From assembly GCF_002855555.1 (NCBI RefSeq), contig NZ_PKRT01000001.1:2508001-2572000 (forward strand): a stretch of 64,000 bases of DNA. The letters run 5' to 3'. The notes beneath the pieces were generated by a model. That model made no database searches. It was given only the letters and a program-made list of their open reading frames with translations, and had not been told where the DNA came from. This document shows positions 1-64,000 of this stretch, one piece after another (the stretch's first letter is position 1; each line of letters opens with the position of its first letter). This stretch comes from Novosphingobium sp. TH158 (GTDB taxonomy: Bacteria > Pseudomonadota > Alphaproteobacteria > Sphingomonadales > Sphingomonadaceae). Made by a program: the position numbers and the translations under genes.

Positions 1-76
1 GGATGACCGCAGCGTGGATGACGTTGCCGCAGAGGCCGAGAAATTGCTGCGCGACGGTGTGGGCCGCCGGCCCTAG
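1..76 (+). CDS. C-terminal end of an unidentified gene (cut by window edge)
   Basis: An open frame enters from the left edge and stops at the TAG at 74-76. It gives about 24 residues ending in DGVGRRP, rich in Asp, Ala and Glu, with high-GC codon use like the neighbours. It converges on the molybdopterin oxidoreductase gene with only 4 bases between the stops. Too little is present to name a family, and the call rests only on frame and composition. Confidence 0.4.
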   Translation, partial: DDRSVDDVAAEAEKLLRDGVGRRP

Positions 77-80
77 GCGG

Positions 81-845
81 TCAGATCCCCGCCCACCACT
101 GGTAGCCGCGCGCGTCCTCCCAATAGCCGCCCTTGCCGCCATAGAGCCCGGCGAGGCTGGACCGCGCCTCTATCCGCATCACGTATTTCGCGTGCTTGTA
201 GCCCAGCTGGCGTTCTGCCCGCAGGCGGATCGGTGCGCCGTGGGCCACGGGCAGCGGCAGGTCGTTCATCGCCCAGGCCAGGATCGTCTGGGGATGGTGG
301 GCCTCGATCAGGTCGAGCGATTCGTAATAGGGCGCAGAGCCGAAGCTGTCGGCGCAGTGGAACACGATGAAGCGCGCGGCGGGCAGCAGGCCCGCCTGCT
401 TCAGGATCGGGCCGAGCTGCGGCCCTTGCCACTTGCCGATCGCGCTCCACCCTTCGACGCAATCGTGCCGGGTGATCTGGCTGCGCTGCGGCATGCCCCT
501 CAGCGCCTCGAGCGGCAGGTCCAGCGGGCGCAGCACCAGCCCGTCGACCCGCAAGGCCCAGCGCGCGAAGCCATCGGCCAGATGGCTCGCCCAGGCGGCA
601 TTGCCGTTGGCGTGCAGGTTGCCGTTGGCGCGGAACACCGGCGAGCGTTGCGAGGGCGCGAACTCGGGAGCCAGGGCATTGCCGGCGATGCCGCGCTGCA
701 CGGCATAATGCGCGTCGGCCCCGGCCTCGAGCAGGCTGCGGAAGGGGCCGGGCTGCGTCAGCCGGTCGCACCCGCCAAGCAGCAGGCCACCGGCGCCAAG
801 CGCTCCGGCAGAAAGCAGGCGGCGGCGGGAAAGCGGCTCAGCCAT
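81..845 (-). CDS. Molybdopterin-dependent oxidoreductase, sulfite-oxidase/MsrP-like, exported
   Basis: 254 residues. The N-terminus has a Tat-type twin-arginine signal (SRRRLLSAGALGAGG) followed by LLLGGC, which could also act as a lipobox. The mid-region motif HDCVEGWSAIGKW matches the cysteine that ligates molybdenum in the sulfite oxidase/YedY fold. Related proteins reduce or oxidise small sulfur or amine substrates in the periplasm; the substrate here is unknown. The gene overlaps by 8 bases the end of a b-type cytochrome gene transcribed just before it, which suggests that the cytochrome is its membrane electron partner, as MsrQ is for MsrP. Family assignment is firm, function inferred. 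Confidence 0.8.
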   Translation of the reverse strand: MAEPLSRRRLLSAGALGAGGLLLGGCDRLTQPGPFRSLLEAGADAHYAVQRGIAGNALAPEFAPSQRSPVFRANGNLHANGNAAWASHLADGFARWALRVDGLVLRPLDLPLEALRGMPQRSQITRHDCVEGWSAIGKWQGPQLGPILKQAGLLPAARFIVFHCADSFGSAPYYESLDLIEAHHPQTILAWAMNDLPLPVAHGAPIRLRAERQLGYKHAKYVMRIEARSSLAGLYGGKGGYWEDARGYQWWAGI

Positions 846-1578
846 CGTGGGCCTCCTTGCGCGCTGGGGGCAGGGCGAAGCGACCGGTGATCATCGCGCG
901 CACCCCGTTCACCGGCCCGGCGAGCAGCACCATGGCAAGGTGGACAATGACGAACAGCACCAGCCCGGCAGCGCACAGGAAGTGGACCGATCGCGCCGAC
1001 TGCCTGCCGCCGAACAGGTCCGGCAAGCCATGCAGCGCCGCGCCGATCGCCGGGGACATGGCCAGCCCGGTCAAAACCAGCAGCGGCAGCAGCACCAGCA
1101 GGACAAGGCAATAGGCCAGCTTCTGCAGCACGTTGTAGCGCGCCGCCGCCTCGCCGCGAGGCAGGCGCAGGCGGGCGTGGCTGGCGATGTCATGCCACAG
1201 GTTGCAGGGCGAGAGCTCTGCCAGCCGGGGCCGCAGGTCGCGCCACAGGTGCCCATTGACCAGCGACCAGCCGAGATAGGCAGCCGTCGCCAGGCCGAAC
1301 AGCCAGGCAAAGGCCAGGTGCCACAGCCGCGCATCGGCAAGGTTGTAGGTGGAAGGAAGGGTCATCCAGCCGGGAAACTCGGGCAGTTCCAGCCAGGCCT
1401 TGTCGGGATTGGCGCCAAAATGCCCCCAATAGAGCCGCGGGTGCGCGTTGGAGATCATCAGCCCGCTCATCAGCATGACGGTTGCCGTCGCAAGGTTCAC
1501 CCAGTGCCACAGGCGCGTGGACAGGCGGTGGCGCGCGATCACGCGCGGCGTTGCTTGCTGACCGGCAATGTCCTGCAT
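838..1578 (-). CDS. Cytochrome b561-family membrane protein
   Basis: About 246 residues from the ATG at 1578 (starts MQDIAG); a longer frame exists upstream but lacks conserved character. Four hydrophobic segments are visible (near residues 25-45, 85-105, 155-180 and 210-235), with His residues in or beside them (RLWHWVNLA, LWHLAFAW, VHFLCAAG, VIVHLAMV) suited to binding two b hemes. This is the cytochrome_b_N/b561 layout of formate-dehydrogenase gamma and Ni-Fe hydrogenase cytochromes. It is the first gene of a two-gene unit with the molybdopterin enzyme (8-base overlap) and probably passes quinol electrons to or from it. Confidence 0.82.
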   Translation of the reverse strand: MQDIAGQQATPRVIARHRLSTRLWHWVNLATATVMLMSGLMISNAHPRLYWGHFGANPDKAWLELPEFPGWMTLPSTYNLADARLWHLAFAWLFGLATAAYLGWSLVNGHLWRDLRPRLAELSPCNLWHDIASHARLRLPRGEAAARYNVLQKLAYCLVLLVLLPLLVLTGLAMSPAIGAALHGLPDLFGGRQSARSVHFLCAAGLVLFVIVHLAMVLLAGPVNGVRAMITGRFALPPARKEAHDG

Positions 1579-1650
1579 CGGCGATCCTTCCCTGCCGCCG
1601 GCAATGCTAGCCGCAGCCGCGCGATTGGGCAAATGGCACCGGGCGCCCGC

Positions 1651-2289
1651 TTAGCGGTGGCTGAGCCCCGGGTTCTCCGGCGTAAGCATGATCCGCAGCG
1701 AGTTCTGGACGAAGGCGATGGTGACATACTGGCCGACCATCGAGGGAAACTCGATCATCTGCGCCTCGTCCCAGCTCCGGGCCAGAACCTCCCATGTCTC
1801 GCTGGTCATGGCATGGTCGCCAATCAGCTCTTCCACGCCGCGCAGGACGGCTGCCTCGTGCTCGCTCCAGCCCGGATCGGCCGAACCGCGCGTCACCCGT
1901 TCCACCTCCTCGGCGCTCACCCCGAAGCGCTTGGCGATGTCGACATGCTGGCCCCATTCGTAAGGTGCGCGGGTAAGCCAGCCGATGCGCAGGATCGCCA
2001 GTTCGCGCTCGCGCGCCGGGATGCGGCCGTTGAACAGGGCGGTGCCCATTTCCATCTGCCGCACGAACAGCTCGGGGTGCTTCATCATGGTGCGCATGTA
2101 ATCGGGGATCTTGTCCGGCGTGACCGAGACGGCCCCCGCCCCGTTGCGCACCGCATTGACGAGCCCCAGCGTGCCGACATCCACGGCATCGCCCGTCAGC
2201 GCTGCAATCCGCGGGCCATCGCCGATGACCTGCGCCTCGCGCTCGGCAATGTCGAACCGGATCTCGCCATGCTCGATTTCACCCATCAT
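1651..2289 (-). CDS. Carboxymuconolactone decarboxylase-like protein
   Basis: About 212 residues. The start is placed at the paired ATGs at 2284-2289 because an AGGAG sits 4-7 bases upstream; an upstream in-frame extension overlaps the tRNA side and is unlikely. The core RIPARERELAILRIGW followed by YEWGQHVDIAKRFGVS is the CMD/AhpD fold. The redox CxxC motif of true AhpD proteins is absent, so a peroxidase role is unlikely. Members of this Cys-less branch are common beside aromatic or steroid catabolic genes, but their reaction is usually unproven. Stands alone next to the tRNA gene. Confidence 0.75.
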   Translation of the reverse strand: MMGEIEHGEIRFDIAEREAQVIGDGPRIAALTGDAVDVGTLGLVNAVRNGAGAVSVTPDKIPDYMRTMMKHPELFVRQMEMGTALFNGRIPARERELAILRIGWLTRAPYEWGQHVDIAKRFGVSAEEVERVTRGSADPGWSEHEAAVLRGVEELIGDHAMTSETWEVLARSWDEAQMIEFPSMVGQYVTIAFVQNSLRIMLTPENPGLSHR

Positions 2290-2419
2290 TCCGCTCCTGA
2301 CTGGCCTCGCCCGCAGGCTAGAGGCGACCGCCGACAGCAGGCAAGCGCTGGCAGGACTGATCGCCGGGAAGATGCCGTTGACCCCATCCCGCCCCCTGTG
2401 CCAAAGGACCTGCACTCGG

Positions 2420-2493
2420 GCGGGTGTAGCTCAATGGTAGAGCAGAAGCTTCCCAAGCTTACGACGAGGGTTCGATTCCCTTCACCCGCTCCA
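2420..2493 (+). tRNA. tRNA-Gly (anticodon CCC), integration site
   Basis: Full cloverleaf. The acceptor stem GCGGGTG/CACCCGC is perfect, the D-arm is GCTC/GAGC, the anticodon loop TTCCCAA gives anticodon CCC, the T-arm is GAGGG/CCCTT with loop TTCGATT, and CCA is encoded. The outermost pair of the anticodon stem is a G-A mismatch. Its 3' end is partly repeated near 11535-11551, marking it as the attachment site of the adjacent integrase. Confidence 0.95.
2476..2493 (+). repeat. Probable attL: 3' end of tRNA-Gly
   Basis: TTCCCTTCACCCGCTCCA lies within the tRNA T-arm and acceptor. It is repeated at 11535-11551 with one C missing. Insertion at a tRNA 3' end that leaves the tRNA intact is the usual result for P4-type integrases, and such an integrase gene lies 200 bases downstream. 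The exact crossover point cannot be read. Confidence 0.65.
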
Positions 2494-2608
2494 GCCCTCC
2501 CTTCCCAGAACATCCCGAAAATGCTACGGAACCCTCGGAAATTCTAGGGTTTTCACGCCGCATTTGTCCCGCCTGCACCCGCCTTATCTCGCCACGTCTC
2601 GCGAATCT

Positions 2609-2628
2609 GGGGGCCATTTCGGGGGCCA
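2609..2628 (+). repeat. Direct GGGGGCCA pair, likely integrase arm-type sites (left)
   Basis: GGGGGCCA occurs at 2609-2616 and 2621-2628, start-to-start 12 bases. The same octamer pair with the same 12-base step occurs inside the right end at 11456-11475. Repeats placed inside both ends of an element with fixed spacing are what arm-type integrase binding sites look like. Binding is inferred, not shown. Confidence 0.55.
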
Positions 2629-2648
2629 AGTGGGTTTGGTTCAATTCG

Positions 2649-2673
2649 AGTGGCCCCCAGCCTGGGGGCCACT
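2649..2673. promoter_or_regulatory. 12-bp perfect inverted repeat before the integrase gene
   Basis: AGTGGCCCCCAG and its exact reverse complement CTGGGGGCCACT are separated by one base. Each arm contains the GGGGGCCA octamer found elsewhere at the island ends. It lies 22 bases before the GTG start of the integrase, so it could be an arm-site pair, an autoregulatory operator, or both. A hairpin in the leader RNA could also limit integrase translation. Confidence 0.6.
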
Positions 2674-2695
2674 TGGGATGGAAGGGACTGAAATC

Positions 2696-3904
2696 GTGGC
2701 ACTAACTGACGTCGCTGTCCGCAATGCCAAGCCGGGTCCGAAGCCCTACAAGTTGGGCGATTCCCACGGCCTGTTCCTGCTGGTCCAGCCAACCGGCGGG
2801 AAACTTTGGCGGCTCAAGTACCGGGTTGACGGGCGGGAGAAGAAGCTGGCGATTGGCACTTACCCAGAGATCGGTCTGGGCGAGGCACGCAGGCGGCGCG
2901 ATGAAGCTCGCGAGGCCATGGCCGCCGGCAAGGATCCGGCACGGGAGAAACAACGCGACAAGGTCCGAGCGAAACTCAACGCAGAAAACACCTTCGCCGC
3001 CATCACCGCCGAGTTTTGCGAGAAGCGAAAGCGGGACGGTCAGCGGGCCTGGGCACCGGCTACTGCCAAGCGTAGCGAGTACCTTCTGGCGATCCTGTGC
3101 GGTTCAATCGGCAACATGCCGATCGCCGAGATTGAGCCCGCAGATGTGCTGGTCGCAGTTCGCCGGATCGAAGGCAAAGGCAAACTCGAAAGCGCCCGGC
3201 GCACGCTCCAACTGGCAGGCTCGGTGTTCCGCTATGCGGTCGCCACGGCGCGCCTCAAGTCCGACCCTACGCGTGACCTCAAGGGGGCACTGACAAGCCC
3301 CACCGTCACCCACTACGGGGCAGTCATCGATCCCGCCGGGGTGGGCGAACTGCTCCGGTCAATCGATGGGTATGAGGGGCAGCCGATTACCAAACTCGCG
3401 ATGCAACTTGCCCCTCATGTGTTTGTCCGCCCCGGCGAACTACGACACGCGGAATGGTCGGAAATCGATCTGGAAGGGGCAGTATGGACGATCCCGGCAG
3501 GGAAGACCAAGATGCGCAAGGAAAATGTCGTTCCGCTCTCGCGCCAGGCCATTGCGATCCTGAAGAACGTGCAGCCACTGACCGGACCGAGCGGCTATGT
3601 TTTCCCCTCCGTCCGCACCCGACGCCGCCCGATGAGCGACAACACGATCAACGCGGGGCTCCGCCGCCTCGGTTATGCGACCGACGAAATGACCGCCCAC
3701 GGCTTCCGCGCGATGGCATCCACACTGCTAAACGAAAGCGGCAAATGGAACCCCGACGCCATCGAACGTGCACTGGCCCATGGCGACACCGACAAGGTAC
3801 GCGCCGCGTACCATCGCGGCGCCCATTGGAAGGAGCGGGTGGCCATGGCGCAGTGGTGGAGTGACTACCTGGACGAGCTGCGGAACGGGGCGAAATCGGT
3901 CTGA
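2696..3904 (+). CDS. Tyrosine recombinase (P4-type island integrase)
   Basis: 402 residues from the GTG at 2696 (first residues ALTDVAVRNAKPG, the usual start of this family; GGAAGGGA lies about 8 bases upstream). An ATG at 2678 is an alternative. The N-terminal arm-binding DUF4102 domain (about 1-90) has LFLLVQPTGGKLWRLKYR. A SAM-like core domain follows (about 100-200), then the catalytic domain with Arg (RPGELRHAEW), HGFRA for His-x-x-Arg, and the nucleophile Tyr in AAYHRGAHWKER near the C-terminus. All catalytic residues look present. Its position just after tRNA-Gly(CCC) indicates that it inserted the island spanning to about 11551. Confidence 0.93.
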   Translation: MALTDVAVRNAKPGPKPYKLGDSHGLFLLVQPTGGKLWRLKYRVDGREKKLAIGTYPEIGLGEARRRRDEAREAMAAGKDPAREKQRDKVRAKLNAENTFAAITAEFCEKRKRDGQRAWAPATAKRSEYLLAILCGSIGNMPIAEIEPADVLVAVRRIEGKGKLESARRTLQLAGSVFRYAVATARLKSDPTRDLKGALTSPTVTHYGAVIDPAGVGELLRSIDGYEGQPITKLAMQLAPHVFVRPGELRHAEWSEIDLEGAVWTIPAGKTKMRKENVVPLSRQAIAILKNVQPLTGPSGYVFPSVRTRRRPMSDNTINAGLRRLGYATDEMTAHGFRAMASTLLNESGKWNPDAIERALAHGDTDKVRAAYHRGAHWKERVAMAQWWSDYLDELRNGAKSV

Positions 3905-3944
3905 GGGGCGATCGAAAAGGGCCGGCCGAATGCAACAGGCGCGC

Positions 3945-3967
3945 AAATCGCGACTTGCGCGCGATTT
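3945..3967 (+). terminator. Stem-loop after the integrase gene
   Basis: AAATCGCG and CGCGATTT form an 8-bp stem with a 7-base loop, followed by two more T. It begins about 40 bases after the integrase stop. A second pairing (GCGCAA with TTGCGC, 3941-3960) competes with it. Probable rho-independent terminator, modest T-tract. Confidence 0.5.
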
Positions 3968-4304
3968 TTCAGGATAGGTTATTGTTATTGCTGTATTTAT
4001 CCTCGTCGCAGGTGCGATTGCAAATCATGATTTGGAGGCAAATCGGTTTGACACTAGCCTGAAATTTCCAGTTTTTCCCAATTTTACCAACCGCTTGTAC
4101 CCTGCAGTCCACTGCGTACGGTGTGCTTGTCAGCCAACTGCAGATCCAGCTTCAATCGCTTGGCATGCAGGACTTTCAAGTAGAAGAACTCTTGTCTGAC
4201 GTGGCCGAAGCCTCGCGGCGCCTGAGCGTGCATAATTCGACCTATTCGACAAACTTAGCGTAGCGGATTGCCCGTCGCCCGTACATCCTGCTAGCCACAG
4301 CTCC
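3968..4304. other. Gene-poor, lower-GC stretch with decayed coding traces
   Basis: No intact gene is visible. On the plus strand one frame encodes a hydrophobic run (VIVIAVFILVAGAIA, about 3979-4023) but has no start codon. Another frame, open to a TAG near 4261, encodes a helical-looking stretch (SQLQIQLQSLGMQDFQVEE). The two are in different frames, so together they could be remnants of a small frameshifted membrane protein. This is only a suggestion; nothing here can be named. Confidence 0.3.
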
Positions 4305-5357
4305 ATGCCCATACCAGACTACCAGACGCTAATGCTTCCAGTGCTTTCCGTTGCTGCAGGAGGCGAGGTAAGGGTACCGATTGCAGCTCAGATAATCGCT
4401 GATCAGCTGGGTCTTACCTAAGATGAACGCGAGGAGATGCTGCCAAGCGGCAAGCAGCGCCTTTTGCATAACCGCGTTCACTGGGCCAAGTTCTACATGT
4501 CGAAGGCAGGCCTGATCGACAGTCCAAAGCGGGGCGTCTTTGTGGCGTCCCCTGCTGGTCACGCATTGCTCGCCACCAAGCCCGAACGTATCGACGTCGA
4601 GACGCTCAAGGCCTTTCCGTCGTTTGCCGAGTTTTACGGGCGGGCAGGGGCTAGTGCCGAGCCTGACTAGGCTGCAGCGACCGTCGCGGCGACGCTTTCT
4701 GACGCCACGCCCGAAGAACAGATCGACGCTGCGCATTCTGTAATGACCGCAGCGTTGAAAGCCGATTTGCTGCAGCGCGTTCTCGAGCAATCTCCTGCCT
4801 TCTTTGAACGCCTGATCATCGATCTACTCGTAGCAATGGGTTACGGCGGGTCTCATGAAGATGCCGCGCGCCAGCTTGGCAGGTCCGGTGACGGTGGCAT
4901 AGACGGTATAATTGACGAAGATCGGCTTGGCTTGGACCGAATCTATGTTCAAGCGAAGCGCTACTCGACTGGTTCCGCAGTGGGCCGCCCCGAAGTCCAA
5001 GGGTTCGTCGGAAGCCTTGTCGGATTGGGCGCGAGCAAGGGCGTTTTCGTAACGACCTCTGCCTTCAGCAAGCAAGCTACGGAATACGCTCGAAGCCTGC
5101 AGCAACGGGTTGTTCTCATCGATGGCCCACGCCTTACCGAACTGATGACCGAGTTTGGTGTTGGTGTCCGAACTACCCGCGTGATCGACGTCAAGCGGCT
5201 CGATGAAGACTTTTTGCGGATGATGTTTGAACGTCAACAGCTGGGACAATTCTGCCGTTCCCAAGTCACCGTCAAACGGCAGAGTTTGCCAAAGGCGGAC
5301 TCAGTTGGTGAGGCCCTGAATGGCGACAATCTCAGACGAAGGCGTCCAGAAATCTAG
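4305..5357 (+). pseudogene. mrr: Mrr-type restriction endonuclease with two in-frame stop codons
   Basis: One continuous frame from ATG 4305 to TAG 5355-5357 reads as a full Mrr protein, except for TAA at 4419-4421 and TAG at 4668-4670. The first part (PDYQTLMLPVL) and the middle (HNRVHWAKFYMSKAGLID, then FVASPAGHALL) correspond to the winged-helix Mrr_N domain that recognises modified DNA. After a second linker, the ATG at 4743 begins the catalytic domain, with GDGGIDGII and IYVQAKRY giving the Asp and Gln-x-Lys of the PD-(D/E)xK nuclease. E. coli Mrr has the same two-domain order. No frameshift is seen, so decay is recent. The 204-residue catalytic part could still be translated alone, but without a recognition domain. 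It converges with the sulfatase gene (4-base overlap of stops). Lower GC than the chromosome. Confidence 0.85.
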
Positions 5358-7660
5358 GGGCTACTCACATGGCTGCCCTGGGCGCTGCTGCTGAAATCAA
5401 ATAGAATGTCCTCAATCCTGCCAGAAATTGGAGTGTCGGCCCTAGCTTCGGACAGGACAGTTGAACCGTTGTCGATGCCGACACCGAAGACCTCGGAAAT
5501 GCCGAAGGAGGCCGGTATGGCGAAGGAGATCGCCTCGGATGCGACGCGCTGTCCGTTCACTTTGATTTCCACGTCATGTTCCGGAGACCCGCGCGTGCCG
5601 GAAAAGGCCAGTTCAACTGTCGCCTTGCCGGCAGCAATCGGTACGTTGGCGGCAACTTCTTTCACTTGTCCCGACAGCGACCGTAGCACCAGTACCGGCT
5701 TGCCCTCCCTAAGGTAGAGTCCCATGCCCCCCAGCTGACCACCCGATGCGAAAATCGGGCCTGTCGCACCGTCTTCAAACAGATCCAGCGTCGCCTTCAT
5801 GGTGAAGCCAAGTGAGCTGACAGGAGGGGCGACTTGTGCCGGGATGTTGCCCACTGTGCCAGAATAGCGCCACTTGCCTCCTCGGCTCCGGAAATTGGCA
5901 GCGAACTTACTGACGCCCGTTTGCACGCTTTCTGCGATGCCTCCGAGAGGATAGACATTGTACCGTACAGCTTGCGCCTCGAACTCTTTGGCAAGCAAAC
6001 TTGTGCGTTCAGGCTCACGAGCGGCAAGATCGGTTGTCTGGCCAGGATCGCGCGCGATATTGTAGAGTTCCCAGGCTTCACTGGGCGCGCCAGAGCTGGT
6101 GTTGTCCCAGGTCTTGATCCGGTGCGTCGTGTTTATCGACCACTCGCCATCGATCAGCGCTTTGTTGCCGTGCAGCTCGTAGTACTGTGCCGGCCGCGAA
6201 GTATTCGGCTCCCGGGCAGTAAAACTGTAGGCGAAGCTTACTCCGTCCATGGGTTGCTGTTTCACGTTGTTCACAGTCTCGGCCAGCGAAACGCCGGTCG
6301 CATTCAGGATGGTCGGAGAAATGTCGGTTACGTTGACGAATTGCCTCCGCAATTCGCCCCGCGCAGCGATCCCCTTGGGCCATGACACCACGAGCGGTAC
6401 ATGGATTCCCCCCTCGTGCGTTACCTGCTTCCAGTAGCGGAAAGGCGTATTTCCAGCGACGGCCCATCCCGCGCTGTAATGAGGGTATGTTTCGGGGCCA
6501 CCCCACCGATCCAAGTAGGCCATGTTTTCCGCATCGTCGGGATAGGCCCCCGTAACCAGTGCGGCCTCGTTGTGCATTCCGCCTCTTCCGCCTTCGGCGC
6601 TGGCGCCATTGTCGCTGGTGACGATGACCATCGTGTTTTCCAGTTCGCCGCGCGCCTGCAGATCATCAAGGATACGGCCAAATTCGTGGTCAGCATAACC
6701 GACCGAGGCAGCGAAAACTTCCATTTGGTGCGCGTAAAGCCGCTTCTGCTCCGATGTCAGGCTTTCCCAGGCAGGTATTTCGGCAGGTCGTGGCGCAAGC
6801 TTCGTACCCTTGGGGACCAGCCCTTTGGCTATCTGGTTCTTCAGGATGATTTCGCGAGCCTTGTCCCATCCCATGTCAAACTGGCCGCGATAGCGCTCGA
6901 TCCATTCCCGGGGGGCATGGTGGGGAGCGTGTGCTGTCCCGGTCGCCCAGTACATGAAAAAAGGTGCCGGGGAACCTGCGGCATCGCGATCTCCGATCAT
7001 GGCAATGGCACGGTCGGCAAGATCACGATTGAGATGATACATTGGGTCTGTGGGTCTTGCGACGGGTGTCGTGTCGCGGATCAGGATCGGGTTCCAGTTG
7101 TCGGCATCGGCGGCCAGGAAGCCATAGAAGCGATCAAAGCCTTGCCCGGTAGGCCATTGGGTGTACGGCCCTGCGGGCGAGGCCTCGCTGGCAGGCAAGT
7201 GATCCCATTTGCCGAGTGCAAATGTGCGGTATCCGGCTTGCCTGAGATTGGCAGCGATGCTCCCTGCCGACGGCGGGATTTGCGCATCATAACCAGGAAA
7301 CGGTCGCGCGGAAGCTGCATGGCCGCCGAGATGGACAGTGTGCGGGTTCCGACCAGAAAGGATGGCGGCTCGACTAGCCGAACATATCGCTGCAGTCCGA
7401 TAGTTGGCATAGACCAGACCCATTCGTGCCACGCGGTCGATGTTGGGAGTTGCCACGAGGCCGCCGAAACATGAGAGCTGGGCGAAGCCGATGTCGTCAA
7501 GCATCCAGACAAGTACGTTTGGTCGTTGTTCCTGCCTTTGCGATGCGGCCACGGGCGGAGAGCCTTGTGTTGCCTGCTGCGCGCGGGCGGAACCGGCGAT
7601 GCAGACGGCCAATGCCAGAGAGCTTGCCATCGCGGCCATCGAACCCATCCGCATTTTCAT
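5354..7660 (-). CDS. Type I (formylglycine) sulfatase, exported, arylsulfatase family
   Basis: 768 residues from the ATG at 7660, chosen because it opens a signal peptide (MKMRMGSMAAMASS, then a hydrophobic core, cleavage near SARA-QQ). Metal ligands appear as MLDDIGF (residues 55-56). The active-site motif is CSASR (Cys at 93), which must be converted to formylglycine; because it is a Cys-type site it needs an FGE, and one is encoded at 10188-11132. Further sulfatase signatures are LGKWDH, HAPHHAP and TSDNGAS. A C-terminal beta-rich extension of about 150 residues follows the catalytic fold. It hydrolyses sulfate esters in the periplasm or outside the cell; substrate unknown. Divergent from a LysR gene, its likely regulator. 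Confidence 0.92.
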   Translation of the reverse strand: MKMRMGSMAAMASSLALAVCIAGSARAQQATQGSPPVAASQRQEQRPNVLVWMLDDIGFAQLSCFGGLVATPNIDRVARMGLVYANYRTAAICSASRAAILSGRNPHTVHLGGHAASARPFPGYDAQIPPSAGSIAANLRQAGYRTFALGKWDHLPASEASPAGPYTQWPTGQGFDRFYGFLAADADNWNPILIRDTTPVARPTDPMYHLNRDLADRAIAMIGDRDAAGSPAPFFMYWATGTAHAPHHAPREWIERYRGQFDMGWDKAREIILKNQIAKGLVPKGTKLAPRPAEIPAWESLTSEQKRLYAHQMEVFAASVGYADHEFGRILDDLQARGELENTMVIVTSDNGASAEGGRGGMHNEAALVTGAYPDDAENMAYLDRWGGPETYPHYSAGWAVAGNTPFRYWKQVTHEGGIHVPLVVSWPKGIAARGELRRQFVNVTDISPTILNATGVSLAETVNNVKQQPMDGVSFAYSFTAREPNTSRPAQYYELHGNKALIDGEWSINTTHRIKTWDNTSSGAPSEAWELYNIARDPGQTTDLAAREPERTSLLAKEFEAQAVRYNVYPLGGIAESVQTGVSKFAANFRSRGGKWRYSGTVGNIPAQVAPPVSSLGFTMKATLDLFEDGATGPIFASGGQLGGMGLYLREGKPVLVLRSLSGQVKEVAANVPIAAGKATVELAFSGTRGSPEHDVEIKVNGQRVASEAISFAIPASFGISEVFGVGIDNGSTVLSEARADTPISGRIEDILFDFSSSAQGSHVSSP

Positions 7661-7730
7661 ACCGTCTTTCCACTTGTGACTAATCGTTGGCACTTGAATG
7701 ACCCCGCAGCTTTCTGTCAAATTCATTCGG

Positions 7731-8648
7731 ATGCCCAAACTTATAACTTTGCCGAACATCGATTTCCGTCAGTTGCGACATGTGGTCGTGCTGGCCCGAC
7801 ACCTCAGCTTCACAATTGCGGCCAGAGAACTGGGATTGACGCAACCCGCCCTGACCAAAAGCATTCAAGCGATCGAGGAGCGTTTGGGCGCCAGGCTTTT
7901 CGACCGGGACCGTGGCGGCGTGAGGCTTACCGAACTGGGCTGGCGCTACGCGAGGCGGGCCGGCGACCTTCTGGTCGAGGCCAAAGAACTGGATGGGATG
8001 GCACGGCAGTCCGCAAATGGCGTGGGAGGTGAAGTCCATTTCGGCATGGCGCCTTTGCCGGCGCAAGTTCTGCTTCCCGCACTTTTCATCCGGGAGTTCA
8101 AGGAAAACCCGGAGTTGATCAGTCATGTCGCTATCAGCGACCCAGAGACTCTGGTTGCACGCGTGGCTTCCGAGGAACTTGAATTTTGTGTTTGCCCGCA
8201 GCGTTCATCGCTCCCATCGATGCTGCGGCGCGATGATCTGGGGACAATTGGCATTTCCCTGCTCGTTCGGGTAGATCACCCTCTCATCGTCGATCCTGAA
8301 AGCAACCGCCTTGAGGATTTTCCCCTAATTGTATCCAGTCAAATGCCTGATGTCGGACTGCAGATGCCTGGCAGCCCGAAGTTGGGGCCGCTGCGTGTCG
8401 CCGTTGATGATTTCGGCGTGCTGACTCGCATCGCCAGGGGGAGCGATGCCGTGTGGCTGTCATCAGCATTTGCCGCCCGTCAGGAGCTTGAGGATGGTCT
8501 GCTCACCAAGCTCTCCGCATTTGACGGCTTGCTTGAGGCTCGGATCAGCCTCGTAATGTACAGTCACTCGCGACGCTCGCTTTCCCCGGCAGCAAAGCGA
8601 TTCAGGGATTGGTTTCACACGCAGATCATCTCGCATTTGCCGGCTTAA
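7731..8648 (+). CDS. LysR-family transcriptional regulator
   Basis: 305 residues from the ATG at 7731; an ATG at 7698 would add 11 residues, and neither has a clear ribosome site. The winged helix-turn-helix comes first (RQLRHVVVLARHLSFTIAA then LGLTQPALTKSIQAIEERL), followed by the periplasmic-binding-like effector domain (from about residue 90). It is transcribed away from the sulfatase with about 70 bases between the starts. This is the usual arrangement for a LysR protein that controls both itself and its divergent target, so a sulfate ester or its product is the likely co-inducer. No unambiguous T-N11-A box can be picked in the short gap. Confidence 0.88.
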   Translation: MPKLITLPNIDFRQLRHVVVLARHLSFTIAARELGLTQPALTKSIQAIEERLGARLFDRDRGGVRLTELGWRYARRAGDLLVEAKELDGMARQSANGVGGEVHFGMAPLPAQVLLPALFIREFKENPELISHVAISDPETLVARVASEELEFCVCPQRSSLPSMLRRDDLGTIGISLLVRVDHPLIVDPESNRLEDFPLIVSSQMPDVGLQMPGSPKLGPLRVAVDDFGVLTRIARGSDAVWLSSAFAARQELEDGLLTKLSAFDGLLEARISLVMYSHSRRSLSPAAKRFRDWFHTQIISHLPA

Positions 8649-8678
8649 CCACAGTACGACCATTTACGGGTCTCTCGC

Positions 8679-8720
8679 CTATCTGAAATCAAACAGGACA
8701 GTAGCGACCTTTCCGGGGAA
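8679..8720 (-). pseudogene. Tail of a third sulfatase gene, inverted remnant
   Basis: Read on the minus strand, these bases encode FPGKVATVLFDFR followed by TAG. This resembles the C-terminal end of the intact sulfatase nearby (GRIEDILFDF) and the usual last strand of arylsulfatases. The remnant abuts exactly the point where the plus-strand sulfatase loses its N-terminal half. Only 13 residues support the call, so it is tentative, but it explains the junction as an inversion or deletion between sulfatase copies. Confidence 0.4.
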
Positions 8721-10210
8721 TGATGATGCTCGACAAGCGCCTAGCTGACGACATCATCCGGTATCTGCGCAACCAGAACGCCGCCGCGCCGGGCAAGCGC
8801 TTCATGCTCTACTGGGCGCCCGGATCGACTCACGCGCCGCATCAGGCTCCCGCAGATTACATCGCCCGCTTCAAAGGCCGGTTCGATCAGGGTTGGGACA
8901 AGCTGCGCGAGGAGACGTTCAAGCGCCAGCTTGCCGCCGGGATCGTGCCTAAAGGGACGAAGCTCACCCCACGTCCTGCCGAAATCCCTTTGTGGGATTC
9001 GCTGACCGCCGGCCAGAAGGCTTTCGCCGCGCGGGCCATGGAAGTCGCTGCTGCGCCGATGGCCTATCAGGACGAGCAGATCGGCCGCGTGCTGGCTGAA
9101 CTTGACCGGATGGGCCTGTCATCGAACACCCTCGTCTCGATCATACAGGGTGACAACGGCGCAAGCGGAGAGGCAGGACCTCCCGGCACGATCAACGAGC
9201 TTCGCTCGATCAGCACGCACGACGAGAACGAGGCGTGGATGGAGGCCAACACCGACAAGCTCGGCGGGCCTGAGACCTATCGCAACTCCCCGGTCGGCTG
9301 GGCCTGGGCGATGAACACACCGCTGCGCTGGGTGAAGCAGATGCCGTCGATGCTGGGCGGGGTGCGCAACGGCATGATCCTCAACTGGCCCGGCCATGTG
9401 GCGCATCCGGGCGCGGTGTGCAGCCAGTTCGGCCACCTTGTAGATATCGCGCGGACCGTGCTCGATGCGGCGAAGCTGCCCGCGCCCGACAGCGTCTATA
9501 GCGTGAAGCAGAAGCCGCTCGACGGGCAAAGCCTGCTTGGCTCGCTGGCGGCTTGCGATGGCGCCAAGCCGCGCACGCAGTACTTCGAGATCGGCGGCAA
9601 GGTTGGCCTCTATCTCGACGGCTGGTTCCTCTCCGGCGATGATGGCCGCCCTTCTTGGATCGAACAGACCAAACCGCGCCCGCTGACGTGGACGCTCTAC
9701 AATCTCGACAAGGACTTCGCCCAGGGCACCGACCTTGCCGCCAAGGAACCGGCCAGACTTTCCGAGATGCTTGCGTTGTGGAAAGCTGAAGCTGCGCGCA
9801 ACAATGTCTTCCCGCTCGACAAGCCGGACGCCTCGGGTGCGGTCCTCGCATGGGGCAGCAAGTTCGGAGGCCTAGGCCTCTATCTCGATCACGGCCACGC
9901 CGCCTTCGCGTGGGCCAAGTCCACCGATCCGGCGGAGATGGCAACCGTGCGTTCGGCAACAACCCTGCCGCAAGGCAAGGTCAACCTCACTCTGCGGTTC
10001 GAGATCAAGGGCGGCACGGCAATCGCGATCCTTTCCAGCAATGGCGTTGAGCTGGCGCGCGGGCCTTTGCCGTCCATCGCGTTCCAGCCTTCCGGCAATG
10101 GAGAAAGCCTCGACATCTGTCGCGATCTTGGCGTAGGGGTCACCGCCTATGCCACGCCGTTCGGCGAGATCAAGGGCGATGTTCCGCATGTCTCAATTGA
10201 CTTCGACTGA
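8720..10210 (+). pseudogene. Sulfatase lacking its N-terminal active-site half
   Basis: 496 residues, colinear with the intact sulfatase from about its residue 210 onward: RFMLYWAPGSTHAPHQAP matches PFFMYWATGTAHAPHHAP, and GDNGASGE matches SDNGASAE. The first 200 or so residues are missing, including signal peptide, the Asp-Asp metal ligands and the Cys-x-x-Ser-Arg motif, so the product cannot be a sulfatase. The open frame starts at a run of three ATGs at 8720-8728 created at the junction. GC is higher than in the intact copy, so it is a separate paralogue, not a recent duplicate. It overlaps the FGE gene by 23 bases, showing that it was once the first gene of a sulfatase-maturase operon. 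Confidence 0.8.
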
Positions 10211-11132
10211 CCTCCATCGCGGCATGGTGCGGCTTGACGGCGGCACCTTCGCGATGGGGTCGGACAGGTTCTACCCCGAGGAGGTCCCCGTCCGACGGGT
10301 GCGGGTCGATGCATTCTGGATCGACGAAACCCCGGTGACCAACGCCGATTTTGCCCGGTTTGTTGCCGAGACCGGCTATGTCACCTTCGCCGAACTGCCG
10401 CCCGATCCGAAGCAGTACCCGGGGATGGATCCTGCTCTTGCCCACCCCGGCTCGCTGGTGTTCGAGCCGACGCTCTGGCCGGTGCCGCTGAACGAGGTTT
10501 CCTGGTGGCAGTTCCGCCTCGGCGCAAACTGGCGCCAGCCGCTCGGCCCCGGTTCGACGATTATAGGGATCGAGGATCATCCGGTTGTGCATGTCACCCA
10601 TGCCGATGCTGAAGCCTTCGCTCGCTGGGCTGGTAAGTCGCTCCCGACTGAAGCCGAGCACGAGTTTGCCTCACGCGGGGGCCTGGAGGATGCGGACTAT
10701 GCCTGGGGCGATGAACTCGCCCCAGACGGGGCGATGCTCGCCAACTACTGGCAGGGCGCCTTTCCTCACGGAAACACCCTCGAAGACGGGTTCCTGCGCA
10801 CCTCGCCGGTAAAATCCTATCCGGCCAACGATTATGGTATCTACGACCTCATTGGCAATGTCTGGGAATGGACCGACGACTGGTACGGTCAGCCCAAGCT
10901 CGAGAAGAAGCGTGCAGGGTCATGCTGCATACCTGAGAACCCGCGCGGCGGATTGCGCGGCGGTTCGATCGACAAGCGCGAACCGGTTCGCATTCCGCGC
11001 AAGGTCCTGAAGGGTGGCTCGCACCTTTGCGCCGAGGACTATTGCAGGCGCTATCGCCCGGCAGCCCGCTATCCGCAACCGATCGATACCTCGACCTGCC
11101 ACGTCGGCTTTCGCTGCGTCGTGCGCGGTTAG
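10188..11132 (+). CDS. Formylglycine-generating enzyme (sulfatase maturase, SUMF1/FGE family)
   Basis: 314 residues from the ATG at 10188, overlapping the truncated sulfatase by 23 bases; an ATG at 10224 is an alternative start. The FGE-sulfatase domain spans nearly the whole protein: MVRLDGGTFAMGSD, VTNADFARFV, SLPTEAEHEFASRGG, GNVWEWTDDWY and the terminal HVGFRC. The two cysteines that bind copper and activate oxygen are present in SHLCAEDYCRRYRPAAR (about residues 281 and 286), matching the human pair. It oxidises the Cys of the sulfatase motif to formylglycine in the cytoplasm before export. Likely client: the CSASR sulfatase at 5354-7660, since its old operon partner is broken. Confidence 0.93.
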   Translation: MSQLTSTDLHRGMVRLDGGTFAMGSDRFYPEEVPVRRVRVDAFWIDETPVTNADFARFVAETGYVTFAELPPDPKQYPGMDPALAHPGSLVFEPTLWPVPLNEVSWWQFRLGANWRQPLGPGSTIIGIEDHPVVHVTHADAEAFARWAGKSLPTEAEHEFASRGGLEDADYAWGDELAPDGAMLANYWQGAFPHGNTLEDGFLRTSPVKSYPANDYGIYDLIGNVWEWTDDWYGQPKLEKKRAGSCCIPENPRGGLRGGSIDKREPVRIPRKVLKGGSHLCAEDYCRRYRPAARYPQPIDTSTCHVGFRCVVRG

Positions 11133-11534
11133 GGAAAGGCAAGCAAGATCACAGCGCCGGCCACTCCCTAACCCACGTCTGGCGCGAATAGAAAAATTCC
11201 CAAATTGCTGCCGCTTTCGGGAAGCCCGCCGGTTACCCCGAATAGCCACTATGTCCTCGGCTATTGCCTGGATCACAAGGCACATGCCATCGGCAGGTTT
11301 TGGCGCAAACAGACATTCAAACGCCTTCTACAGAATGGCAACATCTGGTCGATTGCTGCCGCAATCAATGGTGCCGGTCTGTCGGCAACAGCGGACGATC
11401 TCGTCTGGTATTGTCTTTCTGAATCTCAGGATTTCCACAGGCATCTGACGCAGCAGGGGGCCATATTGGGGGCCACTGCCGCATTGGTACATCGAAAAAT
11501 TATTTTTAATCTGTGCATTACGGTAGTTTTTGGC
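11133..11534. other. Non-coding right end of the island
   Basis: About 400 bases with no convincing gene. A frame from 11205 runs across the attachment repeat into the opposite-strand aroQ gene and has no recognisable motif. The composition drops to AT-rich near 11490-11530. The stretch holds the right-hand GGGGGCCA pair (11456-11475), and otherwise I see nothing in it. Confidence 0.5.
11456..11475 (+). repeat. Direct GGGGGCCA pair, likely integrase arm-type sites (right)
   Basis: GGGGGCCA at 11456-11463 and 11468-11475, start-to-start 12 bases, the same octamer and spacing as at 2609-2628. It sits about 60 bases inside the tRNA-end repeat at 11535-11551. Taken as the arm-type sites of the right attachment site. 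Confidence 0.55.
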
Positions 11535-11551
11535 TTCCCTTCACCGCTCCA
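11535..11551 (+). repeat. Probable attR: degenerate copy of the tRNA-Gly 3' end
   Basis: TTCCCTTCACCGCTCCA equals the last 18 bases of the tRNA gene with one C lost in the acceptor run. The match does not extend on either side. Chromosomal genes (aroQ onward) resume at once. The single-base loss would weaken excision. Confidence 0.6.
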
Positions 11552-11604
11552 ATTTCCCCACATCGCAGGCGCAAGTCCGCCGCGGGGCACGCGCGCTCTG
11601 CGCC

Positions 11605-12039
11605 TCAGCGTCCGGCGAGGTAGCGTACTGCCAGGGCGTAGCCGGTCGCGCCGAGGCCCGAGATGGTGCCGGTCACCGCCTGGCTGATGATCGTGTCCTT
11701 GCGCCAGTCTTCCTCGCGGCGGTGGATGTTGGAGATGTGCACCTCGACCACCGGGCAGTCGACCAGCTTGAGCGCGTCGAGAACCGGATAGCCGGCATAG
11801 GAGAAGGCGGCGGGGTTGATGACGATGCCGGCGAGGCCCTTGCGGCCCTGCTGGATCCAGTCGACCATTTCCGCCTCGCTGTTGGTCTGGCGAAAGTCGA
11901 TGGCATGGCCGGTGGCATCGGCCTCTGCGCGGCACATGGCTTCGATGTCGGCCAGTGTGGTGCTGCCGTAGATTGCCGGTTCGCGCTCGCCCAGCAGGTT
12001 GAGGTTCGGTCCGTTGAGGACGAGGATGGTGCCGGCCAT
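11605..12039 (-). CDS. aroQ: Type II 3-dehydroquinate dehydratase
   Basis: 144 residues, the normal length. NGPNLNLLGEREPAIYG at the N-terminus carries the Arg and Tyr of the active-site lid, VINPAAFSYAGYPVLDAL holds the Asn-Pro-Ala-Ala-x-Ser segment, and HISNIHRRE carries the catalytic His. It converts 3-dehydroquinate to 3-dehydroshikimate in the shikimate pathway. In many alphaproteobacteria aroQ is followed by accBC; here it is alone, with its downstream side at the island's right end. Confidence 0.93.
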   Translation of the reverse strand: MAGTILVLNGPNLNLLGEREPAIYGSTTLADIEAMCRAEADATGHAIDFRQTNSEAEMVDWIQQGRKGLAGIVINPAAFSYAGYPVLDALKLVDCPVVEVHISNIHRREEDWRKDTIISQAVTGTISGLGATGYALAVRYLAGR

Positions 12040-12086
12040 GGGACTTCGTGCTCCTGTTGCGTCCCCGCCTTAGGGCAAAGCGCGGC

Positions 12087-13010
12087 TCAGGGGAATCCCT
12101 TCGCCTTGTAAGCGGCAACCACCTCGGCCAGGACGGAAAGGGCCAGCGTTTCCGGATCGCGGGCAGAAGGGATCAGGCCGATCGGGCCATGGATCGCGGC
12201 GCTGCGGCTTTCGGGCACGCCTGCCCCGGCCAAGGCGGCGAGGCGGCGGACGTGCGTGGCGCGGCTGCCCATGGCGCCGATCCACAGCGCCGGCTGGTCA
12301 AGCGCACGGGCCAGCAGCGGCACTTCCCAATCGTGATCGTGGAACAGCATGACGAGGGCCGACCAGCGATCGAGTTCCAGCGGCACGGGCGAGCCGGGGG
12401 TCTTGAGGTGGAACACGGCCGGATCGGCGGCAAGGTGCTCGTCGGGCGTAAGGATCGCGGTATCCGCCCCCCAGGCCTTGGCGAGGCGGGCGAGCGCCTC
12501 GACCTCTTCGCCATGCCCGGCGATGACGAGGCGCAGCTGCGGCACGATGGTCAGGCGGAAGGTTTCGCCCGCCCATCCGCCGCGCGCGGGCGAGGGGGCG
12601 GCGGCAAGCTGCAGGGAGCCATCCGTGGCGAGTTCAAGGGTGACGGGGTTTCGGGCTGCGAGCTGCGCCAGTGCGGCCTCGACCACGGCCATGTCGGGCG
12701 CGGGGATGATCAGCAGGTCGATGGCCGAACCGCAAGGCAGGCGAATGTCGATCAGCGGCGATCCGGCGCCGATGCGCAGGGTCTCGGCCTTGCCGGCAGC
12801 AATGACGCGCCGCGCCTCGCCAGCCAGCGCGGCTTCGGTGCAGCCGCCCGAGAGCGAGCCGGCCCACGGCCCGGCCTCGCTCACCCCCATCAGCGAGCCG
12901 ACGCCGCGGGCCGCGCCGCCCTCCACCGCGGTAAGGACGATCAGCGCGCTCGCCTCGCCCCGGGCATGTGCCTGGCGCAGGAAGTGCAGGACGGTTTGCG
13001 GCGTTGCCAT
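12087..13010 (-). CDS. XdhC-family molybdenum cofactor insertion/maturation protein
   Basis: 307 residues. The N-terminal XdhC_CoxI domain has GSLSGGCTEAAL (about residues 51-62), and a C-terminal Rossmann-like XdhC_C domain ends with WIGAMGSRATHVRRL and GLIPSARDPETLALSVLAE. Members bind sulfurated molybdopterin and load it into xanthine-dehydrogenase-type enzymes. No such client enzyme lies next to it, so its partner must be elsewhere. Downstream end is separated from aroQ by 47 bases. Confidence 0.88.
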   Translation of the reverse strand: MATPQTVLHFLRQAHARGEASALIVLTAVEGGAARGVGSLMGVSEAGPWAGSLSGGCTEAALAGEARRVIAAGKAETLRIGAGSPLIDIRLPCGSAIDLLIIPAPDMAVVEAALAQLAARNPVTLELATDGSLQLAAAPSPARGGWAGETFRLTIVPQLRLVIAGHGEEVEALARLAKAWGADTAILTPDEHLAADPAVFHLKTPGSPVPLELDRWSALVMLFHDHDWEVPLLARALDQPALWIGAMGSRATHVRRLAALAGAGVPESRSAAIHGPIGLIPSARDPETLALSVLAEVVAAYKAKGFP

Positions 13011-13028
13011 GCGGCGGGTGCTAGCGGG

Positions 13029-13580
13029 TTATCCCGCCGGATTGAAGGGCTCGCGCAGGTTGGTCAGCGGGCGGCGATAGGAAGGGTCTTCCTTGCTGCG
13101 GCTGGAGAGGCCGTTCTTCTCGATCCCCGGCACGTCGCCGAAGGGGATCGGCATGGCCGGCGGCAGGCAGCCCCATTCGATGATATTGGTGCGCAGGGCG
13201 ATGCGCCATTCGCCATCGCGGCGTTCCAGCCGGTCGATATAGCGCCCGCCGGCCATCCACACGCTCTCGTCGCGATTGCGCGCCACGAAGATGTAATAGC
13301 ATTCGGAATGCGCCGTATCGCCATCGATATCGACCGTCTGGTTCAGCAGCGAATGGTGCGTCAGGATCTGTCCGGCCTCGTGCATCGGCACGGCCCAGTC
13401 CCAGCAGCCCGGCACGTCGCCGACATAGGGGCCGGCCGCCATTTCGGCATCGGGCCAGAAGGCGGAGAGGTAAAGGTCGCGATCGAAGCGGTCCATGCCG
13501 CGCGAAAAGCGGGTCAGGCAATCCTGAATCTCGATGCGGTCGGCGGCATATTCCAGCCGGGCAAGGCGCTTTTCGTCCAT
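13029..13580 (-). CDS. NTF2-like/SnoaL-type protein
   Basis: 183 residues from the ATG at 13580 (MDEKRLARLEYAADRIEIQDCL). The alpha helix followed by cone-shaped beta barrel of SnoaL_4 is suggested by DCLTRFSRGMDRFDRDLYLSAF, HSECYYIFVARNRD and GEWRIALRTNIIEWG. Such proteins act as small isomerases, dehydratases or hydroxylase subunits on polyketide, steroid or aromatic substrates. It starts one base after the stop of the SDR gene upstream, so the two form a unit and probably act on the same intermediate. Confidence 0.8.
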   Translation of the reverse strand: MDEKRLARLEYAADRIEIQDCLTRFSRGMDRFDRDLYLSAFWPDAEMAAGPYVGDVPGCWDWAVPMHEAGQILTHHSLLNQTVDIDGDTAHSECYYIFVARNRDESVWMAGGRYIDRLERRDGEWRIALRTNIIEWGCLPPAMPIPFGDVPGIEKNGLSSRSKEDPSYRRPLTNLREPFNPAG

Positions 13581-13581
13581 G

Positions 13582-14463
13582 TCAGTTCGCTCCAATCGGT
13601 TCCCAGATCGGGTTGCCACGCGTCGCCCGGGCAGAGGGGATGACGCTGCCGTCGATATCGGTGACGCCATATTCCATCGCCAGTTCGGTGGTGACGAATT
13701 CGCCGCCGGAACGCTTCATCACGTTCGGATCGGCAGCCAGCGCAGCGATGACGCGGCCCGGATGTTCCACCGAGGAACCGGCCATCGAGGTGATGGACGT
13801 GGTCATCTTGTCGCCCATCTTGGCAAGGTTGTCCTGCGCCTTCTCGGTCAGGGTCAGGCCCTGCCACAGGGTGACGGCGGCGACGTTGTGCGGGGCCAGC
13901 TCCACCGCCATGTCGCGCGTCATGCGGCCGACCGCGGTCTTGGATGTGCCGAAGATCACGCCATAGGTATAGGTCGTGCCGGCAAAGCCAGAAATGGCGA
14001 CCATCAGCCCCGAACCCTGCGGCGCCATGATCCGTGCGGCGTGCCATGCGGCGACGTAGTTGGACTTCACCCCGACATCCCACATTTCGAGGTTGGAAAG
14101 CGGCTTTTCCCAGAACCCCTTGGGCTCAAGCAGGTCGTCCGAGAGGGTGAAGGCGTTGTTGACGAGGATATCGAGCCGGCCTTCGTCCTTCGCGATCCGG
14201 TCAAACAGCGCGGCAACTGCGGCGTCATCCCCGTGATCGCAGGCCACCGCCACACCGCTGCCGCCGCTCTCGCGTCCGCGCTCGTCGCATTCCGCCGCCG
14301 TGCCGCCAACGGTGCCGGGCAGGTAATAGTCGCCCTCCTTCACCGTCCGCCCCGTGACATAGACCCGCGCGCCCTGCTCGGCGAGGACAAGGGCGATGCC
14401 CTTGCCAATGCCGCGGCTGGCTCCGGTGACGAGTGCGACCTTACCGGCGAGTGGCGCTGCCAT
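13582..14463 (-). CDS. SDR oxidoreductase, DHRS1-like, lacking the catalytic Tyr
   Basis: 293 residues. NAD(P) binding motif GASRGIGKG (about residues 15-23) and NNAF are normal. At the catalytic site the YxxxK motif reads FGTSK, so Tyr is replaced by Phe while Lys is kept; a nearby Tyr (TYTYGVIFG) could conceivably substitute. The preceding Ser is in AISGF. The family reduces or oxidises carbonyl/alcohol groups; with Phe at that position normal chemistry is doubtful. Directly upstream of the NTF2-like gene (1-base gap). Confidence 0.85.
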   Translation of the reverse strand: MAAPLAGKVALVTGASRGIGKGIALVLAEQGARVYVTGRTVKEGDYYLPGTVGGTAAECDERGRESGGSGVAVACDHGDDAAVAALFDRIAKDEGRLDILVNNAFTLSDDLLEPKGFWEKPLSNLEMWDVGVKSNYVAAWHAARIMAPQGSGLMVAISGFAGTTYTYGVIFGTSKTAVGRMTRDMAVELAPHNVAAVTLWQGLTLTEKAQDNLAKMGDKMTTSITSMAGSSVEHPGRVIAALAADPNVMKRSGGEFVTTELAMEYGVTDIDGSVIPSARATRGNPIWEPIGAN

Positions 14464-14551
14464 CTGATTCCTCTTCCCTGCGATGGCTTGCCTTGTAATC
14501 CGCCGCCAAGGCCTGTCGAGCCGCGCGGGCGATACCGGCAGGCGGGTGCGA

Positions 14552-14578
14552 TTGACTAATGATACGCTTCCGTATCTA
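14552..14578 (+). promoter_or_regulatory. Promoter with internal palindromic operator for the epimerase operon
   Basis: GATACGcttcCGTATC (14561-14576) is a perfect 6-bp inverted repeat. It starts right after a good -35 (TTGACT, 14552-14557), and a TATCTA hexamer follows 15 bases after that -35. An operator between -35 and -10 is typical of a repressor. The first gene starts at 14589. Confidence 0.55.
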
Positions 14579-14588
14579 TTCCTTGGCT

Positions 14589-15575
14589 ATGCAGATTGCG
14601 GGAAACACGTTCGTCGTAACCGGGGGCGCCAGCCTGATCGGAAGCCACGTTGCCGACCAGTTGCTCGCGGCCGGGGCCGGAGAGGTCGTGCTGCTCGACA
14701 ATTTCTCGCTCGGGACGCCGGAAACGGTGGCGCATCTGGAAGGCGATGCGCGCGTGCGGCTGGTGCGCGGCGATATCCTGCGCATCAATGACCTGTACGA
14801 TGCCTTCAAGGGTGCCACGGGCGTTTTCTCGATCGCCGGCTTCCTCACCCTGCCATTGAGCCAGAACCCCTCGCTGGGGCTGGCAGTCAATGTCGAAGGC
14901 CAGGTCAACGTGTTCGAGGCGGCGCGCTATGCCGGGGTGAAGAAGGTGGTCTTCTCCTCCTCGATCGCCTGTTACGGCGAGCCCGAGAGTGATGCGCTGA
15001 TCGACGAGACCTTCCCTGCCAACCTTGTCAGCTACCAGCCGGGATCGATGCTCTATTCCTGTTCCAAGCTGATCGGCGAGGCGCTGTGCAAGCTCTATGC
15101 CCAGAAGCACGGGATAGAGGCGGTCGCGCTGCGCTATTCCACCGTCTATGGCGAGCGGCAGCACTATCGCGGGGTCAACGCGCTCTACATCATCCAGAAC
15201 TATGACCGGATCGTGCGCGGCGAACGTCCGACGCTGCCGGGCGATGGCTCGGAAGTGCACGATTACATCCACGTTGCCGATGTTGCCCGGGCCAATGTCA
15301 TGGCCATGGCGAGCGATGCCAGCGGCGAGGTGTTCAACGTTGTCTCGGGCGTCGAAACCACGGTGAAGCGCATCACCGAAATCCTGCAGGAGATTACCGG
15401 AAGCAGCCTTGAACCGCTTTACGAGGACGATCCGACTGCGGTGAAGGCCACGTCCAGCACCAGCCTGCGTCTCAGCCGCGAGAAGATCGGCAAGGCCATC
15501 GGCTGGGAGCCGCAGGTTTGCGTGGAAGAGGGGATCGCCCGGCTGGTCCGCTGGATCGTGGCGCAGGGACGATGA
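14589..15575 (+). CDS. NAD-dependent epimerase/dehydratase family protein
   Basis: 328 residues from the ATG at 14589 (MQIAGNTFVVTGG); an upstream ATG at 14559 lies inside the promoter palindrome and is rejected. Extended-SDR features are TGGASLIGSH at the dinucleotide site (the middle Gly of the usual GxxGxxG is Ser), FSSSIACYGEP, and YSCSKLIGE with catalytic Tyr and Lys. Acts on a sugar nucleotide or another carbonyl substrate; context with PrpF and a tricarballylate-type flavoprotein argues for a small-acid role. Its stop overlaps the PrpF start as ATGA, so translation is coupled. Confidence 0.85.
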   Translation: MQIAGNTFVVTGGASLIGSHVADQLLAAGAGEVVLLDNFSLGTPETVAHLEGDARVRLVRGDILRINDLYDAFKGATGVFSIAGFLTLPLSQNPSLGLAVNVEGQVNVFEAARYAGVKKVVFSSSIACYGEPESDALIDETFPANLVSYQPGSMLYSCSKLIGEALCKLYAQKHGIEAVALRYSTVYGERQHYRGVNALYIIQNYDRIVRGERPTLPGDGSEVHDYIHVADVARANVMAMASDASGEVFNVVSGVETTVKRITEILQEITGSSLEPLYEDDPTAVKATSSTSLRLSREKIGKAIGWEPQVCVEEGIARLVRWIVAQGR

Positions 15576-16624
15576 GCCTGCGCCGCCTGCCCGCAAGCTA
15601 CTGGCGCGGCGGCACATCGCGCGGGCTGGTGTTCCATGCCCGCGACCTGCCGGCCGAACGCGCCGGGTGGGACGCGATCTTCCTGGCGGCCATGGGGGTG
15701 CCCGACAGCAACGGGCGCAATCTCGATGGCATGGGCGGGGGGCTGTCCTCGCTTAACAAGGTCTGCGTCATCGGGCCGTCGAGCCATCCGCAGGCGGATG
15801 TCGATTACACCTTCGCCCAGTGCGCGGTGAAAGAGGCGCGGGTCGATTATGGCGGCAACTGCGGCAACATGTCGGCAGTGGTCGGCCCCTTCGCGGTCGA
15901 GGAGGGGCTGGTCGCCGCGCCTGCCGATGGCGAGGCCGTGGTCCGCATCCATAACACGAATACCGGCAAGATCATCGCCGCTCGGTTCCCGGTCGAGGGC
16001 GGCAGGCTGGCCAGTGCAGGCGATCTGGCGATTAACGGGGTCGATGGCCGGGCTGCGCCGATCCGGCTCGAATTCCTCTCCCCCGGCGGCGCGAAGACGG
16101 GTGCCCTGCTGCCGACCGGGAAGCCGGTGCAAAGCCTTGAGGGGCTTGCCGCCAGCCTGGTCGATGCGGCCAACCCCACCGTGTTCGTCACGGCCGAAAG
16201 CATGGGCAAGACGGGCAGCGAAAGCCCCCAGGCGCTTGAGGCCGACGCGCAGTTCCTGGCCCGCATGGCCGCCATCCGCGAGGCCGGGGCGCAGGCCATG
16301 GGCATTCCCGGATCGGCGAGCGTGCCGCTGGTGGCAATGGTCGCGCCGGGCGACGGCTCGTGCGACATTGCCGTGCGGATAATCTCCATGGGCCAGCCGC
16401 ACCGTGCCACGCCGATAACCGGCGCGATCTGCCTGGCCATCGCCTGCCGCATTCCCGGCACGCTGCCGCACGGCCTGTGCGCTGCGGCGGAAGGACCGAT
16501 CCGGATCGGCCACCCCTCGGGCGTGACCATGGTCGATGCGGAGCTGGACGCGCAAGGGCAGGCCCGCCACGGCGCGGTCTACCGCACGGCGCGGCGGCTT
16601 TTCGAAGGTTTCGTGCTGTTCTGA
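15572..16624 (+). CDS. PrpF-family isomerase (aconitate/oxalomesaconate type)
   Basis: 350 residues from the ATG at 15572, overlapping the epimerase stop by 4 bases. Family signatures: YWRGGTSRGLVFHARDLP at the N-terminus, GGLSSLNKVCVIG, VDYGGNCGNMSAVVG with the Cys/Asn pocket, and HNTNTGKII. PrpF enzymes shift the double bond of 2-methylaconitate; GalD, in the same family, tautomerises 4-oxalomesaconate in gallate breakdown. The downstream flavoprotein that resembles tricarballylate dehydrogenase favours an aconitate-like substrate. The exact acid cannot be told from sequence. Confidence 0.88.
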   Translation: MSLRRLPASYWRGGTSRGLVFHARDLPAERAGWDAIFLAAMGVPDSNGRNLDGMGGGLSSLNKVCVIGPSSHPQADVDYTFAQCAVKEARVDYGGNCGNMSAVVGPFAVEEGLVAAPADGEAVVRIHNTNTGKIIAARFPVEGGRLASAGDLAINGVDGRAAPIRLEFLSPGGAKTGALLPTGKPVQSLEGLAASLVDAANPTVFVTAESMGKTGSESPQALEADAQFLARMAAIREAGAQAMGIPGSASVPLVAMVAPGDGSCDIAVRIISMGQPHRATPITGAICLAIACRIPGTLPHGLCAAAEGPIRIGHPSGVTMVDAELDAQGQARHGAVYRTARRLFEGFVLF

Positions 16625-16697
16625 TCGCCCCTGCGGTTTTACGGCGACAGCCAATCGGATAAATGGCGCCTTGGGCGTATCATTAAGGAAGTCGAGC

Positions 16698-18194
16698 ATG
16701 GCAGAGGACAAGAACTGGGACGTCATCGTTGTCGGAGCGGGCAATGCCGCAATCTGCGCCGCGCTTTCCGCGGCGGAACAGGGCGCCAAGGTCCTCGTCC
16801 TCGAAAAGGCGACCAAGGAAGATCGCGGCGGCAACTCCACCTTCACCGCCGGCGGCTTCCGCTTCTGCCACAATGGCGTGGAAGACCTGCGCACCGATAT
16901 CCTCGATGACATGACCGAGGGCGAGTACGAGAGCATCGGCAACCTGCCGCCGCTTTCAGAAGACGAATTCATGGCCACCCTGATGAAGGTGACCGAGCAT
17001 CAGGCCGACGAGGACCTGGGCCGCATCCTCATCGGCCAGTCGCGCGAGACGATGCGCTGGATGCGCACGCACAAGATCCGCTTCATCCCGATGTTCGGCC
17101 GCCAGTCGTTCAAGATCGATGGCAAGCACCACTTCTATGGTGGCGTGAATATCGAGGCGGTCGGCGGCGGCTGGGGCCTGGTCGACATGCTGATGCAGGC
17201 GGCGGAGCGCATGGGCATCACCGTGCTTTACGAAACCGGCCTGCGCGAGCTGATCCAGGATGAAAGCGGCGCGGTAACCGGCGTGCGCGCTTTCGGGCCG
17301 GATGGCTACGTGAACTTCATGTCGAAGGCCGTGGTCCTGGCCTGCGGCGGGTTTGAATCGAACCCGGAAATGCGCGTGCGCTACCTCGGGCAGGGCTGGG
17401 ACCTGGCGCGTGTGCGCGGCACCCAGCACAACACCGGCGATGGCATCAACGCCGCGCTGAAGATCGGCGCCCGCCCGCACGGTGGCTGGTCATCGTGCCA
17501 CGCCGTGCAGTGGGACATTTCCGCGCCGCCCTATGGCGACCGCGTGGTGCTCGACAATTTCCAGAAGCACTCCTACCCGATCGGCATTGTCGTCAACATG
17601 GAGGGCAAGCGCTTCATCGACGAGGGCGCGGACTATCGCAACCACACCTATGCCAAGTACGGCAAGGAAGTGATGAAGCAGCCGGGCCGAGCCGCCGTGC
17701 AGATCTTCGACGAGAAGACCCATGCCAACGTGCGCGACGAGTACCGCATCCGCGAAGTGACCAAGGCCACGGCAGACACGATCGAGGAACTGGCGGTAAA
17801 GCTGGAAATCGACGTCGAAGGGCTGAAGAAGACGATCGCGGAATTCAACGCCGCCTGCCAGCCGGGCGAATACAACCCCTCGATCCTCGACGGCGTCTGC
17901 ACCAAGGGGCTGGAAGTGCCCAAGTCCAACTGGGCGCTGCCGATCGATAAGGGGCCGTTCCACGGCTATGTGGTCACCTGCGGCATCACCTTCACCTTCG
18001 GCGGCCTGAAGATCGATACCGACGCGCGGGTGCTGGACCTGTGCGACAAGCCGATCCCCGGCCTCTATGCCGCGGGTGAGCTGGTGGGCGGGATCTTCTA
18101 CCAGAACTACCCCGGTGGCACGGGCCTGCTCAACGGTTCGGTCTTCGGGCGGCTTGCCGGCAGGAACGCGGGCCAGATGGCTATCGCGGCCTGA
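16698..18194 (+). CDS. FAD-dependent oxidoreductase, tricarballylate dehydrogenase (TcuA)-like
   Basis: 498 residues from the ATG at 16698. The FAD site is DVIVVGAGNAAICAALSAAEQGAKVLVLEK; RGGNSTFTAGGFRF and the C-terminal GLYAAGELVGG, YPGGTGLLNGSVFGRLAG are the fumarate-reductase/TcuA flavoprotein pattern. Such enzymes oxidise tricarballylate to cis-aconitate, or 3-ketosteroids in another branch. It follows PrpF by 73 bases in the same direction. No TcuB electron carrier is adjacent, so the acceptor is unclear. No signal peptide: cytoplasmic. Confidence 0.85.
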   Translation: MAEDKNWDVIVVGAGNAAICAALSAAEQGAKVLVLEKATKEDRGGNSTFTAGGFRFCHNGVEDLRTDILDDMTEGEYESIGNLPPLSEDEFMATLMKVTEHQADEDLGRILIGQSRETMRWMRTHKIRFIPMFGRQSFKIDGKHHFYGGVNIEAVGGGWGLVDMLMQAAERMGITVLYETGLRELIQDESGAVTGVRAFGPDGYVNFMSKAVVLACGGFESNPEMRVRYLGQGWDLARVRGTQHNTGDGINAALKIGARPHGGWSSCHAVQWDISAPPYGDRVVLDNFQKHSYPIGIVVNMEGKRFIDEGADYRNHTYAKYGKEVMKQPGRAAVQIFDEKTHANVRDEYRIREVTKATADTIEELAVKLEIDVEGLKKTIAEFNAACQPGEYNPSILDGVCTKGLEVPKSNWALPIDKGPFHGYVVTCGITFTFGGLKIDTDARVLDLCDKPIPGLYAAGELVGGIFYQNYPGGTGLLNGSVFGRLAGRNAGQMAIAA

Positions 18195-18222
18195 TCGGAA
18201 AAGCCCCTGGCGGAGGGCGCGT

Positions 18223-18909
18223 TCAATCCTTGTTGAACAGCGCCTTCCACGCCACCGCGCCCAGCACGCCGCCGAACAGCGGGGCCAGCCAGAACAGCCA
18301 CAGCTGCCCCAGCGCTGCATTGCCCGCGACCACGGCAACGCCGCTTGACCGTGCCGGGTTGACCGAGGTGTTGGTCACCGGGATCGAAACGAGGTGGATC
18401 AGCGTCAGCGCCAGGCCGATGGCCAGCGGTGCCACGCCGGCAGGCGCATCGCGCCGGGTCGCGCCAAGGATGACGATGAGGAACCCGGCGGTCAGGATCG
18501 CCTCTGTCAGGAAGGCAGAGGCCATCGAGTAATTGCCCGGCGATAGCGCGCCATAACCGTTCGAGGCGAAGGAGCCGGGCAGGAAGCCGGCCTTGCCCGA
18601 GGCGATCATCAGCAGCGCGCCTGCCGCCAGGACCGACCCGAAAACCTGCGCGAAGCAATAGGGCAGCACGTCCTTCATCGGAAAGCGCCCGGCAACGGCC
18701 AGGCCCAGCGACACGGCCGGATTGAAATGGCCGCCGGAAATGCTGCCCAGCGCATAGGCCATGGTCAGCACCGAGAGGCCGAAGGCCAGCGATACGCCGG
18801 CAAAGCCGATTCCCGTTTCCGGAAAGGCCGCGGCGAGGATGGCGGAACCGCAACCGCAGAACACCAGCCAGAAGGTGCCGATAAGCTCGGCGGAAAGTCG
18901 CTTGATCAT
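18223..18909 (-). CDS. aqpZ: Aquaporin Z
   Basis: 228 residues with six membrane spans and both half-helix motifs, [10 protein letters not shown] and [19 protein letters not shown] and the short loops are typical of water-selective AqpZ, not glycerol facilitators. Mediates rapid water flow across the inner membrane. Its ribosome-binding region lies against a strong hairpin (18919-18946). It ends 28 bases past the convergent flavoprotein gene. Confidence 0.93.
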
Positions 18910-18918
18910 AGGCCTGCT

Positions 18919-18946
18919 CCCCTGATCCCGAACACGGGATCAGGGG
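18919..18946 (-). promoter_or_regulatory. Perfect 12-bp hairpin just upstream of the aqpZ start
   Basis: CCCCTGATCCCG pairs exactly with CGGGATCAGGGG across a 4-base loop. In the aqpZ transcript the 3' arm ends in AGGGG, immediately followed by AGCAGGCCT and the ATG at 18909. The Shine-Dalgarno-like AGGGGAG is therefore half buried in the stem. Could be a translational switch, or the end of an upstream terminator. Confidence 0.6.
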
Positions 18947-19034
18947 AACGAATTGCACAGGTCATGCGGGCGAGTCAGGCCCGAATTATGGCGCAATAGC
19001 AGGCAGTTGACCCAGATTGGGACGGTGGCGCGGA

Positions 19035-20696
19035 TCAACCCCGCGCCGCGCCGCCCTTGCCGCCGCCGAAGCGGCGCTTGGCCGGGAATCCGCCGCCATT
19101 GCCGCCGGCGTTGCCGCGCTGCTGGCGCGGTGCGCCATCGCGACGGCCTTCGCCGCCCTGCGGACGACGCTCGCCCTCGCGGCGCGGCTGGCGATCGCCC
19201 TGTCCGCGGGTGTCGCGGCGGGTGTCGCGGGTTTCGGCATCGGGCGAACCGACGGGATCGAAGCCGGAGCTGCGCGGGTTGCGCCAGGCATCGCGGGCAT
19301 GGGCATCCCGGCTGCGCCCGTCGAGGCCCTGACCGCCGTTCGCGCGGTTGTTGTTGCGCGGCCGTTCGCCGCGTTCACCACGCTCGCCGCGTCCGCCATG
19401 GGCGGGACGGTCGGCCGGAACGCCACGACCGCGGCGGTGCTGGCGTCCGTCGCTGCGACCTTCGCCGCGTCCGGGGCCACGTTCCTGGCGCGGGCTGGGA
19501 TCGGTCGGCTCGGTGCGCTTGGCAGGGGCGGGCAGGCGCGCGGCTTCCTTCTGGAAGTCCTCGGGCAGCGGCAGCGGCATCAGCTTGACCTGCGTCAGCC
19601 GTTCGATGTCGCGCAGGTAGGGCTTCTCGTCGGGTGCCACGAAGCTCACCGCAACGCCGTCCGCCCCGGCGCGCGCCGTGCGACCGATGCGGTGGACGTA
19701 CTGTTCGGGCACGTTCGGCATCTCGTAGTTGAACACGTGGCTCACGCCCGTCACGTCAATGCCGCGCGCGGCGATATCGGTTGCCACCAGCACCGGGCAA
19801 GCGCCCTTGCGGAAGGCATTGAGCGCCGCGGTGCGCTGGGCCTGGCTCTTGTTGCCGTGGATCGCCGCAGCCGTGACACCCGCCGTGGCAAGGTGGCGCA
19901 CTACGCGGTCCGCACCGTGCTTGGTGCGGGTGAACACCAGCGCCCGGTCAATCGACTGGTCGGCAATGCCCGCGCGCAACTTGAGCGTCAGCAGGGCCTG
20001 CTTTTCGGACTGGTTGATGTGGGTGACGAACTGGTCCACCCGCTCTGCCGTGGTCGCCTGCGGCGTCACTTCCACGCGCACCGGGTTGTGGATGAACTGC
20101 TTGCCAAGATCGGCAATCGCCTTGGGCATGGTGGCCGAGAAGAACAGGCTCTGGCGGTCCTTCGGCAGCAGCGCGGCAACGCGCTTCAGCGGCACGATGA
20201 AGCCCAGGTCCATCATCTGGTCAGCCTCGTCGAGCACGAAGATCTCGACGTTGCGCAGCGTCAGGGCGCGCTGGTCGATCAGGTCGAGCAGACGTCCCGG
20301 CGTGGCGACGAGCACGTCGCAGCCCGGCACCAGGGCGCGCGCCTGCTTGCCCACCGGGATGCCGCCGAACACGCACTGGACCGAGAGGTTCAGGTACTTG
20401 GCATAGCCGCGCATGTTCTCGGCGATCTGCGCTGCCAGCTCGCGCGTCGGCGAGAGGACAAGCATGCGGCAGGAGGCATTGCGGCGCGGCTGCGGATCGG
20501 CTGCCAGCCGGTGCAGCGAAGGCAGCGAGAAGGCAGCGGTCTTGCCGGTGCCGGTCTGGGCAATGCCCAGGATGTCGCGGCCCTGAAGCAGTGCGGGGAT
20601 CGCCTGCTGCTGGATCGGGGTGGGGTCGGCATAGCCCTTGGCGTCAAGCGCACGAAGGAGGGGCTCGGCCAGGCCAAGGTCGGAAAAATAGGACAT
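19035..20696 (-). CDS. rhlE: DEAD-box ATP-dependent RNA helicase, RhlE type
   Basis: 553 residues. The core helicase (about 1-375) shows Q motif PTPIQQQAIP, AQTGTGKTAAF (Walker A), PTRELAAQI, TPGRLLDL, VLDEADQMMDLGF (DEAD), SATMP, ATDIAARGIDV and HRIGRTARAG. The last 175 residues are a disordered tail rich in Arg, Gly and Asn with repeats such as GERGERGER, which in RhlE proteins binds RNA and aids cold growth and RNA turnover. It is preceded by a long leader (about 280 bases to the next gene) with a possible hairpin, consistent with post-transcriptional control. Confidence 0.93.
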   Translation of the reverse strand: MSYFSDLGLAEPLLRALDAKGYADPTPIQQQAIPALLQGRDILGIAQTGTGKTAAFSLPSLHRLAADPQPRRNASCRMLVLSPTRELAAQIAENMRGYAKYLNLSVQCVFGGIPVGKQARALVPGCDVLVATPGRLLDLIDQRALTLRNVEIFVLDEADQMMDLGFIVPLKRVAALLPKDRQSLFFSATMPKAIADLGKQFIHNPVRVEVTPQATTAERVDQFVTHINQSEKQALLTLKLRAGIADQSIDRALVFTRTKHGADRVVRHLATAGVTAAAIHGNKSQAQRTAALNAFRKGACPVLVATDIAARGIDVTGVSHVFNYEMPNVPEQYVHRIGRTARAGADGVAVSFVAPDEKPYLRDIERLTQVKLMPLPLPEDFQKEAARLPAPAKRTEPTDPSPRQERGPGRGEGRSDGRQHRRGRGVPADRPAHGGRGERGERGERPRNNNRANGGQGLDGRSRDAHARDAWRNPRSSGFDPVGSPDAETRDTRRDTRGQGDRQPRREGERRPQGGEGRRDGAPRQQRGNAGGNGGGFPAKRRFGGGKGGAARG

Positions 20697-20980
20697 GAAT
20701 ATCTCTCAATATGGAGCTTGGCGCACGCACGGGTGCCGTGCATGCGAAGCGAGGGTTCGTTTCGATGCGACCCTGCGTGAAAAAGGAAGCTTCCAGCGAT
20801 TTCGGCTATCGAAAGTCCGGGCAGGTTCAGCGATGAAAACGCGAACCTCACGCTGCCGGGACTGCGCCGGGTAGAGCCCGCGCGCCGATTGCTGGAGAGA
20901 GATATAGGGAAGGTTGCGGGGAGAAGCAAGATAATTGCGTGGCCCCCGCCTCCTTCCCTCAATAAACCGGGCCCGAGCCC
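20697..20980 (-). other. Long leader region of rhlE with hairpin
   Basis: 284 bases without a gene. AGTCCGGGCA (20814-20823) and TGCCGGGACT (20854-20863) pair at 9 of 10 positions, with an inner GGTT/AACC pairing, about 120-170 bases upstream of the rhlE start. The inner bases are AT-rich and the rest is featureless. The structure may belong to a 5' leader that senses temperature or helicase level, or be the tail of the tauD-like transcript. Confidence 0.35.
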
Positions 20981-21820
20981 TCAGACGATCGGCTCGTCAC
21001 CTTCGATCTTGGTGCGGTGCAGGACGCGCCCGCAGGTTGGATCATAGCGGGTCGCGCGATGGAGGGTGCCGGTGTTGTCCCAGAGCACGCAATCGCCGAC
21101 GGTCCATTCATGCAGGTATGAAAACTCTTCCCTGGTCGCAAAGTCGCGCAGGCGGACGAGGAGTTCCTCACCATCGAGCGGATCGAAATCGAGGATGTTG
21201 TGCGCCGAATTGCCGATAACCAGCGACTTGCGGCCCGACCGATGTGTCCAGACCAGCGGCAGTTCCTTGCGTCCGACCGCGCGCCATTCCTGCCACTGGG
21301 CATAGGACGGTTCGGGATAGACATCGAGCTGGGTCGCGGCGAGTGCGTGAACTGCGCGCAGCTTCGAGATGAGCTCCTTGTCCTCATCGGACAGCGCTTC
21401 GTAGGCGGCATAGGTATTGGCGAACTCGGTATTGCCCGTGCCCTTTGGTGACAGGACCTTGGCGCTCATCACGCTCGCGCGGATCGGCATGGGCGACATG
21501 AAACCGTCGAAATGCCAGTAGAACGCGGCGTTGAGGTAGTCGGCGGTGGCCGTCACTTTCGGGTCGAGGCTGATCTTGTAGACCGCTTCCCCGCGAAGTT
21601 CGAAAGCGAACTTGCCCAGCGTATTCGTGAAAGCAACCTGCTCTTCATCGGTGAGATTGAGCTGCGGAAAGACGATGACGCCGCGCTGTTCGAGCAGTTC
21701 CATGATTTCACCGGAAAGCGAACCGTCGAGCAATTCCTCTTTCGAATTCAGAACCCGCGCCCCGATCAGCGGCTTGACGTTTTCACTGCGAAGCTTGTTG
21801 GCCTGCATCACGCTCATCAT
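20981..21820 (-). CDS. TauD/TfdA-family Fe(II)/2-oxoglutarate dioxygenase
   Basis: 279 residues from the first of two ATGs at 21820, preceded by GGGAGA. The iron site is WHFDGFM (His-x-Asp) and the distal His in TGTLHRATRYDP; the 2-oxoglutarate Arg lies near the C-terminus (GRVLHRTKI). Family members hydroxylate taurine, alkyl sulfates, phenoxyacids and others, releasing sulfite, aldehyde or phenol. The substrate is unknown. It is divergent from a LuxR-type gene with about 120 bases between, so that protein is the probable regulator. Confidence 0.88.
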   Translation of the reverse strand: MMSVMQANKLRSENVKPLIGARVLNSKEELLDGSLSGEIMELLEQRGVIVFPQLNLTDEEQVAFTNTLGKFAFELRGEAVYKISLDPKVTATADYLNAAFYWHFDGFMSPMPIRASVMSAKVLSPKGTGNTEFANTYAAYEALSDEDKELISKLRAVHALAATQLDVYPEPSYAQWQEWRAVGRKELPLVWTHRSGRKSLVIGNSAHNILDFDPLDGEELLVRLRDFATREEFSYLHEWTVGDCVLWDNTGTLHRATRYDPTCGRVLHRTKIEGDEPIV

Positions 21821-21913
21821 TGCTCTCCCATAGCTCGTCGGCCCAAGGTGTGGGTACTGTCCGGCTTTCACCAGTTGCAGTGCAAGGTTGCCAGCGTGGT
21901 TCGCAGCCGATAA

Positions 21914-21929
21914 CCCCCAAATGGGGGTA
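21914..21929. promoter_or_regulatory. Palindromic operator before the LuxR-type gene
   Basis: ACCCCCAAATGGGGGT is a 7-bp inverted repeat with a 2-base centre, 13 bases before the ATG at 21943. It lies next to the ribosome site (AAGGAAG), a position suited to repression or autoregulation. Probably bound by the adjacent LuxR-type protein. Confidence 0.55.
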
Positions 21930-21942
21930 AGAAGGAAGTGTT

Positions 21943-23082
21943 ATGGCGGGCACGGAATCCGGCGAAGATCTGACATTAAGCCTGCTCGATGGCCCGCTGG
22001 AATCTCCGCCTTGGCAATCGTTTCTCGCGCAGCTTCGCGAGGCTACCGGTGCCGATCACGCGACGCTGCTCGTCCGCAGCCGAGGCCTTCCACTCGGTGA
22101 AGCCTTGCGTGTCTACTCCGGCGCTGCAGATGACGAAGCTGTTCAGCAGAACCTTGATCAGTACGAGGCCAGCCTGGGCTTTTTCGGCGAGTTCGAAGGA
22201 CCCGAAGGAACCGTGCAGGAATTTGCGAGCGGGGCCAGTCCCGGGTCAGATCCGGGTTCGGGAATCCTTCCCCATCTGAGGATGCCGCACCCGATGGAGG
22301 GCGTGCGCGTGGTCCGGATTACGGAACCGAGCGGGGTCAACGCCTGGCTTTGCCTTGCCCTGGAGAAAGGCAGCTTCGAAAGAGAAGCTGGCGAAATCCT
22401 GGAGCGGCTTGTGCCGCTCATGCGCGGCGCCCTGCGGCTTTATGTTCGCCTTGAGCGCGAGAAATTCGTTTCCGAAATAGCCGACGATGCGATGCGCTCC
22501 CTTCACTTCGGCTGGATCGGCCTGGATGCCGAAGGGAGGATTATCGACTGCGATTTCAGCGGCAACTCCGTGCTGATGCGCTCCAAGGTCGTTTACCGGG
22601 ATGTCCGGGGCAGGATCACCGCCCGAACAAGGCAATTGGCTGCAGAACTGGATGCTGCAATCCGCAAGCTTGCGACGGACCCTGATGCGCGTCCGGTAGC
22701 ACTGGTCATGAGCCGCGATCCCTGGCTTGACATGCTGCTGGTTCGTTCGACGAAGCGCAATCCTGCGGCGGCCCAGGCTCCGTTAGTCATCGCCTATGTA
22801 CATGGTGACAGCTGGGCATCGACCGACCGCTGCGAGCAGTTGGCCTCTCTGTTCGATTTGTCCAACAGCGAGTCGCGGCTGGCGCTCGCCCTGAGCCGCG
22901 GGAGGACACTTGCGGAAGCGGCAGTTGAACTCTCGCTCTCGATCCAGACGGTCCGCAGCTATTCCAAGAACATCTATGCCAAGACAGGGGCGAAGGGGCA
23001 GGCCGACCTCGTCCGCATCGTCATGCGCAGCGTGCTGGCCTTTGCGCCTCAGACAGGTGACGGCCAATCACGGCTGGCTTGA
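21943..23082 (+). CDS. LuxR-type helix-turn-helix transcriptional regulator
   Basis: 379 residues. The N-terminal 300 or so residues carry a PAS/GAF-like region without a clear signature (HFGWIGLDAEGRIIDCD may be a PAS core). The C-terminal 65 residues are a LuxR/GerE helix-turn-helix: FDLSNSESRLALALSRG, then LAEAAVELSLSIQTVRSYSKNIYAKTGAK. It is not an acyl-homoserine-lactone receptor by sequence. Divergent from the TauD-like gene and preceded by a perfect palindrome, so probable targets are that gene and itself. Confidence 0.85.
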   Translation: MAGTESGEDLTLSLLDGPLESPPWQSFLAQLREATGADHATLLVRSRGLPLGEALRVYSGAADDEAVQQNLDQYEASLGFFGEFEGPEGTVQEFASGASPGSDPGSGILPHLRMPHPMEGVRVVRITEPSGVNAWLCLALEKGSFEREAGEILERLVPLMRGALRLYVRLEREKFVSEIADDAMRSLHFGWIGLDAEGRIIDCDFSGNSVLMRSKVVYRDVRGRITARTRQLAAELDAAIRKLATDPDARPVALVMSRDPWLDMLLVRSTKRNPAAAQAPLVIAYVHGDSWASTDRCEQLASLFDLSNSESRLALALSRGRTLAEAAVELSLSIQTVRSYSKNIYAKTGAKGQADLVRIVMRSVLAFAPQTGDGQSRLA

Positions 23083-23195
23083 TCAGCTCTGCCTTGTACC
23101 TCCGGCTTTGCATCAATTAATTTTCCCCTGCAGCCGCAGGCCGCGCCTTTGCGCTGACGATTGCCCTCGCGTGGCAAATGGGTAGTCTGCGCGCC

Positions 23196-24512
23196 ATGCT
23201 GAAAACACCCCTGGCCGTGCTGGCCGTCGCTCTCACTGCCGCCCCTGCGCTCGCGGCATCTCCGTCTGCCGCCGAGAAGACCATGATCGCCACGGTCGAC
23301 GCCGAACAGGCGCGACATCTCGATCTGCTGGAGCGTATGGTCAACCAGAACAGCGGTACCCGAAATGCCGATGGCGTGCGCAAGGTGCGTGACTTGCTGG
23401 TGCCCGAATTCGAGGCGCTGGGCTTTACCGTGCGCTGGATCGCGCAGGACAAGGTGGACCGCGCCGGCCACATGATTGCCGAGCACAAGGGCCGAAAGGG
23501 CGGCAAGCGGCTGCTGCTGATCGGGCACCTCGATACCGTGTTCGAGCCCGATCATCCCTTCCAGAAGTTCGAGCGGATCGCGCCCGACAAGGCGCGCGGG
23601 CCGGGGGTGGGCGATGACAAGGGCGGGATCGTCACCATCCTTGCCGCCCTGCGGGCCATGCACCGGGCAGGAACCCTGAAGCAGGCCAATATCGAGGTGT
23701 TCCTGACCGGCGACGAGGAAGAGGCGGGCCTGCCGCTCGACCAGTCGCGGGCAGACCTGCTGGCCGCAGGACGGCGCGCCGATGCGGCGCTCGATTTCGA
23801 AGGACTGGTCCGTGAAAACGGCAAGGACATGGGTTCGGTCGCGCGGCGTTCCGCAGGCAACTGGAAGGTCACGGTCACCGCGCGCAGCGGTCATTCCAGC
23901 GGCATCTTCTCGGAACGGGCGGGCGAAGGGGCGATCTTTCCGCTGGCGCGCATCGTCGCCGATTTCCGCAAGGAACTGCCCGAGCCGAACCTGACCTTCA
24001 ACGTCGGCATGGTGGCGGGCGGGGCCAGTGCTTCGCTATCGCCAAATGACGCCAATGCCGAGGCGAGCGGCAAGACCAACATCATCCCCGGCGTCGCCAT
24101 TGCGCGGGGAGACCTGCGCGCGCTCACCCGGGAATCAATCGACCGTACCGTCGCCCGGATGCGCGCCATTGTCGCGCGGCCCTTCAACGGCGGCTCGGCG
24201 ACTTTCGAATTCGAGGACAAGTATCCGCCGATGGCGCCGACCGATGGGAACCGCGCGCTGCTCGACAAGCTGAACGGCGTCAACACCACGCTGGGCCTTG
24301 AGCCGATGGCGGCGCTGGACCCGCTCAAGCGCGGGGCGGGCGATGTCAGCTTCGTGGCAGCGGACGTCGATTCCCTTGCCGGACTTGGCCCTGCCAGCGA
24401 AGGCGATCATACGGCGGCGGAAGTGGTCGATATTCCCAGCATCTGGCGGCAGGCCAAGCGCGCCGCGCTGCTGATGACGCGCCTTTCGCGGGAAGCAGCG
24501 GTCAAGCGCTAA
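23196..24512 (+). CDS. M20-family metallopeptidase (glutamate carboxypeptidase-like), exported
   Basis: 438 residues from the ATG at 23196, which opens a signal peptide (MLKTPLAVLAVALTAAPALA). Zinc ligands are visible: IGHLDTVF (His, with Asp below), GVGDDKGG (bridging Asp), TGDEEEAG (catalytic Glu and ligand Glu) and EGDHTAAE (C-terminal His). A dimerisation domain lies between (about 210-320). Relatives cleave C-terminal glutamate from folate or peptides in the periplasm. It ends with a 4-base overlap with the convergent phosphotransferase-like gene. Confidence 0.88.
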   Translation: MLKTPLAVLAVALTAAPALAASPSAAEKTMIATVDAEQARHLDLLERMVNQNSGTRNADGVRKVRDLLVPEFEALGFTVRWIAQDKVDRAGHMIAEHKGRKGGKRLLLIGHLDTVFEPDHPFQKFERIAPDKARGPGVGDDKGGIVTILAALRAMHRAGTLKQANIEVFLTGDEEEAGLPLDQSRADLLAAGRRADAALDFEGLVRENGKDMGSVARRSAGNWKVTVTARSGHSSGIFSERAGEGAIFPLARIVADFRKELPEPNLTFNVGMVAGGASASLSPNDANAEASGKTNIIPGVAIARGDLRALTRESIDRTVARMRAIVARPFNGGSATFEFEDKYPPMAPTDGNRALLDKLNGVNTTLGLEPMAALDPLKRGAGDVSFVAADVDSLAGLGPASEGDHTAAEVVDIPSIWRQAKRAALLMTRLSREAAVKR

Positions 24513-25801
24513 GCTCGAAGCGCCTGGCCGAGGATTTCGCGCAGGGTGGCGCCGAAGTCTTCGCGCTCCCAGGTCAGCATCAGCGCGGTATAGATCGAAG
24601 TGTAATTGCGCGCCGGATCGGCGCTGACGGGCAGGAACATCGGATCGCGAGGGCCACTGGCCGTCACGCATTCGGGCATGCGGAAACGGATCACTTCCGG
24701 GGCGGCGAGCATTCGCGCCGTGCCCATCAGCGCCATGTGGACATGAAGATGCTGCCTGAGCTCAACCAGCGTCACCCGTGGGCCGCCGTGGGCATGGTAT
24801 TGCGCCACGAACAATGACAGCAGGCGATCGAGGTGGTGCTGCCAAATGTCATGGTGTGCGGCGCAGAGCCCACCCCACAGCGCCGCGCCGAAGGTGATCT
24901 GGCCGAAGCGGCCCCAGTCGATCAGCCCGCAATGCAGGGTGCCGTGCTCGCGCCAGAACCAGGCGTTGTCGATGTTGCTGTTCCAGTGGTTGAGCGAGAT
25001 CAGGCGCGGGTCGGCGGCGAGGAAGCCGCGGATGGCCTGGTCGTTCTCGTAAACCAGCCAGGCATCCTGTTCCATCCGGTCAAGGAAAGCCGGTTCGCTG
25101 AGCGCCGGGGGCATCAGGTGCGGGCAATCGCGGGCGAAGGCACGGCACTGCGCGATCTGGGCCGCCAGTTCGGCGCGGGTCTGGCGGATCGGATCGGCAT
25201 TGCCGACCTGCGGATCCCAGGGAAAGCGCGCCTCGATATCGGCCCCCAGCGCGCCTGACCGGTGCGCCGCCGCCAGCCGGGCGAGCGCGGAAACGGTGGC
25301 GCTGTAATATTCCAGCGGACCGTCCATCGTCTGCCAGTCCAGGCACTTGCGGCGGTGCGGCTCGATCCCGTTCTCGCCAAAGGCGATGCGCTCGGTAATC
25401 ACCAGGCCCGTGCCGCTATCGGCGTGATAGTCCGCGAAATAGCCGCGCGGCACGCGGATCGGGAACTGCGCCCCGCGCGAAAGGGCGACGAGCCGGGCCT
25501 CGCCTTCCATCTCGTCGCGCTGCCGGTCACGGCGCTCGTCGTCGAAATCGCGGCTGAACTTGGCGAAGACCACCCGGTCCAGCCCCGGTTCGGGCCGCAG
25601 CGTCTCAAGCGTAAGGAACAGCTTCTTGCCGGTGCTGCCGCCGGGGCATGGCTCGGCGGTGAAGGCGGTTATGGCATTGTCCGGCGCCAGCGAGCCGAAC
25701 TGGCGCAAGGCCATGGTCAGCCACTCCGGCCCGGCAGCGAGCAGCGCTGCAGGATGGGCGGGAATGCGCAGCCCCGTGGCGTCGCCGGTGAACAGGTCCA
25801 T
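24509..25801 (-). CDS. Phosphotransferase (APH)-fold protein with altered catalytic loop
   Basis: 430 residues. The C-terminal half has the APH kinase arrangement: catalytic loop LNHWNSNIDNAWF and metal-binding IDWGRFGQ. In functional APH kinases the loop reads HGDxHxxN; here the catalytic Asp position is Asn (HWN). The GGSTGKKLFLTL segment with VVFAKFSRD lies where the nucleotide loop and its Lys are expected. Activity is uncertain. It is the last gene of an operon with the aldehyde dehydrogenase and methylisocitrate-lyase-like genes (1-base overlap), so it probably serves the same pathway, perhaps as a substrate kinase. Confidence 0.75.
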   Translation of the reverse strand: MDLFTGDATGLRIPAHPAALLAAGPEWLTMALRQFGSLAPDNAITAFTAEPCPGGSTGKKLFLTLETLRPEPGLDRVVFAKFSRDFDDERRDRQRDEMEGEARLVALSRGAQFPIRVPRGYFADYHADSGTGLVITERIAFGENGIEPHRRKCLDWQTMDGPLEYYSATVSALARLAAAHRSGALGADIEARFPWDPQVGNADPIRQTRAELAAQIAQCRAFARDCPHLMPPALSEPAFLDRMEQDAWLVYENDQAIRGFLAADPRLISLNHWNSNIDNAWFWREHGTLHCGLIDWGRFGQITFGAALWGGLCAAHHDIWQHHLDRLLSLFVAQYHAHGGPRVTLVELRQHLHVHMALMGTARMLAAPEVIRFRMPECVTASGPRDPMFLPVSADPARNYTSIYTALMLTWEREDFGATLREILGQALRA

Positions 25802-26718
25802 CAGTCTTCCGGATGGCCGCCGGGGATGGCGGAACGGGCGATGGAGCCGTCGAGCTCCTCGTAGTCGTGATAGCCGATCGTCGCGTAAAGCTCGGCGCGG
25901 GTCTGCATGCGGTCGATCACCGGCCCGGCCCAGTCCGCCGCCGCCAGCGTCGCATAAAGCTCCTCCTGCGCCTTGGCCGCCATGCGCAGGGCGGAAACCG
26001 GCCAGATGATCATCTTGTAGCCCAGCCGTTCGAACTCGGCCGCCGTCATCTGCGGGGTCTTGCCGAACTCGGTCATGTTGGCGAGCAGCGGCACCTTCAC
26101 TTCGGCAGCAAAGCGGGCGAAATCGGCCGGATCGGACAGCGCCTCGGGGAAGATCGCATCGGCCCCCGCCTCGACATAGAGCTTGGCGCGGGCAATGGCG
26201 CCTTCCAGCCCTTCGCGCTCAAGCCCGTCGGTGCGGGCAACGATGTAGAGGTGGCGGCGGGCCTTGCGGGCAGCGGCAACCTTGGCGGCCATGTCTGCAG
26301 CCGGCGCCAGCTTCTTGTCGTTCAGGTGGCCGCACTTCTTGGGCAGCAGCTGGTCCTCGATCTGCACCGCCGCCGCGCCCGCATCCTCGAAGGCGCGGAC
26401 CATCTGCATCACGTTCAGTGCCTCGCCAAAGCCGGTATCGCCGTCGACGAGGATCGGCAGTTCCGATGCCCGCGCGATCTGGCGGATGAAGAAGCAGACA
26501 TCGTCGATGGTGGTAATGCCGAGGTCCGGCAGGCCCATCGATGCCGACATGGCCGCGCCCGAAAGGTAGACCCCGTCAAACCCCGCGGCCTTGGCCTGCA
26601 GCGAGGACAGGCCGTTGTAGGCCCCCGGAAGGCGCAGGATGCCGGGCCGCTCCACCAGTTCGCGGAACCGCTCGCCGGCGGGCTGGGTGGGCAGGTCTGC
26701 GCCGACGAGATAGGTCAT
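25801..26718 (-). CDS. Isocitrate lyase/PEP mutase-family protein, methylisocitrate-lyase-like
   Basis: 305 residues. TIM-barrel signatures: LPGAYNGLSSLQAKAAGFDGVYLSG, ILVDGDTGFGE (metal Asp), VQIEDQLLPKKCGH (the KKCGH loop with catalytic Cys) and IVARTDGLEREG. In PrpB this enzyme splits 2-methylisocitrate into pyruvate and succinate. It sits 10 bases behind an aldehyde dehydrogenase and divergent from an MmgE/PrpD dehydratase, as in a methylcitrate-like route, but no citrate-synthase-like gene is here. The true substrate may be another 2-substituted malate or isocitrate. Confidence 0.88.
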   Translation of the reverse strand: MTYLVGADLPTQPAGERFRELVERPGILRLPGAYNGLSSLQAKAAGFDGVYLSGAAMSASMGLPDLGITTIDDVCFFIRQIARASELPILVDGDTGFGEALNVMQMVRAFEDAGAAAVQIEDQLLPKKCGHLNDKKLAPAADMAAKVAAARKARRHLYIVARTDGLEREGLEGAIARAKLYVEAGADAIFPEALSDPADFARFAAEVKVPLLANMTEFGKTPQMTAAEFERLGYKMIIWPVSALRMAAKAQEELYATLAAADWAGPVIDRMQTRAELYATIGYHDYEELDGSIARSAIPGGHPED

Positions 26719-26728
26719 TCAGGCCCCT

Positions 26729-28204
26729 TCAGAACTTCATCGAGAACGGATCGCGGCGGTCGCCGGAATAGTCGATGAACACGGTCTTGGTCTGCAGCCA
26801 TTCGAGCAGGCCGGCGTGGCCGCGAACCCGGCCATAGCCGGAATCCTTCATGCCGCCGAACGGAACCTGCGGGGCGGCCTGGCGGTAGGTGTTGACCCAG
26901 ACCACGCCCGACTTGATCGCCCGCATCATTCGCATGCAGCGGTTGATATCCTGCGACCACACGCCCGAGGCGAGGCCATAGGGCGTATCGTTGGCGATCT
27001 GCACCGCCTCTTCCTCGTCATCGAAGGGGATGATCGAAAGGACGGGGCCGAAGATCTCTTCGGCGGCGACCTTCATGTCGTTGCGAACGTCGGCAAAGAT
27101 CGTCGGCTGGACGAAGAAGCCCTTTTCCAGCCCCGGGCCATCGGCGCGCCCGCCGCCGGCAACCAGCCGCGCGCCATCGCCACGGGCAGCCTCAATGAAG
27201 GAGAGGATCTTGTTGAACTGCGGCTCGTTGGCGGCAGTGCCCATCTCGGTTTCGGCAAGGCGCGGATCGCCCATGCGGATTTGCGCGGCGCGCGCAGCCA
27301 GGCCTTCGACCATGCGGTCATAGACACCGCGCTGGACGAGCAGGCGGCTTCCGGCGATGCAGGTCTGGCCGGTTGCACCGAAAATGCCGGCGAGCGCACC
27401 GATCAGCGCCCGGTCGAAATCGCAATCGTCGAACACGATGTTGGGCGATTTGCCACCCAGCTCAAGGCACACCGGCTTGAGGTTCGCCGCCCCGGCAGCG
27501 GCAATCGCGCGGCCAACGCCCGGGCTGCCGGTGAAGCTGATCTTGTCCACCCGCGGATCGGAGGTCAGCGCCGCACCCACCTCTCCCGCACCGGTGACGA
27601 CCTGGAACACGCCCGCCGGGAATCCGGCCTTCTCGACCAGCCGGGCGATCTCCAGCGTGGTGACCGAGGCGTGCTCGCTCGGCTTGGCGATCACGCAGTT
27701 GCCCGCCGCCAGTGCCGCCGGCATGGTGTTGCACAGGATGGCAACCGGCGAGTTCCAGGCCGTGACGCAGGCGATCACGCCGAAGGGCTCACGCACGGCA
27801 AGGCCCGCGGTATCCGCGACGTCGAGCGGCACGACATCACCCGTCACCTTGTCTGCCCAGCTGGCGTAATAGCGGAACAGGCGGGCGGCATAGCCCATCT
27901 GGTTCGACGTTTCGCGGATGACCTTGCCGTTGTCGGTGGTCTCCAGCAGGGCGAGGCGCGCGGCATCGGCGTCGATCAGGTCGGCAAGCTTGTTGAGCAG
28001 CGCGGCGCGCGCGCCCGGAAGGGCGCTGCCCCAGGCCGGCGCGGCACGGCGGGCCGCAGCGACCGCCTCGGCAACGTCGCCAGCCGTGGCGATCGGGATA
28101 TGCGCATGGACTTCCTGGTTGAAGGGATTCACCGCCGGAATGGTCTCGCCGCCAGCGGCGTCGCGCCACTTGCCATCGATGAAGAGCTGGTATGTCTGCG
28201 CCAT
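26729..28204 (-). CDS. NAD(P)-dependent aldehyde dehydrogenase
   Basis: 491 residues from the ATG at 28204. Classic ALDH fold: GVIACVTAWNSPVAI, KPSEHASVTTLEIARL, FTGSPGVGRAI (cofactor), LELGGKSPNIVFDD with catalytic Glu, and GATGQTCIAGSRLL with nucleophile Cys. FGGMKDSGYGRVRG closes the substrate site. Oxidises an aldehyde to an acid in the cytoplasm. It heads the operon with the methylisocitrate-lyase-like and APH-fold genes and is divergent from MmgE/PrpD across a palindromic operator (28231-28251). Confidence 0.92.
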   Translation of the reverse strand: MAQTYQLFIDGKWRDAAGGETIPAVNPFNQEVHAHIPIATAGDVAEAVAAARRAAPAWGSALPGARAALLNKLADLIDADAARLALLETTDNGKVIRETSNQMGYAARLFRYYASWADKVTGDVVPLDVADTAGLAVREPFGVIACVTAWNSPVAILCNTMPAALAAGNCVIAKPSEHASVTTLEIARLVEKAGFPAGVFQVVTGAGEVGAALTSDPRVDKISFTGSPGVGRAIAAAGAANLKPVCLELGGKSPNIVFDDCDFDRALIGALAGIFGATGQTCIAGSRLLVQRGVYDRMVEGLAARAAQIRMGDPRLAETEMGTAANEPQFNKILSFIEAARGDGARLVAGGGRADGPGLEKGFFVQPTIFADVRNDMKVAAEEIFGPVLSIIPFDDEEEAVQIANDTPYGLASGVWSQDINRCMRMMRAIKSGVVWVNTYRQAAPQVPFGGMKDSGYGRVRGHAGLLEWLQTKTVFIDYSGDRRDPFSMKF

Positions 28205-28230
28205 TCCTGTTTCCTTCGCGGTGCGGTGGC

Positions 28231-28251
28231 GGCTGTCAACAGTTGACTGCC
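28231..28251. promoter_or_regulatory. Operator between the aldehyde dehydrogenase and MmgE/PrpD genes
   Basis: GTCAACAGTTGAC is a perfect 6-bp inverted repeat about one base. After a T-T mismatch it continues as GGC/GCC on the outside. It contains TTGACT, a fair -35 for the rightward genes. Located 27 bases from one start and 31 from the other, so one regulator could control both operons. The size and form suit a GntR-type protein; no such gene is adjacent. Confidence 0.55.
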
Positions 28252-28281
28252 GCGCCAATATGATACTTATCCGGTGCCATT

Positions 28282-29670
28282 ATGTTTAGCGCATTGACCC
28301 CATCGCAGGCCATTGGCGAATTGGCTGCCACACTCCGCCTCGGCGATGTTGCCCCCGCGGTGGTGGCCCGGGCCAAGCTGCATATCCTCGATGCGCTGGG
28401 ACTGGGGCTGGCATCGAGCGTGCAGGACTTCGGCCGGTCGGTGATGGCGGGAACGCTGGCCATGGCGGGCGAGGGTCCCTGTTCGGTAATTGGCCGGTCC
28501 GAAAGACTGCCCTTGCGCGATGCCGCCATGGTCAATGGCACGCTGGTTCACGGGCTCGATTTCGACGATACGCACCTTGCCTCGATCATCCACGCCACCG
28601 CGACTGCGCTGCCCGCGGCGCTGGCCCTGGGCGAAGCGCTGGATGCCAGCGGGGCAGACATGCTGGCGGCGTTCGTTGCCGGGGCCGAAACCGCCATCCG
28701 CGTGGGTCTGGCCGTTGATGGCGGGTTCCATCACACCGGGCATCACGCCACGTCGATGGTCAGCCATTTTGCCAGCGCGGTTACGGCGGGGCGGCTGCTG
28801 GGCCTTTCCGGCATGGCCATCGGCGCAGCACAGGGCATCGCCGGATCGACCGCTTCGGGCATCCAGGTATTCCTTGAAGAAGGCGCCTGGACCAAGCGCT
28901 TTCACCCCGGCTGGGGCGCAGTGGCCGGCATTACCGCCGCCTATCTTGCCGAGGCGCAGTTCAAGGCTCCGTCGCGGGTTTACGAGGGCCGTTTCGGGCT
29001 GTTCCATGCCCATCTGCACGGGCAGGAAACGAAGAACGACGAACTGACGCGCGGCCTGGGCGAGATCTGGCATTTCGGCGAAACGGCGCTGAAGCCCTAT
29101 CCGGTCTGCCACTTCATTCATGGCTGCGCCGATGCGGCGATAGACCTGCATCGCGAGATCGCGGGCGCGGACATCGTCTCGGTCGAGGCGCGGCTGGGCG
29201 AGCCGACCCTGCACATCGTCTGCGAACCCGAAGAGGCCAAGCGCAGTCCGACCAACGAATACGAAGTGAAGTTCTCAGCCCACTTCGTCGTGGCCTATTG
29301 CCTGCTGCATGGCCGTTTCGGCCTGCCCGACCTGCTGCCTGCGGCAATCGCCGATCCGGCCGCTCTCGCACTGGCCCGGAAGGTCACCTGCAAGGCCGAT
29401 CCCGATAGCCGTTTCCCGGAATTCTATTCGGGCGGCGTCACCGTGACGCTGGCGGACGGGCGCGTGCTTTCGCGCCATGTCCCGGTCAATTCCGGGGCGG
29501 GGGAGAACGCGTTGAGCGCAGAGCAAGTTGCTGCCAAGTTCATGGCCTCTGCCAGCCTGGCGATCGATGAGGCGCAGGCCGGCCGCGTGCTTGACCGTGT
29601 GATGCGACTGGAGTCCATTCCCGTGCGGCAACTGGCGGCAGCGTTGCGGACGGAGGAAGCGCGGACATGA
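28282..29670 (+). CDS. MmgE/PrpD-family dehydratase
   Basis: 462 residues. Typical features: ARAKLHILDALGLGLASS near the N-terminus, VNGTLVHGLDFDDTH, HATATALPAALALGE, and ALKPYPVCHFIHGCADAAIDL for the second domain. PrpD dehydrates 2-methylcitrate to 2-methylaconitate; relatives include cis-aconitate decarboxylase (Irg1) and iminodisuccinate epimerase, so itaconate chemistry is also possible. Divergent from the methylisocitrate-lyase-like operon and overlapping the next SDR gene by 4 bases, which ties all to one catabolic pathway. Confidence 0.88.
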   Translation: MFSALTPSQAIGELAATLRLGDVAPAVVARAKLHILDALGLGLASSVQDFGRSVMAGTLAMAGEGPCSVIGRSERLPLRDAAMVNGTLVHGLDFDDTHLASIIHATATALPAALALGEALDASGADMLAAFVAGAETAIRVGLAVDGGFHHTGHHATSMVSHFASAVTAGRLLGLSGMAIGAAQGIAGSTASGIQVFLEEGAWTKRFHPGWGAVAGITAAYLAEAQFKAPSRVYEGRFGLFHAHLHGQETKNDELTRGLGEIWHFGETALKPYPVCHFIHGCADAAIDLHREIAGADIVSVEARLGEPTLHIVCEPEEAKRSPTNEYEVKFSAHFVVAYCLLHGRFGLPDLLPAAIADPAALALARKVTCKADPDSRFPEFYSGGVTVTLADGRVLSRHVPVNSGAGENALSAEQVAAKFMASASLAIDEAQAGRVLDRVMRLESIPVRQLAAALRTEEART

Positions 29671-30518
29671 GCGGAAACAGGATTGCAGTCATCACCGGGG
29701 CAAGCGCCGGGGTCGGCCTGGCTGCGGCAAAGGCGCTGGCCGCAGAAGGCTGGCGCGTGATCGGCCTCGGCCGCAACGCGGCGCGCTGCGCGGCGGCAGA
29801 GGCGGAACTGCGGGCCTCTGCCCCCGGTGCCGAGGTTACCATGCTGCGCGCCGACCTTTCGCTCATGGCCGATGCGGCGCGCGTGGCGAAAGAGATTGCC
29901 GGCATGGTCGATCATGTCGATCTGCTGGCCAACAATGCCGGCGGCATGATTCCCGAACCGGCGGTGACCGCCGAGGGGCTTGAGGAATGCTTTGCCGGCA
30001 ATCACCTTGGGCCGTTCGTGCTGACCACGCGGCTGCTGCCCTTGCTGCTCAAGGCTCCGCAGCCACGAGTGATCAACACCAGCTCCGACGGCAGCGAAAT
30101 GATACCGGGGATGAACTGGGAGAATCTGGAAGACCCGCTCGGCAGTTCGCCGGGCGCGGCCTATTGCAGCGGCAAGCTGGCCAATGTGATGTTTGCGGCG
30201 GAACTGGCGCGGCGCCATGGCGGGCAGGGGCTGCTGGCCTTTTCGTTCCACCCCGGCACCGTGGCATCGAACTTCTTCGCCCATGTCCCGCAAGCGACGC
30301 GGGCCCATACCGAAGCGCTGGAAAAGATCACGCCCGAAGAAGGCGCGGCAACGCTGCTGTGGCTGGCAAGGCAGCCTGCCGAGGCGCTCGACAACGGCGG
30401 CTATTACTATCGCTGCGCCCCGCGCGACCCCAACCCCACCGCGCACGATCCCGCGAACGGCGAGCGTCTGTGGGCCCTAAGCGAGCAGCTTGTCGCCAGC
30501 GCCCTGGCCCGTTCCTGA
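29667..30518 (+). CDS. SDR oxidoreductase, retinol-dehydrogenase-like
   Basis: 283 residues. TGASAGVGLAAAKALAAEGW binds the nucleotide, LLANNAGG is the core NNAG, and AYCSGKLANVMFAAELARR supplies catalytic Tyr and Lys. FHPGTVASNF follows as usual. Its start overlaps the MmgE/PrpD stop (ATGA), so translation is coupled. Oxidises or reduces an alcohol/ketone of the same pathway. Convergent with the DUF1214 gene, only 2 bases between the stops. Confidence 0.87.
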   Translation: MSGNRIAVITGASAGVGLAAAKALAAEGWRVIGLGRNAARCAAAEAELRASAPGAEVTMLRADLSLMADAARVAKEIAGMVDHVDLLANNAGGMIPEPAVTAEGLEECFAGNHLGPFVLTTRLLPLLLKAPQPRVINTSSDGSEMIPGMNWENLEDPLGSSPGAAYCSGKLANVMFAAELARRHGGQGLLAFSFHPGTVASNFFAHVPQATRAHTEALEKITPEEGAATLLWLARQPAEALDNGGYYYRCAPRDPNPTAHDPANGERLWALSEQLVASALARS

Positions 30519-30520
30519 AC

Positions 30521-31801
30521 TTACCAGCGCCGCCGCCGTTGGCAGGCGCGGACGCGGCGAGCCAGTTCCTCGCGGCGCTGTTCGGGCGTCACCACCGGCG
30601 TATCGGCGGGCAGGTGCGCGCGCAGGTCTTTCAGCTTGACGCGCTTGATCGTCGGCACCGGCTCTGAATCGCAATCGTACCAGCGGCCATAGATGCCGCC
30701 CTCGGTGTAGCCCGCCGGATCCAGCCAGTTCGGCACGCCCGGGTCTTCCAGCGAGATGACCGCGCGGTACTTGCCGTCGCTGGACAGCCTGGCCATCGCG
30801 CCATTGGTGCTGGACAGGCGATAGACATATTCCAGCGCGTTGAAGAGCGGATCGTTGAGCTGGATGTTCCAGTAGGGCGCCTTCTTCGGAATCTCCGTCT
30901 CGATGATCAATGCCTCGTCGGCATCGAACTGGAAGCAGGCGGGCCAGTAGGTCTGCTTCACCAGCGCGCCGGGATAGCGCACGGGTTCGAACACGTTGTA
31001 GCCGACGCGCTGGCGCACCGCGTTCTGCATGGCGTTGTAAAGCTTTGTCTTGCGCGCGGGGAACTTCGCCATCTGCCGGATGCGTTCAAGGATCTGTTCA
31101 GGGCTGAGGCGCGGCTTGGGACCGACCGGGGAGAGGCATTCGATCGACAGCTGGGGATCGCGCTCGTTCTCCCAGTCGTACATGCGATAGCGCAGGTACA
31201 TGCCGCGTGCCGCCGGGTGCAGCGGTGCCCAGTGGCCGGTATAGCCTTCCGGGCGCTTCTCGCTGAAGATGATCTCGAAGTCCTCGCCAAGGCCGATGCC
31301 GATATCGTTGGTGTCGAGCTCGTTGTGCCCGTTCGGCACAGGCATTTCATCCACCGTGCCGGAAAGGGCAGCCTGGGTGGTGAAGGAGAGGATCTTGCAG
31401 GTGCCGCGATTGCCCGAAACGCGGTAGGTCAGCCGACCGTCGATCGGCGACTGGACGTAGATATCGTCCGGGTTGGGCTGGAGGGTGTAAACCGGGTTCC
31501 ACAGCGGCGCCCAGTCCGGGTGCTCGGCATCGGCGTGGAAGTACATGAAATAGGCGTAGGACAGGCTGGTCATCGTCTGGCGATAGAGGTCAGCCCGGAA
31601 GGCCGGGTCCTCGGGGTGCCAGGTGTCCTTGAGATTCGCCACCGCGCCTTCAAGATCGGCAAGGTAATGAAGGATATCGGGGTTTATCTCGGTCGCCATG
31701 CGGGCCTCTCCTGCCAATGCAGGCAAAGGGTAACCCGCCGCGAGCGCAGCGCAAATCGCCCCGCCGATCACCTCGCGGCGGTCGGCGGGGAAACCGGTCA
31801 T
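30521..31801 (-). CDS. DUF1214-domain protein
   Basis: 426 residues from the ATG at 31801, giving a Tat-like signal (DRREVIGGAICAALAAGYPLPALAGEA); an ATG at 31699 has a better ribosome site (AGGAG) and would give a cytoplasmic protein, so the start is undecided. The C-terminal region (about 290-400) with YWNIQLNDPLFNALEYVYRLSS and WLDPAGYTEGGIYGRW is the DUF1214 fold. No reaction is established for the family that I know of. Last gene of the ferredoxin-P450 operon (7 bases after P450), so it probably acts on the P450 substrate or product. Confidence 0.78.
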   Translation of the reverse strand: MTGFPADRREVIGGAICAALAAGYPLPALAGEARMATEINPDILHYLADLEGAVANLKDTWHPEDPAFRADLYRQTMTSLSYAYFMYFHADAEHPDWAPLWNPVYTLQPNPDDIYVQSPIDGRLTYRVSGNRGTCKILSFTTQAALSGTVDEMPVPNGHNELDTNDIGIGLGEDFEIIFSEKRPEGYTGHWAPLHPAARGMYLRYRMYDWENERDPQLSIECLSPVGPKPRLSPEQILERIRQMAKFPARKTKLYNAMQNAVRQRVGYNVFEPVRYPGALVKQTYWPACFQFDADEALIIETEIPKKAPYWNIQLNDPLFNALEYVYRLSSTNGAMARLSSDGKYRAVISLEDPGVPNWLDPAGYTEGGIYGRWYDCDSEPVPTIKRVKLKDLRAHLPADTPVVTPEQRREELARRVRACQRRRRW

Positions 31802-31808
31802 TGCAGGC

Positions 31809-33068
31809 TCAGGCCTTCCAGACGAGCGGCAGGTGCTCGGGTCCGATCACGCCGCCGGGGCGGTACTCGATCTCGGTACCGGCCTTCAGTTCGAAGTCGG
31901 GAATGCGCTTGAGCCATTCCTGCAGCGAGATCTTCAGCTCGAGACGGGCGAGGTGCCCGCCCATGCACGAGTGCACGCCGACGGTGAAGGCAAGGATCGT
32001 CTTGCGCGGACGGTCGAAATCGACCTTTAGCGGATCCGGGAACACTTCAGGGTCGAAGTTGGCGGCGGGCAGGACGCAGGTGATGCGATCGCCCTTCTTC
32101 ATTTCCACGCCCTTGAAGACGTAGTCCTGATCGAGCACGCGGCCCGAGAAGGTCACCGACCAGCGGCGCAGCAGTTCTTCGACCACCTTGTCGGGATCGG
32201 TTTCCATGCGGGCGATCACTTCGCGGCGCAGGTCCGCATCGCGGGCCAGGTGCAGCCAGATGTTGTTCAGCGTGGCGAAGACCGTGTCGAGGCCGCCGAT
32301 GAACAGGAAGCAGACGAAGCCGAAGACTTCCTTGTCGGACAGCGGCTTGCCCTCAACCTCGGCATTGGCGATCAGGCTGACCACGCCGTTATCCGGGTTC
32401 GCCTTCTTTTCGGCGATTGCCCCCTTCAGGTATGCGGTGATCTTCTGCATCGCATCGGCCATCGCTTCGCGCGAGTTCGAATGGAGCAGCTGCACCGCCC
32501 ATTCAACGAAGGTATCGCGCATGTCCTGCGGCAGGCCCATGATGTCGAGGAACACCGAAACCGGCAGCGGGCGACCGAAGGCTTCGGTGTACTCGCATTC
32601 GTTGCCCTTGGCCTGGATCTCCTCGATCAGGTCGATGGCACGCTGGCGGATCAGGCCTTCAAGCTGCTTCACGCCCGCCGGGCAGAACAGCGGATCGACG
32701 ATGTTGCGATACTTGCGATGATGCGGCGGATCGATCTCGATCGGGATGAAGTAGAAGTAATCGTCCGGATCGCGCGGGAAGGGGGTGGCGCCTTCGTTGG
32801 AGAAGATCTCCGGGTGGCGCAGGATGAACAGGCAGTCCTCGTGCTTGATGGCCTGCCACATGTTGCCCATCGGGCCGACGTTGTAATGGATCGGCGGCAG
32901 CTTTTCATGCATCGCCGCCATGAAGCCGTGCGGATCGGCGAGGAATTCGGGGCCGAAGGTGAGGCCGGTTTCGGTCACCAGTTCGGCCGGCACGTGGGCC
33001 GGGATCTGATCACGCCCGACAACGCGGGGGAAGTTGGGCGGTACGGGATTGGCTGCGTCGATTGCCAT
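31809..33068 (-). CDS. Cytochrome P450, bacterial class I
   Basis: 419 residues, no membrane anchor. The heme motif is FTVGVHSCMGGHLARLE with the axial Cys at about 368. The I-helix oxygen-binding motif is FIGGLDTV, the K-helix ExxR is EELLR. Length and layout fit soluble bacterial P450s such as those hydroxylating terpenes, steroids or fatty acids. Its electron donor is the [2Fe-2S] ferredoxin encoded 24 bases upstream in the same operon; no ferredoxin reductase is nearby. Expression is probably controlled by the divergent TetR gene. Confidence 0.93.
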   Translation of the reverse strand: MAIDAANPVPPNFPRVVGRDQIPAHVPAELVTETGLTFGPEFLADPHGFMAAMHEKLPPIHYNVGPMGNMWQAIKHEDCLFILRHPEIFSNEGATPFPRDPDDYFYFIPIEIDPPHHRKYRNIVDPLFCPAGVKQLEGLIRQRAIDLIEEIQAKGNECEYTEAFGRPLPVSVFLDIMGLPQDMRDTFVEWAVQLLHSNSREAMADAMQKITAYLKGAIAEKKANPDNGVVSLIANAEVEGKPLSDKEVFGFVCFLFIGGLDTVFATLNNIWLHLARDADLRREVIARMETDPDKVVEELLRRWSVTFSGRVLDQDYVFKGVEMKKGDRITCVLPAANFDPEVFPDPLKVDFDRPRKTILAFTVGVHSCMGGHLARLELKISLQEWLKRIPDFELKAGTEIEYRPGGVIGPEHLPLVWKA

Positions 33069-33092
33069 TGCGCTATCCTTTCGGGCCGGGGA

Positions 33093-33419
33093 TCAGAACT
33101 GGGTTTCGGGCATGTGGACGACAAGCCCGTCGAGCTCGTCGGACATGATCACCTGGCAGCACAGGCGGCTGGTGGCATTGGCCTCGACCGAAGTGGCTTC
33201 GAGCAGTTCGGCTTCCGCTTCCGAAGAAGGCCCACCGACCTTGCTGGCCCAGTCCGCGTCGATGAACACGTGGCAGGTGGCGCAGGAGCAGGCGCCGCCG
33301 CATTCGCCGGCAATGCCCTCGATGCCGTTGTAGAGCGCACCGCGCATCACGTTTTCGCCGACGGCCACGTCGACAGTCTGGCTTTCTCCATCAAACGAAA
33401 CGTAGGTAACCTTCGGCAT
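33093..33419 (-). CDS. [2Fe-2S] ferredoxin, P450 electron donor type
   Basis: 108 residues from the ATG at 33419 (MPKVTYVSFDGES). Cluster ligands appear as ECGGACSCATCHVF, the Cys-x5-Cys-x2-Cys pattern of adrenodoxin/putidaredoxin proteins, with the fourth Cys in RLCCQVIM. Transfers single electrons from a reductase to the P450 encoded next. First gene of the ferredoxin-P450-DUF1214 operon, with a perfect operator-like palindrome 32 bases before its start. Confidence 0.93.
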   Translation of the reverse strand: MPKVTYVSFDGESQTVDVAVGENVMRGALYNGIEGIAGECGGACSCATCHVFIDADWASKVGGPSSEAEAELLEATSVEANATSRLCCQVIMSDELDGLVVHMPETQF

Positions 33420-33451
33420 TGCTTGACTCTCCGACATCCATGCAGCACAGT

Positions 33452-33466
33452 GAGAACGCTGTTCTC
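33452..33466. promoter_or_regulatory. TetR-type operator between ferredoxin/P450 operon and tetR
   Basis: GAGAACgctGTTCTC is a perfect 6-bp inverted repeat with a 3-base centre. It is the only strong palindrome in the gap between the divergent genes (33420-33537). Most likely the binding site of the adjacent TetR protein. Confidence 0.65.
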
Positions 33467-33537
33467 GTTTTCTAGGGGAAGGAACGTGGAAGAGTCAACG
33501 GGCAAAGTTGCGCTCTGCCACGAAGTAGCGAGGGATT

Positions 33538-34194
33538 ATGGAAAATGTCATTGCCCGGAACCCGGTGCCACGGGTGCGGCCGAGCGGCTCCGAACGCCGC
33601 CGCCAGATCGTCGAGGCCGCCTATGACCTGCTGGCAGAAGATGGCCTCGACGGGCTGACGATACGCGCCGTGCTGACCCGCACCGGCCTTGCCCGGCGCG
33701 CCTTCTACGAAAGCTTCGGCGGCAAGGATGACCTTGTCATCGCCGTGTTCGAAGAGACGCTGAAGCTGGCCGCGGACCATTACAGCGGCCTTTCCGCAGG
33801 GTATGACTCGCCGATGGAGCGGCTGCGCTTCATCGTCACCTCGATCATGCTGGGGCAGGGTTACCTGGGCGAACAGCCCGACCAGCCCCGCGATCGCCGA
33901 GGGGCCGCGCTCAGCCGCGAGCACATGCGGCTTGCCGAAAGCCATCCGGCGCAGTTGCAGGCGGCGCTGCGCCCCCTGCTTGCCGTGCTGGCCCGCAACC
34001 TTGCCGACGGCATGGAGCAGGGAGTCATGCGCCGTGCCGATCCCGACCGGCTGGCGGCGCTGGTCTACAATCTCGTCTCCAGCACCGCCCATACCGAATT
34101 CGTTGCCGCAGAAGGCGGCGTGCTCGATCCGGTCCGGCGCAAGGCGCTGGCGGAGGACATCTGGGAATTCTGCCGCCGGGCGGTGATTGCCTGA
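33538..34194 (+). CDS. TetR-family transcriptional regulator
   Basis: 218 residues. The N-terminal helix-turn-helix runs from RRRQIVEAAYDLLAEDGLDGL to TGLARRAFYESFGGKDDL (residues 20-65). The C-terminal ligand-binding domain is all-helical and family-variable. Divergent from the ferredoxin/P450/DUF1214 operon, with a single clear palindrome between; probable repressor of that operon, relieved by the P450 substrate or a metabolite. The next SDR gene follows 81 bases downstream in the same direction. Confidence 0.9.
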   Translation: MENVIARNPVPRVRPSGSERRRQIVEAAYDLLAEDGLDGLTIRAVLTRTGLARRAFYESFGGKDDLVIAVFEETLKLAADHYSGLSAGYDSPMERLRFIVTSIMLGQGYLGEQPDQPRDRRGAALSREHMRLAESHPAQLQAALRPLLAVLARNLADGMEQGVMRRADPDRLAALVYNLVSSTAHTEFVAAEGGVLDPVRRKALAEDIWEFCRRAVIA

Positions 34195-34275
34195 CCCGCT
34201 CGGGCGATCTTGTACGGGCCGGCTGGCAGCCGGCAGCCTTATCGGGCAGCACACGGGAAAATACGGGAGGATGGC

Positions 34276-35184
34276 ATGGCACTGCGTTTCGATGGCCGCG
34301 TGGCGGTGATTACCGGGGCGGGGCGCGGGCTCGGGCGGGCCTATGCAGAACTGCTCGGCTCGCTTGGCTGCAAGGTCGTGGTCAATGACAACGGCAGCAT
34401 CATCAAGGGCGAAGGGGCCGATGCCGGGCCGGCGCAGGAGGCGGTCGACGCCATCCGCGCCGCAGGGGGCGAAGCGATTGCCTGCACCGAAAGCGTCGCG
34501 ACACCCGAAGGCGGCCGCGCCATCATCGCTTCCGCGCTCGATACCTGGGGCAGAATCGACGTGCTGATCCACAATGCCGGCAACGTGCGCTACGGCACGA
34601 TCCGCGAGCTTTCGGACGAAGACCTGAACGCCGTGCTCGACGTTCACCTGAAAGGCGCGTTCCACGTCGTGCGCGCCGCCATGGGGCCGATGTGCGACGC
34701 GGGTTATGGCCGCGTGGTGCTGACCAGCTCGATCGGCGGGGTTTATGGCAACAACCGCTGCGTCAACTATGCCATGGCAAAGTCAGGCATGATCGGCCTC
34801 AACAACGTGATCGCGCTTGAGGGCGAAGAGCATAACGTCAAGTCCAACGTCATCGTGCCGGGGGCTGTCACCCGCATGGCCGAAGGGCTGGACACCTCGA
34901 TGTACCCGCCGATGGGGCCGGAACTGGTCGCCCCGATGGTCGGCTGGCTGGCGCACGAGGAATGCTCGGTTTCGGGCGAGATCTATGCCGCCGTCGCTGG
35001 CCGCATGGCAGAAATGTTCATCGCCGAAACGCAGGGGGCCTATCGGCCCGAGTGGACGGTGGACGATGTTCACGCCGCCATCGGCAAGATCCGCGACAAG
35101 GCCGATCCCAAGGTTTTCGGCCTTCACGGCCATGTCGATCACCTGACCTACAGCTTCGGCATGGCGCGCGGAGCGGAGGGCTGA
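34276..35184 (+). CDS. SDR dehydrogenase, HSD17B4/MFE-2 N-domain-like
   Basis: 302 residues from the ATG at 34276, preceded by GGGAGG. VITGAGRGLGRAYAELLGSLG, VVVNDNG, LIHNAGNVRY, TSSIGGVYGNNRCVNYAMAKSGM (catalytic Tyr and Lys) and NVIVPGAVTRM match the 3-hydroxyacyl-CoA dehydrogenase part of peroxisomal MFE-2 and bacterial homologues. That implies NAD-dependent oxidation of a 3-hydroxyacyl-CoA, fitting the neighbouring acyl-CoA dehydrogenase, crotonase and CoA-transferase genes. The nucleoside-hydrolase-like gene converges on it, 4 bases apart. Confidence 0.88.
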   Translation: MALRFDGRVAVITGAGRGLGRAYAELLGSLGCKVVVNDNGSIIKGEGADAGPAQEAVDAIRAAGGEAIACTESVATPEGGRAIIASALDTWGRIDVLIHNAGNVRYGTIRELSDEDLNAVLDVHLKGAFHVVRAAMGPMCDAGYGRVVLTSSIGGVYGNNRCVNYAMAKSGMIGLNNVIALEGEEHNVKSNVIVPGAVTRMAEGLDTSMYPPMGPELVAPMVGWLAHEECSVSGEIYAAVAGRMAEMFIAETQGAYRPEWTVDDVHAAIGKIRDKADPKVFGLHGHVDHLTYSFGMARGAEG

Positions 35185-35188
35185 TCCC

Positions 35189-36238
35189 CTACCGCGCCGG
35201 GTAGTTCAGCTCCAGCTTGGCGAAGAAATCGCCGAACATCAGGCGGGTGTCGATGTCGCGGTAAATGCGCACCTTGCGGCCATCGCTGCGCGGCGTGAAA
35301 GTGCCGTCTGCGTTCATCAGCGGGCAGGGCACCTCGTCGTAATGCCCGGCGCTCGTCCGGTCCCAGCTGACGGTCCGGGTCGGGAAGTCGAAATTCGGCA
35401 CCCAGTCGGTCAGCGAGGTGAGCACGGCGAGCGGGCTGTCACCCAGGATCCAGGTTTCGCCCGCGTTGAACTTGAACTTGAGGTCCGGGGAGAGATTGCG
35501 CGACATGTCCGCTGGCGCGCTGACCAGCTTGCCGTAAAGCCATTTGCCGATCTTCCCGTGCGGCGCCACCCGGGCCTGAAGCTCGGTGGCGGAGACGATG
35601 CAGGTCGAATAGACGGCTTGCGGGATCGTCCACATCGGCACCTTGGCATCATTGAAGATGAAACGGGCGGCGTCGGGATCGATGTTGAAGTTTGCCTCGT
35701 GCGCCACGCCGGCGGGCATCGAACCGCCGCCGATCCAGATCAGCGTCATGCGTTCCGCGATCTTCGGCTCAAGCAGGATGGCGCTCGCCACCTCGCTCAG
35801 GCCACCGCCAACCGCGACATAAAGCGGCAGTGCGCTATCCGTCCGCATGGCTTCATCGATGATCGCCTGGACGCCCGGGGAAGCCTGTGGAGTCCTGTCC
35901 TTGCCGATCGCCTTCGCACATCCGGCCACCACGGGCACTTTCACGCCCATGAGTGCCATCATCTCGCGACCCAGCCGGGTCGAGTGATCGGCGCTCTCGT
36001 GCGGCCCCGTGAAGCCCGAACCGACAATCGTGCGCAGCTCGGAGGTCTTGGAAAGCGCCATATGGGCAGTGGCGAACAGGCCGTCGATATCGCCCGCCAG
36101 ATCGTTGACGTAAACCACGCGCGACCGCGGGCCATAGTAGGGTGCAAACGGCTTCACCTTCGCGGCAAGCGGCGCGGCAAAGGCGGTTCCCGCGAGTGTG
36201 GCGGCACCTGCGATCAGGCTGCGGCGATTGACTGGCAT
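35189..36238 (-). CDS. Nucleoside-hydrolase-like protein, exported
   Basis: 349 residues from the ATG at 36238, which gives a Tat-like signal (NRRSLIAGAATLAGTAFAAPLAA). The fold is suggested by RVVYVNDLAGDIDGLFATAHMAL near the N-terminus and YVAVGGGLSEVASAILL, IWIGGGSMP and ANFNIDPDAARFIF, which match the inosine-uridine hydrolase barrel including the late Asn-x-Asp segment. The N-terminal calcium motif is altered from DTDPGIDD to DLAGDIDG. A different glycoside or other substrate is therefore likely. Its promoter carries an inverted repeat (36277-36298). Confidence 0.75.
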   Translation of the reverse strand: MPVNRRSLIAGAATLAGTAFAAPLAAKVKPFAPYYGPRSRVVYVNDLAGDIDGLFATAHMALSKTSELRTIVGSGFTGPHESADHSTRLGREMMALMGVKVPVVAGCAKAIGKDRTPQASPGVQAIIDEAMRTDSALPLYVAVGGGLSEVASAILLEPKIAERMTLIWIGGGSMPAGVAHEANFNIDPDAARFIFNDAKVPMWTIPQAVYSTCIVSATELQARVAPHGKIGKWLYGKLVSAPADMSRNLSPDLKFKFNAGETWILGDSPLAVLTSLTDWVPNFDFPTRTVSWDRTSAGHYDEVPCPLMNADGTFTPRSDGRKVRIYRDIDTRLMFGDFFAKLELNYPAR

Positions 36239-36276
36239 TTGACCTTCTCCCTTTGCGGGCAAGGTCTAATGTCTAT

Positions 36277-36298
36277 AAATCGACTGTCCAGTCTATTT
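36277..36298. promoter_or_regulatory. Inverted repeat before the nucleoside-hydrolase-like gene
   Basis: Arms AAATCGACTG and CAGTCTATTT pair at 9 of 10 positions around a TC centre. The size and form match many TetR operators. It lies 38 bases before the start at 36238 and overlaps the stop codon of the upstream crotonase gene, so the two genes are separately controlled. Confidence 0.55.
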
Positions 36299-37060
36299 TC
36301 CGGTCCACACCGGCTTGCGCTTCTCCGAAAAGGCGCGGGGGCCTTCCTGGGCATCGTGCGAGTTGTAGCACTTCTCGTGCGCGGCATAGGCGGCGTCGAT
36401 GGCCTGGGCCCGGCCCATTTCGGTGCTGAGCATCACCGTGTTACGTGCGGCCTCCACGGAAAGCGGCGCGCCCTCGATCACCTCGCGCGCCAGCTCCAGC
36501 GCGCAGTCCATCAGGGCATCGGGTTCGGCAAGGCGGTTGACCAGCCCGATCTCGTAGGCGCGCTGGGCGGTAATCGGCTTACCGGTCAGCACGATTTCCA
36601 TGTAGATCCGCTGCGGGATCATGTGGATCAGCGGCGCGGCCCAGGGGCTGCCGCGGCCCACCTTGACCTCGGTAATGGCGAACTTCGCCGCAGTTGACGC
36701 CACACACAGGTCGCAGGCCTGGGCGATCATCCAGCCGCCGGCAAAGGCAACGCCGTTGACCGCGGCGATGGTCGGCTTGGACAGCTGCATGTTCTCGTAA
36801 GGCACCGGGAACATGTCGCGCGGTGGCACCTTCAGCTGCTTTTCGACCATTTCCTTGAGGTCGCCGCCGGCGCAAAATGCCTTTTCGCCGGCACCGGTAA
36901 GGATCGCGATGCGCGCTTGCGGATCGTTCTCGAAGCGATCCCACGCCGCGAACAGGCCCTGCCGCACTTCGAGGCTGAGGCAATTGCGCTGCTCGGGCCG
37001 GTCAATGGTGATGACGGCAATGCCGGGCTCGACGATCTCGTAACGGACAGCTTCAGTCAT
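36293..37060 (-). CDS. Enoyl-CoA hydratase/isomerase (crotonase) family protein
   Basis: 255 residues from the ATG at 37060. AVITIDRPEQRNCLS, GAGEKAFCAGGDLKEM (oxyanion hole) and VNGVAFAGGWMIAQACD are crotonase signatures. The first hydratase glutamate (CEL in the canonical enzyme) is replaced by Met in AGGWMIAQ, while the second is kept (ITEVKVG). A plain hydratase reaction is therefore less likely; isomerase, hydrolase or decarboxylase activity is possible. Substrate is an acyl-CoA. Neighbours are the CoA-transferase and CitE-type lyase. Confidence 0.87.
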   Translation of the reverse strand: MTEAVRYEIVEPGIAVITIDRPEQRNCLSLEVRQGLFAAWDRFENDPQARIAILTGAGEKAFCAGGDLKEMVEKQLKVPPRDMFPVPYENMQLSKPTIAAVNGVAFAGGWMIAQACDLCVASTAAKFAITEVKVGRGSPWAAPLIHMIPQRIYMEIVLTGKPITAQRAYEIGLVNRLAEPDALMDCALELAREVIEGAPLSVEAARNTVMLSTEMGRAQAIDAAYAAHEKCYNSHDAQEGPRAFSEKRKPVWTGK

Positions 37061-37079
37061 TTCATGCTCCGTTAAAATG

Positions 37080-37250
37080 GTTCGCGCAGAGGCGCAGAGG
37101 AAGCAGAGAGGCGCAGAGATGCCGAACTTGCGGCGAAGCCGCTTTCGATCCTTGCCATGCGCCACTCGCAACGTGCGTACGTGAAAGAGTGCTTTCGCAC
37201 TCGCACCTTCTCTGCGCCTCCCCTTTGTTCTCTGCGTCTCTGCGTGAAAC
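37080..37250. repeat. Long inverted repeat of GCAGAG units, intergenic mobile repeat
   Basis: Left arm (37080-37119) and right arm (37209-37250) are about 40 bases each and are imperfect reverse complements, both built of repeated CGCAGAG/CTCTGCG units. About 90 bases of unrelated sequence lie between. It fills the gap between the crotonase and CoA-transferase genes exactly. The form suits a REP/MITE-like dispersed element; the RNA would fold into a long stem. Confidence 0.65.
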
Positions 37251-37252
37251 CC

Positions 37253-38518
37253 TTAAAACCCCCGCCTGGCGATTTCGAACGCCTCGCGATCCAGCTCTTC
37301 GCGGAAGTCCGGATGGGCAATGGCGACAAGCCGATGCGCGCGCTCGGCCAGGCTGCGGCCCTTGAGCTCTGCCGCGCCGTATTCGGTGACGACCACGTCC
37401 ACCTCGCTGCGCGCCGTGGTTACAGGACCGTTGAGCGCCGGCACGATCTTGCTGATCGTCCCGCCCTTCGCGCTGGCGGCAAGCACCATCAGCGCTGCGC
37501 CGCCGGGCGATCGGGCACCGGCGCGGACGAAATCGACCTGCCCCCCGGTGCCGCCCATGTAGCTGAGCCCGCTGGCCTCGGCATTGACCTGGCCGGTCAG
37601 GTCAACTTCCAGCGCGGAATTGATCGTGACGAGGCGCGAAAGCCGGCCGAGCACGGCAGCATCGTGGGTATAGCTGGTGGGTGTCATCCGCACCGCCGCA
37701 TTGCGATTGCAGAAGTCGTAAAGCCGCCGCGTGCCGATCAGCGCACCGTTGATCGTGACGCCCGCATCGATTTCCTTGCGGGCATTGGTGATGACGCCCG
37801 CCTCGATCAGGTCGACCAGCCCATCGCCGAGCATGCCCGAATGGACGCCCAGGTCCTTGCGGTCGCCCAGCTGCCGCAGGATGGCATCAGGCACGGCGCC
37901 CACGCCGGTCTGGATCACCGATCCATCACCGATATAGGCGGCGCAGTGGCGGGCGATGGCCTCGTCCGTCTCGGAAATTCGCGCCGGGGCCACCTCGACC
38001 GGGGCGGCATCGGTATGAACGAAAACGTCGATGGCAGAGGCCGGAATCGTCTCGCCGTGCGTGAAGGGAACGGCCTCGTTCACTTCGGCGATCACCACCC
38101 GCGCCTTTTCCACCGCGGCGCGGACATAGTCGGCGATCAGGCCGCAGGAATGGTTGCCTTGCGCATCGGCCGGGCTGACCTGGATCATCGCCACGTCGCA
38201 GGGGATCACGCCGGCGGCGATCAGCGGGCCGACCTGGCTGACATGGACCGGGATGACGTCCAGCGCATTGGCCTTGGTCATCGATCGCAGCGCGCCGATC
38301 GCCCCCATCGAGGACAGCCGGAAACTTTCGGCCGTTTCGGGGGTGAACAGGCCCGAAAAGCTGGTGGCGATGAAGGCGCCAAGCTGGCCGATATCCTTGC
38401 CCTGCGCGATCAGCGCGCGGACCAGTGTCGTCGGCTCGCCGCAGGCCTGCCCGAAAACGATGCGGTCGCCAGGCCGGAGGAACTGGCGCAGGTCGAGCGC
38501 TTCGGGCGTGGTCTTCAC
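37253..38518 (-). CDS. Acetyl-CoA hydrolase/transferase-family CoA-transferase
   Basis: 421 residues. RPGDRIVFGQACGEPTTLVRAL at the N-terminus, then IQTGVGAVPDAILRQL and the C-terminal INSALEVDLTGQVNAE with the catalytic Glu that forms the glutamyl-CoA intermediate, and GGTGGQVDFVRGA-like GGQVDFVRAGARSPGG. Family members move CoA between acetate, succinate, 4-hydroxybutyrate or itaconate. Its start overlaps the stop of the CitE-like lyase gene by 4 bases, so the two are co-translated; activation followed by cleavage of a C5-type dicarboxylate is one possible role. Confidence 0.88.
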   Translation of the reverse strand: MKTTPEALDLRQFLRPGDRIVFGQACGEPTTLVRALIAQGKDIGQLGAFIATSFSGLFTPETAESFRLSSMGAIGALRSMTKANALDVIPVHVSQVGPLIAAGVIPCDVAMIQVSPADAQGNHSCGLIADYVRAAVEKARVVIAEVNEAVPFTHGETIPASAIDVFVHTDAAPVEVAPARISETDEAIARHCAAYIGDGSVIQTGVGAVPDAILRQLGDRKDLGVHSGMLGDGLVDLIEAGVITNARKEIDAGVTINGALIGTRRLYDFCNRNAAVRMTPTSYTHDAAVLGRLSRLVTINSALEVDLTGQVNAEASGLSYMGGTGGQVDFVRAGARSPGGAALMVLAASAKGGTISKIVPALNGPVTTARSEVDVVVTEYGAAELKGRSLAERAHRLVAIAHPDFREELDREAFEIARRGF

Positions 38519-39399
38519 AGTCGGCCAGCCTGCCGCAGCAGGCGCTCGGCGCGGGCGAGGTAGGGGCGGTCAAGCATGCCGCCCTTCCAGCCGATGGCAC
38601 CCACACCGGGATTGGCGGCGAAGATGTCGACGATCTCCTGCGCTTCGGCGATTTCCTCTTCGGTAGGGGTGAAGGCCGCGTTGATCACATCGACCTGCGC
38701 CGGGTGGATCGCCATCATGCCGCGGAAGCCGTCGCGGCGCACGCGCTCGGCGCGGCGGCGCAGGGCCTCAAGGTCGCGGAAGTCGGCGCTGATCGTCTCG
38801 ATCGCGGTCACGCCCGCCGTCGCCGCGCCCAGCACGGTCATGCTGCGGGCCAGTTCGTAAGTGAAGGTATAGGCGCCGCTCTCGTCCTTGTTGGAGCTGG
38901 CGCCGATCGAATCCGCCAGGTCTTCCGCCCCCCAGGTCAGCGCCACGACGCGCGGTGCGCCCTTGTAGTCGCCGGTGTGGAACATGGCCTCGGCGGTTTC
39001 GGTGATCAGCACGATCACCGGGGTGGAACCTTCCTCGATGCCGTTGGCAACTTCCAGCGCGGAGAGGCAGTGGTCCAGTTTTTCCACTTCCTGCCGGCCA
39101 TAGACCTTGGGCAGCATGATCCCGCCGGGACGGGCCGGCATGATTGCCGCCAGGTCGAACAGCGTGTGCGGGCCATCGAAGGGGTTGATGCGCACCCACA
39201 GGCGGTCGCGCTGGGCGGGGTTGGCCTTGATGAAATCGTGGACCATGGGCCGCGCCGCCGCCTTCATGTCCGGGGCGACGGCATCCTCAAGGTCGATGAG
39301 GACGATGTCGGCGCTGCCTTCCATCGCCTTGGTCATCTTCTTTTCGCTGTCGCCGGGGGCGAACAGCCAGGAACGGGCGGTGGCGGGCTGGTGGGTCAT
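38515..39399 (-). CDS. HpcH/HpaI-family CoA-ester lyase (CitE/citramalyl-CoA lyase-like)
   Basis: 294 residues from the ATG at 39399. RSWLFAPGDSEKKMTKAM, DIVLIDLEDAVAPDMK (metal Asp-Glu-Asp), LWVRINPFDG, MLPKVYGRQEVEKL, LITETAEAMF (Glu) and GMMAIHPAQVDVIN are those of malyl-/citramalyl-CoA lyases. Cleaves a 3-hydroxyacyl-CoA to acetyl-CoA or pyruvate plus a carbonyl product. It lies between the acyl-CoA dehydrogenase (17-base gap) and the CoA-transferase (4-base overlap), in one operon. Confidence 0.9.
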   Translation of the reverse strand: MTHQPATARSWLFAPGDSEKKMTKAMEGSADIVLIDLEDAVAPDMKAAARPMVHDFIKANPAQRDRLWVRINPFDGPHTLFDLAAIMPARPGGIMLPKVYGRQEVEKLDHCLSALEVANGIEEGSTPVIVLITETAEAMFHTGDYKGAPRVVALTWGAEDLADSIGASSNKDESGAYTFTYELARSMTVLGAATAGVTAIETISADFRDLEALRRRAERVRRDGFRGMMAIHPAQVDVINAAFTPTEEEIAEAQEIVDIFAANPGVGAIGWKGGMLDRPYLARAERLLRQAGRL

Positions 39400-39416
39400 G
39401 GGATATTCCTGTTCGC

Positions 39417-40583
39417 TCAATACGATTTCGGCAGGTCGAGCACGCGCTCGGCGATGAAGTTCATGATCTGGTGCGGGCTGACCGGCGCGATGCGCGGGAT
39501 CATCACTTCGCGCAGGTAACGCTCGACGTGATACTCCTGGGCATAGCCCATGCCGCCCATCGACATGACTGCGGTCTGGCAAGCCTCGTAGCCCGCTTCT
39601 GCCGCGAGGAACTTGGCGGAGTTCGCTTCCACGCCGCAATCCTCGCCCTTGTCGAACAGGGTACCGGCCTTCCACACCATCAGTTCGGCGGCGGCCAGCT
39701 GCATCCAGGCCTTGGCCAGCGGGTGCTGGATGCCCTGATTCTGGCCGATCGGGCGGCCGAACACGATGCGTTCCTGCGCGTACTTGGAGGCGCGGGCGAT
39801 TGCCGCCTTGCCAAGTCCGATGGCTTCTGCCCCCAGCAGCACGCGTTCCGGGTTGAGGCCCTGGAGCAGGATCTTGAATCCCTGTCCCTCGGCCCCGATG
39901 CGGTCTTCCTCGGGCACGAACAGGTCGGTGATGAACAGCATGTTCGATCCCACCGCGTGGCGGCCCATCTTCGGGATGATCCGCGCCTCGACCTTTTCGC
40001 GGTCGATCTTCGTGTAGAAAAGGGTCAGCCCTTCCGTCTTCTTCTTGACGTCTTCCAGCGCGGTCGTGCGGGCGATGATCAGCATGTAGTCCGCCACGTG
40101 GGCGTTGGTGATCCAGATTTTTTCGCCGTTGAGCAGGTAGCCGCCGTCAACCTTGGTGGCGCGGGTCTTGAGGCTGGTGGTATCCAGCCCGGTGTTGGGC
40201 TCGGTCACCGCAAAGCACATCTTCTTCTCGCCGGACAGGATCGGCGGGATCATGCGCTGCTGCTGTTCCTCGGTGCCGAACAGGATCACCGGTTCAAGTC
40301 CGAATACCGGGCCGTGGATCGTCGATGCCGCAGCCATGCCACCGCCCGATTCCGCCACGGCCTGCAGCATGATCGCCGCCTCGGTGATGCCCAGGCCCGC
40401 ACCGCCGACGCTTTCCGGCATGGCGATGCCCAGCCAGCCGGCTTCGGCCATGGCCTTGTGGAACTCGTGCGGCCATTCTCCCGACCTGTCCTTTTCAAGC
40501 CAGTATTCGTCGGTGAACTGCGAGCAATGCTGCAACACGGCTTCGCGAATGTTCCGCTGGTCTTCGGTGAACGAGAAATCCAA
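39417..40583 (-). CDS. Acyl-CoA dehydrogenase
   Basis: 388 residues. N-terminal helices, then CFAVTEPNTGLDTTSLKTRA for the FAD-binding strand, GYLLNGEKIWITNA, GLNPERVLLGAEAIGLGKAAI and RIVFGRPIGQNQGIQHPLA. The C-terminal MSMGGMGYAQEYHVERYLREV contains the Glu usually acting as base. Introduces a 2,3-double bond in an acyl-CoA. First gene of the minus-strand operon with the lyase and CoA-transferase; divergent from CaiB across 135 bases in which I see no strong palindrome. Confidence 0.92.
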   Translation of the reverse strand: MDFSFTEDQRNIREAVLQHCSQFTDEYWLEKDRSGEWPHEFHKAMAEAGWLGIAMPESVGGAGLGITEAAIMLQAVAESGGGMAAASTIHGPVFGLEPVILFGTEEQQQRMIPPILSGEKKMCFAVTEPNTGLDTTSLKTRATKVDGGYLLNGEKIWITNAHVADYMLIIARTTALEDVKKKTEGLTLFYTKIDREKVEARIIPKMGRHAVGSNMLFITDLFVPEEDRIGAEGQGFKILLQGLNPERVLLGAEAIGLGKAAIARASKYAQERIVFGRPIGQNQGIQHPLAKAWMQLAAAELMVWKAGTLFDKGEDCGVEANSAKFLAAEAGYEACQTAVMSMGGMGYAQEYHVERYLREVMIPRIAPVSPHQIMNFIAERVLDLPKSY

Positions 40584-40718
40584 GGCGCTGACTCCATCTG
40601 CCGGCGTTTAGGGGATGCGGCAGCGGCTAGCAGCGAGCCGGCTGGCCGACAACCGATCCGGCCTGATATCGGCACGGCGAATGGATTTAAAGCGCAGGCT
40701 GGGCTAGCCGCTCTGGCC

Positions 40719-41873
40719 ATGAGCGATCCAAAGGCAAAGTCCGGCCCCCTTGCCGGCATCCGCGTCGTCGACCTGACCAGCGTGGTCTTCGGACCCTATG
40801 CAACCCAGGTCATGGCAGACATGGGTGCGGACGTGATCAAGGTGGAAGGGCCGGAGGGCGACAACACGCGCTGGATTTCCGCCGGGCCGGAAACCGGGAT
40901 GGGCGGCATCCACGTCAACGTCAATCGCGGCAAGCGCAGCCTGATGCTCAACCTGCGTGACGAGGCGGACAAGGAAGTGCTGCGCCGCCTGATCGCCACT
41001 GCAGACGTGTTCATCCATTCGATGCGGGGCAAGGCCATCGCGCGGCTGGGCTTTGACTATGCGGCGGTCAAGGCGCTGCGCCCCGACATCGTCTACGTCA
41101 ATTGCTATGGCTATTCGCGGCGCGGGCCAGAGGCGGACCAGCCGGCCTATGACGATACCATCCAGGCCGAATGCGGCATCACCCATGTGCAGCAGCTGAT
41201 CAATGGCGAGCCAGGCTTTGTCGGCACGATCATGGCCGACAAGGTGGCCGGGCTCCACGCGCTTTACGCCGCGCTCATGGCGCTGTTCCACCGCGAACGG
41301 ACCGGCGAGGGGCAGGAAGTGGAAGTGACGATGTTCGAGGCGATGACCTCGTTCATGCTGGTCGAACATGCCAACGGGCGGCTGTTCGATCCGCCGCTTG
41401 GCCCGGCGAACTATCACCGTGCGGTGGAGCGCAATCGCCGCCCCTACAAGACCCGCGACGGCTATGTCGCCGCGCTGGTCTATAACGACAAGCACTGGAA
41501 CGCCTTTATCGAGGCGGTGCAGCCGGAATGGAACTCGCCCGAGTTCGCCACGCTGGAACTGCGCGCCAAGCAGATCGGGCGGGTCTACGGCCTGCTGGGC
41601 GAAACCTTCCTGACGCGCACCACGCAGGAATGGATGGACCTGCTGCGCCAGCTCAACATCCCGGTGGCGCGCCTGCGCTCAACCGACGAACTGTTCGAGA
41701 ACGAGCACCTGAACGCCGTGGGCTTCTTCGAAGAGGTCGAGAGCCCCTATGGCAAGCTGACCTATCCGGGCGTGCCGGCATGGTTCGGTGCGACGCCGGG
41801 CCGGGTTGCCGGTCCTGCGCCGCGCCTGGGCGAACACAATGATGAACTGAAGGCGGAACTCGGGCTCGATTGA
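40719..41873 (+). CDS. CaiB/BaiF-family CoA-transferase
   Basis: 384 residues from the ATG at 40719. GIRVVDLTSVVFGPYATQVMADMGADVIKVEGP at the N-terminus, VNRGKRSLMLNL, YGYSRRGPEADQPAYDDTIQAECG carrying the catalytic Asp, and MFEAMTSFMLVEHA. This class III family transfers CoA from succinyl-, formyl- or carnitinyl-CoA to an acid. Divergent from the acyl-CoA dehydrogenase operon, so it may activate the same pathway's substrate. Convergent with the response regulator, 12 bases apart. Confidence 0.9.
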   Translation: MSDPKAKSGPLAGIRVVDLTSVVFGPYATQVMADMGADVIKVEGPEGDNTRWISAGPETGMGGIHVNVNRGKRSLMLNLRDEADKEVLRRLIATADVFIHSMRGKAIARLGFDYAAVKALRPDIVYVNCYGYSRRGPEADQPAYDDTIQAECGITHVQQLINGEPGFVGTIMADKVAGLHALYAALMALFHRERTGEGQEVEVTMFEAMTSFMLVEHANGRLFDPPLGPANYHRAVERNRRPYKTRDGYVAALVYNDKHWNAFIEAVQPEWNSPEFATLELRAKQIGRVYGLLGETFLTRTTQEWMDLLRQLNIPVARLRSTDELFENEHLNAVGFFEEVESPYGKLTYPGVPAWFGATPGRVAGPAPRLGEHNDELKAELGLD

Positions 41874-41885
41874 GACGCGCCGGGA

Positions 41886-42485
41886 TCAGTTGATCAGCGA
41901 TGCCTCGATAGCGATGCGGATCGCTTCGCTGGTGTGATTGGCGCCCATCTTGTTCAGCATGTTCGCGCGGTGGATTTCGACCGTGCGCGGAGAGATGGAC
42001 AGCTTTTCACCGATCATGCGGTTGGAAAGGCCATCGGCGACACCGGCCAGAACTTCGCGTTCGCGCCGGGTCAGCCGCTCGATGCGGCTGCGTGCGACGG
42101 CTTCGCGCAGGCGGGCTCCCGACATGGCGGCAGCGCGGCTTTCGGCCAGCGTGGCGCTGTCTACCAGCGTCTGCGCATCGAAGGGCCAGGAAAGGTAATC
42201 GACCGCGCCCTGCAGCACCGCCTCGACAATGCGGCGGGCATCCGGCGCTTCGGCAAAGGCGACGATCGGCAGCCAGTTGCCGGTGCTGCCCATGTGATCG
42301 AGCAAGGGGGCGATGGCCTGCCCGTCGTCATGCACCAGGACGATCCCCTCGCGCGGGTTGCGGGCGACGAATTCGCCGGCATCCTCGAACGGTTCGACGT
42401 GCAGCGCCGAGCCGGAAAGGCAGTGCGAGATGGCGGCACGACGGCGAAGATCGCTGTCAACGAGCAGAATGGAAGTGCGTGTCAT
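41886..42485 (-). CDS. FixJ/LuxR-type response regulator with atypical receiver
   Basis: 199 residues from the ATG at 42485. The N-terminal part (about 1-115) is receiver-like: ILLVDSDLRRRAAI (acidic pair), GIVLVHDDGQ (possible phospho-Asp), DYLSWPFDAQTL. The conserved Thr/Ser is replaced (IVAFAEAPD) and the conserved Lys before Pro is Trp (LSWPF), so normal phospho-switching is doubtful. The C-terminal LuxR helix-turn-helix is intact: LTRREREVLAGVADGLSNRMIGE, SPRTVEIHRANMLNKMGA. No kinase is adjacent. Located at the downstream edge of the flagellar cluster, hinting at a role in motility. A 16-bp palindrome lies 90 bases upstream. Confidence 0.85.
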   Translation of the reverse strand: MTRTSILLVDSDLRRRAAISHCLSGSALHVEPFEDAGEFVARNPREGIVLVHDDGQAIAPLLDHMGSTGNWLPIVAFAEAPDARRIVEAVLQGAVDYLSWPFDAQTLVDSATLAESRAAAMSGARLREAVARSRIERLTRREREVLAGVADGLSNRMIGEKLSISPRTVEIHRANMLNKMGANHTSEAIRIAIEASLIN

Positions 42486-42574
42486 AGGACAAATTCTTAC
42501 CGGATCGCGCTTAGGGGTTAAGACTGAGACACGTCCGTTTTGGCATCCGGTTATGTCCAAAATGACGAGAAATT

Positions 42575-42590
42575 CGATGAATATTCATCG
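42575..42590. promoter_or_regulatory. 16-bp perfect palindrome upstream of the response regulator
   Basis: CGATGAATATTCATCG is self-complementary with no spacer, in an AT-rich gap of 201 bases between the response regulator and fliS. Ninety bases before the response-regulator start. Probable operator, unknown protein. Confidence 0.5.
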
Positions 42591-42686
42591 GCTTAGAAAT
42601 AGGTGCATTCCCTTATGGTCCGTGCGGCAGGCACGGCTTTTGCCGCCCCGGACGACGGCGCGGTTAACCTTGTTGGTTAGCAAGTC

Positions 42687-43076
42687 TCAGTGCGGCGTGG
42701 CGGTTCCCGTCATGGCGCGAAGGATGTCGATGTAGTCCTGCCGGATCGTCGCAATGGCCCCGGCATCGAAGGCCAGGACGCTGTCGAGCACCGACTTGCG
42801 GGTTGCCTCGTAGAGGTGCCGCAGGGCCCAGGTGATCTCGCCCTCGCCGCTGATGCCCAGCTGCAGCGCGGTGAGCGAGGAGAGCGCGCGCGTCAGGCTT
42901 TCGCTCTTGCGCTGGTTGTCGCCCGCCTCGGCGGCATGCAGCGCGGTGCCAAGCGCGCCGATCAGCTGCTCATAACACAGCGAAACCAGCTGGCGCGGGT
43001 CCGAGCCGCCGATCCGGGCATCGAGTTCGACCCGGCGATAGGCATCCTGGGGAGTGTTTCGGGCAAGCAATGTCAT
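42687..43076 (-). CDS. fliS: Flagellar export chaperone FliS
   Basis: 129 residues from the ATG at 43076, all-helical, usual length. NTPQDAYRRVELDARIGGSDPRQLVSLCYEQLIGAL is the N-terminal FliS pattern (helix 1 with the conserved Tyr after the first residues), and WALRHLYEATRKSVLDSVLAFD matches the later helices. It binds the C-terminal end of flagellin in the cytoplasm and stops premature polymerisation. Translation starts within a few bases of the fliD stop (43081), so it is coupled to fliD. Last gene of the long flagellar operon. Confidence 0.9.
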   Translation of the reverse strand: MTLLARNTPQDAYRRVELDARIGGSDPRQLVSLCYEQLIGALGTALHAAEAGDNQRKSESLTRALSSLTALQLGISGEGEITWALRHLYEATRKSVLDSVLAFDAGAIATIRQDYIDILRAMTGTATPH

Positions 43077-43080
43077 GGCA

Positions 43081-44517
43081 TCAGTTCTTCGAATTCCACG
43101 CATCGATCTGGTTCTTCAGGAACGAGAGCGTGGACTTGGAGGCGCCGACCCCGGCATTCATCCGGGCAAAGCGAGTGATCAGCTGGCTGCGCAGTTCTTC
43201 CTGCCTCTCGGCAAGGTCGGTCTGGTCCGCCTTCAGCTTGGTGGCCTGCGCGGTGTAGCGCGCGATCGAGCCGCCCAGCGATCCCGGGTCGGAGGTCGAG
43301 GTCGCCCGGCGGGCAAGCGCGTCGAAGCTGGCGAACACGCCGTAAAGCCCGTTGGTGAACATGGCGGCCACGCCCTGCGGATCGGCGGTGAGCATCGCAT
43401 TGAGCCGGCCGGTGTCGAGCTTGAACGTGCCGTCGCGCTGGATCGAAAGGCCGATTTCGGCGAGCGTCTTCGGCTCGTTCCCGGTCGCGCCCGGCATGAT
43501 CACCTGCGTGCCGAACTGCGCCAGCGAGCGCTTGAGGCCGCGCGCACCGGCATCCTGCGCCAGCTCTCCGGTCTGCGGATTGGTCGCCTGGTTAAGCGCC
43601 GCGACCACTTCGTTGAAGGCGCCCACCAGCTCCTGCATGGCGGAACGGATGGCGGCGGCCGGATCGGCAAAGCTGAGCTGCGTGGGGCTGCCGGTGTTCG
43701 TGGCCGTAAGCTTGAGGTTCAGGCCCGGAATGGCATCGGTAACGGTGTTGCTTTTTGCCGTCATCGCCAGCCCGTCGATCCTGAAGGCGGCATCGCCGGC
43801 CGCGGCCTTGAGCCGCGTGGCATCGCCTGCCGGCGTCCAGGCCAGGTTCGCCAACCCTTCCTCTCCCGGTGTCTCCGTGGCTTCGAGGACGAAGCCGTTG
43901 GCCGCGCCCTCCTGGCCCTTGAGCACCAGCTGCGCGCCAGCCGCCGTATTGGCGACGAAGGCGGCAACGCCGGCATTGGCAGCGTTGATCGCGCCTGCGA
44001 CATCGGCCAGCGTCGCGCCGGTCGGGATGGTGACGGTAACCGGCGTGTGGGCCGTGTCCTCGGTAAAGCCGGAGCCTGCAACGGTGCCGAACCGCAAGGT
44101 CAGGCTGCCCGCGCCAACCGGGGCAGTTGCCGCAGGATAGGCCGGGCTGGCGAGCGTCTGCGCCGAGGCGAGCGTCGTCACTTCGAGCGAGAACGTGCCG
44201 CGCGGGCGGGCCGTGCCGGAAAGCGTCGGCTTGGCGACCGCGCCGTTCGCCAGCGTCGGCTGGGGCGAGAGGTCTCCGGTGCGGACGCGTTCGCCGAGCG
44301 AGGCGGACAGGTTGACCAGCATCGACTTGAGCGAGGAAGCGGCGGAGATGTTCGCCTGCAACCGCTCGGACTGGACCGTCAGCCGGTCGCTCTTGGCCGC
44401 GAACTGGGCATTGGCGAGCGTCTCGGCCAGCGCCGCCATGTCCACGCCGCTGCCCCCGCCAAGCGCGGTGATGAGCTGGCTGGTCGCCGATGCGGTGGTG
44501 GAGGAAGTGGTCGCCAT
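43081..44517 (-). CDS. fliD: Flagellar hook-associated protein 2 (filament cap)
   Basis: 478 residues. Begins with a Ser/Thr-rich stretch and GSGVDMAALAETLANAQFAAK, the FliD_N start; the FliD_C region (about 240-470) contains FNEVVAALNQATNP and ends with a coiled coil (LKADQTDLAERQEELRSQLITRFARMNAGV). Caps the growing filament and folds flagellin. FliS follows directly. Length is near the family norm. Lies 42 bases from flhB. Confidence 0.92.
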   Translation of the reverse strand: MATTSSTTASATSQLITALGGGSGVDMAALAETLANAQFAAKSDRLTVQSERLQANISAASSLKSMLVNLSASLGERVRTGDLSPQPTLANGAVAKPTLSGTARPRGTFSLEVTTLASAQTLASPAYPAATAPVGAGSLTLRFGTVAGSGFTEDTAHTPVTVTIPTGATLADVAGAINAANAGVAAFVANTAAGAQLVLKGQEGAANGFVLEATETPGEEGLANLAWTPAGDATRLKAAAGDAAFRIDGLAMTAKSNTVTDAIPGLNLKLTATNTGSPTQLSFADPAAAIRSAMQELVGAFNEVVAALNQATNPQTGELAQDAGARGLKRSLAQFGTQVIMPGATGNEPKTLAEIGLSIQRDGTFKLDTGRLNAMLTADPQGVAAMFTNGLYGVFASFDALARRATSTSDPGSLGGSIARYTAQATKLKADQTDLAERQEELRSQLITRFARMNAGVGASKSTLSFLKNQIDAWNSKN

Positions 44518-44559
44518 GCCGCTAAGGACGGTTACGGAAGGGCCCGGTTAAGGGGTCAC

Positions 44560-45696
44560 TCAGGCCGTGGCCGGATCAAGCCGGCCTTCGGCGTCGAAAC
44601 GCAGCGCGACCGGCACCTCGATGGCAGGCGCGCGGGGGCTCTCGCCGCGCTTCAGGGCAAGGACGAAGGCAAGCACGGCAGCGACCGCGCCGTACAGCTC
44701 CTCGCGGATCACCTGGTTCTCGCGCGTGGTGTAATAGACCGAGCGGGCGAGCGAGGGGTATTCTAGGCAGGGCAATTCCAGTTCGGCGGCCAGTTCGCGC
44801 ATGGCCAGCGCCTTTTCCCCGCGCCCCTTGGCCAGGACGATCGGGGCCGAAGCCTTGAGCGGATCATAGGCCATGGCCACCGAGAAGTGCGTCGGGTTGG
44901 TGATGACGAACTGCGCCTCCTTCATCGCCCGGGCCACGCCGCCGCGCGCCAGCTGGCGCTGTTTCTGGCGGATCGCCGCCTTCTTTTCGGGGCTGCCTTC
45001 CTGCTCCTTGTGCTCATCGCGCAGGTCCTGGTGGCTCATCTTCAGGCGGGACAGGCGGCGCAGCCACTGGATCGGGAAGTCGATCAGGGCGATGACCGCC
45101 AGACCGGCCGAAAGCGCGAAGAGCAGCGAGGTGAGCGCGGCCCAGCCCGCCGCGATCTGTCCGGAAAGCGGCATGGCGGGCAGCGCCGCGATCTCGCCCC
45201 AGTGGGCCCGTGCCCAGAACCAGGTGATGGCGCAGAGCAGCAGCGCCTTGGCCACCGACTTGCCCAGCTCGATCAGCGCCTGCAGGCCGAACATGCGTTT
45301 CAGGCCGCTCAGCGGGTTGATCCGCGATGCCTTGGGGGCAAGGTTGCCCATCAGCCAGCGACCCTCGCCAAAGCCGAGTTGCGAGACGATCGAGGCGATG
45401 ATGACGACCGCTCCCAGCACCAGCACGGGGGGAGTCACCGCCAGCAGGGCCGATGTCATCAGCCTGCCGGGCTCGAAACTGCCGACATCCGCGCGCGTGA
45501 AGGTCAGGCCCGATGAAAGCCCGGTCGCCAGCTTGTCGAACAGCCATGGCCCGGCAAAGGCCAGCCATGCCGCTCCGGCCAGTGCCGCCGCCGCCGTCGC
45601 CAGTTCGCGGCTGCGCAGGACATCGCCCTTGCGGGCAGCGTCCTTTTTGCGCTTCTGGGTTGGGGCCTGGGTCTTTTCGCCGGCGCTTTCGCTCAT
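44560..45696 (-). CDS. flhB: Flagellar export protein FlhB
   Basis: 378 residues. Hydrophilic N-terminus (EKTQAPTQKRKKDAARKGDV), four membrane spans, then the cytoplasmic domain with FVITNPTHFSVAMAYDP, where NPTH is the autocleavage site that switches export from rod/hook to filament substrates. A 35-residue tail follows (RGESPRAPAIEVPVALRFDAEG). Overlaps the fliR stop by 4 bases. Confidence 0.94.
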   Translation of the reverse strand: MSESAGEKTQAPTQKRKKDAARKGDVLRSRELATAAAALAGAAWLAFAGPWLFDKLATGLSSGLTFTRADVGSFEPGRLMTSALLAVTPPVLVLGAVVIIASIVSQLGFGEGRWLMGNLAPKASRINPLSGLKRMFGLQALIELGKSVAKALLLCAITWFWARAHWGEIAALPAMPLSGQIAAGWAALTSLLFALSAGLAVIALIDFPIQWLRRLSRLKMSHQDLRDEHKEQEGSPEKKAAIRQKQRQLARGGVARAMKEAQFVITNPTHFSVAMAYDPLKASAPIVLAKGRGEKALAMRELAAELELPCLEYPSLARSVYYTTRENQVIREELYGAVAAVLAFVLALKRGESPRAPAIEVPVALRFDAEGRLDPATA

Positions 45697-46475
45697 CGTG
45701 CGATGACCTTTTCGGCGTGGGCCAGAGCATCGGCGGTGAGCGCGGCCATGGCGTCGGGCAGCAGCTGGGCGGAAAGGATCAGCGCGCCGATCCCGGCCAG
45801 CACGCCCGCCGGCAGGCCAAGCGCGAACAGGTTGAGCGAAGGCGCGGAGCGGCTGAGCATGCCGGCAGCAAGCTGGACCAGCAGCAGGATCAGCGTCACC
45901 GGCAAGGCAATGGCCAAGGCGGTAAGCAGCATGGTTGCCGCATAGCCGCCCACCATGGCGATGCGGTCCGGCCCCAGCCAGGTCTGGCCGGGGGGAAAGG
46001 TCTCATAGCTTTTCAGCACCAGGTCGATGAACAGGAGGTGCCCGCCGAGCGCGAGGAAGACGAGCGTGAGGACGACCGAGTAATACTGCCCCAGCGCCGG
46101 GGAGTGGGCGCCCGTGTTGGGATCGGCGGCCGTGGCGATCGACATGCCCATACCGGCGCCGACCAGTTCGGCGGCAATCACCGGCGCGGCAAAGGCGATC
46201 TGCAGCACCATGCCCAGCGACAGCCCGATCAGCACCTCGCCGGCGACAGCCAGCATCCCGGCAAGCGAGAGCAGCTGGGCCGGAGCCTGCACCGGCAGCC
46301 AGTTGCACACCAGGATGCCGATGGCACCGGTCACGATGACGCGCACCTGCATGGGCACGCTGGATGCACCGAAGAAGGGGGCGGCGAGCAGGGCCGCGCC
46401 CACCCGGGTCATGATGAACATCCAGCGCCAGAATTCGGCCTCTACCGCACCGAACCCGAAGGTAAGCTGCATCAT
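45693..46475 (-). CDS. fliR: Flagellar export protein FliR
   Basis: 260 residues from the ATG at 46475 (next ATG at 46472 is equally possible). Hydrophobic throughout with about six spans: FWRWMFIMTRVGAALLAAPFFG, VGAGMGMSIATAADPNTGAHSPALGQYYSVV and LLLVQLAAGMLSRSAPSLNLFALGLP are the conserved FliR blocks. Part of the FliPQR export gate. Overlaps fliQ (stop at 46472) and flhB, as in other flagellar operons. Confidence 0.93.
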   Translation of the reverse strand: MMQLTFGFGAVEAEFWRWMFIMTRVGAALLAAPFFGASSVPMQVRVIVTGAIGILVCNWLPVQAPAQLLSLAGMLAVAGEVLIGLSLGMVLQIAFAAPVIAAELVGAGMGMSIATAADPNTGAHSPALGQYYSVVLTLVFLALGGHLLFIDLVLKSYETFPPGQTWLGPDRIAMVGGYAATMLLTALAIALPVTLILLLVQLAAGMLSRSAPSLNLFALGLPAGVLAGIGALILSAQLLPDAMAALTADALAHAEKVIAR

Positions 46476-46744
46476 CGGCCAAGCCGCCCGATCTCTTCGA
46501 AGATGTCGCCAAGGAAATCGGCGACAAGCCCCATCATGGATGCGCCCATCACCACCAGGACCAGGGCGATCACCACCAGCTTGGGAACGAAGGTCAGCGT
46601 CTGCTCGGAAACCGAGGTCGCCGCCTGGACGATGCCGATGACCAGGCCGACAGCCAGACTGGCGAGCAGCACCGGTGCGGCGACCAGCGCGGTAACCCAC
46701 AGCATCCGGTCAGCCAGCGCAAGGAGGGAGGAAGCCTCGTCCAT
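46472..46744 (-). CDS. fliQ: Flagellar export protein FliQ
   Basis: 90 residues, two membrane spans: ALVAAPVLLASLAVGLVIGIVQAATSVSEQTLTFVPKL, then ALVLVVMGASMM. Matches FliQ of the FliPQR gate in length and in the QAxTxxxEQTLxFxPK block. Sits between fliP (6-base gap) and fliR (overlap). Confidence 0.94.
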   Translation of the reverse strand: MDEASSLLALADRMLWVTALVAAPVLLASLAVGLVIGIVQAATSVSEQTLTFVPKLVVIALVLVVMGASMMGLVADFLGDIFEEIGRLGR

Positions 46745-46750
46745 CGCGCG

Positions 46751-47482
46751 CTATCCGAAGCTGGCCGCAAGGCTGCCCATCAGCAGGGCCCAGCCATCAA
46801 CCAGCACGAACAGCAGCAGCTTGAAGGGCAGGGAGACCACGGTCGGGCTCATCATCATCATGCCCAGGCTCATCAGCACCGACGAGACCACCAGGTCGAT
46901 GACGAGGAAGGGCAGGAACAGCATGAAGCCGATCTGGAAGGCAGTCTTGAGCTCGCTGGTAACGAAGGCCGGCAGCAGGATCGACCATGGCACGTCATTG
47001 GGCGAGGCGAACTTGGGCGCCTTGGCCATGTCGGCAAACATGGCCAGATCGTGCTCGCGCGTCTGGCGCAGCATGAACTGGCGGAATTCGCCGCCCGCTG
47101 CGGTGATTGCCTGTTCGGCATTGATCGTGCCCGCCGAATAGGGGGCAATGGCATTGGCGTTCACCTTTTCCAGCGTCGGCGCCATGATGAACAGCGAAAG
47201 GAACAGCGAAAGGCCAACCAGCACCTGGTTGGGCGGGCTCTGCTGCAACCCCAGCGCCTGCCGCAGGATGCCCATGACGACGAGCACGCGGGTGAAGCTC
47301 GTCATCATCAGGATCAGGCTGGGCAGGATCGTAAGCAGCCCCATCAGCAGCAGCAGCTGGAGCGAGAGGCTCATGCCGCTCGGCTGGCCACCGTTGATCG
47401 AGGTGAAGGCCCGGTCGATCGCGCCGGGAATGGCCGTCGGCGCCTGCGCGGCGGCGGTGGCGAGCAGGTCGATCATGCTCAT
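46751..47482 (-). CDS. fliP: Flagellar export protein FliP
   Basis: 243 residues. A weak N-terminal leader, then LQLLLLMGLLTILPSLILMMTSFTRVLVVMGILRQALGLQQSPPNQVLVGLSLFLSLFIMAP and the C-terminal FQIGFMLFLPFLVIDLVVSSVLMSLGMMMMSPTVVSLPFKLLLFVLVDGW, both hallmark FliP regions. Core of the FliPQR gate in the inner membrane. Overlaps the end of fliO by 4 bases. Confidence 0.95.
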   Translation of the reverse strand: MSMIDLLATAAAQAPTAIPGAIDRAFTSINGGQPSGMSLSLQLLLLMGLLTILPSLILMMTSFTRVLVVMGILRQALGLQQSPPNQVLVGLSLFLSLFIMAPTLEKVNANAIAPYSAGTINAEQAITAAGGEFRQFMLRQTREHDLAMFADMAKAPKFASPNDVPWSILLPAFVTSELKTAFQIGFMLFLPFLVIDLVVSSVLMSLGMMMMSPTVVSLPFKLLLFVLVDGWALLMGSLAASFG

Positions 47483-47748
47483 TCGCCCGACTCCGGCACA
47501 GGGACTTCGGCAAGGCGGACAAGGCCGTTGCGCGATGCGGAAACGAGGATCTGGCGGCCGTGGAATTCCAGCACGGCCAGCTTGAGCGTGGGCGAAAGCA
47601 TGGTGGTTTCAACCACCCGCACCGAACGCGCGCCCTGCTGCGGGCCGCCGTACCGGGCCTGCATCTTCTGCATCAGCTTCAGGCTGCCCCAGATCAGTGC
47701 GCCGATCAGCGGCAGCAGGACGATCAGCTTGACGACGTACCACAGCAC
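47479..47748 (-). CDS. fliO: Flagellar protein FliO
   Basis: 89 residues, one N-terminal membrane span (VVKLIVLLPLIGALIWGSL) and a small cytoplasmic domain with RVVETTMLSPTLKLAVLEFHGRQILVSAS, the FliO pattern. Helps assemble the FliP gate. Shorter than enterobacterial FliO but normal for alphaproteobacteria. Between fliN (3-base gap) and fliP. Confidence 0.88.
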   Translation of the reverse strand: MLWYVVKLIVLLPLIGALIWGSLKLMQKMQARYGGPQQGARSVRVVETTMLSPTLKLAVLEFHGRQILVSASRNGLVRLAEVPVPESGE

Positions 47749-47751
47749 GGC

Positions 47752-48006
47752 TCAGCCCTCCGATCCGGCCAGCTCGACGATGCGCAGGCCGAAGCGGTTG
47801 TTCTCCGCCACGATCTCGCCCCGCGCGATCAGCTTGCCGTTGACCATGACGTCGAGCAGCTCGTCGGTCAGCCGGTCGAGCATGACCACGCTTTCCTCGC
47901 CAAGCGAGAGCACGTCCTTCAGTTTCATTTCGGTGCGGCCCAGTTCGACGGAAAGGCGCACGTCGACGTCTTTCAGCAGGTCGAAACTGCGGGGCTGGGC
48001 TGTCAT
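47752..48006 (-). CDS. fliN: Flagellar motor switch protein FliN
   Basis: 84 residues, essentially only the C-terminal SpoA domain: LKDVDVRLSVELGRTEMKLKDVLSLGEESVVMLDRLTDELLDVMVNGKLIARGEIVAENNRFGLRIVEL. Forms the bottom of the C-ring with FliM. Enterobacterial FliN has a longer N-terminal arm, lacking here. Downstream of fliM by 18 bases. Confidence 0.93.
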   Translation of the reverse strand: MTAQPRSFDLLKDVDVRLSVELGRTEMKLKDVLSLGEESVVMLDRLTDELLDVMVNGKLIARGEIVAENNRFGLRIVELAGSEG

Positions 48007-48024
48007 GGAAGCAGATCCTCTTCT

Positions 48025-48921
48025 TCAGGCGAATGACTGGGTGATGCGCAGGGCGACGCGATCGTCGGCCTCGCCGACCATGCCCGTGGCGATGACCTTG
48101 CCCGCCACCTTGAGCGGCACCTGCCGCGCGACGGCGACGGGCAGGACCTGTCCGGGGGTGAGCGCGGCGAGCGTCGCCATCGACATGCGCATGTCGACAA
48201 GCACGGCGGAAAGTTCGAGCGGCAGGTCGGCAAAGGGCGCCTCGGCCGGATCGGCCCGGCCGCGCACGCGGGGCGGCGGGGCAGCGCTCTTTTCGTCGAA
48301 CAGTGCGGGCAGGTGGGCTTCCAGCAAAGCGACGTGGAGCGGCCAGGGCTCGCGGCCTTCCTCGAAGACCTCAAGCTTCATCGCGGCCAGCGGCGCGCCA
48401 TCGGGGAAAGGGGCCAGCGCGCCAAGCGAGCCGTCGCGACGCAGTACGTTGATCGCATCCGCCGGCAGGTTCAGCGCGGCGGCAAGGCTGTTTGCCACCA
48501 GCGCTTCGACGCGGCGGATCATCAGGTCGGCAGACAGGGGGAAGCGCGGCGGCAGGTTGCCGCGCAGCTCGCCCCGTCCGCCAAAAGTGCGGTCGACCAG
48601 TCCGAGCACGGCGGAGGCCTGCACGGAAACGAGCAGCGGCACGCCGGCATGGCCGATCGAGAACAGCGTATTGGCGGCGAGCGGGCCAACCTCGGCACCG
48701 AACATCAGGTCATCGTCCTGCCGCGCGGCATGGGCCTTCACGCGCAGCGCCTCGCAGCCGTGCAGCGGGGCCAGCGCCGGGGCAAGGGTGCGGGCCATGG
48801 CCTCGCCCATGGTGCCCAGGCGCGGCATCAGGTCTCCCACCGGGGCTACCACGCCGCGCAGCAGCTCGGGGCAATGCTGCGCCGCGACCCGCTCGGCAAC
48901 AAAGGCGCGTTCGGGCTTCAT
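48025..48921 (-). CDS. fliM: Flagellar motor switch protein FliM
   Basis: 298 residues from the ATG at 48921. The middle CheC-like region is LMPRLGTMGEAMARTLAPALAPLHG to RRVEALVANSLAAAL, and the C-terminal SpoA domain VLVDMRMSMATLAALTPGQVLPVAVARQVPLKVAGKVIATGMVGEADDRVALRI. The N-terminal CheY-binding segment LSQxEIDxLL is not seen (sequence begins MKPERAFVAERV). It is shorter than the usual 320-340 residues and diverged, so CheY control may differ. Its start overlaps the fliL stop. Confidence 0.85.
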   Translation of the reverse strand: MKPERAFVAERVAAQHCPELLRGVVAPVGDLMPRLGTMGEAMARTLAPALAPLHGCEALRVKAHAARQDDDLMFGAEVGPLAANTLFSIGHAGVPLLVSVQASAVLGLVDRTFGGRGELRGNLPPRFPLSADLMIRRVEALVANSLAAALNLPADAINVLRRDGSLGALAPFPDGAPLAAMKLEVFEEGREPWPLHVALLEAHLPALFDEKSAAPPPRVRGRADPAEAPFADLPLELSAVLVDMRMSMATLAALTPGQVLPVAVARQVPLKVAGKVIATGMVGEADDRVALRITQSFA

Positions 48922-49514
48922 TACTGCACGATCATCGAGCGGAAGTAGACGGCATCGACGCCGCCGAAGCCTTCGGTATCGGTCAGCACCTTGTTGATCG
49001 CGGCGGTCAGGCGCTTCTGCAGCCGGTCCTTGCCCTCGATCGAATAGACGTCTTCCTCCGGCGTATCGGCCAGGACTTCCAGCAGGCGGCTGCGGATTGC
49101 CAGTTCGTGCTTCTTCAGCCACATCAGCACCCGGCCGTCGCGGCGGGTGGAGCAGGCCAGGCTTACCTGGACCAGCGCCTCGGAATTCTTGAGGTTCGAG
49201 GTGAAGTCCTCGGAGAAGGTGTAATAGCTGGTGCGGTATTCGCTGCCGCCATCGCCTTCCACTTCGGCAGCGCCGCCTTCGCCCTCCTTGCCGCCTTCCT
49301 TCTTGGGGGCATAGGGGTCTTCCTCGCCCTTCTTCACCAGCTTGGGCTTGTTGTCTTCCTTGACCTCTTCCTTGTGGCCAAGCAGCCCGGCGACCATGGC
49401 GCCATAAACGCCCCCGCCGCCGACGGCGAGGAGCGCCACCGGCAGGATCAGCTTCTTGACGAGCCCCCCCTTCTTCTTGGCGGGCTTGGCATCGGTTGCA
49501 GCTTCAGTACTCAT
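48921..49514 (-). CDS. fliL: Flagellar basal body-associated protein FliL
   Basis: 197 residues. A Lys-rich start (KPAKKKGGLVKK), one membrane span (LILPVALLAVGGGGVYGAMVAGLLG), a long acidic/Lys/Gly linker (about 45-90), and the FliL domain ending RLQKRLTAAINKVLTDTEGFGGVDAVYFRSMIVQ. Interacts with the stator near the motor. It ends on the fliM start (ATGA type). Confidence 0.92.
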   Translation of the reverse strand: MSTEAATDAKPAKKKGGLVKKLILPVALLAVGGGGVYGAMVAGLLGHKEEVKEDNKPKLVKKGEEDPYAPKKEGGKEGEGGAAEVEGDGGSEYRTSYYTFSEDFTSNLKNSEALVQVSLACSTRRDGRVLMWLKKHELAIRSRLLEVLADTPEEDVYSIEGKDRLQKRLTAAINKVLTDTEGFGGVDAVYFRSMIVQ

Positions 49515-49540
49515 GGTTCAGCGTTCCTCGGTCGGATCGG

Positions 49541-50884
49541 TCAGGCGAAAATGCCGCGCCGGCGCTCGGCCGGGGGCTGGTCGGATGGGGCCGCGCGGTC
49601 ATTGCGCGCAGCGGTGCCGCGCTGGTCAGCGCCGGCATTCTGGCGGGCGGAGGACTGGCCCTGCCCGCTGGTGAAGGAGAAGCCGCTATCGCCCTGCCGC
49701 GAAGGCTGGCCGCTGCTGCTGCCGGTCGTTTCTGCCCCGGCGCTTGCTGGCGGGACCAATGCGGCTGCCTCGACAGCGCGGGCGAACTCCGGGTCCGGAC
49801 TGGCAAGCGTGACGTTGAGGCCCGAGGCATCGGGCGCGAACGACAGCGAGACCTTGCCGAACTGCGCATGATCGAGCGAAACCTTGACTGCCGCCGGTGC
49901 CACCGCCTCGCGCGCGGCGACGAGGCGATCGACCAACTGGGCAAAGTCCACCGGCGTTTCGCTGCGGTTCGCGGCAGGAACTGGCGCGGCTTCGGGTGCA
50001 GGCTGGAACGCCGCCGGGGCGAGGTTCACCGAAACCGATGGCTGCTGTGCGGGTGCAGGCGCGGCGGTGCGCTGCTCGGGCCGGGCGGCGCTTGCAGCGG
50101 CTGCGGGCTCAGAGACCTGCACTGCCTCGGCGGGTTCCAGCGCCATGCGCGCGGACAGGATTGCGGCCGGTAGCGGCGCAGGCTGCTGCGGCCCGGTTTC
50201 CGGCTTGGCCGGCTGCGCGGGTGCAGCCGGGACCGGCTGGTGGAGTGCGACCGGGGCGCGCTCCGCCTCGCCGCGCCGGGTGCGAACCTGGACCGGTGCG
50301 GGCGCAAGCGGAGGCAGTGCGGGTTGTGCCGACACGACCGGCAGGGTGCCAGCGGCAGGATCGGCTGCGTCCGCCGGCTCTTCATCGGTAACGACCGGTT
50401 CGGCGGTTTCTGACGGCCTGCCGCTCTCTTCCGCATGTGCGGCGGCGCGGGCCGCGCGCATGGGGCGTGCCAGGGCAATCACCGGGGCGGGCGAGGATGG
50501 CATCTGCCCCGCCACCGGCTCGGAACCGGATGCGGCGTCCACTTCTCCCAAAGAAACCTCAAGCCTGGTCGAGATTGCTGCCGAAGGTGCAGCCTTTCCG
50601 GCAACCGGGCTATCTGCCGATGCTGCGGCAACCGGCGGCAACACAACCGGCAAGGTATTGCCGCTTGCCGGCAATACGGAGAGTGTCGGGGGCGGGCTGG
50701 AGGCAGCCAGCGCCATACTCCCACCAACGCCCGACTGGGGCACCGCCGCAACGGGGCTTTCGATTTCCAGCGCCAGAAGTCCAGCAAATCCGCCAGTCTC
50801 CTCGCTCGCCACGGCTGGCCCAGCGCGCATTTCGGGCATGGCGCCGCCAAGTGGCAGAAGCGACGGCGCGGCCTGATCGATCAT
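49541..50884 (-). CDS. fliK: Flagellar hook-length control protein FliK
   Basis: 447 residues. Most is a Pro/Ala-rich, low-complexity ruler (about 1-330), as in other FliK proteins. The conserved C-terminal domain is VAPAAVKVSLDHAQFGKVSLSFAPDASGLNVTLASPDPEFARAVE (the Flg_hook fold, about 335-385). The tail is Gln/Arg/Ser-rich and ends in PAERRRGIFA. It measures the hook and triggers the FlhB switch. Lies between fliJ and fliL. Confidence 0.88.
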   Translation of the reverse strand: MIDQAAPSLLPLGGAMPEMRAGPAVASEETGGFAGLLALEIESPVAAVPQSGVGGSMALAASSPPPTLSVLPASGNTLPVVLPPVAAASADSPVAGKAAPSAAISTRLEVSLGEVDAASGSEPVAGQMPSSPAPVIALARPMRAARAAAHAEESGRPSETAEPVVTDEEPADAADPAAGTLPVVSAQPALPPLAPAPVQVRTRRGEAERAPVALHQPVPAAPAQPAKPETGPQQPAPLPAAILSARMALEPAEAVQVSEPAAAASAARPEQRTAAPAPAQQPSVSVNLAPAAFQPAPEAAPVPAANRSETPVDFAQLVDRLVAAREAVAPAAVKVSLDHAQFGKVSLSFAPDASGLNVTLASPDPEFARAVEAAALVPPASAGAETTGSSSGQPSRQGDSGFSFTSGQGQSSARQNAGADQRGTAARNDRAAPSDQPPAERRRGIFA

Positions 50885-50917
50885 TGAAACTGCTCCCCGG
50901 TTGCGGTTCGTCAGTGA

Positions 50918-51349
50918 CTATTCAAGACCCGTGCCAGATTGCCTGCGGGCACCTTGCGGGGTGTGGCTGTCGCGCTGGCCAAGCGCCGTTGCCTCGCTTT
51001 TTGCACGGTCTTCCACCGCCTGCCGGCGGCGCTCGGCCTCGGCCAGGTGGGCCAGCTTGGCATCGGCATGGGACCGGGCGCGCAGGGCATCGGCGCGGGT
51101 CGCCTCGCCCACGCCGGACAGTCCGCTGCGAAAGCGCGAGAGGTTTTGCAGTGCCGCGCCGTCCGCCACGTCGATGCGCGCGGCATAATCGCCCAGCAAT
51201 TGCCCGGTCCGGGTGGCGAGGGCTTCCAGCTGGGCGAGGGTCGATTCCGCCTTGGCAGCCTCGCGCGCGGCCGCCTGCTTGGCGACGGCGCGGACCTTTT
51301 CGAGCCGTTGCAGCCGCAACAGCCGGCGCGGATCAGCCCGGTTCGCCAA
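50918..51349 (-). CDS. fliJ: Flagellar export chaperone FliJ (TTG start)
   Basis: 143 residues from a TTG at 51349, chosen because CTGGAGG lies 6 bases upstream and the residues (LANRADPRRLLRLQRLEKVRAV) begin the FliJ helix at once. No ATG gives a sensible N-terminus. The whole protein is a coiled coil (AREAAKAESTLAQLEALATRTGQLLGDYAARI, then DALRARSHADAKLAHLAEAERRRQAVEDRAK). It overlaps the end of fliI by about 17 bases. Works in the export ATPase complex. Confidence 0.82.
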   Translation of the reverse strand: MANRADPRRLLRLQRLEKVRAVAKQAAAREAAKAESTLAQLEALATRTGQLLGDYAARIDVADGAALQNLSRFRSGLSGVGEATRADALRARSHADAKLAHLAEAERRRQAVEDRAKSEATALGQRDSHTPQGARRQSGTGLE

Positions 51350-52661
51350 GCAGCGCCTCCAGCGCGGCGATCGACGGGCCCAGCGGCACGACCTCGCCCT
51401 GTTCCTGGCAAAGGAAGCCGCGCAGCGCGTCCTGCATGGCGATGGCCCGGTCGAGCAGGGCATCGGCCCCGGCGCGATAGGCGCCCATCAGCACAAGGTC
51501 GCGATTGGCCTCGTAACTGGCTGTCAGGGCGCGGAAGGTGCGGGCGTGCCGCTGGTGCAGCGGCGTGACGATGTCAGACATCACGCGGCTGAGCGAGGCG
51601 CCGACATCGATGGCGGGATATTGCCCGCGCTGGGCAAGGTCGCGGCTCAGCACCACGTGGCCGTCAAGGATCGACCGGGCCGTATCGACCACCGGGTCGT
51701 CCTGGTTGTCGCCATCGGCCAGCACGGTGTAAAGCCCCGTGACCGAGCCGCCGCTCGCGGCCGAATTGCCGGCGCGTTCGACCAGCTTGGTGATCGTGGC
51801 CAGCGCCGATGGGGGATAGCCGCGCGCGGCACCGGGCTCGCCCAGCAGCAGCGCGATCTCGCGCGCGGCATGGGCAACGCGGGTCAGGCTGTCCATGATC
51901 AGCAGCACCTTGCGGCCCTGGGCGCGGAAATGTTCGGCCAGGCTGGTGGCGAGCATGGCACCGCGCAGCCGCAGGTTGGGGGCATGATCGGCCGGCACCG
52001 CGATAACGGCGGTGCGCGCGCGCTTTTCTCCCGCCATGTGGCGCTCGACGAAGTCCGAAACTTCGCGCGCACGTTCGCCGATCAGGCCGACGATGACGAT
52101 CTCCGCCTCCGCGCCAGTGGCGATCATGTCGAGCAGCACCGACTTGCCGACGCCCGAACCGGCCATCACGCCGATGCGCTGGCCTACGCCGAAAGTGGTC
52201 AGCGCGTTGAGCGCCCGTACGCCGGTGTCGAAGGTTTCACGCACGGGCGAGCGATCGAGCGCCGACGCGCGCACTCCGCCGGCGGGCCATTCGTGGCGCG
52301 AGTGGATCGGCCCCATACCATCAATCGGATGGCCCTCGCCATCGACTGCCCGGCCGAGATAGGCCTCGCCGACATGGAGCATCCCCGGCCGTCCCTCGGG
52401 CCGCACCTTGGCGCCGGGGCGGAGCATCACCGTATCGCCAAGCAGCATGGCCAGCGTGCGGCCGTTGCGAAAGCCGATCACTTCGGCGAGCGGTTCCCCG
52501 CGGCCATGTGCCACCCGGCAAAGCGCACCGACCGGGACGGAAAGGCCGGAAACCTCGATCAGCCCGCCATCGCAGGCGGCGACAAGGCCATAGCGGTGCG
52601 GCGTGAAATCGGGCTGGGCGGCGGCCATGCCATCGAGCAGCGTAGCAATGGTGTTCAGCAC
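51333..52661 (-). CDS. fliI: Flagellar export ATPase FliI
   Basis: 442 residues, the standard F1-beta-like fold. Walker A is MAGSGVGKSVLLDMIA (about residues 166-181), IVGLIGERAREV follows, Walker B is KVLLIMDSLTRVAHAAREI. C-terminal helices end at ALEALLGEPG. Drives protein export together with FliH and FliJ. Overlaps fliH (52655) by 7 bases and fliJ by 17. Confidence 0.95.
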   Translation of the reverse strand: MLNTIATLLDGMAAAQPDFTPHRYGLVAACDGGLIEVSGLSVPVGALCRVAHGRGEPLAEVIGFRNGRTLAMLLGDTVMLRPGAKVRPEGRPGMLHVGEAYLGRAVDGEGHPIDGMGPIHSRHEWPAGGVRASALDRSPVRETFDTGVRALNALTTFGVGQRIGVMAGSGVGKSVLLDMIATGAEAEIVIVGLIGERAREVSDFVERHMAGEKRARTAVIAVPADHAPNLRLRGAMLATSLAEHFRAQGRKVLLIMDSLTRVAHAAREIALLLGEPGAARGYPPSALATITKLVERAGNSAASGGSVTGLYTVLADGDNQDDPVVDTARSILDGHVVLSRDLAQRGQYPAIDVGASLSRVMSDIVTPLHQRHARTFRALTASYEANRDLVLMGAYRAGADALLDRAIAMQDALRGFLCQEQGEVVPLGPSIAALEALLGEPG

Positions 52662-53248
52662 GATTCAAAGGCCTCGGCCAGGGCCACGCGCCATTGCGCG
52701 GGGCCATCCTCGACCCCGCCGCTGGAGCTTTCCACCCGCAGGTGGCCGCGCGCCAGCGACGGGTCGCCCTGTACTGTCCACTGCTGGTCAAGCTTTCCGG
52801 CCACCAGCTTGAGATCGTCGGGATGAAGGCGGATCACCCGCTCGTCATCGGCCCGGGCAAGCATGGCGACGGCGCGCTCCACCCGTGCGGCCAGCGCATC
52901 GGGATCGAGCGCAAAGGGCACCAGCGTCGCCTCGCACAAGGCCATTACCGTATCGACCATGCGCTGGCGCAGGTCTTCTGCCATCTCGGCATCGAGCCGG
53001 GACAGTGAGAGACCAAGCGCCTCACGCGCATCGGCATCGGCCTGGGCCTGCGCTGCGGCTTCTGCCCGTGCGCTTTCGATCCCGGCGGCAAAGCCATCGG
53101 AGAAAGCGAGGGCAAGCGGGTCTTCGGGCTCGGTCTCGGGTTCGATGGGCGGCAGGGGTTCCGCGAGGGGGCCGGGCGGGGCAAAGCGCCGGTCCTGCCG
53201 GAAGCCCGCCGCTTCCCCGCGTCCGGCGAGGGCGGCAAGGCTAGACAT
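52655..53248 (-). CDS. fliH: Flagellar assembly protein FliH
   Basis: 197 residues from the ATG at 53248, overlapping the fliG stop by 8 bases. N-terminal Pro-rich part, then an Ala-rich coiled coil with GFAAGIESARAEAAAQAQADADAREAL, and the C-terminal FliH region with LVPFALDPDALAARVERAVAMLARADDERVIRLHPDDL. Negative regulator and membrane linker of FliI. Sequence is weakly conserved, so the call leans on position between fliG and fliI. Confidence 0.83.
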   Translation of the reverse strand: MSSLAALAGRGEAAGFRQDRRFAPPGPLAEPLPPIEPETEPEDPLALAFSDGFAAGIESARAEAAAQAQADADAREALGLSLSRLDAEMAEDLRQRMVDTVMALCEATLVPFALDPDALAARVERAVAMLARADDERVIRLHPDDLKLVAGKLDQQWTVQGDPSLARGHLRVESSSGGVEDGPAQWRVALAEAFESC

Positions 53249-54269
53249 ATTCGTCGTCGCCCCCGCCCACGCCGAAGACGATCGTGCCTTCGGCGGCCAG
53301 TTTGCGGGCGATGCCGACGATGGTCTTCTGCGCGGCCAGGACATCGGCCATCTTCAGGCGTCCCCGGCTGGCGATCTCGTCCTTCACGCCATCGGCGGCG
53401 CGGCTCGACATGGCGCGGAAGAACACCTCGCGCGATTCCTCGTCGATGCCCTTGAGCGCATCGATCAGCACGTCGCTTTCGACATCGCGCAGCAGCGCGC
53501 CCATCGATTGCGGATCGAGCACAAACAGGTGCTCGAACTTGAACATCTCGTTCTCGATTTCCCTGGCGAGGCCTTTGTCGAGCTTGCCGATCTCGGGCAT
53601 CACGCGCTTTTCGACAGACTTGCCGGCACCGTTGATCAGGTCCGCCGCCTCGCGCGGGCCGCCCATGGCGAGCGGGGCATTGCCGTGGCTCTCGCGGATG
53701 CGGGTGGAAAGCAGGTCTTCCAGCATCTGCAATGCCTCGGGTGCGACCGGGCCAAGGGTGGCGATGCGGTGGACGACTTCGGGCTGCACGCCGGCGGGCA
53801 GCTGCGACAGCACTTCGGCAGCCACTTCCGGATCGAGCTGGACGAGCAGCACGGCGATCGCCTGGGGGTGCTCGTCACGCACCAGCGGCAGCAGCGACTG
53901 CGGGGTAAGCCAGCGGGCAAGTTCCAGCGGGCTGGGCGGGCGCTGGTCCGGCACGATCCGGGCCATCAGGTTGTCTGCCTTCACATCGCCGACGGCGCGG
54001 GTCATCAGGTTCTTCACCTGCCCCAGCCGGTCATGCGCGCTCAGCCCCAGCTTCTCGGTGCGGGCAACGAAGCTGGTGATGGCATGGGCGATCACCTCGG
54101 GCCCGATCTCGCCCAGCGCGCACATCTTTTCGCCCAGCAAGCGCAGTTCGGCGGGCTCAAGCCGGGCAAGCAGGCCGGCGGCCTGATCGTCGTCCAGCAC
54201 GATCATCATCACGGCAGCGCGTTCGGCATCGCCGAGGGCCTGGGGGTCGATTGCGGCGGCCTCGCTCAT
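53241..54269 (-). CDS. fliG: Flagellar motor switch protein FliG
   Basis: 342 residues. N-terminal domain AVMMIVLDDDQAAGLLARLEPAELRLLGEKM, middle domain with HPQAIAVLLVQLDPEVAAEVLSQLP (the EHPQ block, here DEHPQ), and C-terminal VLIDALKGIDEESREVFFRAMSSRAADGVKDEIASRGRLKMADVLAAQ, carrying the charged residues that meet the stator. Binds FliF in the MS-ring and FliM below. Overlaps fliF by 4 bases. Confidence 0.94.
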   Translation of the reverse strand: MSEAAAIDPQALGDAERAAVMMIVLDDDQAAGLLARLEPAELRLLGEKMCALGEIGPEVIAHAITSFVARTEKLGLSAHDRLGQVKNLMTRAVGDVKADNLMARIVPDQRPPSPLELARWLTPQSLLPLVRDEHPQAIAVLLVQLDPEVAAEVLSQLPAGVQPEVVHRIATLGPVAPEALQMLEDLLSTRIRESHGNAPLAMGGPREAADLINGAGKSVEKRVMPEIGKLDKGLAREIENEMFKFEHLFVLDPQSMGALLRDVESDVLIDALKGIDEESREVFFRAMSSRAADGVKDEIASRGRLKMADVLAAQKTIVGIARKLAAEGTIVFGVGGGDDEYV

Positions 54270-55906
54270 GCCTTGCCCTCCTCGGCGGGCTTGAGCATTT
54301 CGCGCAGGGCCTCAACCGCCTGGTCGGGCCGTTCGGCAACGATCTGCTGCGCCATCGAAACCTGCCGGCCAAGCAGCGCCGCATCGATCGCGCCGGTGAC
54401 GGGATCCTTCACCTGCGCCACGGCGGCCTCTGCCTGCTGCTCGATGCTTGCGCCGGTCGGGGGGAGCTGCGCGGCCGGGGCCGGATCGCGCTTCAGCGCG
54501 CGGACCAGCGGCTTCACACCGAGAAGCAGCACGAGCAGCACGCCCAGCAAGGCAACGCCATAGCGCACAAGGGTAAGGAACCAGCCTTCCTGATAGAATG
54601 GCGGCGGTTCTACCGGCGGGGCATCGAAGTTGCGGACCATCACCGCCACCTGGTCGCCGCGCTGGGCGTCGGCACCCACAGCGGCGCTGACCAGCGCCTT
54701 GATCTGGTCGATGTCCTGTTGCTTGGCCTTCTTCATCGCCGCGCCAGAAAGCGCGACGGCGACCGACAGCCGCTTGATCTTGCCCGGCGCGCCATTGGCG
54801 ACGGCAACCTCGCGGCCCAGTTCATAGGTGCGCGTGGCAGAGCTTTCGCCACTCGTCTGGGGCGTTGCCGGCGTGGCAGGCGTGCCTTGCGGCGGGGCCG
54901 GGACGGCAGTCGTAGCCGGCGGCGGGGTGTTGGACAGGACGCCCGGCACACCGGTTGCCGGCTGGGTCGCGCCCGATTGCGAGGCCGCCTGCGTCTCGGT
55001 GCGCAGCACGCCTTCCTTGTCATAGCTTTCGCGCGCGGAGGTGACCTGGTCCATGTCGAGCTCGACCTGGACCTCGTTGGTGAAATTGCCCTGTCCCAGC
55101 ATCGGGGTGAGCAAGGCATCGAGCTGGCTGCGCAGCTTTTCCTCAAGCTGGCCCTGCATCTCCAGCCGTTCGTTGCCGCCCGCGTCCTTCGCGGTCAGCA
55201 GCCGGCCATGCTGGTCCACCACCCGGACCGAATCGGGCGACATTCCCGGCACCGATCCCGCGACGAGGTTGACGATGGCCGCAACCTGGCTGTCGCCCAG
55301 CGTGCGCCCGCGGGCAAGGCGGACCATGACCGAGGCGGAAGGCGGCACGTTTTCGCGCACGAAGACAGACTTCTCCGCCTGCGCCAGATGGACGCGCACG
55401 GCTTCCACGCCTTCGATTTCCATGATCGAGAGTGTCAGTTCGCGCTCGCGGGCAGAGCGCAGGTGCTCGCCCTCCAGCGTTCGGCTGGCGCCCATCGGCA
55501 GGCTGTCGAGCCCGGCGGCGGCAGGCGAGGCAAGCGCGCCGTCCTCTGCCACCAGCATCCGCGCGCGGTAGAGATCGTCCTCGCCCACGGTCAGCGTGCC
55601 GGTCTGGTTGTCGATGGCATAGCCGATCTGCGCCTTGTCCAGCGCGGCAACCACCTTGGCACGCTCGCCGTCGCTGAGTTCGGAGTAGAGCACGCGCTGC
55701 GGCGCGGGGGCGAGCGTGGCCCAGGCCAGCGCGGCCAGGCCTATACCGGCGATGCCGCCGAACCACGGCAGCATCCGGCGCACCGGTCCCTGCGCGGTAA
55801 AGCTCTTCAGCCGGGTCAGGGCCGGGCCGCCTGCCGGGTCGGTAAGCGGGGCAATGATCGACGGGGCGGGCGCAGTGCCTGCCGCTGCGGGGGCAAGGTC
55901 AGCCAT
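54266..55906 (-). CDS. fliF: Flagellar MS-ring protein FliF
   Basis: 546 residues. First membrane span near residues 45-68, ring-building motifs including LYSELSDGERAKVVAALDKAQIGYAID, RAARERELTLSI-type block SARERELTLSIMEIEGVEAVRVHLAQAEKSVFVRE, a proline/threonine-rich periplasmic loop (about 315-370), and a second span (LVRYGVALLGVLLVLLLG). The C-terminal segment for FliG binding follows. Three bases after fliE. Confidence 0.93.
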   Translation of the reverse strand: MADLAPAAAGTAPAPSIIAPLTDPAGGPALTRLKSFTAQGPVRRMLPWFGGIAGIGLAALAWATLAPAPQRVLYSELSDGERAKVVAALDKAQIGYAIDNQTGTLTVGEDDLYRARMLVAEDGALASPAAAGLDSLPMGASRTLEGEHLRSARERELTLSIMEIEGVEAVRVHLAQAEKSVFVRENVPPSASVMVRLARGRTLGDSQVAAIVNLVAGSVPGMSPDSVRVVDQHGRLLTAKDAGGNERLEMQGQLEEKLRSQLDALLTPMLGQGNFTNEVQVELDMDQVTSARESYDKEGVLRTETQAASQSGATQPATGVPGVLSNTPPPATTAVPAPPQGTPATPATPQTSGESSATRTYELGREVAVANGAPGKIKRLSVAVALSGAAMKKAKQQDIDQIKALVSAAVGADAQRGDQVAVMVRNFDAPPVEPPPFYQEGWFLTLVRYGVALLGVLLVLLLGVKPLVRALKRDPAPAAQLPPTGASIEQQAEAAVAQVKDPVTGAIDAALLGRQVSMAQQIVAERPDQAVEALREMLKPAEEGKA

Positions 55907-55909
55907 TCA

Positions 55910-56272
55910 TCACACTCCCATCCGCATGATGTCCTGATAGGCGGAGAGCAGCCGGTTGCGCGTCTGCAGCGTGGCTTCGAAGGCGACCGAGGCTTCCTGC
56001 CGGGCCAGCATCACCTTGGCGACATCGGTCACCTCGCCGCGCTGGTAGGCTTCGGTGATCGATTCCGACTTCGCCTGGGTTTCCTTCACCGAATCGAGCG
56101 CGTTCCTGAGCGCGCCGGTAAAGCCCTCGGCCGGACCGGCTGCGCCCGTCTGCGCGGTTTCGGGAGCGGCCGTCTTGACCTGCTGGAGCAGGTTGGACCG
56201 GTCGATGATCTGCTGGCGCATGGCCAGGATCGACTGGATCCCGCCACCGCCGCCAATGCCACCGATGCTCAT
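55910..56272 (-). CDS. fliE: Flagellar hook-basal body protein FliE
   Basis: 120 residues. A short Gly-rich start, then GFTGALRNALDSVKETQAKSESITEAYQRGEVTDVAKVMLARQEASVAFEATLQTRNRLLSAYQDIMRMGV, the FliE pattern with the VMxAxQxAxxAFxxTLQxRNKLxxAYQEIMxM ending. Links MS-ring and rod. Overlaps the sigma-54 activator gene by 4 bases, so both are in the operon. Confidence 0.92.
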   Translation of the reverse strand: MSIGGIGGGGGIQSILAMRQQIIDRSNLLQQVKTAAPETAQTGAAGPAEGFTGALRNALDSVKETQAKSESITEAYQRGEVTDVAKVMLARQEASVAFEATLQTRNRLLSAYQDIMRMGV

Positions 56273-57561
56273 CGCCGGGCACCCGCAGCATTGGCGGCCA
56301 CCGCGATGCCGGCCTCACGGAACGAGGCGAGGCGATAGCGCAGCGTGCGCTCGGAAATGCCCAGCTGGCGTGCCGCTTCCACCCGGCTGCCGCCGACCGA
56401 TGAGAGCACCTCCATGATCGCACGCGCCTCGTGCATCTGGACAATGTTGGAAAGCTTGCGTCCGCCGCCGGCGGGAATCGGGACGGGAGTGCTTCCCCCG
56501 GCGACGGACGATGCCTCGACCAGCCTTGCGGCGCTGTCGAAGTGGATGTGTTCGGGCCCGATCATGGCCTGCCCCTGGGCAAGCAGAAGGGCGCGGCGGA
56601 TGACGTTTTCCAGCTCGCGCACGTTGCCCGGCCAGCCGTGGTGGCGCAGCATGGCGAGCGCGGCATCCGAGAGCCACGGCGCCGGCAGGCCCTGCGGCGC
56701 ATGGCGCAGCAGCAGTGCGAAGGCCAGCGGGGCCACGTCCTCGCTGCGTTCGCGCAGCGGCTTGAGCGCGAGGGGGAAGACGTTGAGGCGATAGAACAGG
56801 TCGGCGCGGAAGCGGCCTTCCTGCACTTCCAGCGGCAGGTCGCGGTTGGCGCAGGCGATGATCCGCACGTCAACCTTGATCGGGCGGGTCGCGCCGATGG
56901 GAACCACCTCGCCCTCCTGCAGCGCGCGCAGCAGCTTGGCCTGGAGCGGCAGGGGCATCTCGGCGATCTCGTCGAGCAACAGGGTGCCGCCATCGGCCGC
57001 GCGGAAGAAACCCTCGCTGGAACCCTGCGCGCCGGTGAAGGCGCCCTTCTGGTGGCCGAACAGCAGCGCCTCCAGCATGGTCTCGGGCATGGCGGCACAG
57101 TTCACCGCGATGAAGGGGCCGTCCTTGCGCGGGCTGCGGGCATGGATGAAGCGGCTGAGCACTTCCTTGCCGGTGCCGGTCGGGCCGTTGATCAGGACCG
57201 GGATCTCGCTGGCGGCGAGTCGCTCGGCCAGGGCGAGGATCGACAGGCTCTCCGGATCGAGCGCGATCGGCATGTCGGCCGGGGTGGCGGCGGCGATGAA
57301 GGCTGCCAGGGCCGATTCGCTGACCGGGTCCGCATAGGCCAGGACGTGCCGACCGGTGCCCTCGCGCCGGGTCAGCGAAGGGTGCGCGGCACGGGCGAGG
57401 GTGATCGCGGCCTTGCCCCCCGGCACGCCGCGCAGTTCCTCGATATCGCAGACAACCGGGGCATCAAGGCCCAGCGGGCTCATGCCCATGACTGCCTGGG
57501 CGCGGTGCAGCAGCGGTGCGTGCTGCTTTTGCGCGGCAGAAGAAATTTCCAGTCCCGACAT
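56269..57561 (-). CDS. Sigma-54-dependent transcriptional activator, FlbD-like
   Basis: 430 residues. The N-terminal part (about 1-110) is a receiver remnant with no recognisable phospho-Asp. The AAA+ domain (about 110-350) has INGPTGTGKEVLSRF (Walker A), LFGHQKGAFTGAQG with the GAFTGA loop that contacts sigma-54, and GGTLLLDEIAEMPL (Walker B). The C-terminal Fis-type helix-turn-helix is SSVGGSRVEAARQLGISERTLRYRLASF. It is first in the operon before fliE and is the obvious activator of flagellar sigma-54 promoters; the missing phospho-site fits FlbD-like control through a partner. Confidence 0.9.
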   Translation of the reverse strand: MSGLEISSAAQKQHAPLLHRAQAVMGMSPLGLDAPVVCDIEELRGVPGGKAAITLARAAHPSLTRREGTGRHVLAYADPVSESALAAFIAAATPADMPIALDPESLSILALAERLAASEIPVLINGPTGTGKEVLSRFIHARSPRKDGPFIAVNCAAMPETMLEALLFGHQKGAFTGAQGSSEGFFRAADGGTLLLDEIAEMPLPLQAKLLRALQEGEVVPIGATRPIKVDVRIIACANRDLPLEVQEGRFRADLFYRLNVFPLALKPLRERSEDVAPLAFALLLRHAPQGLPAPWLSDAALAMLRHHGWPGNVRELENVIRRALLLAQGQAMIGPEHIHFDSAARLVEASSVAGGSTPVPIPAGGGRKLSNIVQMHEARAIMEVLSSVGGSRVEAARQLGISERTLRYRLASFREAGIAVAANAAGARR

Positions 57562-57710
57562 CGAATTCCAACCCCGTCATTAACCATTCGATGGGGCTGT
57601 TTTTGGCGGGTGAACGACAAAAGGTTCGGTAATTTAAGGCCTGGCACAAATACTTAGGGGTTTGCCCGTGGAACGGCAGGGCCGGCGGCAAGGGCTTGCC
57701 GGCTCCGGCT

Positions 57711-57736
57711 TAAACTTGCCGGGGCATTGCCGGTCT
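57711..57736 (+). promoter_or_regulatory. Candidate sigma-28 (FliA) promoter of the flagellin gene
   Basis: TAAACTTG at 57711 and GCCGGTCT at 57729, 14 bases between TAAA and GCCG, against a consensus of TAAAGTTT, about 15 bases, GCCGATAA. It is about 70 bases before the ATG at 57805, with GGGAG as ribosome site. Near match only. Confidence 0.4.
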
Positions 57737-57804
57737 TTTGCCTGGCAGCAGCGCCGGATGGTCCGGCCCGCTGATCCATCCGGGACTTCACACGGGAGTA
57801 AACC

Positions 57805-58629
57805 ATGTCGGTAATCAACACCAATATCGGCGCGCTGCGCGCCGCCAACGCATCGACTCAGGCCGCGAACATGCTCGGCACGGCGATGCAGCGCCTGTCG
57901 ACCGGCAAGCGCATCAACACGGCCAAGGACGACGCCGCAGGCCTCGCCATCTCCACCTCGATGACCGCCCAGATCAACGGCATGAACCAGGGCGTGCGCA
58001 ACGCCAACGACGGCATCAGCCTTGCCCAGACGGCAGAAGGCGCGTTGAACGAGGTTACCAACATGCTCCAGCGTGTCCGCGAACTGGCCGTGCAGTCGGC
58101 CTCGGGCACTTACCAGAGCGCAGACCGCACCAACATGCAGGCCGAAGTCACCTCGCTCACCACGCAGATCAACTCGGTGCTGACCGACACGAAGTTCAAC
58201 GGCAACGCCCTGTTCTCGACCACGGCGGGCACGGACCTGACCTTCGACATCCAGGCCGGCGCGAACTCCAGCGACGTGATCACGCTGACCTCGACCGCGA
58301 TCGACGGCGGCAACATCGACGCCACCGCGCTCGACGTGACGACCGCTGCGCTTGCCACCACGACCATGGCGAACGTCGACCTGGCCCTGGCGGAAGTTGC
58401 TGCCACCAACGCAGGCTTCGGTGCAGGCGAATCGCAGCTCCAGTCGGCGGTGAACAACCTCACCTCGAACGCGACGAACCTTTCGGACGCCCGCAGCCGC
58501 ATCATGGATGCCGACTACTCGACCGAAACCACCCAGATGGCGAAGGCCCAGATCCTCAGCCAGGCATCGACCGCGATGATCGCGCAGGCCAACCAGAGCC
58601 AGCAGAACGTCCTGTCGCTGCTGCGTTAA
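57805..58629 (+). CDS. fliC: Flagellin
   Basis: 274 residues, a short flagellin with almost only the D0/D1 domains. [16 protein letters not shown] to the first helix, [30 protein letters not shown], then [31 protein letters not shown] is the N-terminal D0-D1 helix set. The C-terminal part ends [44 protein letters not shown]. The variable middle is only about 85 residues, Thr/Asp-rich. The only structural filament gene in the window and the only plus-strand gene in the cluster. Followed by two strong terminators, suited to high expression. Confidence 0.96.
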
Positions 58630-58641
58630 GGCAAGGCTTCC

Positions 58642-58666
58642 AGGCACCCGTCCCTTCCGGGTGCCT
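58642..58666 (+). terminator. First terminator after flagellin
   Basis: AGGCACCCG and CGGGTGCCT form a perfect 9-bp stem with a 7-base loop, 12 bases after the stop. The T-tract is short (TA then CC), so it may only slow polymerase or protect the mRNA end. Confidence 0.6.
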
Positions 58667-58693
58667 TACCCTGTCCCTGCGGGGCAGGAACTG

Positions 58694-58725
58694 GCCCGGC
58701 GGTCGCCCCCCGACCGCCGGGCTTT
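58694..58725 (+). terminator. Second, strong terminator after flagellin
   Basis: GCCCGGCGGTCG and CGACCGCCGGGC make a perfect 12-bp stem with a loop of five C, followed by TTTC. The two tandem stems would end the highly expressed flagellin transcript before the opposite-strand genes. Confidence 0.7.
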
Positions 58726-59038
58726 CGATTCCGCCGCGCGGGCGAAACGGGCGCTTGAGGTTGACAAGGTTGACACCGTGTAAACCTCACCTCTCGATCG
58801 CAAAGCCTCGATTCCTGCGTCGTTGCGACCGCATCACCCGGCAATTGCGCGCAGGAAAATAAAAAACCGGCTGGCCTGGACCAGGCGGAAGGGAGGGAAA
58901 GCGGACGATGCGAAAGAGCCTGCCCGACGCGGGGCGGCCTATTCTTTCGCATGGCGGGCGGGGTGTAGGAAAGCGGGATTGCAGGCCTTGTCAGACGGCT
59001 CTGAGAGCTTTTGCCAGCAACAGCCCGCCTTCGGGCGC
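58726..59038. other. Non-coding gap with an inverted repeat
   Basis: No gene is visible. ATGCGAAAGA (58907-58916) and TCTTTCGCAT (58942-58951) are perfect 10-bp complements, with an inner GC-rich pairing in the 25 bases between. GCCTGGACCAGGC (58873-58885) is a separate palindrome. This could be a small structured RNA or operator; nothing else is seen. Confidence 0.4.
59023..59036 (-). terminator. Weak stem-loop after the NTF2-like gene
   Basis: GCCCG and CGGGC pair as a 5-bp stem with a 4-base loop directly after the stop at 59039. On the minus strand it is followed by TGTT. Possible weak terminator. Confidence 0.3.
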
Positions 59039-59449
59039 TCAGCCCATTTCCTCGATCATCACCTTGTAGACGCGGGCGGCGAACAGCCACTGGCCGCCCT
59101 GCTTGCGCAGCACGTCCTCATAGCGGCCGACCAGCCGGTGCCCGCCCGCTCCGTCCTTGAAGACGAGCCGTTCCTGCGCATAGGACCGGCAGGTGGCGGT
59201 ATCGCCCGCGATTTCGCAGGAACCGATCTGGCCAAGGAAGCTGGTGGTTTCGACATTGCCCATCAGCCCGTCATAGGTCGCGGCGATGGCGGCCTTGCCC
59301 GAGACATCGAAGTAATGGGTCCACCAGCTGGCATCGTCGGTCCAGCAGGCCAGCCAGTCGGCACGGTCCATCCGGCACGAAGCGTCGGTATAGCTGTCGA
59401 ACAGCTCGCGGATGGCGATGCGGTCTTCGATCGGGCCGGTGAACGGCAT
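59039..59449 (-). CDS. NTF2-like/SnoaL-type protein
   Basis: 136 residues from the ATG at 59449 (MPFTGPIEDRIAIRELFDSY). DRIAIRELFDSYTDASCRMDRADWLACWTDDASWWTHYFDVSGKAAI is the SnoaL_4/ketosteroid-isomerase-like start; GQWLFAARVYKVMIEE ends the barrel. A small enzyme or binding protein of unknown substrate, normally found in catabolic regions. Here it sits alone between flagellin and motB; I see no reason to link it to motility. It resembles in fold, not closely in sequence, the protein at 13029-13580. Confidence 0.8.
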   Translation of the reverse strand: MPFTGPIEDRIAIRELFDSYTDASCRMDRADWLACWTDDASWWTHYFDVSGKAAIAATYDGLMGNVETTSFLGQIGSCEIAGDTATCRSYAQERLVFKDGAGGHRLVGRYEDVLRKQGGQWLFAARVYKVMIEEMG

Positions 59450-59572
59450 GGCAGGCTCTCCCCTGGTTGCCGGGGCGAAGATTGCCTGACTGGAGCGCCA
59501 GCGCAAGGCGGCAAACGAAATTGATCGCCGTTGCGAGGGCCTGTGCGCCCTGCGATGGCGGGATGCGCGCGC

Positions 59573-60412
59573 CTAGTTCGACAGGGTGATGGAGATTCGC
59601 CGGTTGCGCGGGTCTTGCGGGTTGTCCTGCACCAGCAGCTCGCGATCGGCGACGCCTTCGATGCGCTTGAAGCGGTTTTCGGCAATGCCGCCCAGCATCA
59701 GCGCCTGTCGGGTCGCCTCGGCGCGGCCGGCGGAGAGCGACCAGTTGTTGGCCACCTGCCCGCGCTTCCACGGCAGCGAATCGGTATGCCCGCGCACCGA
59801 TACCGACCCCGGTTCGGGGTTGAGCGTCTCGGTGATCGCCTTGAGCAGGTCGCGCGCCTGCGGGGTCAGCACGGTGGTGCCCAGCTGGAACATGGCGAAC
59901 TGGGCATCGTCGACCAGGTCGATGCGGATGCCTTCGGTGGTGTCCACCATCTTCACCTGCCGCGCCAGTCGGCGCAGGGCTTCGGTCTTGTTCAGCTTTT
60001 CGGCCAGGACCTGCTTCATCCGGTTCATTTTCTGCACCCGGCCCGCGCCGTCCTTCGAACCCCCGGTGGTGTCGCGCGGGATGGTCAGCGCCTTGGTGCC
60101 GGTCTGCCCGGCGCGGTGGGGATAATTGTCCACATCGACGATGGACGATCCGCCCAGCAGGCCGTTGGCCCCGGCGCTTTCCTGCCGCAGCTTGACCAGT
60201 GTGGGGGTGAAATAGTCGGCAATGCCCTTGCGCTGCTTTTCGGTCGTCGCGCCCAGCAGCCAGAGCAGCAGGAAGAAGGCCATCATGGCAGTGACGAAGT
60301 CCGCATAGGCCACCTTCCACGCGCCGCCGTGATGGCCGCCGGCCACGATGGTGACCTTCTTGACGATGATCGGCGGGGGCAGTTCGTTCTTGCCGCGCGG
60401 TGACTTGGCCAT
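59573..60412 (-). CDS. motB: Flagellar motor stator protein MotB
   Basis: 279 residues. One membrane span after a short cytoplasmic start: AYADFVTAMMAFFLLLWLL, with the proton-carrying Asp at about 38. Plug and linker follow, then the OmpA-like peptidoglycan-binding domain with VRGHTDSLPWKRGQ, NNWSLSAGRAEATRQAL and the ending PQDPRNRRISITL. Anchors the stator to the wall. Three bases from motA (60416), same operon. Confidence 0.94.
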   Translation of the reverse strand: MAKSPRGKNELPPPIIVKKVTIVAGGHHGGAWKVAYADFVTAMMAFFLLLWLLGATTEKQRKGIADYFTPTLVKLRQESAGANGLLGGSSIVDVDNYPHRAGQTGTKALTIPRDTTGGSKDGAGRVQKMNRMKQVLAEKLNKTEALRRLARQVKMVDTTEGIRIDLVDDAQFAMFQLGTTVLTPQARDLLKAITETLNPEPGSVSVRGHTDSLPWKRGQVANNWSLSAGRAEATRQALMLGGIAENRFKRIEGVADRELLVQDNPQDPRNRRISITLSN

Positions 60413-60415
60413 GGA

Positions 60416-61279
60416 TCAGCGTCCGCGCAGCGAATCGAGCAGTTCGGACAGGCCGGGCCGGAAGGCATGGCTCAGGCCCGAACGGGCGCTTTCCACCACC
60501 AGCGGCTGCGGATAGCCGTGCAGGCTGGCGATCACCACCTGCTTGACCGCGTGGAAGATCTGTTCGTCGGCCTCGATCACCTGCTTCAGGCGACCGGCCA
60601 TCGGCGCGACCATGCCATAGGCCAGCAGCACGCCCATGAAGGTGCCGACCAGCGCCGAGCCGATCATGCCGCCCAGTACCGAGGGCGGCTCGTCGATCGA
60701 GCCCATGGTCTTCACCACGCCCAGCACGGCGGCGACGATGCCCAGCGCGGGAAGCGCGTCTGCCAGCGTCTGCAGCGCGTGCTGCGGCTCGTGCATTTCG
60801 TGGAAATGCGTCTTCATCGCATTGTCCATCACTTCCTCTACCGCGTGGACTTCCAGCGTGCCCGAGGAAACGACGATCAGGGTCAGCGTGTCGCAGATCA
60901 GGTCAACCAGCGCGTGATTGGCCAGCAGGCGCGGAAACTCGGCGAAAATCGCGCTGCTCTTGGGATCGGTAACGTGGCTTTCCAGCGCCACCGGGCCTTC
61001 GGTGCGCAGCAGCTTCATCAGCTTGGTGGTCAGGATGATCGCATCGACATGATCCTGCTTGGTGTGCCTGGGCCCCTTGAAGATCTTGCCGAAGGCACCG
61101 CCGATCAGCTTCAGCTCGTGCAGCGAATTGCCCGTAACCGTGGCGCCGATGGCGGCACCGCCGATGATCAGCATTTCGTGCGGGATCGCGTGCATCACGG
61201 GCCCCAGCGCGCCGCCGGTCAGCGCAAAGCCGCCGAACACCATGACAAGCAGGATGACGATGCCGATAATGGCGTACAT
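60416..61279 (-). CDS. motA: Flagellar motor stator protein MotA
   Basis: 287 residues. Four membrane spans: first span IGIVILLVMVFGGFALTGG, second near HEMLIIGGAAIGATVTG, then a large cytoplasmic loop (about 70-170) with the charged residues that contact FliG, and the last two spans (ALGIVAAVLGVVKTMGS and IGSALVGTFMGVLLAYGMVAPMAGRL). Pairs with MotB to make the proton channel. Near-normal length of the MotA/TolQ family. Confidence 0.95.
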   Translation of the reverse strand: MYAIIGIVILLVMVFGGFALTGGALGPVMHAIPHEMLIIGGAAIGATVTGNSLHELKLIGGAFGKIFKGPRHTKQDHVDAIILTTKLMKLLRTEGPVALESHVTDPKSSAIFAEFPRLLANHALVDLICDTLTLIVVSSGTLEVHAVEEVMDNAMKTHFHEMHEPQHALQTLADALPALGIVAAVLGVVKTMGSIDEPPSVLGGMIGSALVGTFMGVLLAYGMVAPMAGRLKQVIEADEQIFHAVKQVVIASLHGYPQPLVVESARSGLSHAFRPGLSELLDSLRGR

Positions 61280-61310
61280 GGATCGGTGGCCCCCCTCGGC
61301 CTTCGGAAAA

Positions 61311-62231
61311 TCAGCGCAGCACGTCGAACAGCGAAAGCTGCGCCAGCTTGGCGAAACTTGCCTGGCTGGCTTCCAGAACGGTCATCGTCTGCTGCAATTT
61401 AGCCACGGTGGCGGCAATGTCGGTGCCGCCCACCTCGGCTTCCTCGCCGGCGCGCATCTCGTTCATGTCGATGCGCCGCTCGTTGGTCAGCTCGATCCAT
61501 GCCAGGCGCGAGCCGACGACCGACTGCGCGGTCGATATCTTCTCCAGCCCGGCATCGAGGAGGTCGAGCGAATCGTGCGCGGCGGCCTGCGGATCGGCAG
61601 AGCCGCCTTGCAGGGCATCGCCCAGGGTCTTCATCACGGCCATCAGGTCCTGCGGGCCACCCGCGGCGGCAAAGGTCAGGAATTCCGGACCGGTCAGCCC
61701 GCGGCTTACGGTCTGCCCGTCGCCCAGCGGCAGCTCCCCGGCGCTGTTCGTGCCGATGTAGGTGGCATTGCCCAGGGCATCGGTAACATAGGCCCCGCCC
61801 GCCGCCTCGCCGCCGAACAGCGCGTGGCCGGTGGCATCGCGGCTGTTGGCAAGGCCGATCACGTTCTGCCGGATCGCGGCGATTTCCGCCCCGATCGAGC
61901 TGCGCTGCGCCGCGGTGAGCGTGCCGGTCGAGGCTTGCAGCGCCAGTTCCTTGACCCTCGTGACATAGCCCGCGAACGAGGACAGCGCGCCGTCGGTCAG
62001 TTGCAGGTCGGATGTTGCGCGCTGCGCGTTGGCGGTGTCGATGGTGGACAGGGCATTGCTGCGCGCCAGCTGGCGCAGGCGCGACGATGCCACCGGATCG
62101 TCGGCCGAGGTGGCCAGCCGCTGGCCGCTGGCAAGGTTCGCCTGCAGCTCTTCCGCTTCGGCGCGCAGGCCTTGCAGGCTCATCAGCGAGCGATCGTAGA
62201 AGGCGCTGGTGCTGGTGTTGACGATGGTCAT
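61311..62231 (-). CDS. flgL: Flagellar hook-associated protein 3
   Basis: 306 residues. The flagellin-like N-terminus starts IVNTSTSAFYDRSLMSLQGLRAEAEELQANLASGQRLATSADDPVASSRLRQL, and the C-terminus ends with a coiled-coil like ATVAKLQQTMTVLEASQASFAKLAQLSLFDVLR. Junction protein between hook and filament, together with FlgK encoded 13 bases away. Expressed in the operon with flgK. Confidence 0.9.
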   Translation of the reverse strand: MTIVNTSTSAFYDRSLMSLQGLRAEAEELQANLASGQRLATSADDPVASSRLRQLARSNALSTIDTANAQRATSDLQLTDGALSSFAGYVTRVKELALQASTGTLTAAQRSSIGAEIAAIRQNVIGLANSRDATGHALFGGEAAGGAYVTDALGNATYIGTNSAGELPLGDGQTVSRGLTGPEFLTFAAAGGPQDLMAVMKTLGDALQGGSADPQAAAHDSLDLLDAGLEKISTAQSVVGSRLAWIELTNERRIDMNEMRAGEEAEVGGTDIAATVAKLQQTMTVLEASQASFAKLAQLSLFDVLR

Positions 62232-62244
62232 GGGATCATGCCTT

Positions 62245-63582
62245 TCACTTCAGGCCGAGCAGCGTGTCGAAGATGGTTCCGGCGATCTGCATGGCCTTGC
62301 CCGAGGCCTGGAATGCCTGCTGGTAGCGCACCAGGTTCACCGCCTCCTCGTCGAGATCGACGCCGGCCTGCGATTCGAGCGCGACGCGGGCGTTGCCGGC
62401 GATGGCATCCAGCGCGCCCTGGGTGACTCGGCGGCTCGATACGGTAGAGGATATGTCGAAGATCAGCGCGTCCATCCCGCCCGCCGGATCGGCCGAGGCG
62501 AGTGCGGAGCGCAGGGCATCGAGGTTGCCGGGATTGCGGCTGCCCGTGGTCGAACCGGCCGGGGCCGTGGCAAGCAGCGAGCCGTTGGCGAAGGCCAGTG
62601 TCATGCCCGATGCGCCCGATCCGGAAAACAGCGGCACGCCCGCCGATCCGTCAAGCGCTGCGCCATTGGCCTGCGCGGCGTTGACCGTCGCCATCAGGCT
62701 GTCGGCCACGGCATCGAGCTGGCTGCGCGTTTCGGCCAGCTTGTCGAGCGCCAGCGCCTGTCCGGCCAGCGAGCCGCCGGACAGCGCGACGGAGGCAGCG
62801 CCCACCGAGAAGCTCAAGGTGCCGTCGGCAGCTGTCGCCATGGTCAGCGCCGTGGCCGCGCCGCCCTGGACGATCCGCTCGCCGCTGCTGCCCCCCAGGC
62901 GCACTTCCACCTGGCCATCGACGGCAAAGGTGGTGGCGATGTTGCCGAAGGTGCTGATCCGTTCGAGCAGGTTGTCGCGCTGGTCGAGCAAGGTGGACTG
63001 GTCGCTCGAGGCATCGGAGGCGCGGGCAAGGCGCAGGTTGACGCGGGCCAGTTCGTTGGCGAGCGTGTTGACATCGGCCACCCCTGCGTCGGCATCGAAC
63101 TGCAGCCCGGCGGAAACCCCGTCCAGCCCGTTGGCGGCGATGTTGAAGGTGCCGGTCATGGTCCGCGCCGCCTCGATCACGCCGGCGCGCAGCGAAGGAT
63201 CGGTCGGATCGCCGGCGAGCCGTTCAAGCGCGCCCTCGAACTCGACCATGGCGGGAAAGGCGCGGCTCTGCTCGATGGCGGCGGCGATGTTCTCAAGACC
63301 GCGAACCTCTGTTCCGGCGCGGGCGGAATCGGCGCCGGTGCGGCGCACTTCGGCCTGGCGGAACATGTCGGCATTGCGGACCACGCTGTCGAGCCGCACG
63401 CCCGAGAGCGAAAAGTCCTGCGGGCGGTTGAACGCGCCGGTGCCCGACACTTCCTTGAGGCTGATCGAGCGGCGGACATAGCCCGCCGTGCTGGCGTTGG
63501 CGATGTTGTGCGCTGTCACGTCCAGTCCGGTCCGTGCGGCGCGGGTGCCGGAAAGCGCGATGGAGAGAAGATCGGATGCCAC
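62245..63582 (-). CDS. flgK: Flagellar hook-associated protein 1
   Basis: 445 residues. Flagellar rod/hook N-terminal motif LLSIALSGTRAARTGLDVTAHNIANASTAGYVRRSISL; the C-terminal ESQAGVDLDEEAVNLVRYQQAFQASGKAMQIAGTIFDTLLGLK is the FlgK ending. The middle is Ala/Gly/Ser-rich and variable. Forms the first hook-filament junction ring. Upstream of flgL by 13 bases. Confidence 0.92.
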   Translation of the reverse strand: MASDLLSIALSGTRAARTGLDVTAHNIANASTAGYVRRSISLKEVSGTGAFNRPQDFSLSGVRLDSVVRNADMFRQAEVRRTGADSARAGTEVRGLENIAAAIEQSRAFPAMVEFEGALERLAGDPTDPSLRAGVIEAARTMTGTFNIAANGLDGVSAGLQFDADAGVADVNTLANELARVNLRLARASDASSDQSTLLDQRDNLLERISTFGNIATTFAVDGQVEVRLGGSSGERIVQGGAATALTMATAADGTLSFSVGAASVALSGGSLAGQALALDKLAETRSQLDAVADSLMATVNAAQANGAALDGSAGVPLFSGSGASGMTLAFANGSLLATAPAGSTTGSRNPGNLDALRSALASADPAGGMDALIFDISSTVSSRRVTQGALDAIAGNARVALESQAGVDLDEEAVNLVRYQQAFQASGKAMQIAGTIFDTLLGLK

Positions 63583-63585
63583 GGC

Positions 63586-63903
63586 CTAGCCCTTCGCCTC
63601 CGCCTGCGCCTGCCCCGGTGCGGGCGGGGGCGAGGGCAGGTTGCGCGAAAGCTGCGCCTCGATGATCCGGGCAAAGCCCAGCGCGCCGCTTTGCGAGGCG
63701 ATCTCGGCAAAGCGTTCGTCCTGCATCTGCTGGAAGGTCTGCGTTGCCTGGCTGGAAAACAGGCCGTCACCAAAGCTGGCGGCTCGGGCCGAGCTCAACA
63801 TCTGGCGCACGAAGATCGCCTCGAAGGCCTCGGCGGCCTTGTGCAGGCGTTCGCGCTCGGTCGGGGTCTGCGTGGCGAGCGGGATGGGGGAGACCTGCAT
63901 CAC
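63586..63903 (-). CDS. flgJ: Flagellar rod-binding protein FlgJ (rod domain only)
   Basis: 105 residues from the GTG at 63903 (the ATG at 63900 is equally likely). [59 protein letters not shown] is the FlgJ N-terminal rod-capping domain. The C-terminal muramidase of enterobacterial FlgJ is absent, usual for alphaproteobacteria, so another enzyme must open the wall. Its start overlaps the flgI stop. Confidence 0.9.
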
Positions 63904-64000
63904 AGCACCACCATTTCCGCCTTGAGCGCCCCGGCTTCCTTCAGTGCTTGCAGGATCTCGACAAGGTCGGACGGGCCGACACCCAGCAGGTTCAGCGCAT
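63900..64000 (-). CDS. flgI: Flagellar P-ring protein FlgI, C-terminal end (cut by window edge)
   Basis: The minus-strand frame reads [17 protein letters not shown], then [15 protein letters not shown] and stops at TGA (63900-63902). This is the typical C-terminal end of FlgI, which forms the ring in the peptidoglycan layer. The rest lies beyond the right edge. Overlaps the flgJ start, so the genes are coupled in flgI-flgJ order. Confidence 0.85.

Follow-up and report, generated by a model that had tools for sequence, protein, structure and literature searches.

The aquaporin gene aqpZ in the stretch of Novosphingobium DNA analyzed here (64 kb, the window) has its Shine–Dalgarno (SD) sequence inside a perfect, very stable hairpin that is predicted to keep ribosomes from the site. 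We tentatively read this structure, with a probability of roughly 45%, as a lineage-specific leader hairpin that would passively block the SD and damp aqpZ translation, given that both arms are transcribed. The reading draws on folding predictions, on the rarity of such a structure among the other gene starts of the genome, and on its absence from the aqpZ leaders of the related genomes compared.

A perfect hairpin over the ribosome site of aqpZ

The gene lies on the minus strand at 18223–18909, with its ATG at 18909, and encodes an uninterrupted protein of 228 aa that scores 354 bits with NCBIfam NF003838.0, whose cut-off is 256. The product is an aquaporin Z of the ordinary type, and the genome holds one AqpZ match only. 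The next gene upstream, also on the minus strand, encodes a DEAD-box RNA helicase (19035–20696), RhlE-like by its best NCBIfam models (RhlE2 and RhlE, both below their cut-offs), and ends 125 bp before the aqpZ ATG. On the other side, a gene for a TcuA-type FAD tricarballylate dehydrogenase (16536–18194; NF006130.0) converges on aqpZ and is preceded by an open reading frame that we take to be PrpF-like (15518–18194 for the whole stretch). A promoter scan of 18600–19400 found no sigma-70-like promoter.

The hairpin is a perfect 13-bp inverted repeat on the minus strand (18918–18947), with arms TCCCCTGATCCCG and CGGGATCAGGGGA separated by the 4-base loop TGTT. An earlier note on this DNA had rightly recognized the hairpin and its 4-base loop, but had given the stem 12 bp and placed it at 18919–18946. 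Folded as RNA, the structure is predicted to extend to 15 pairs (14 Watson–Crick and one G-U; 18916–18949, minus strand), with an energy of −30.5 kcal/mol for the hairpin alone at 37°C. The SD-like AGGGGAG (18917–18923, minus strand), correctly seen by that note at the end of the stem, stands 7 nt 5′ of the ATG and not the 9 claimed, a figure that results from counting from 18919. Its GGGGA lies within the 13-bp stem, and its final G falls in the stem extension. Directly 5′ of the ATG, AGGCCT (18910–18915, minus strand) pairs with GGGCCT (18977–18982) in the minimum-energy structure; this outer 6-bp helix is weak and may be a chance pairing.

The 111-nt leader as a whole had a predicted energy of −46.1 kcal/mol (z = −3.6), a fold equaled in one of 200 shuffled sequences, and 61 nt of the plus strand reached z = −5.4, with none of 200 shuffles as good. 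Across the leader from −81 to +51, the mean unpaired probability of GGGGAG was 0.0016 at 10°C, 0.017 at 37°C, 0.023 at 42°C, and 0.069 at 70°C. When the leader was cut to −30 to +30, as for a transcript that begins within or past the 5′ arm, the SD became about half accessible (0.45). By prediction, a stable local stem 5′ of the start codon takes up the SD bases, as in SD-sequestering hairpins, and folding supports the earlier suggestion that the stem overlaps, and should hide, the aqpZ ribosome site.

Predicted effect on translation

The closest quantitative yardstick comes from the MS2 coat-protein hairpin (de Smit and van Duin), in which, as in aqpZ, the ribosome site is paired in a local hairpin adjoining the start codon, and for which the block is expected to scale with stability. 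In that series, as tabulated in PMC9894550, a hairpin of −10.5 kcal/mol had a measured relative expression of 0.03, and the aqpZ hairpin is predicted to be about 20 kcal/mol more stable than this mutant. With the SD buried by a stem far stronger than the −10.5 kcal/mol hairpin, a transcript that includes both arms is expected to be poorly translated whatever the growth temperature. The two cases differ in that the aqpZ start codon lies outside the hairpin, and in that the aqpZ hairpin occurs in a single genome and has a predicted function only.

In the mechanism that we propose, an aqpZ transcript spanning both arms would bury the SD in the 3′ arm of a helix of about −30 kcal/mol; 30S subunits would then seldom reach the site, and AqpZ synthesis would be slow and more or less steady. 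We infer here that both arms are present in the transcripts, that the block operates in cells, and that no signal opens the stem. Occlusion of the SD is likely as physics, to judge by the model. Against a working block, the hairpin would be irrelevant to any transcript that began within the 5′ arm or downstream of it, and so strong a block would nearly silence the sole AqpZ match, an odd fate for an uninterrupted gene. If the block does work in cells, it would amount to a clean and natural SD lid of very high stability over an uninterrupted gene, and it would offer a useful test of how far a perfect helix silences translation and of whether an upstream open reading frame (uORF) or a helicase relieves it. 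The picture of aquaporin regulation would stay unchanged unless an opening signal were found.

Rarity within the genome and chance expectation

We compared the hairpin with a 464-kb sample of its own genome, made up of 20 stretches of 20 kb and the 64-kb window. The sample contained eight perfect hairpins of at least 11 bp, including that of aqpZ, and two of at least 13 bp. Random sequences of the same total length yielded on average 0.10 (order 1), 0.15 (order 3), and 0.15 (order 5) perfect hairpins of at least 13 bp (20 runs each), or ∼0.02 when rescaled to 64 kb; three further order-1 runs produced no hairpin of 12 bp or longer. A cruder control restricted to the window (30 runs), in which nested stems were counted more than once, gave, per 64 kb, 0.07 hairpins with a stem of 13 bp and 0.03 with one of 14 bp. 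With either control, roughly one or more such hairpins would be expected over the 2.98-Mb genome, so chance has to be reckoned with for a find picked from many windows. The chance of one falling within 40 nt 5′ of any start is a few hundredths by our own arithmetic, which assumes ∼2900 genes.

Leader properties also set aqpZ apart. Among 159 SD-bearing starts in the 464-kb sample (aqpZ included; starts and genes in the sample and for the leader counts were chosen by simple rules, with no gene finder, and the counts are approximate), the aqpZ leader was the most stable from −45 to +5 (−32.0 kcal/mol, where the median was −12.7 kcal/mol) and had the least accessible SD (0.001, where the median was 0.47). 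An accessibility below 0.02 was found at only two of the 159. The hairpin is exceptional for its own genome, yet not beyond a rare accident.

Comparison with the aqpZ leaders of the genus

At the protein level (E ≤ 1e−60), 71 aqpZ places turned up in 66 of the 195 genus genomes searched, and all 71 leaders were compared; stems were counted only if unbroken, with loops of 3–10, and reaching −16 to −4. A single leader, that of the window, had a stem of more than nine Watson–Crick pairs over the SD, which means that the stem is not a shared regulatory element. Conservation of the stem in relatives, which the earlier note had itself named as one test of its proposal, was thus missing from the other 70 leaders. 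No homologous leader was found among the 71 compared, and no covariations were counted; the conserved structure with compensatory changes that marks a riboregulator was not seen among these genus leaders, nor did we find a close relative with an intermediate state of the hairpin.

Weaker pairing was less unusual. Stems of nine pairs, unrelated in sequence, occurred in two other leaders (L133 and L208), and stems of at least seven Watson–Crick pairs in nine of the 71, the window included. The two nine-pair stems reach the edge of the SD at −11 and −12. By predicted energy from −60 to +30, the window (−38.5; median −25.7) came only fourth of 71, behind −45.6 (L149), −41.3, and −38.8; an aqpZ leader can thus be strongly folded without having the 13-bp stem.

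Alternative explanations

The hairpin might instead belong to the helicase gene upstream, as a terminator-like or 3′-end stem of its transcript (a stable end remaining after Rho-dependent termination would be one such case), with the SD overlap a side effect of a crowded intergenic region. We consider this unlikely. The hairpin does share its strand with the helicase gene and lies 86–119 nt past the stop of that gene, and five of nine helicase relatives with a readable stop (L160, L161, L166, L167, and L168) have a stem of at least nine Watson–Crick pairs starting no more than 50 nt past it; in those five, however, the stems are nearer the stop and of different sequence, and the other four have none. 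The genome sample also has other hairpins near gene ends: out of the seven other perfect hairpins of at least 11 bp, three were scored as intergenic, at distances of 11, 24, and 34 nt from the end of the preceding gene, and one of the four scored inside a rough open reading frame follows a flagellin-like gene by 64 nt. The sequence past a gene ending at 58629, which we take to be flagellin-like, carries two perfect hairpins (9 and 12 bp; 58642–58722), the second of which has a TTT tail and is terminator-like.

Intrinsic terminators share with the aqpZ hairpin the G+C-rich stem, the tetraloop, and the setting in an intergenic gap, here downstream of the helicase gene. Unlike them, it is not followed by a T-run, whichever strand it is read on, and it sits exactly on the SD of the next gene. 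The missing T-run weakens the earlier note's own alternative, that of a stray terminator-like stem.

Passive blocking by the hairpin would also be relieved if translation were coupled to an upstream frame. A possible 19-codon uORF (18906–18965, minus strand) runs through the entire hairpin and shares an ATGA with the aqpZ start, in which its TGA and the ATG overlap, a geometry known from coupled genes. Ribosomes on such a uORF would open the hairpin as they passed and then reinitiate at the overlapping ATG, and the arrangement found, spanning the hairpin and ending at the start codon, is the one that coupling calls for. We nevertheless regard coupling as quite improbable. The 20 nt before the uORF start hold no SD-like motif, the leaders compared above offer no homolog in which conservation could be judged, and a comparable uORF occurs at 10 of 85 other starts in the sample with 100 nt of gene-free upstream DNA (nine with the same ATGA overlap), so the aqpZ uORF is not significant alone. 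Going further, the hairpin could be a true gate, with aqpZ off unless ribosomes on the uORF or the nearby RhlE-like helicase melt it, in which case aquaporin synthesis would follow leader-peptide translation or helicase level; we give this stronger version very little credence.

The palindrome could also act as DNA rather than RNA, as a dyad serving as the operator of an aqpZ regulator, and its symmetry is perfect across 30 bp directly 5′ of the gene. Its 22 specified bases have a single place in the genome at up to three mismatches, which led us to reject a dispersed element, a REP-type repeat, or an operator family. REP-type palindromes are likewise perfect and intergenic, but they are dispersed, whereas this one has a single genomic copy. 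At up to one mismatch, the 396 genomes of the order that we searched contained it in its own genome only, with no match in the other 395; at up to two mismatches, three of 119 genus genomes matched, its own included, and the other two sites had unequal arms. A looser 16-base core did occur at 32 genomic places against two for a backwards control, a control that we judge biased since it contains CTAG. This tetranucleotide is rare in bacteria. However, 14 of the 15 best core places fall in stop-free frames of at least 185 codons (a loose test, which the hairpin site passes too), and the adjoining genes, the helicase and the TcuA-like dehydrogenase, include no regulator. We hold an operator to be very unlikely.

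Mobile elements were searched as well: no viral contig had an exact match to the palindrome, and a 185-base query against plasmids (E ≤ 10) hit 43 records (21 from Shigella and five from Escherichia), with the matches listed, 10 of the 43, all at the aqpZ coding start. The leader alone as query returned four records, all short and chance-like.

Finally, that the hairpin is a regulated switch, an RNA thermometer or an osmotic sensor of aqpZ translation, is scarcely credible: the SD is indeed sequestered in the leader of a water-flux gene, but the stem is perfect, very stable, and closed from 10°C to 70°C in the model (GGGGAG unpaired at 0.002–0.023 between 10°C and 42°C, with no opening of the SD at physiological temperature), a comparable stem is absent from 70 of the 71 genus leaders, and Rfam gave no match near a gathering score. 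The structure-based translational switch put forward in the earlier note accordingly finds no support, and nothing in the sequence points to the osmotic response that it had in mind.

Relation to known systems and possible origin

RNA thermometers of the ROSE and fourU types resemble the aqpZ leader in having the SD paired in a leader hairpin. Their helices are imperfect and melt close to physiological temperature; the aqpZ stem, in contrast, is perfect, does not open in the model at temperatures up to 70°C, and has no near-threshold Rfam match. The two Rfam matches within 18600–19300 were both far below their gathering scores and were rejected. Our literature search found no paper joining aqpZ with Shine–Dalgarno, nor one on an SD-sequestering stem-loop in Novosphingobium.

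As to its origin, a perfect palindrome confined to one genome is consistent with inverted duplication by template switching, and we suppose that the hairpin arose through a local mutation of this kind. Template switching that perfects inverted repeats has been described for Escherichia coli quasipalindromes (PMC7202029). A search for a sister sequence of the hairpin found none.

AqpZ phylogeny, leader motifs, and gene neighborhood

In an AqpZ tree of 88 rows, in which the placement of long rows is unsure, the window protein forms a long branch (0.62 changes per column) beside a 48-row clade (fork support 92/47); it is perhaps fast evolving or acquired. The sequence GGGGAGCAGGC just 5′ of the ATG is common to the window and to three other leaders (L010, L139, and L140), with parts of it in others of their group. 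We considered an ancestral leader and did not take the likeness as homology, given that the 48-row clade to which this group belongs has the window protein as a neighbor and not as a member.

A Novosphingobium clade (L010, L138–L140, L147, and L191–L194) keeps GCAACCA directly 5′ of the SD. By eye, some of its leaders have short possible SD stems, TCCCC/GGGGA in L010, L191, and L194 and CTGCTC/GAGCAG in L138; their registers differ, and from the sequences this is not a clear covariation. The 5′ part of these leaders may be promoter.

A DNA search of the 195 genus genomes with the helicase–aqpZ–TcuA stretch recovered, among the matches listed, the helicase and TcuA genes in separate pieces only. 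Two further genomes of the genus also have aqpZ and an RhlE-like helicase gene on one strand, ∼0.5 kb apart in G186 (L145) and ∼2.8 kb apart in G204 (G204:C1:3250012-3254695); in both, aqpZ precedes the helicase, the opposite of the order in the window.
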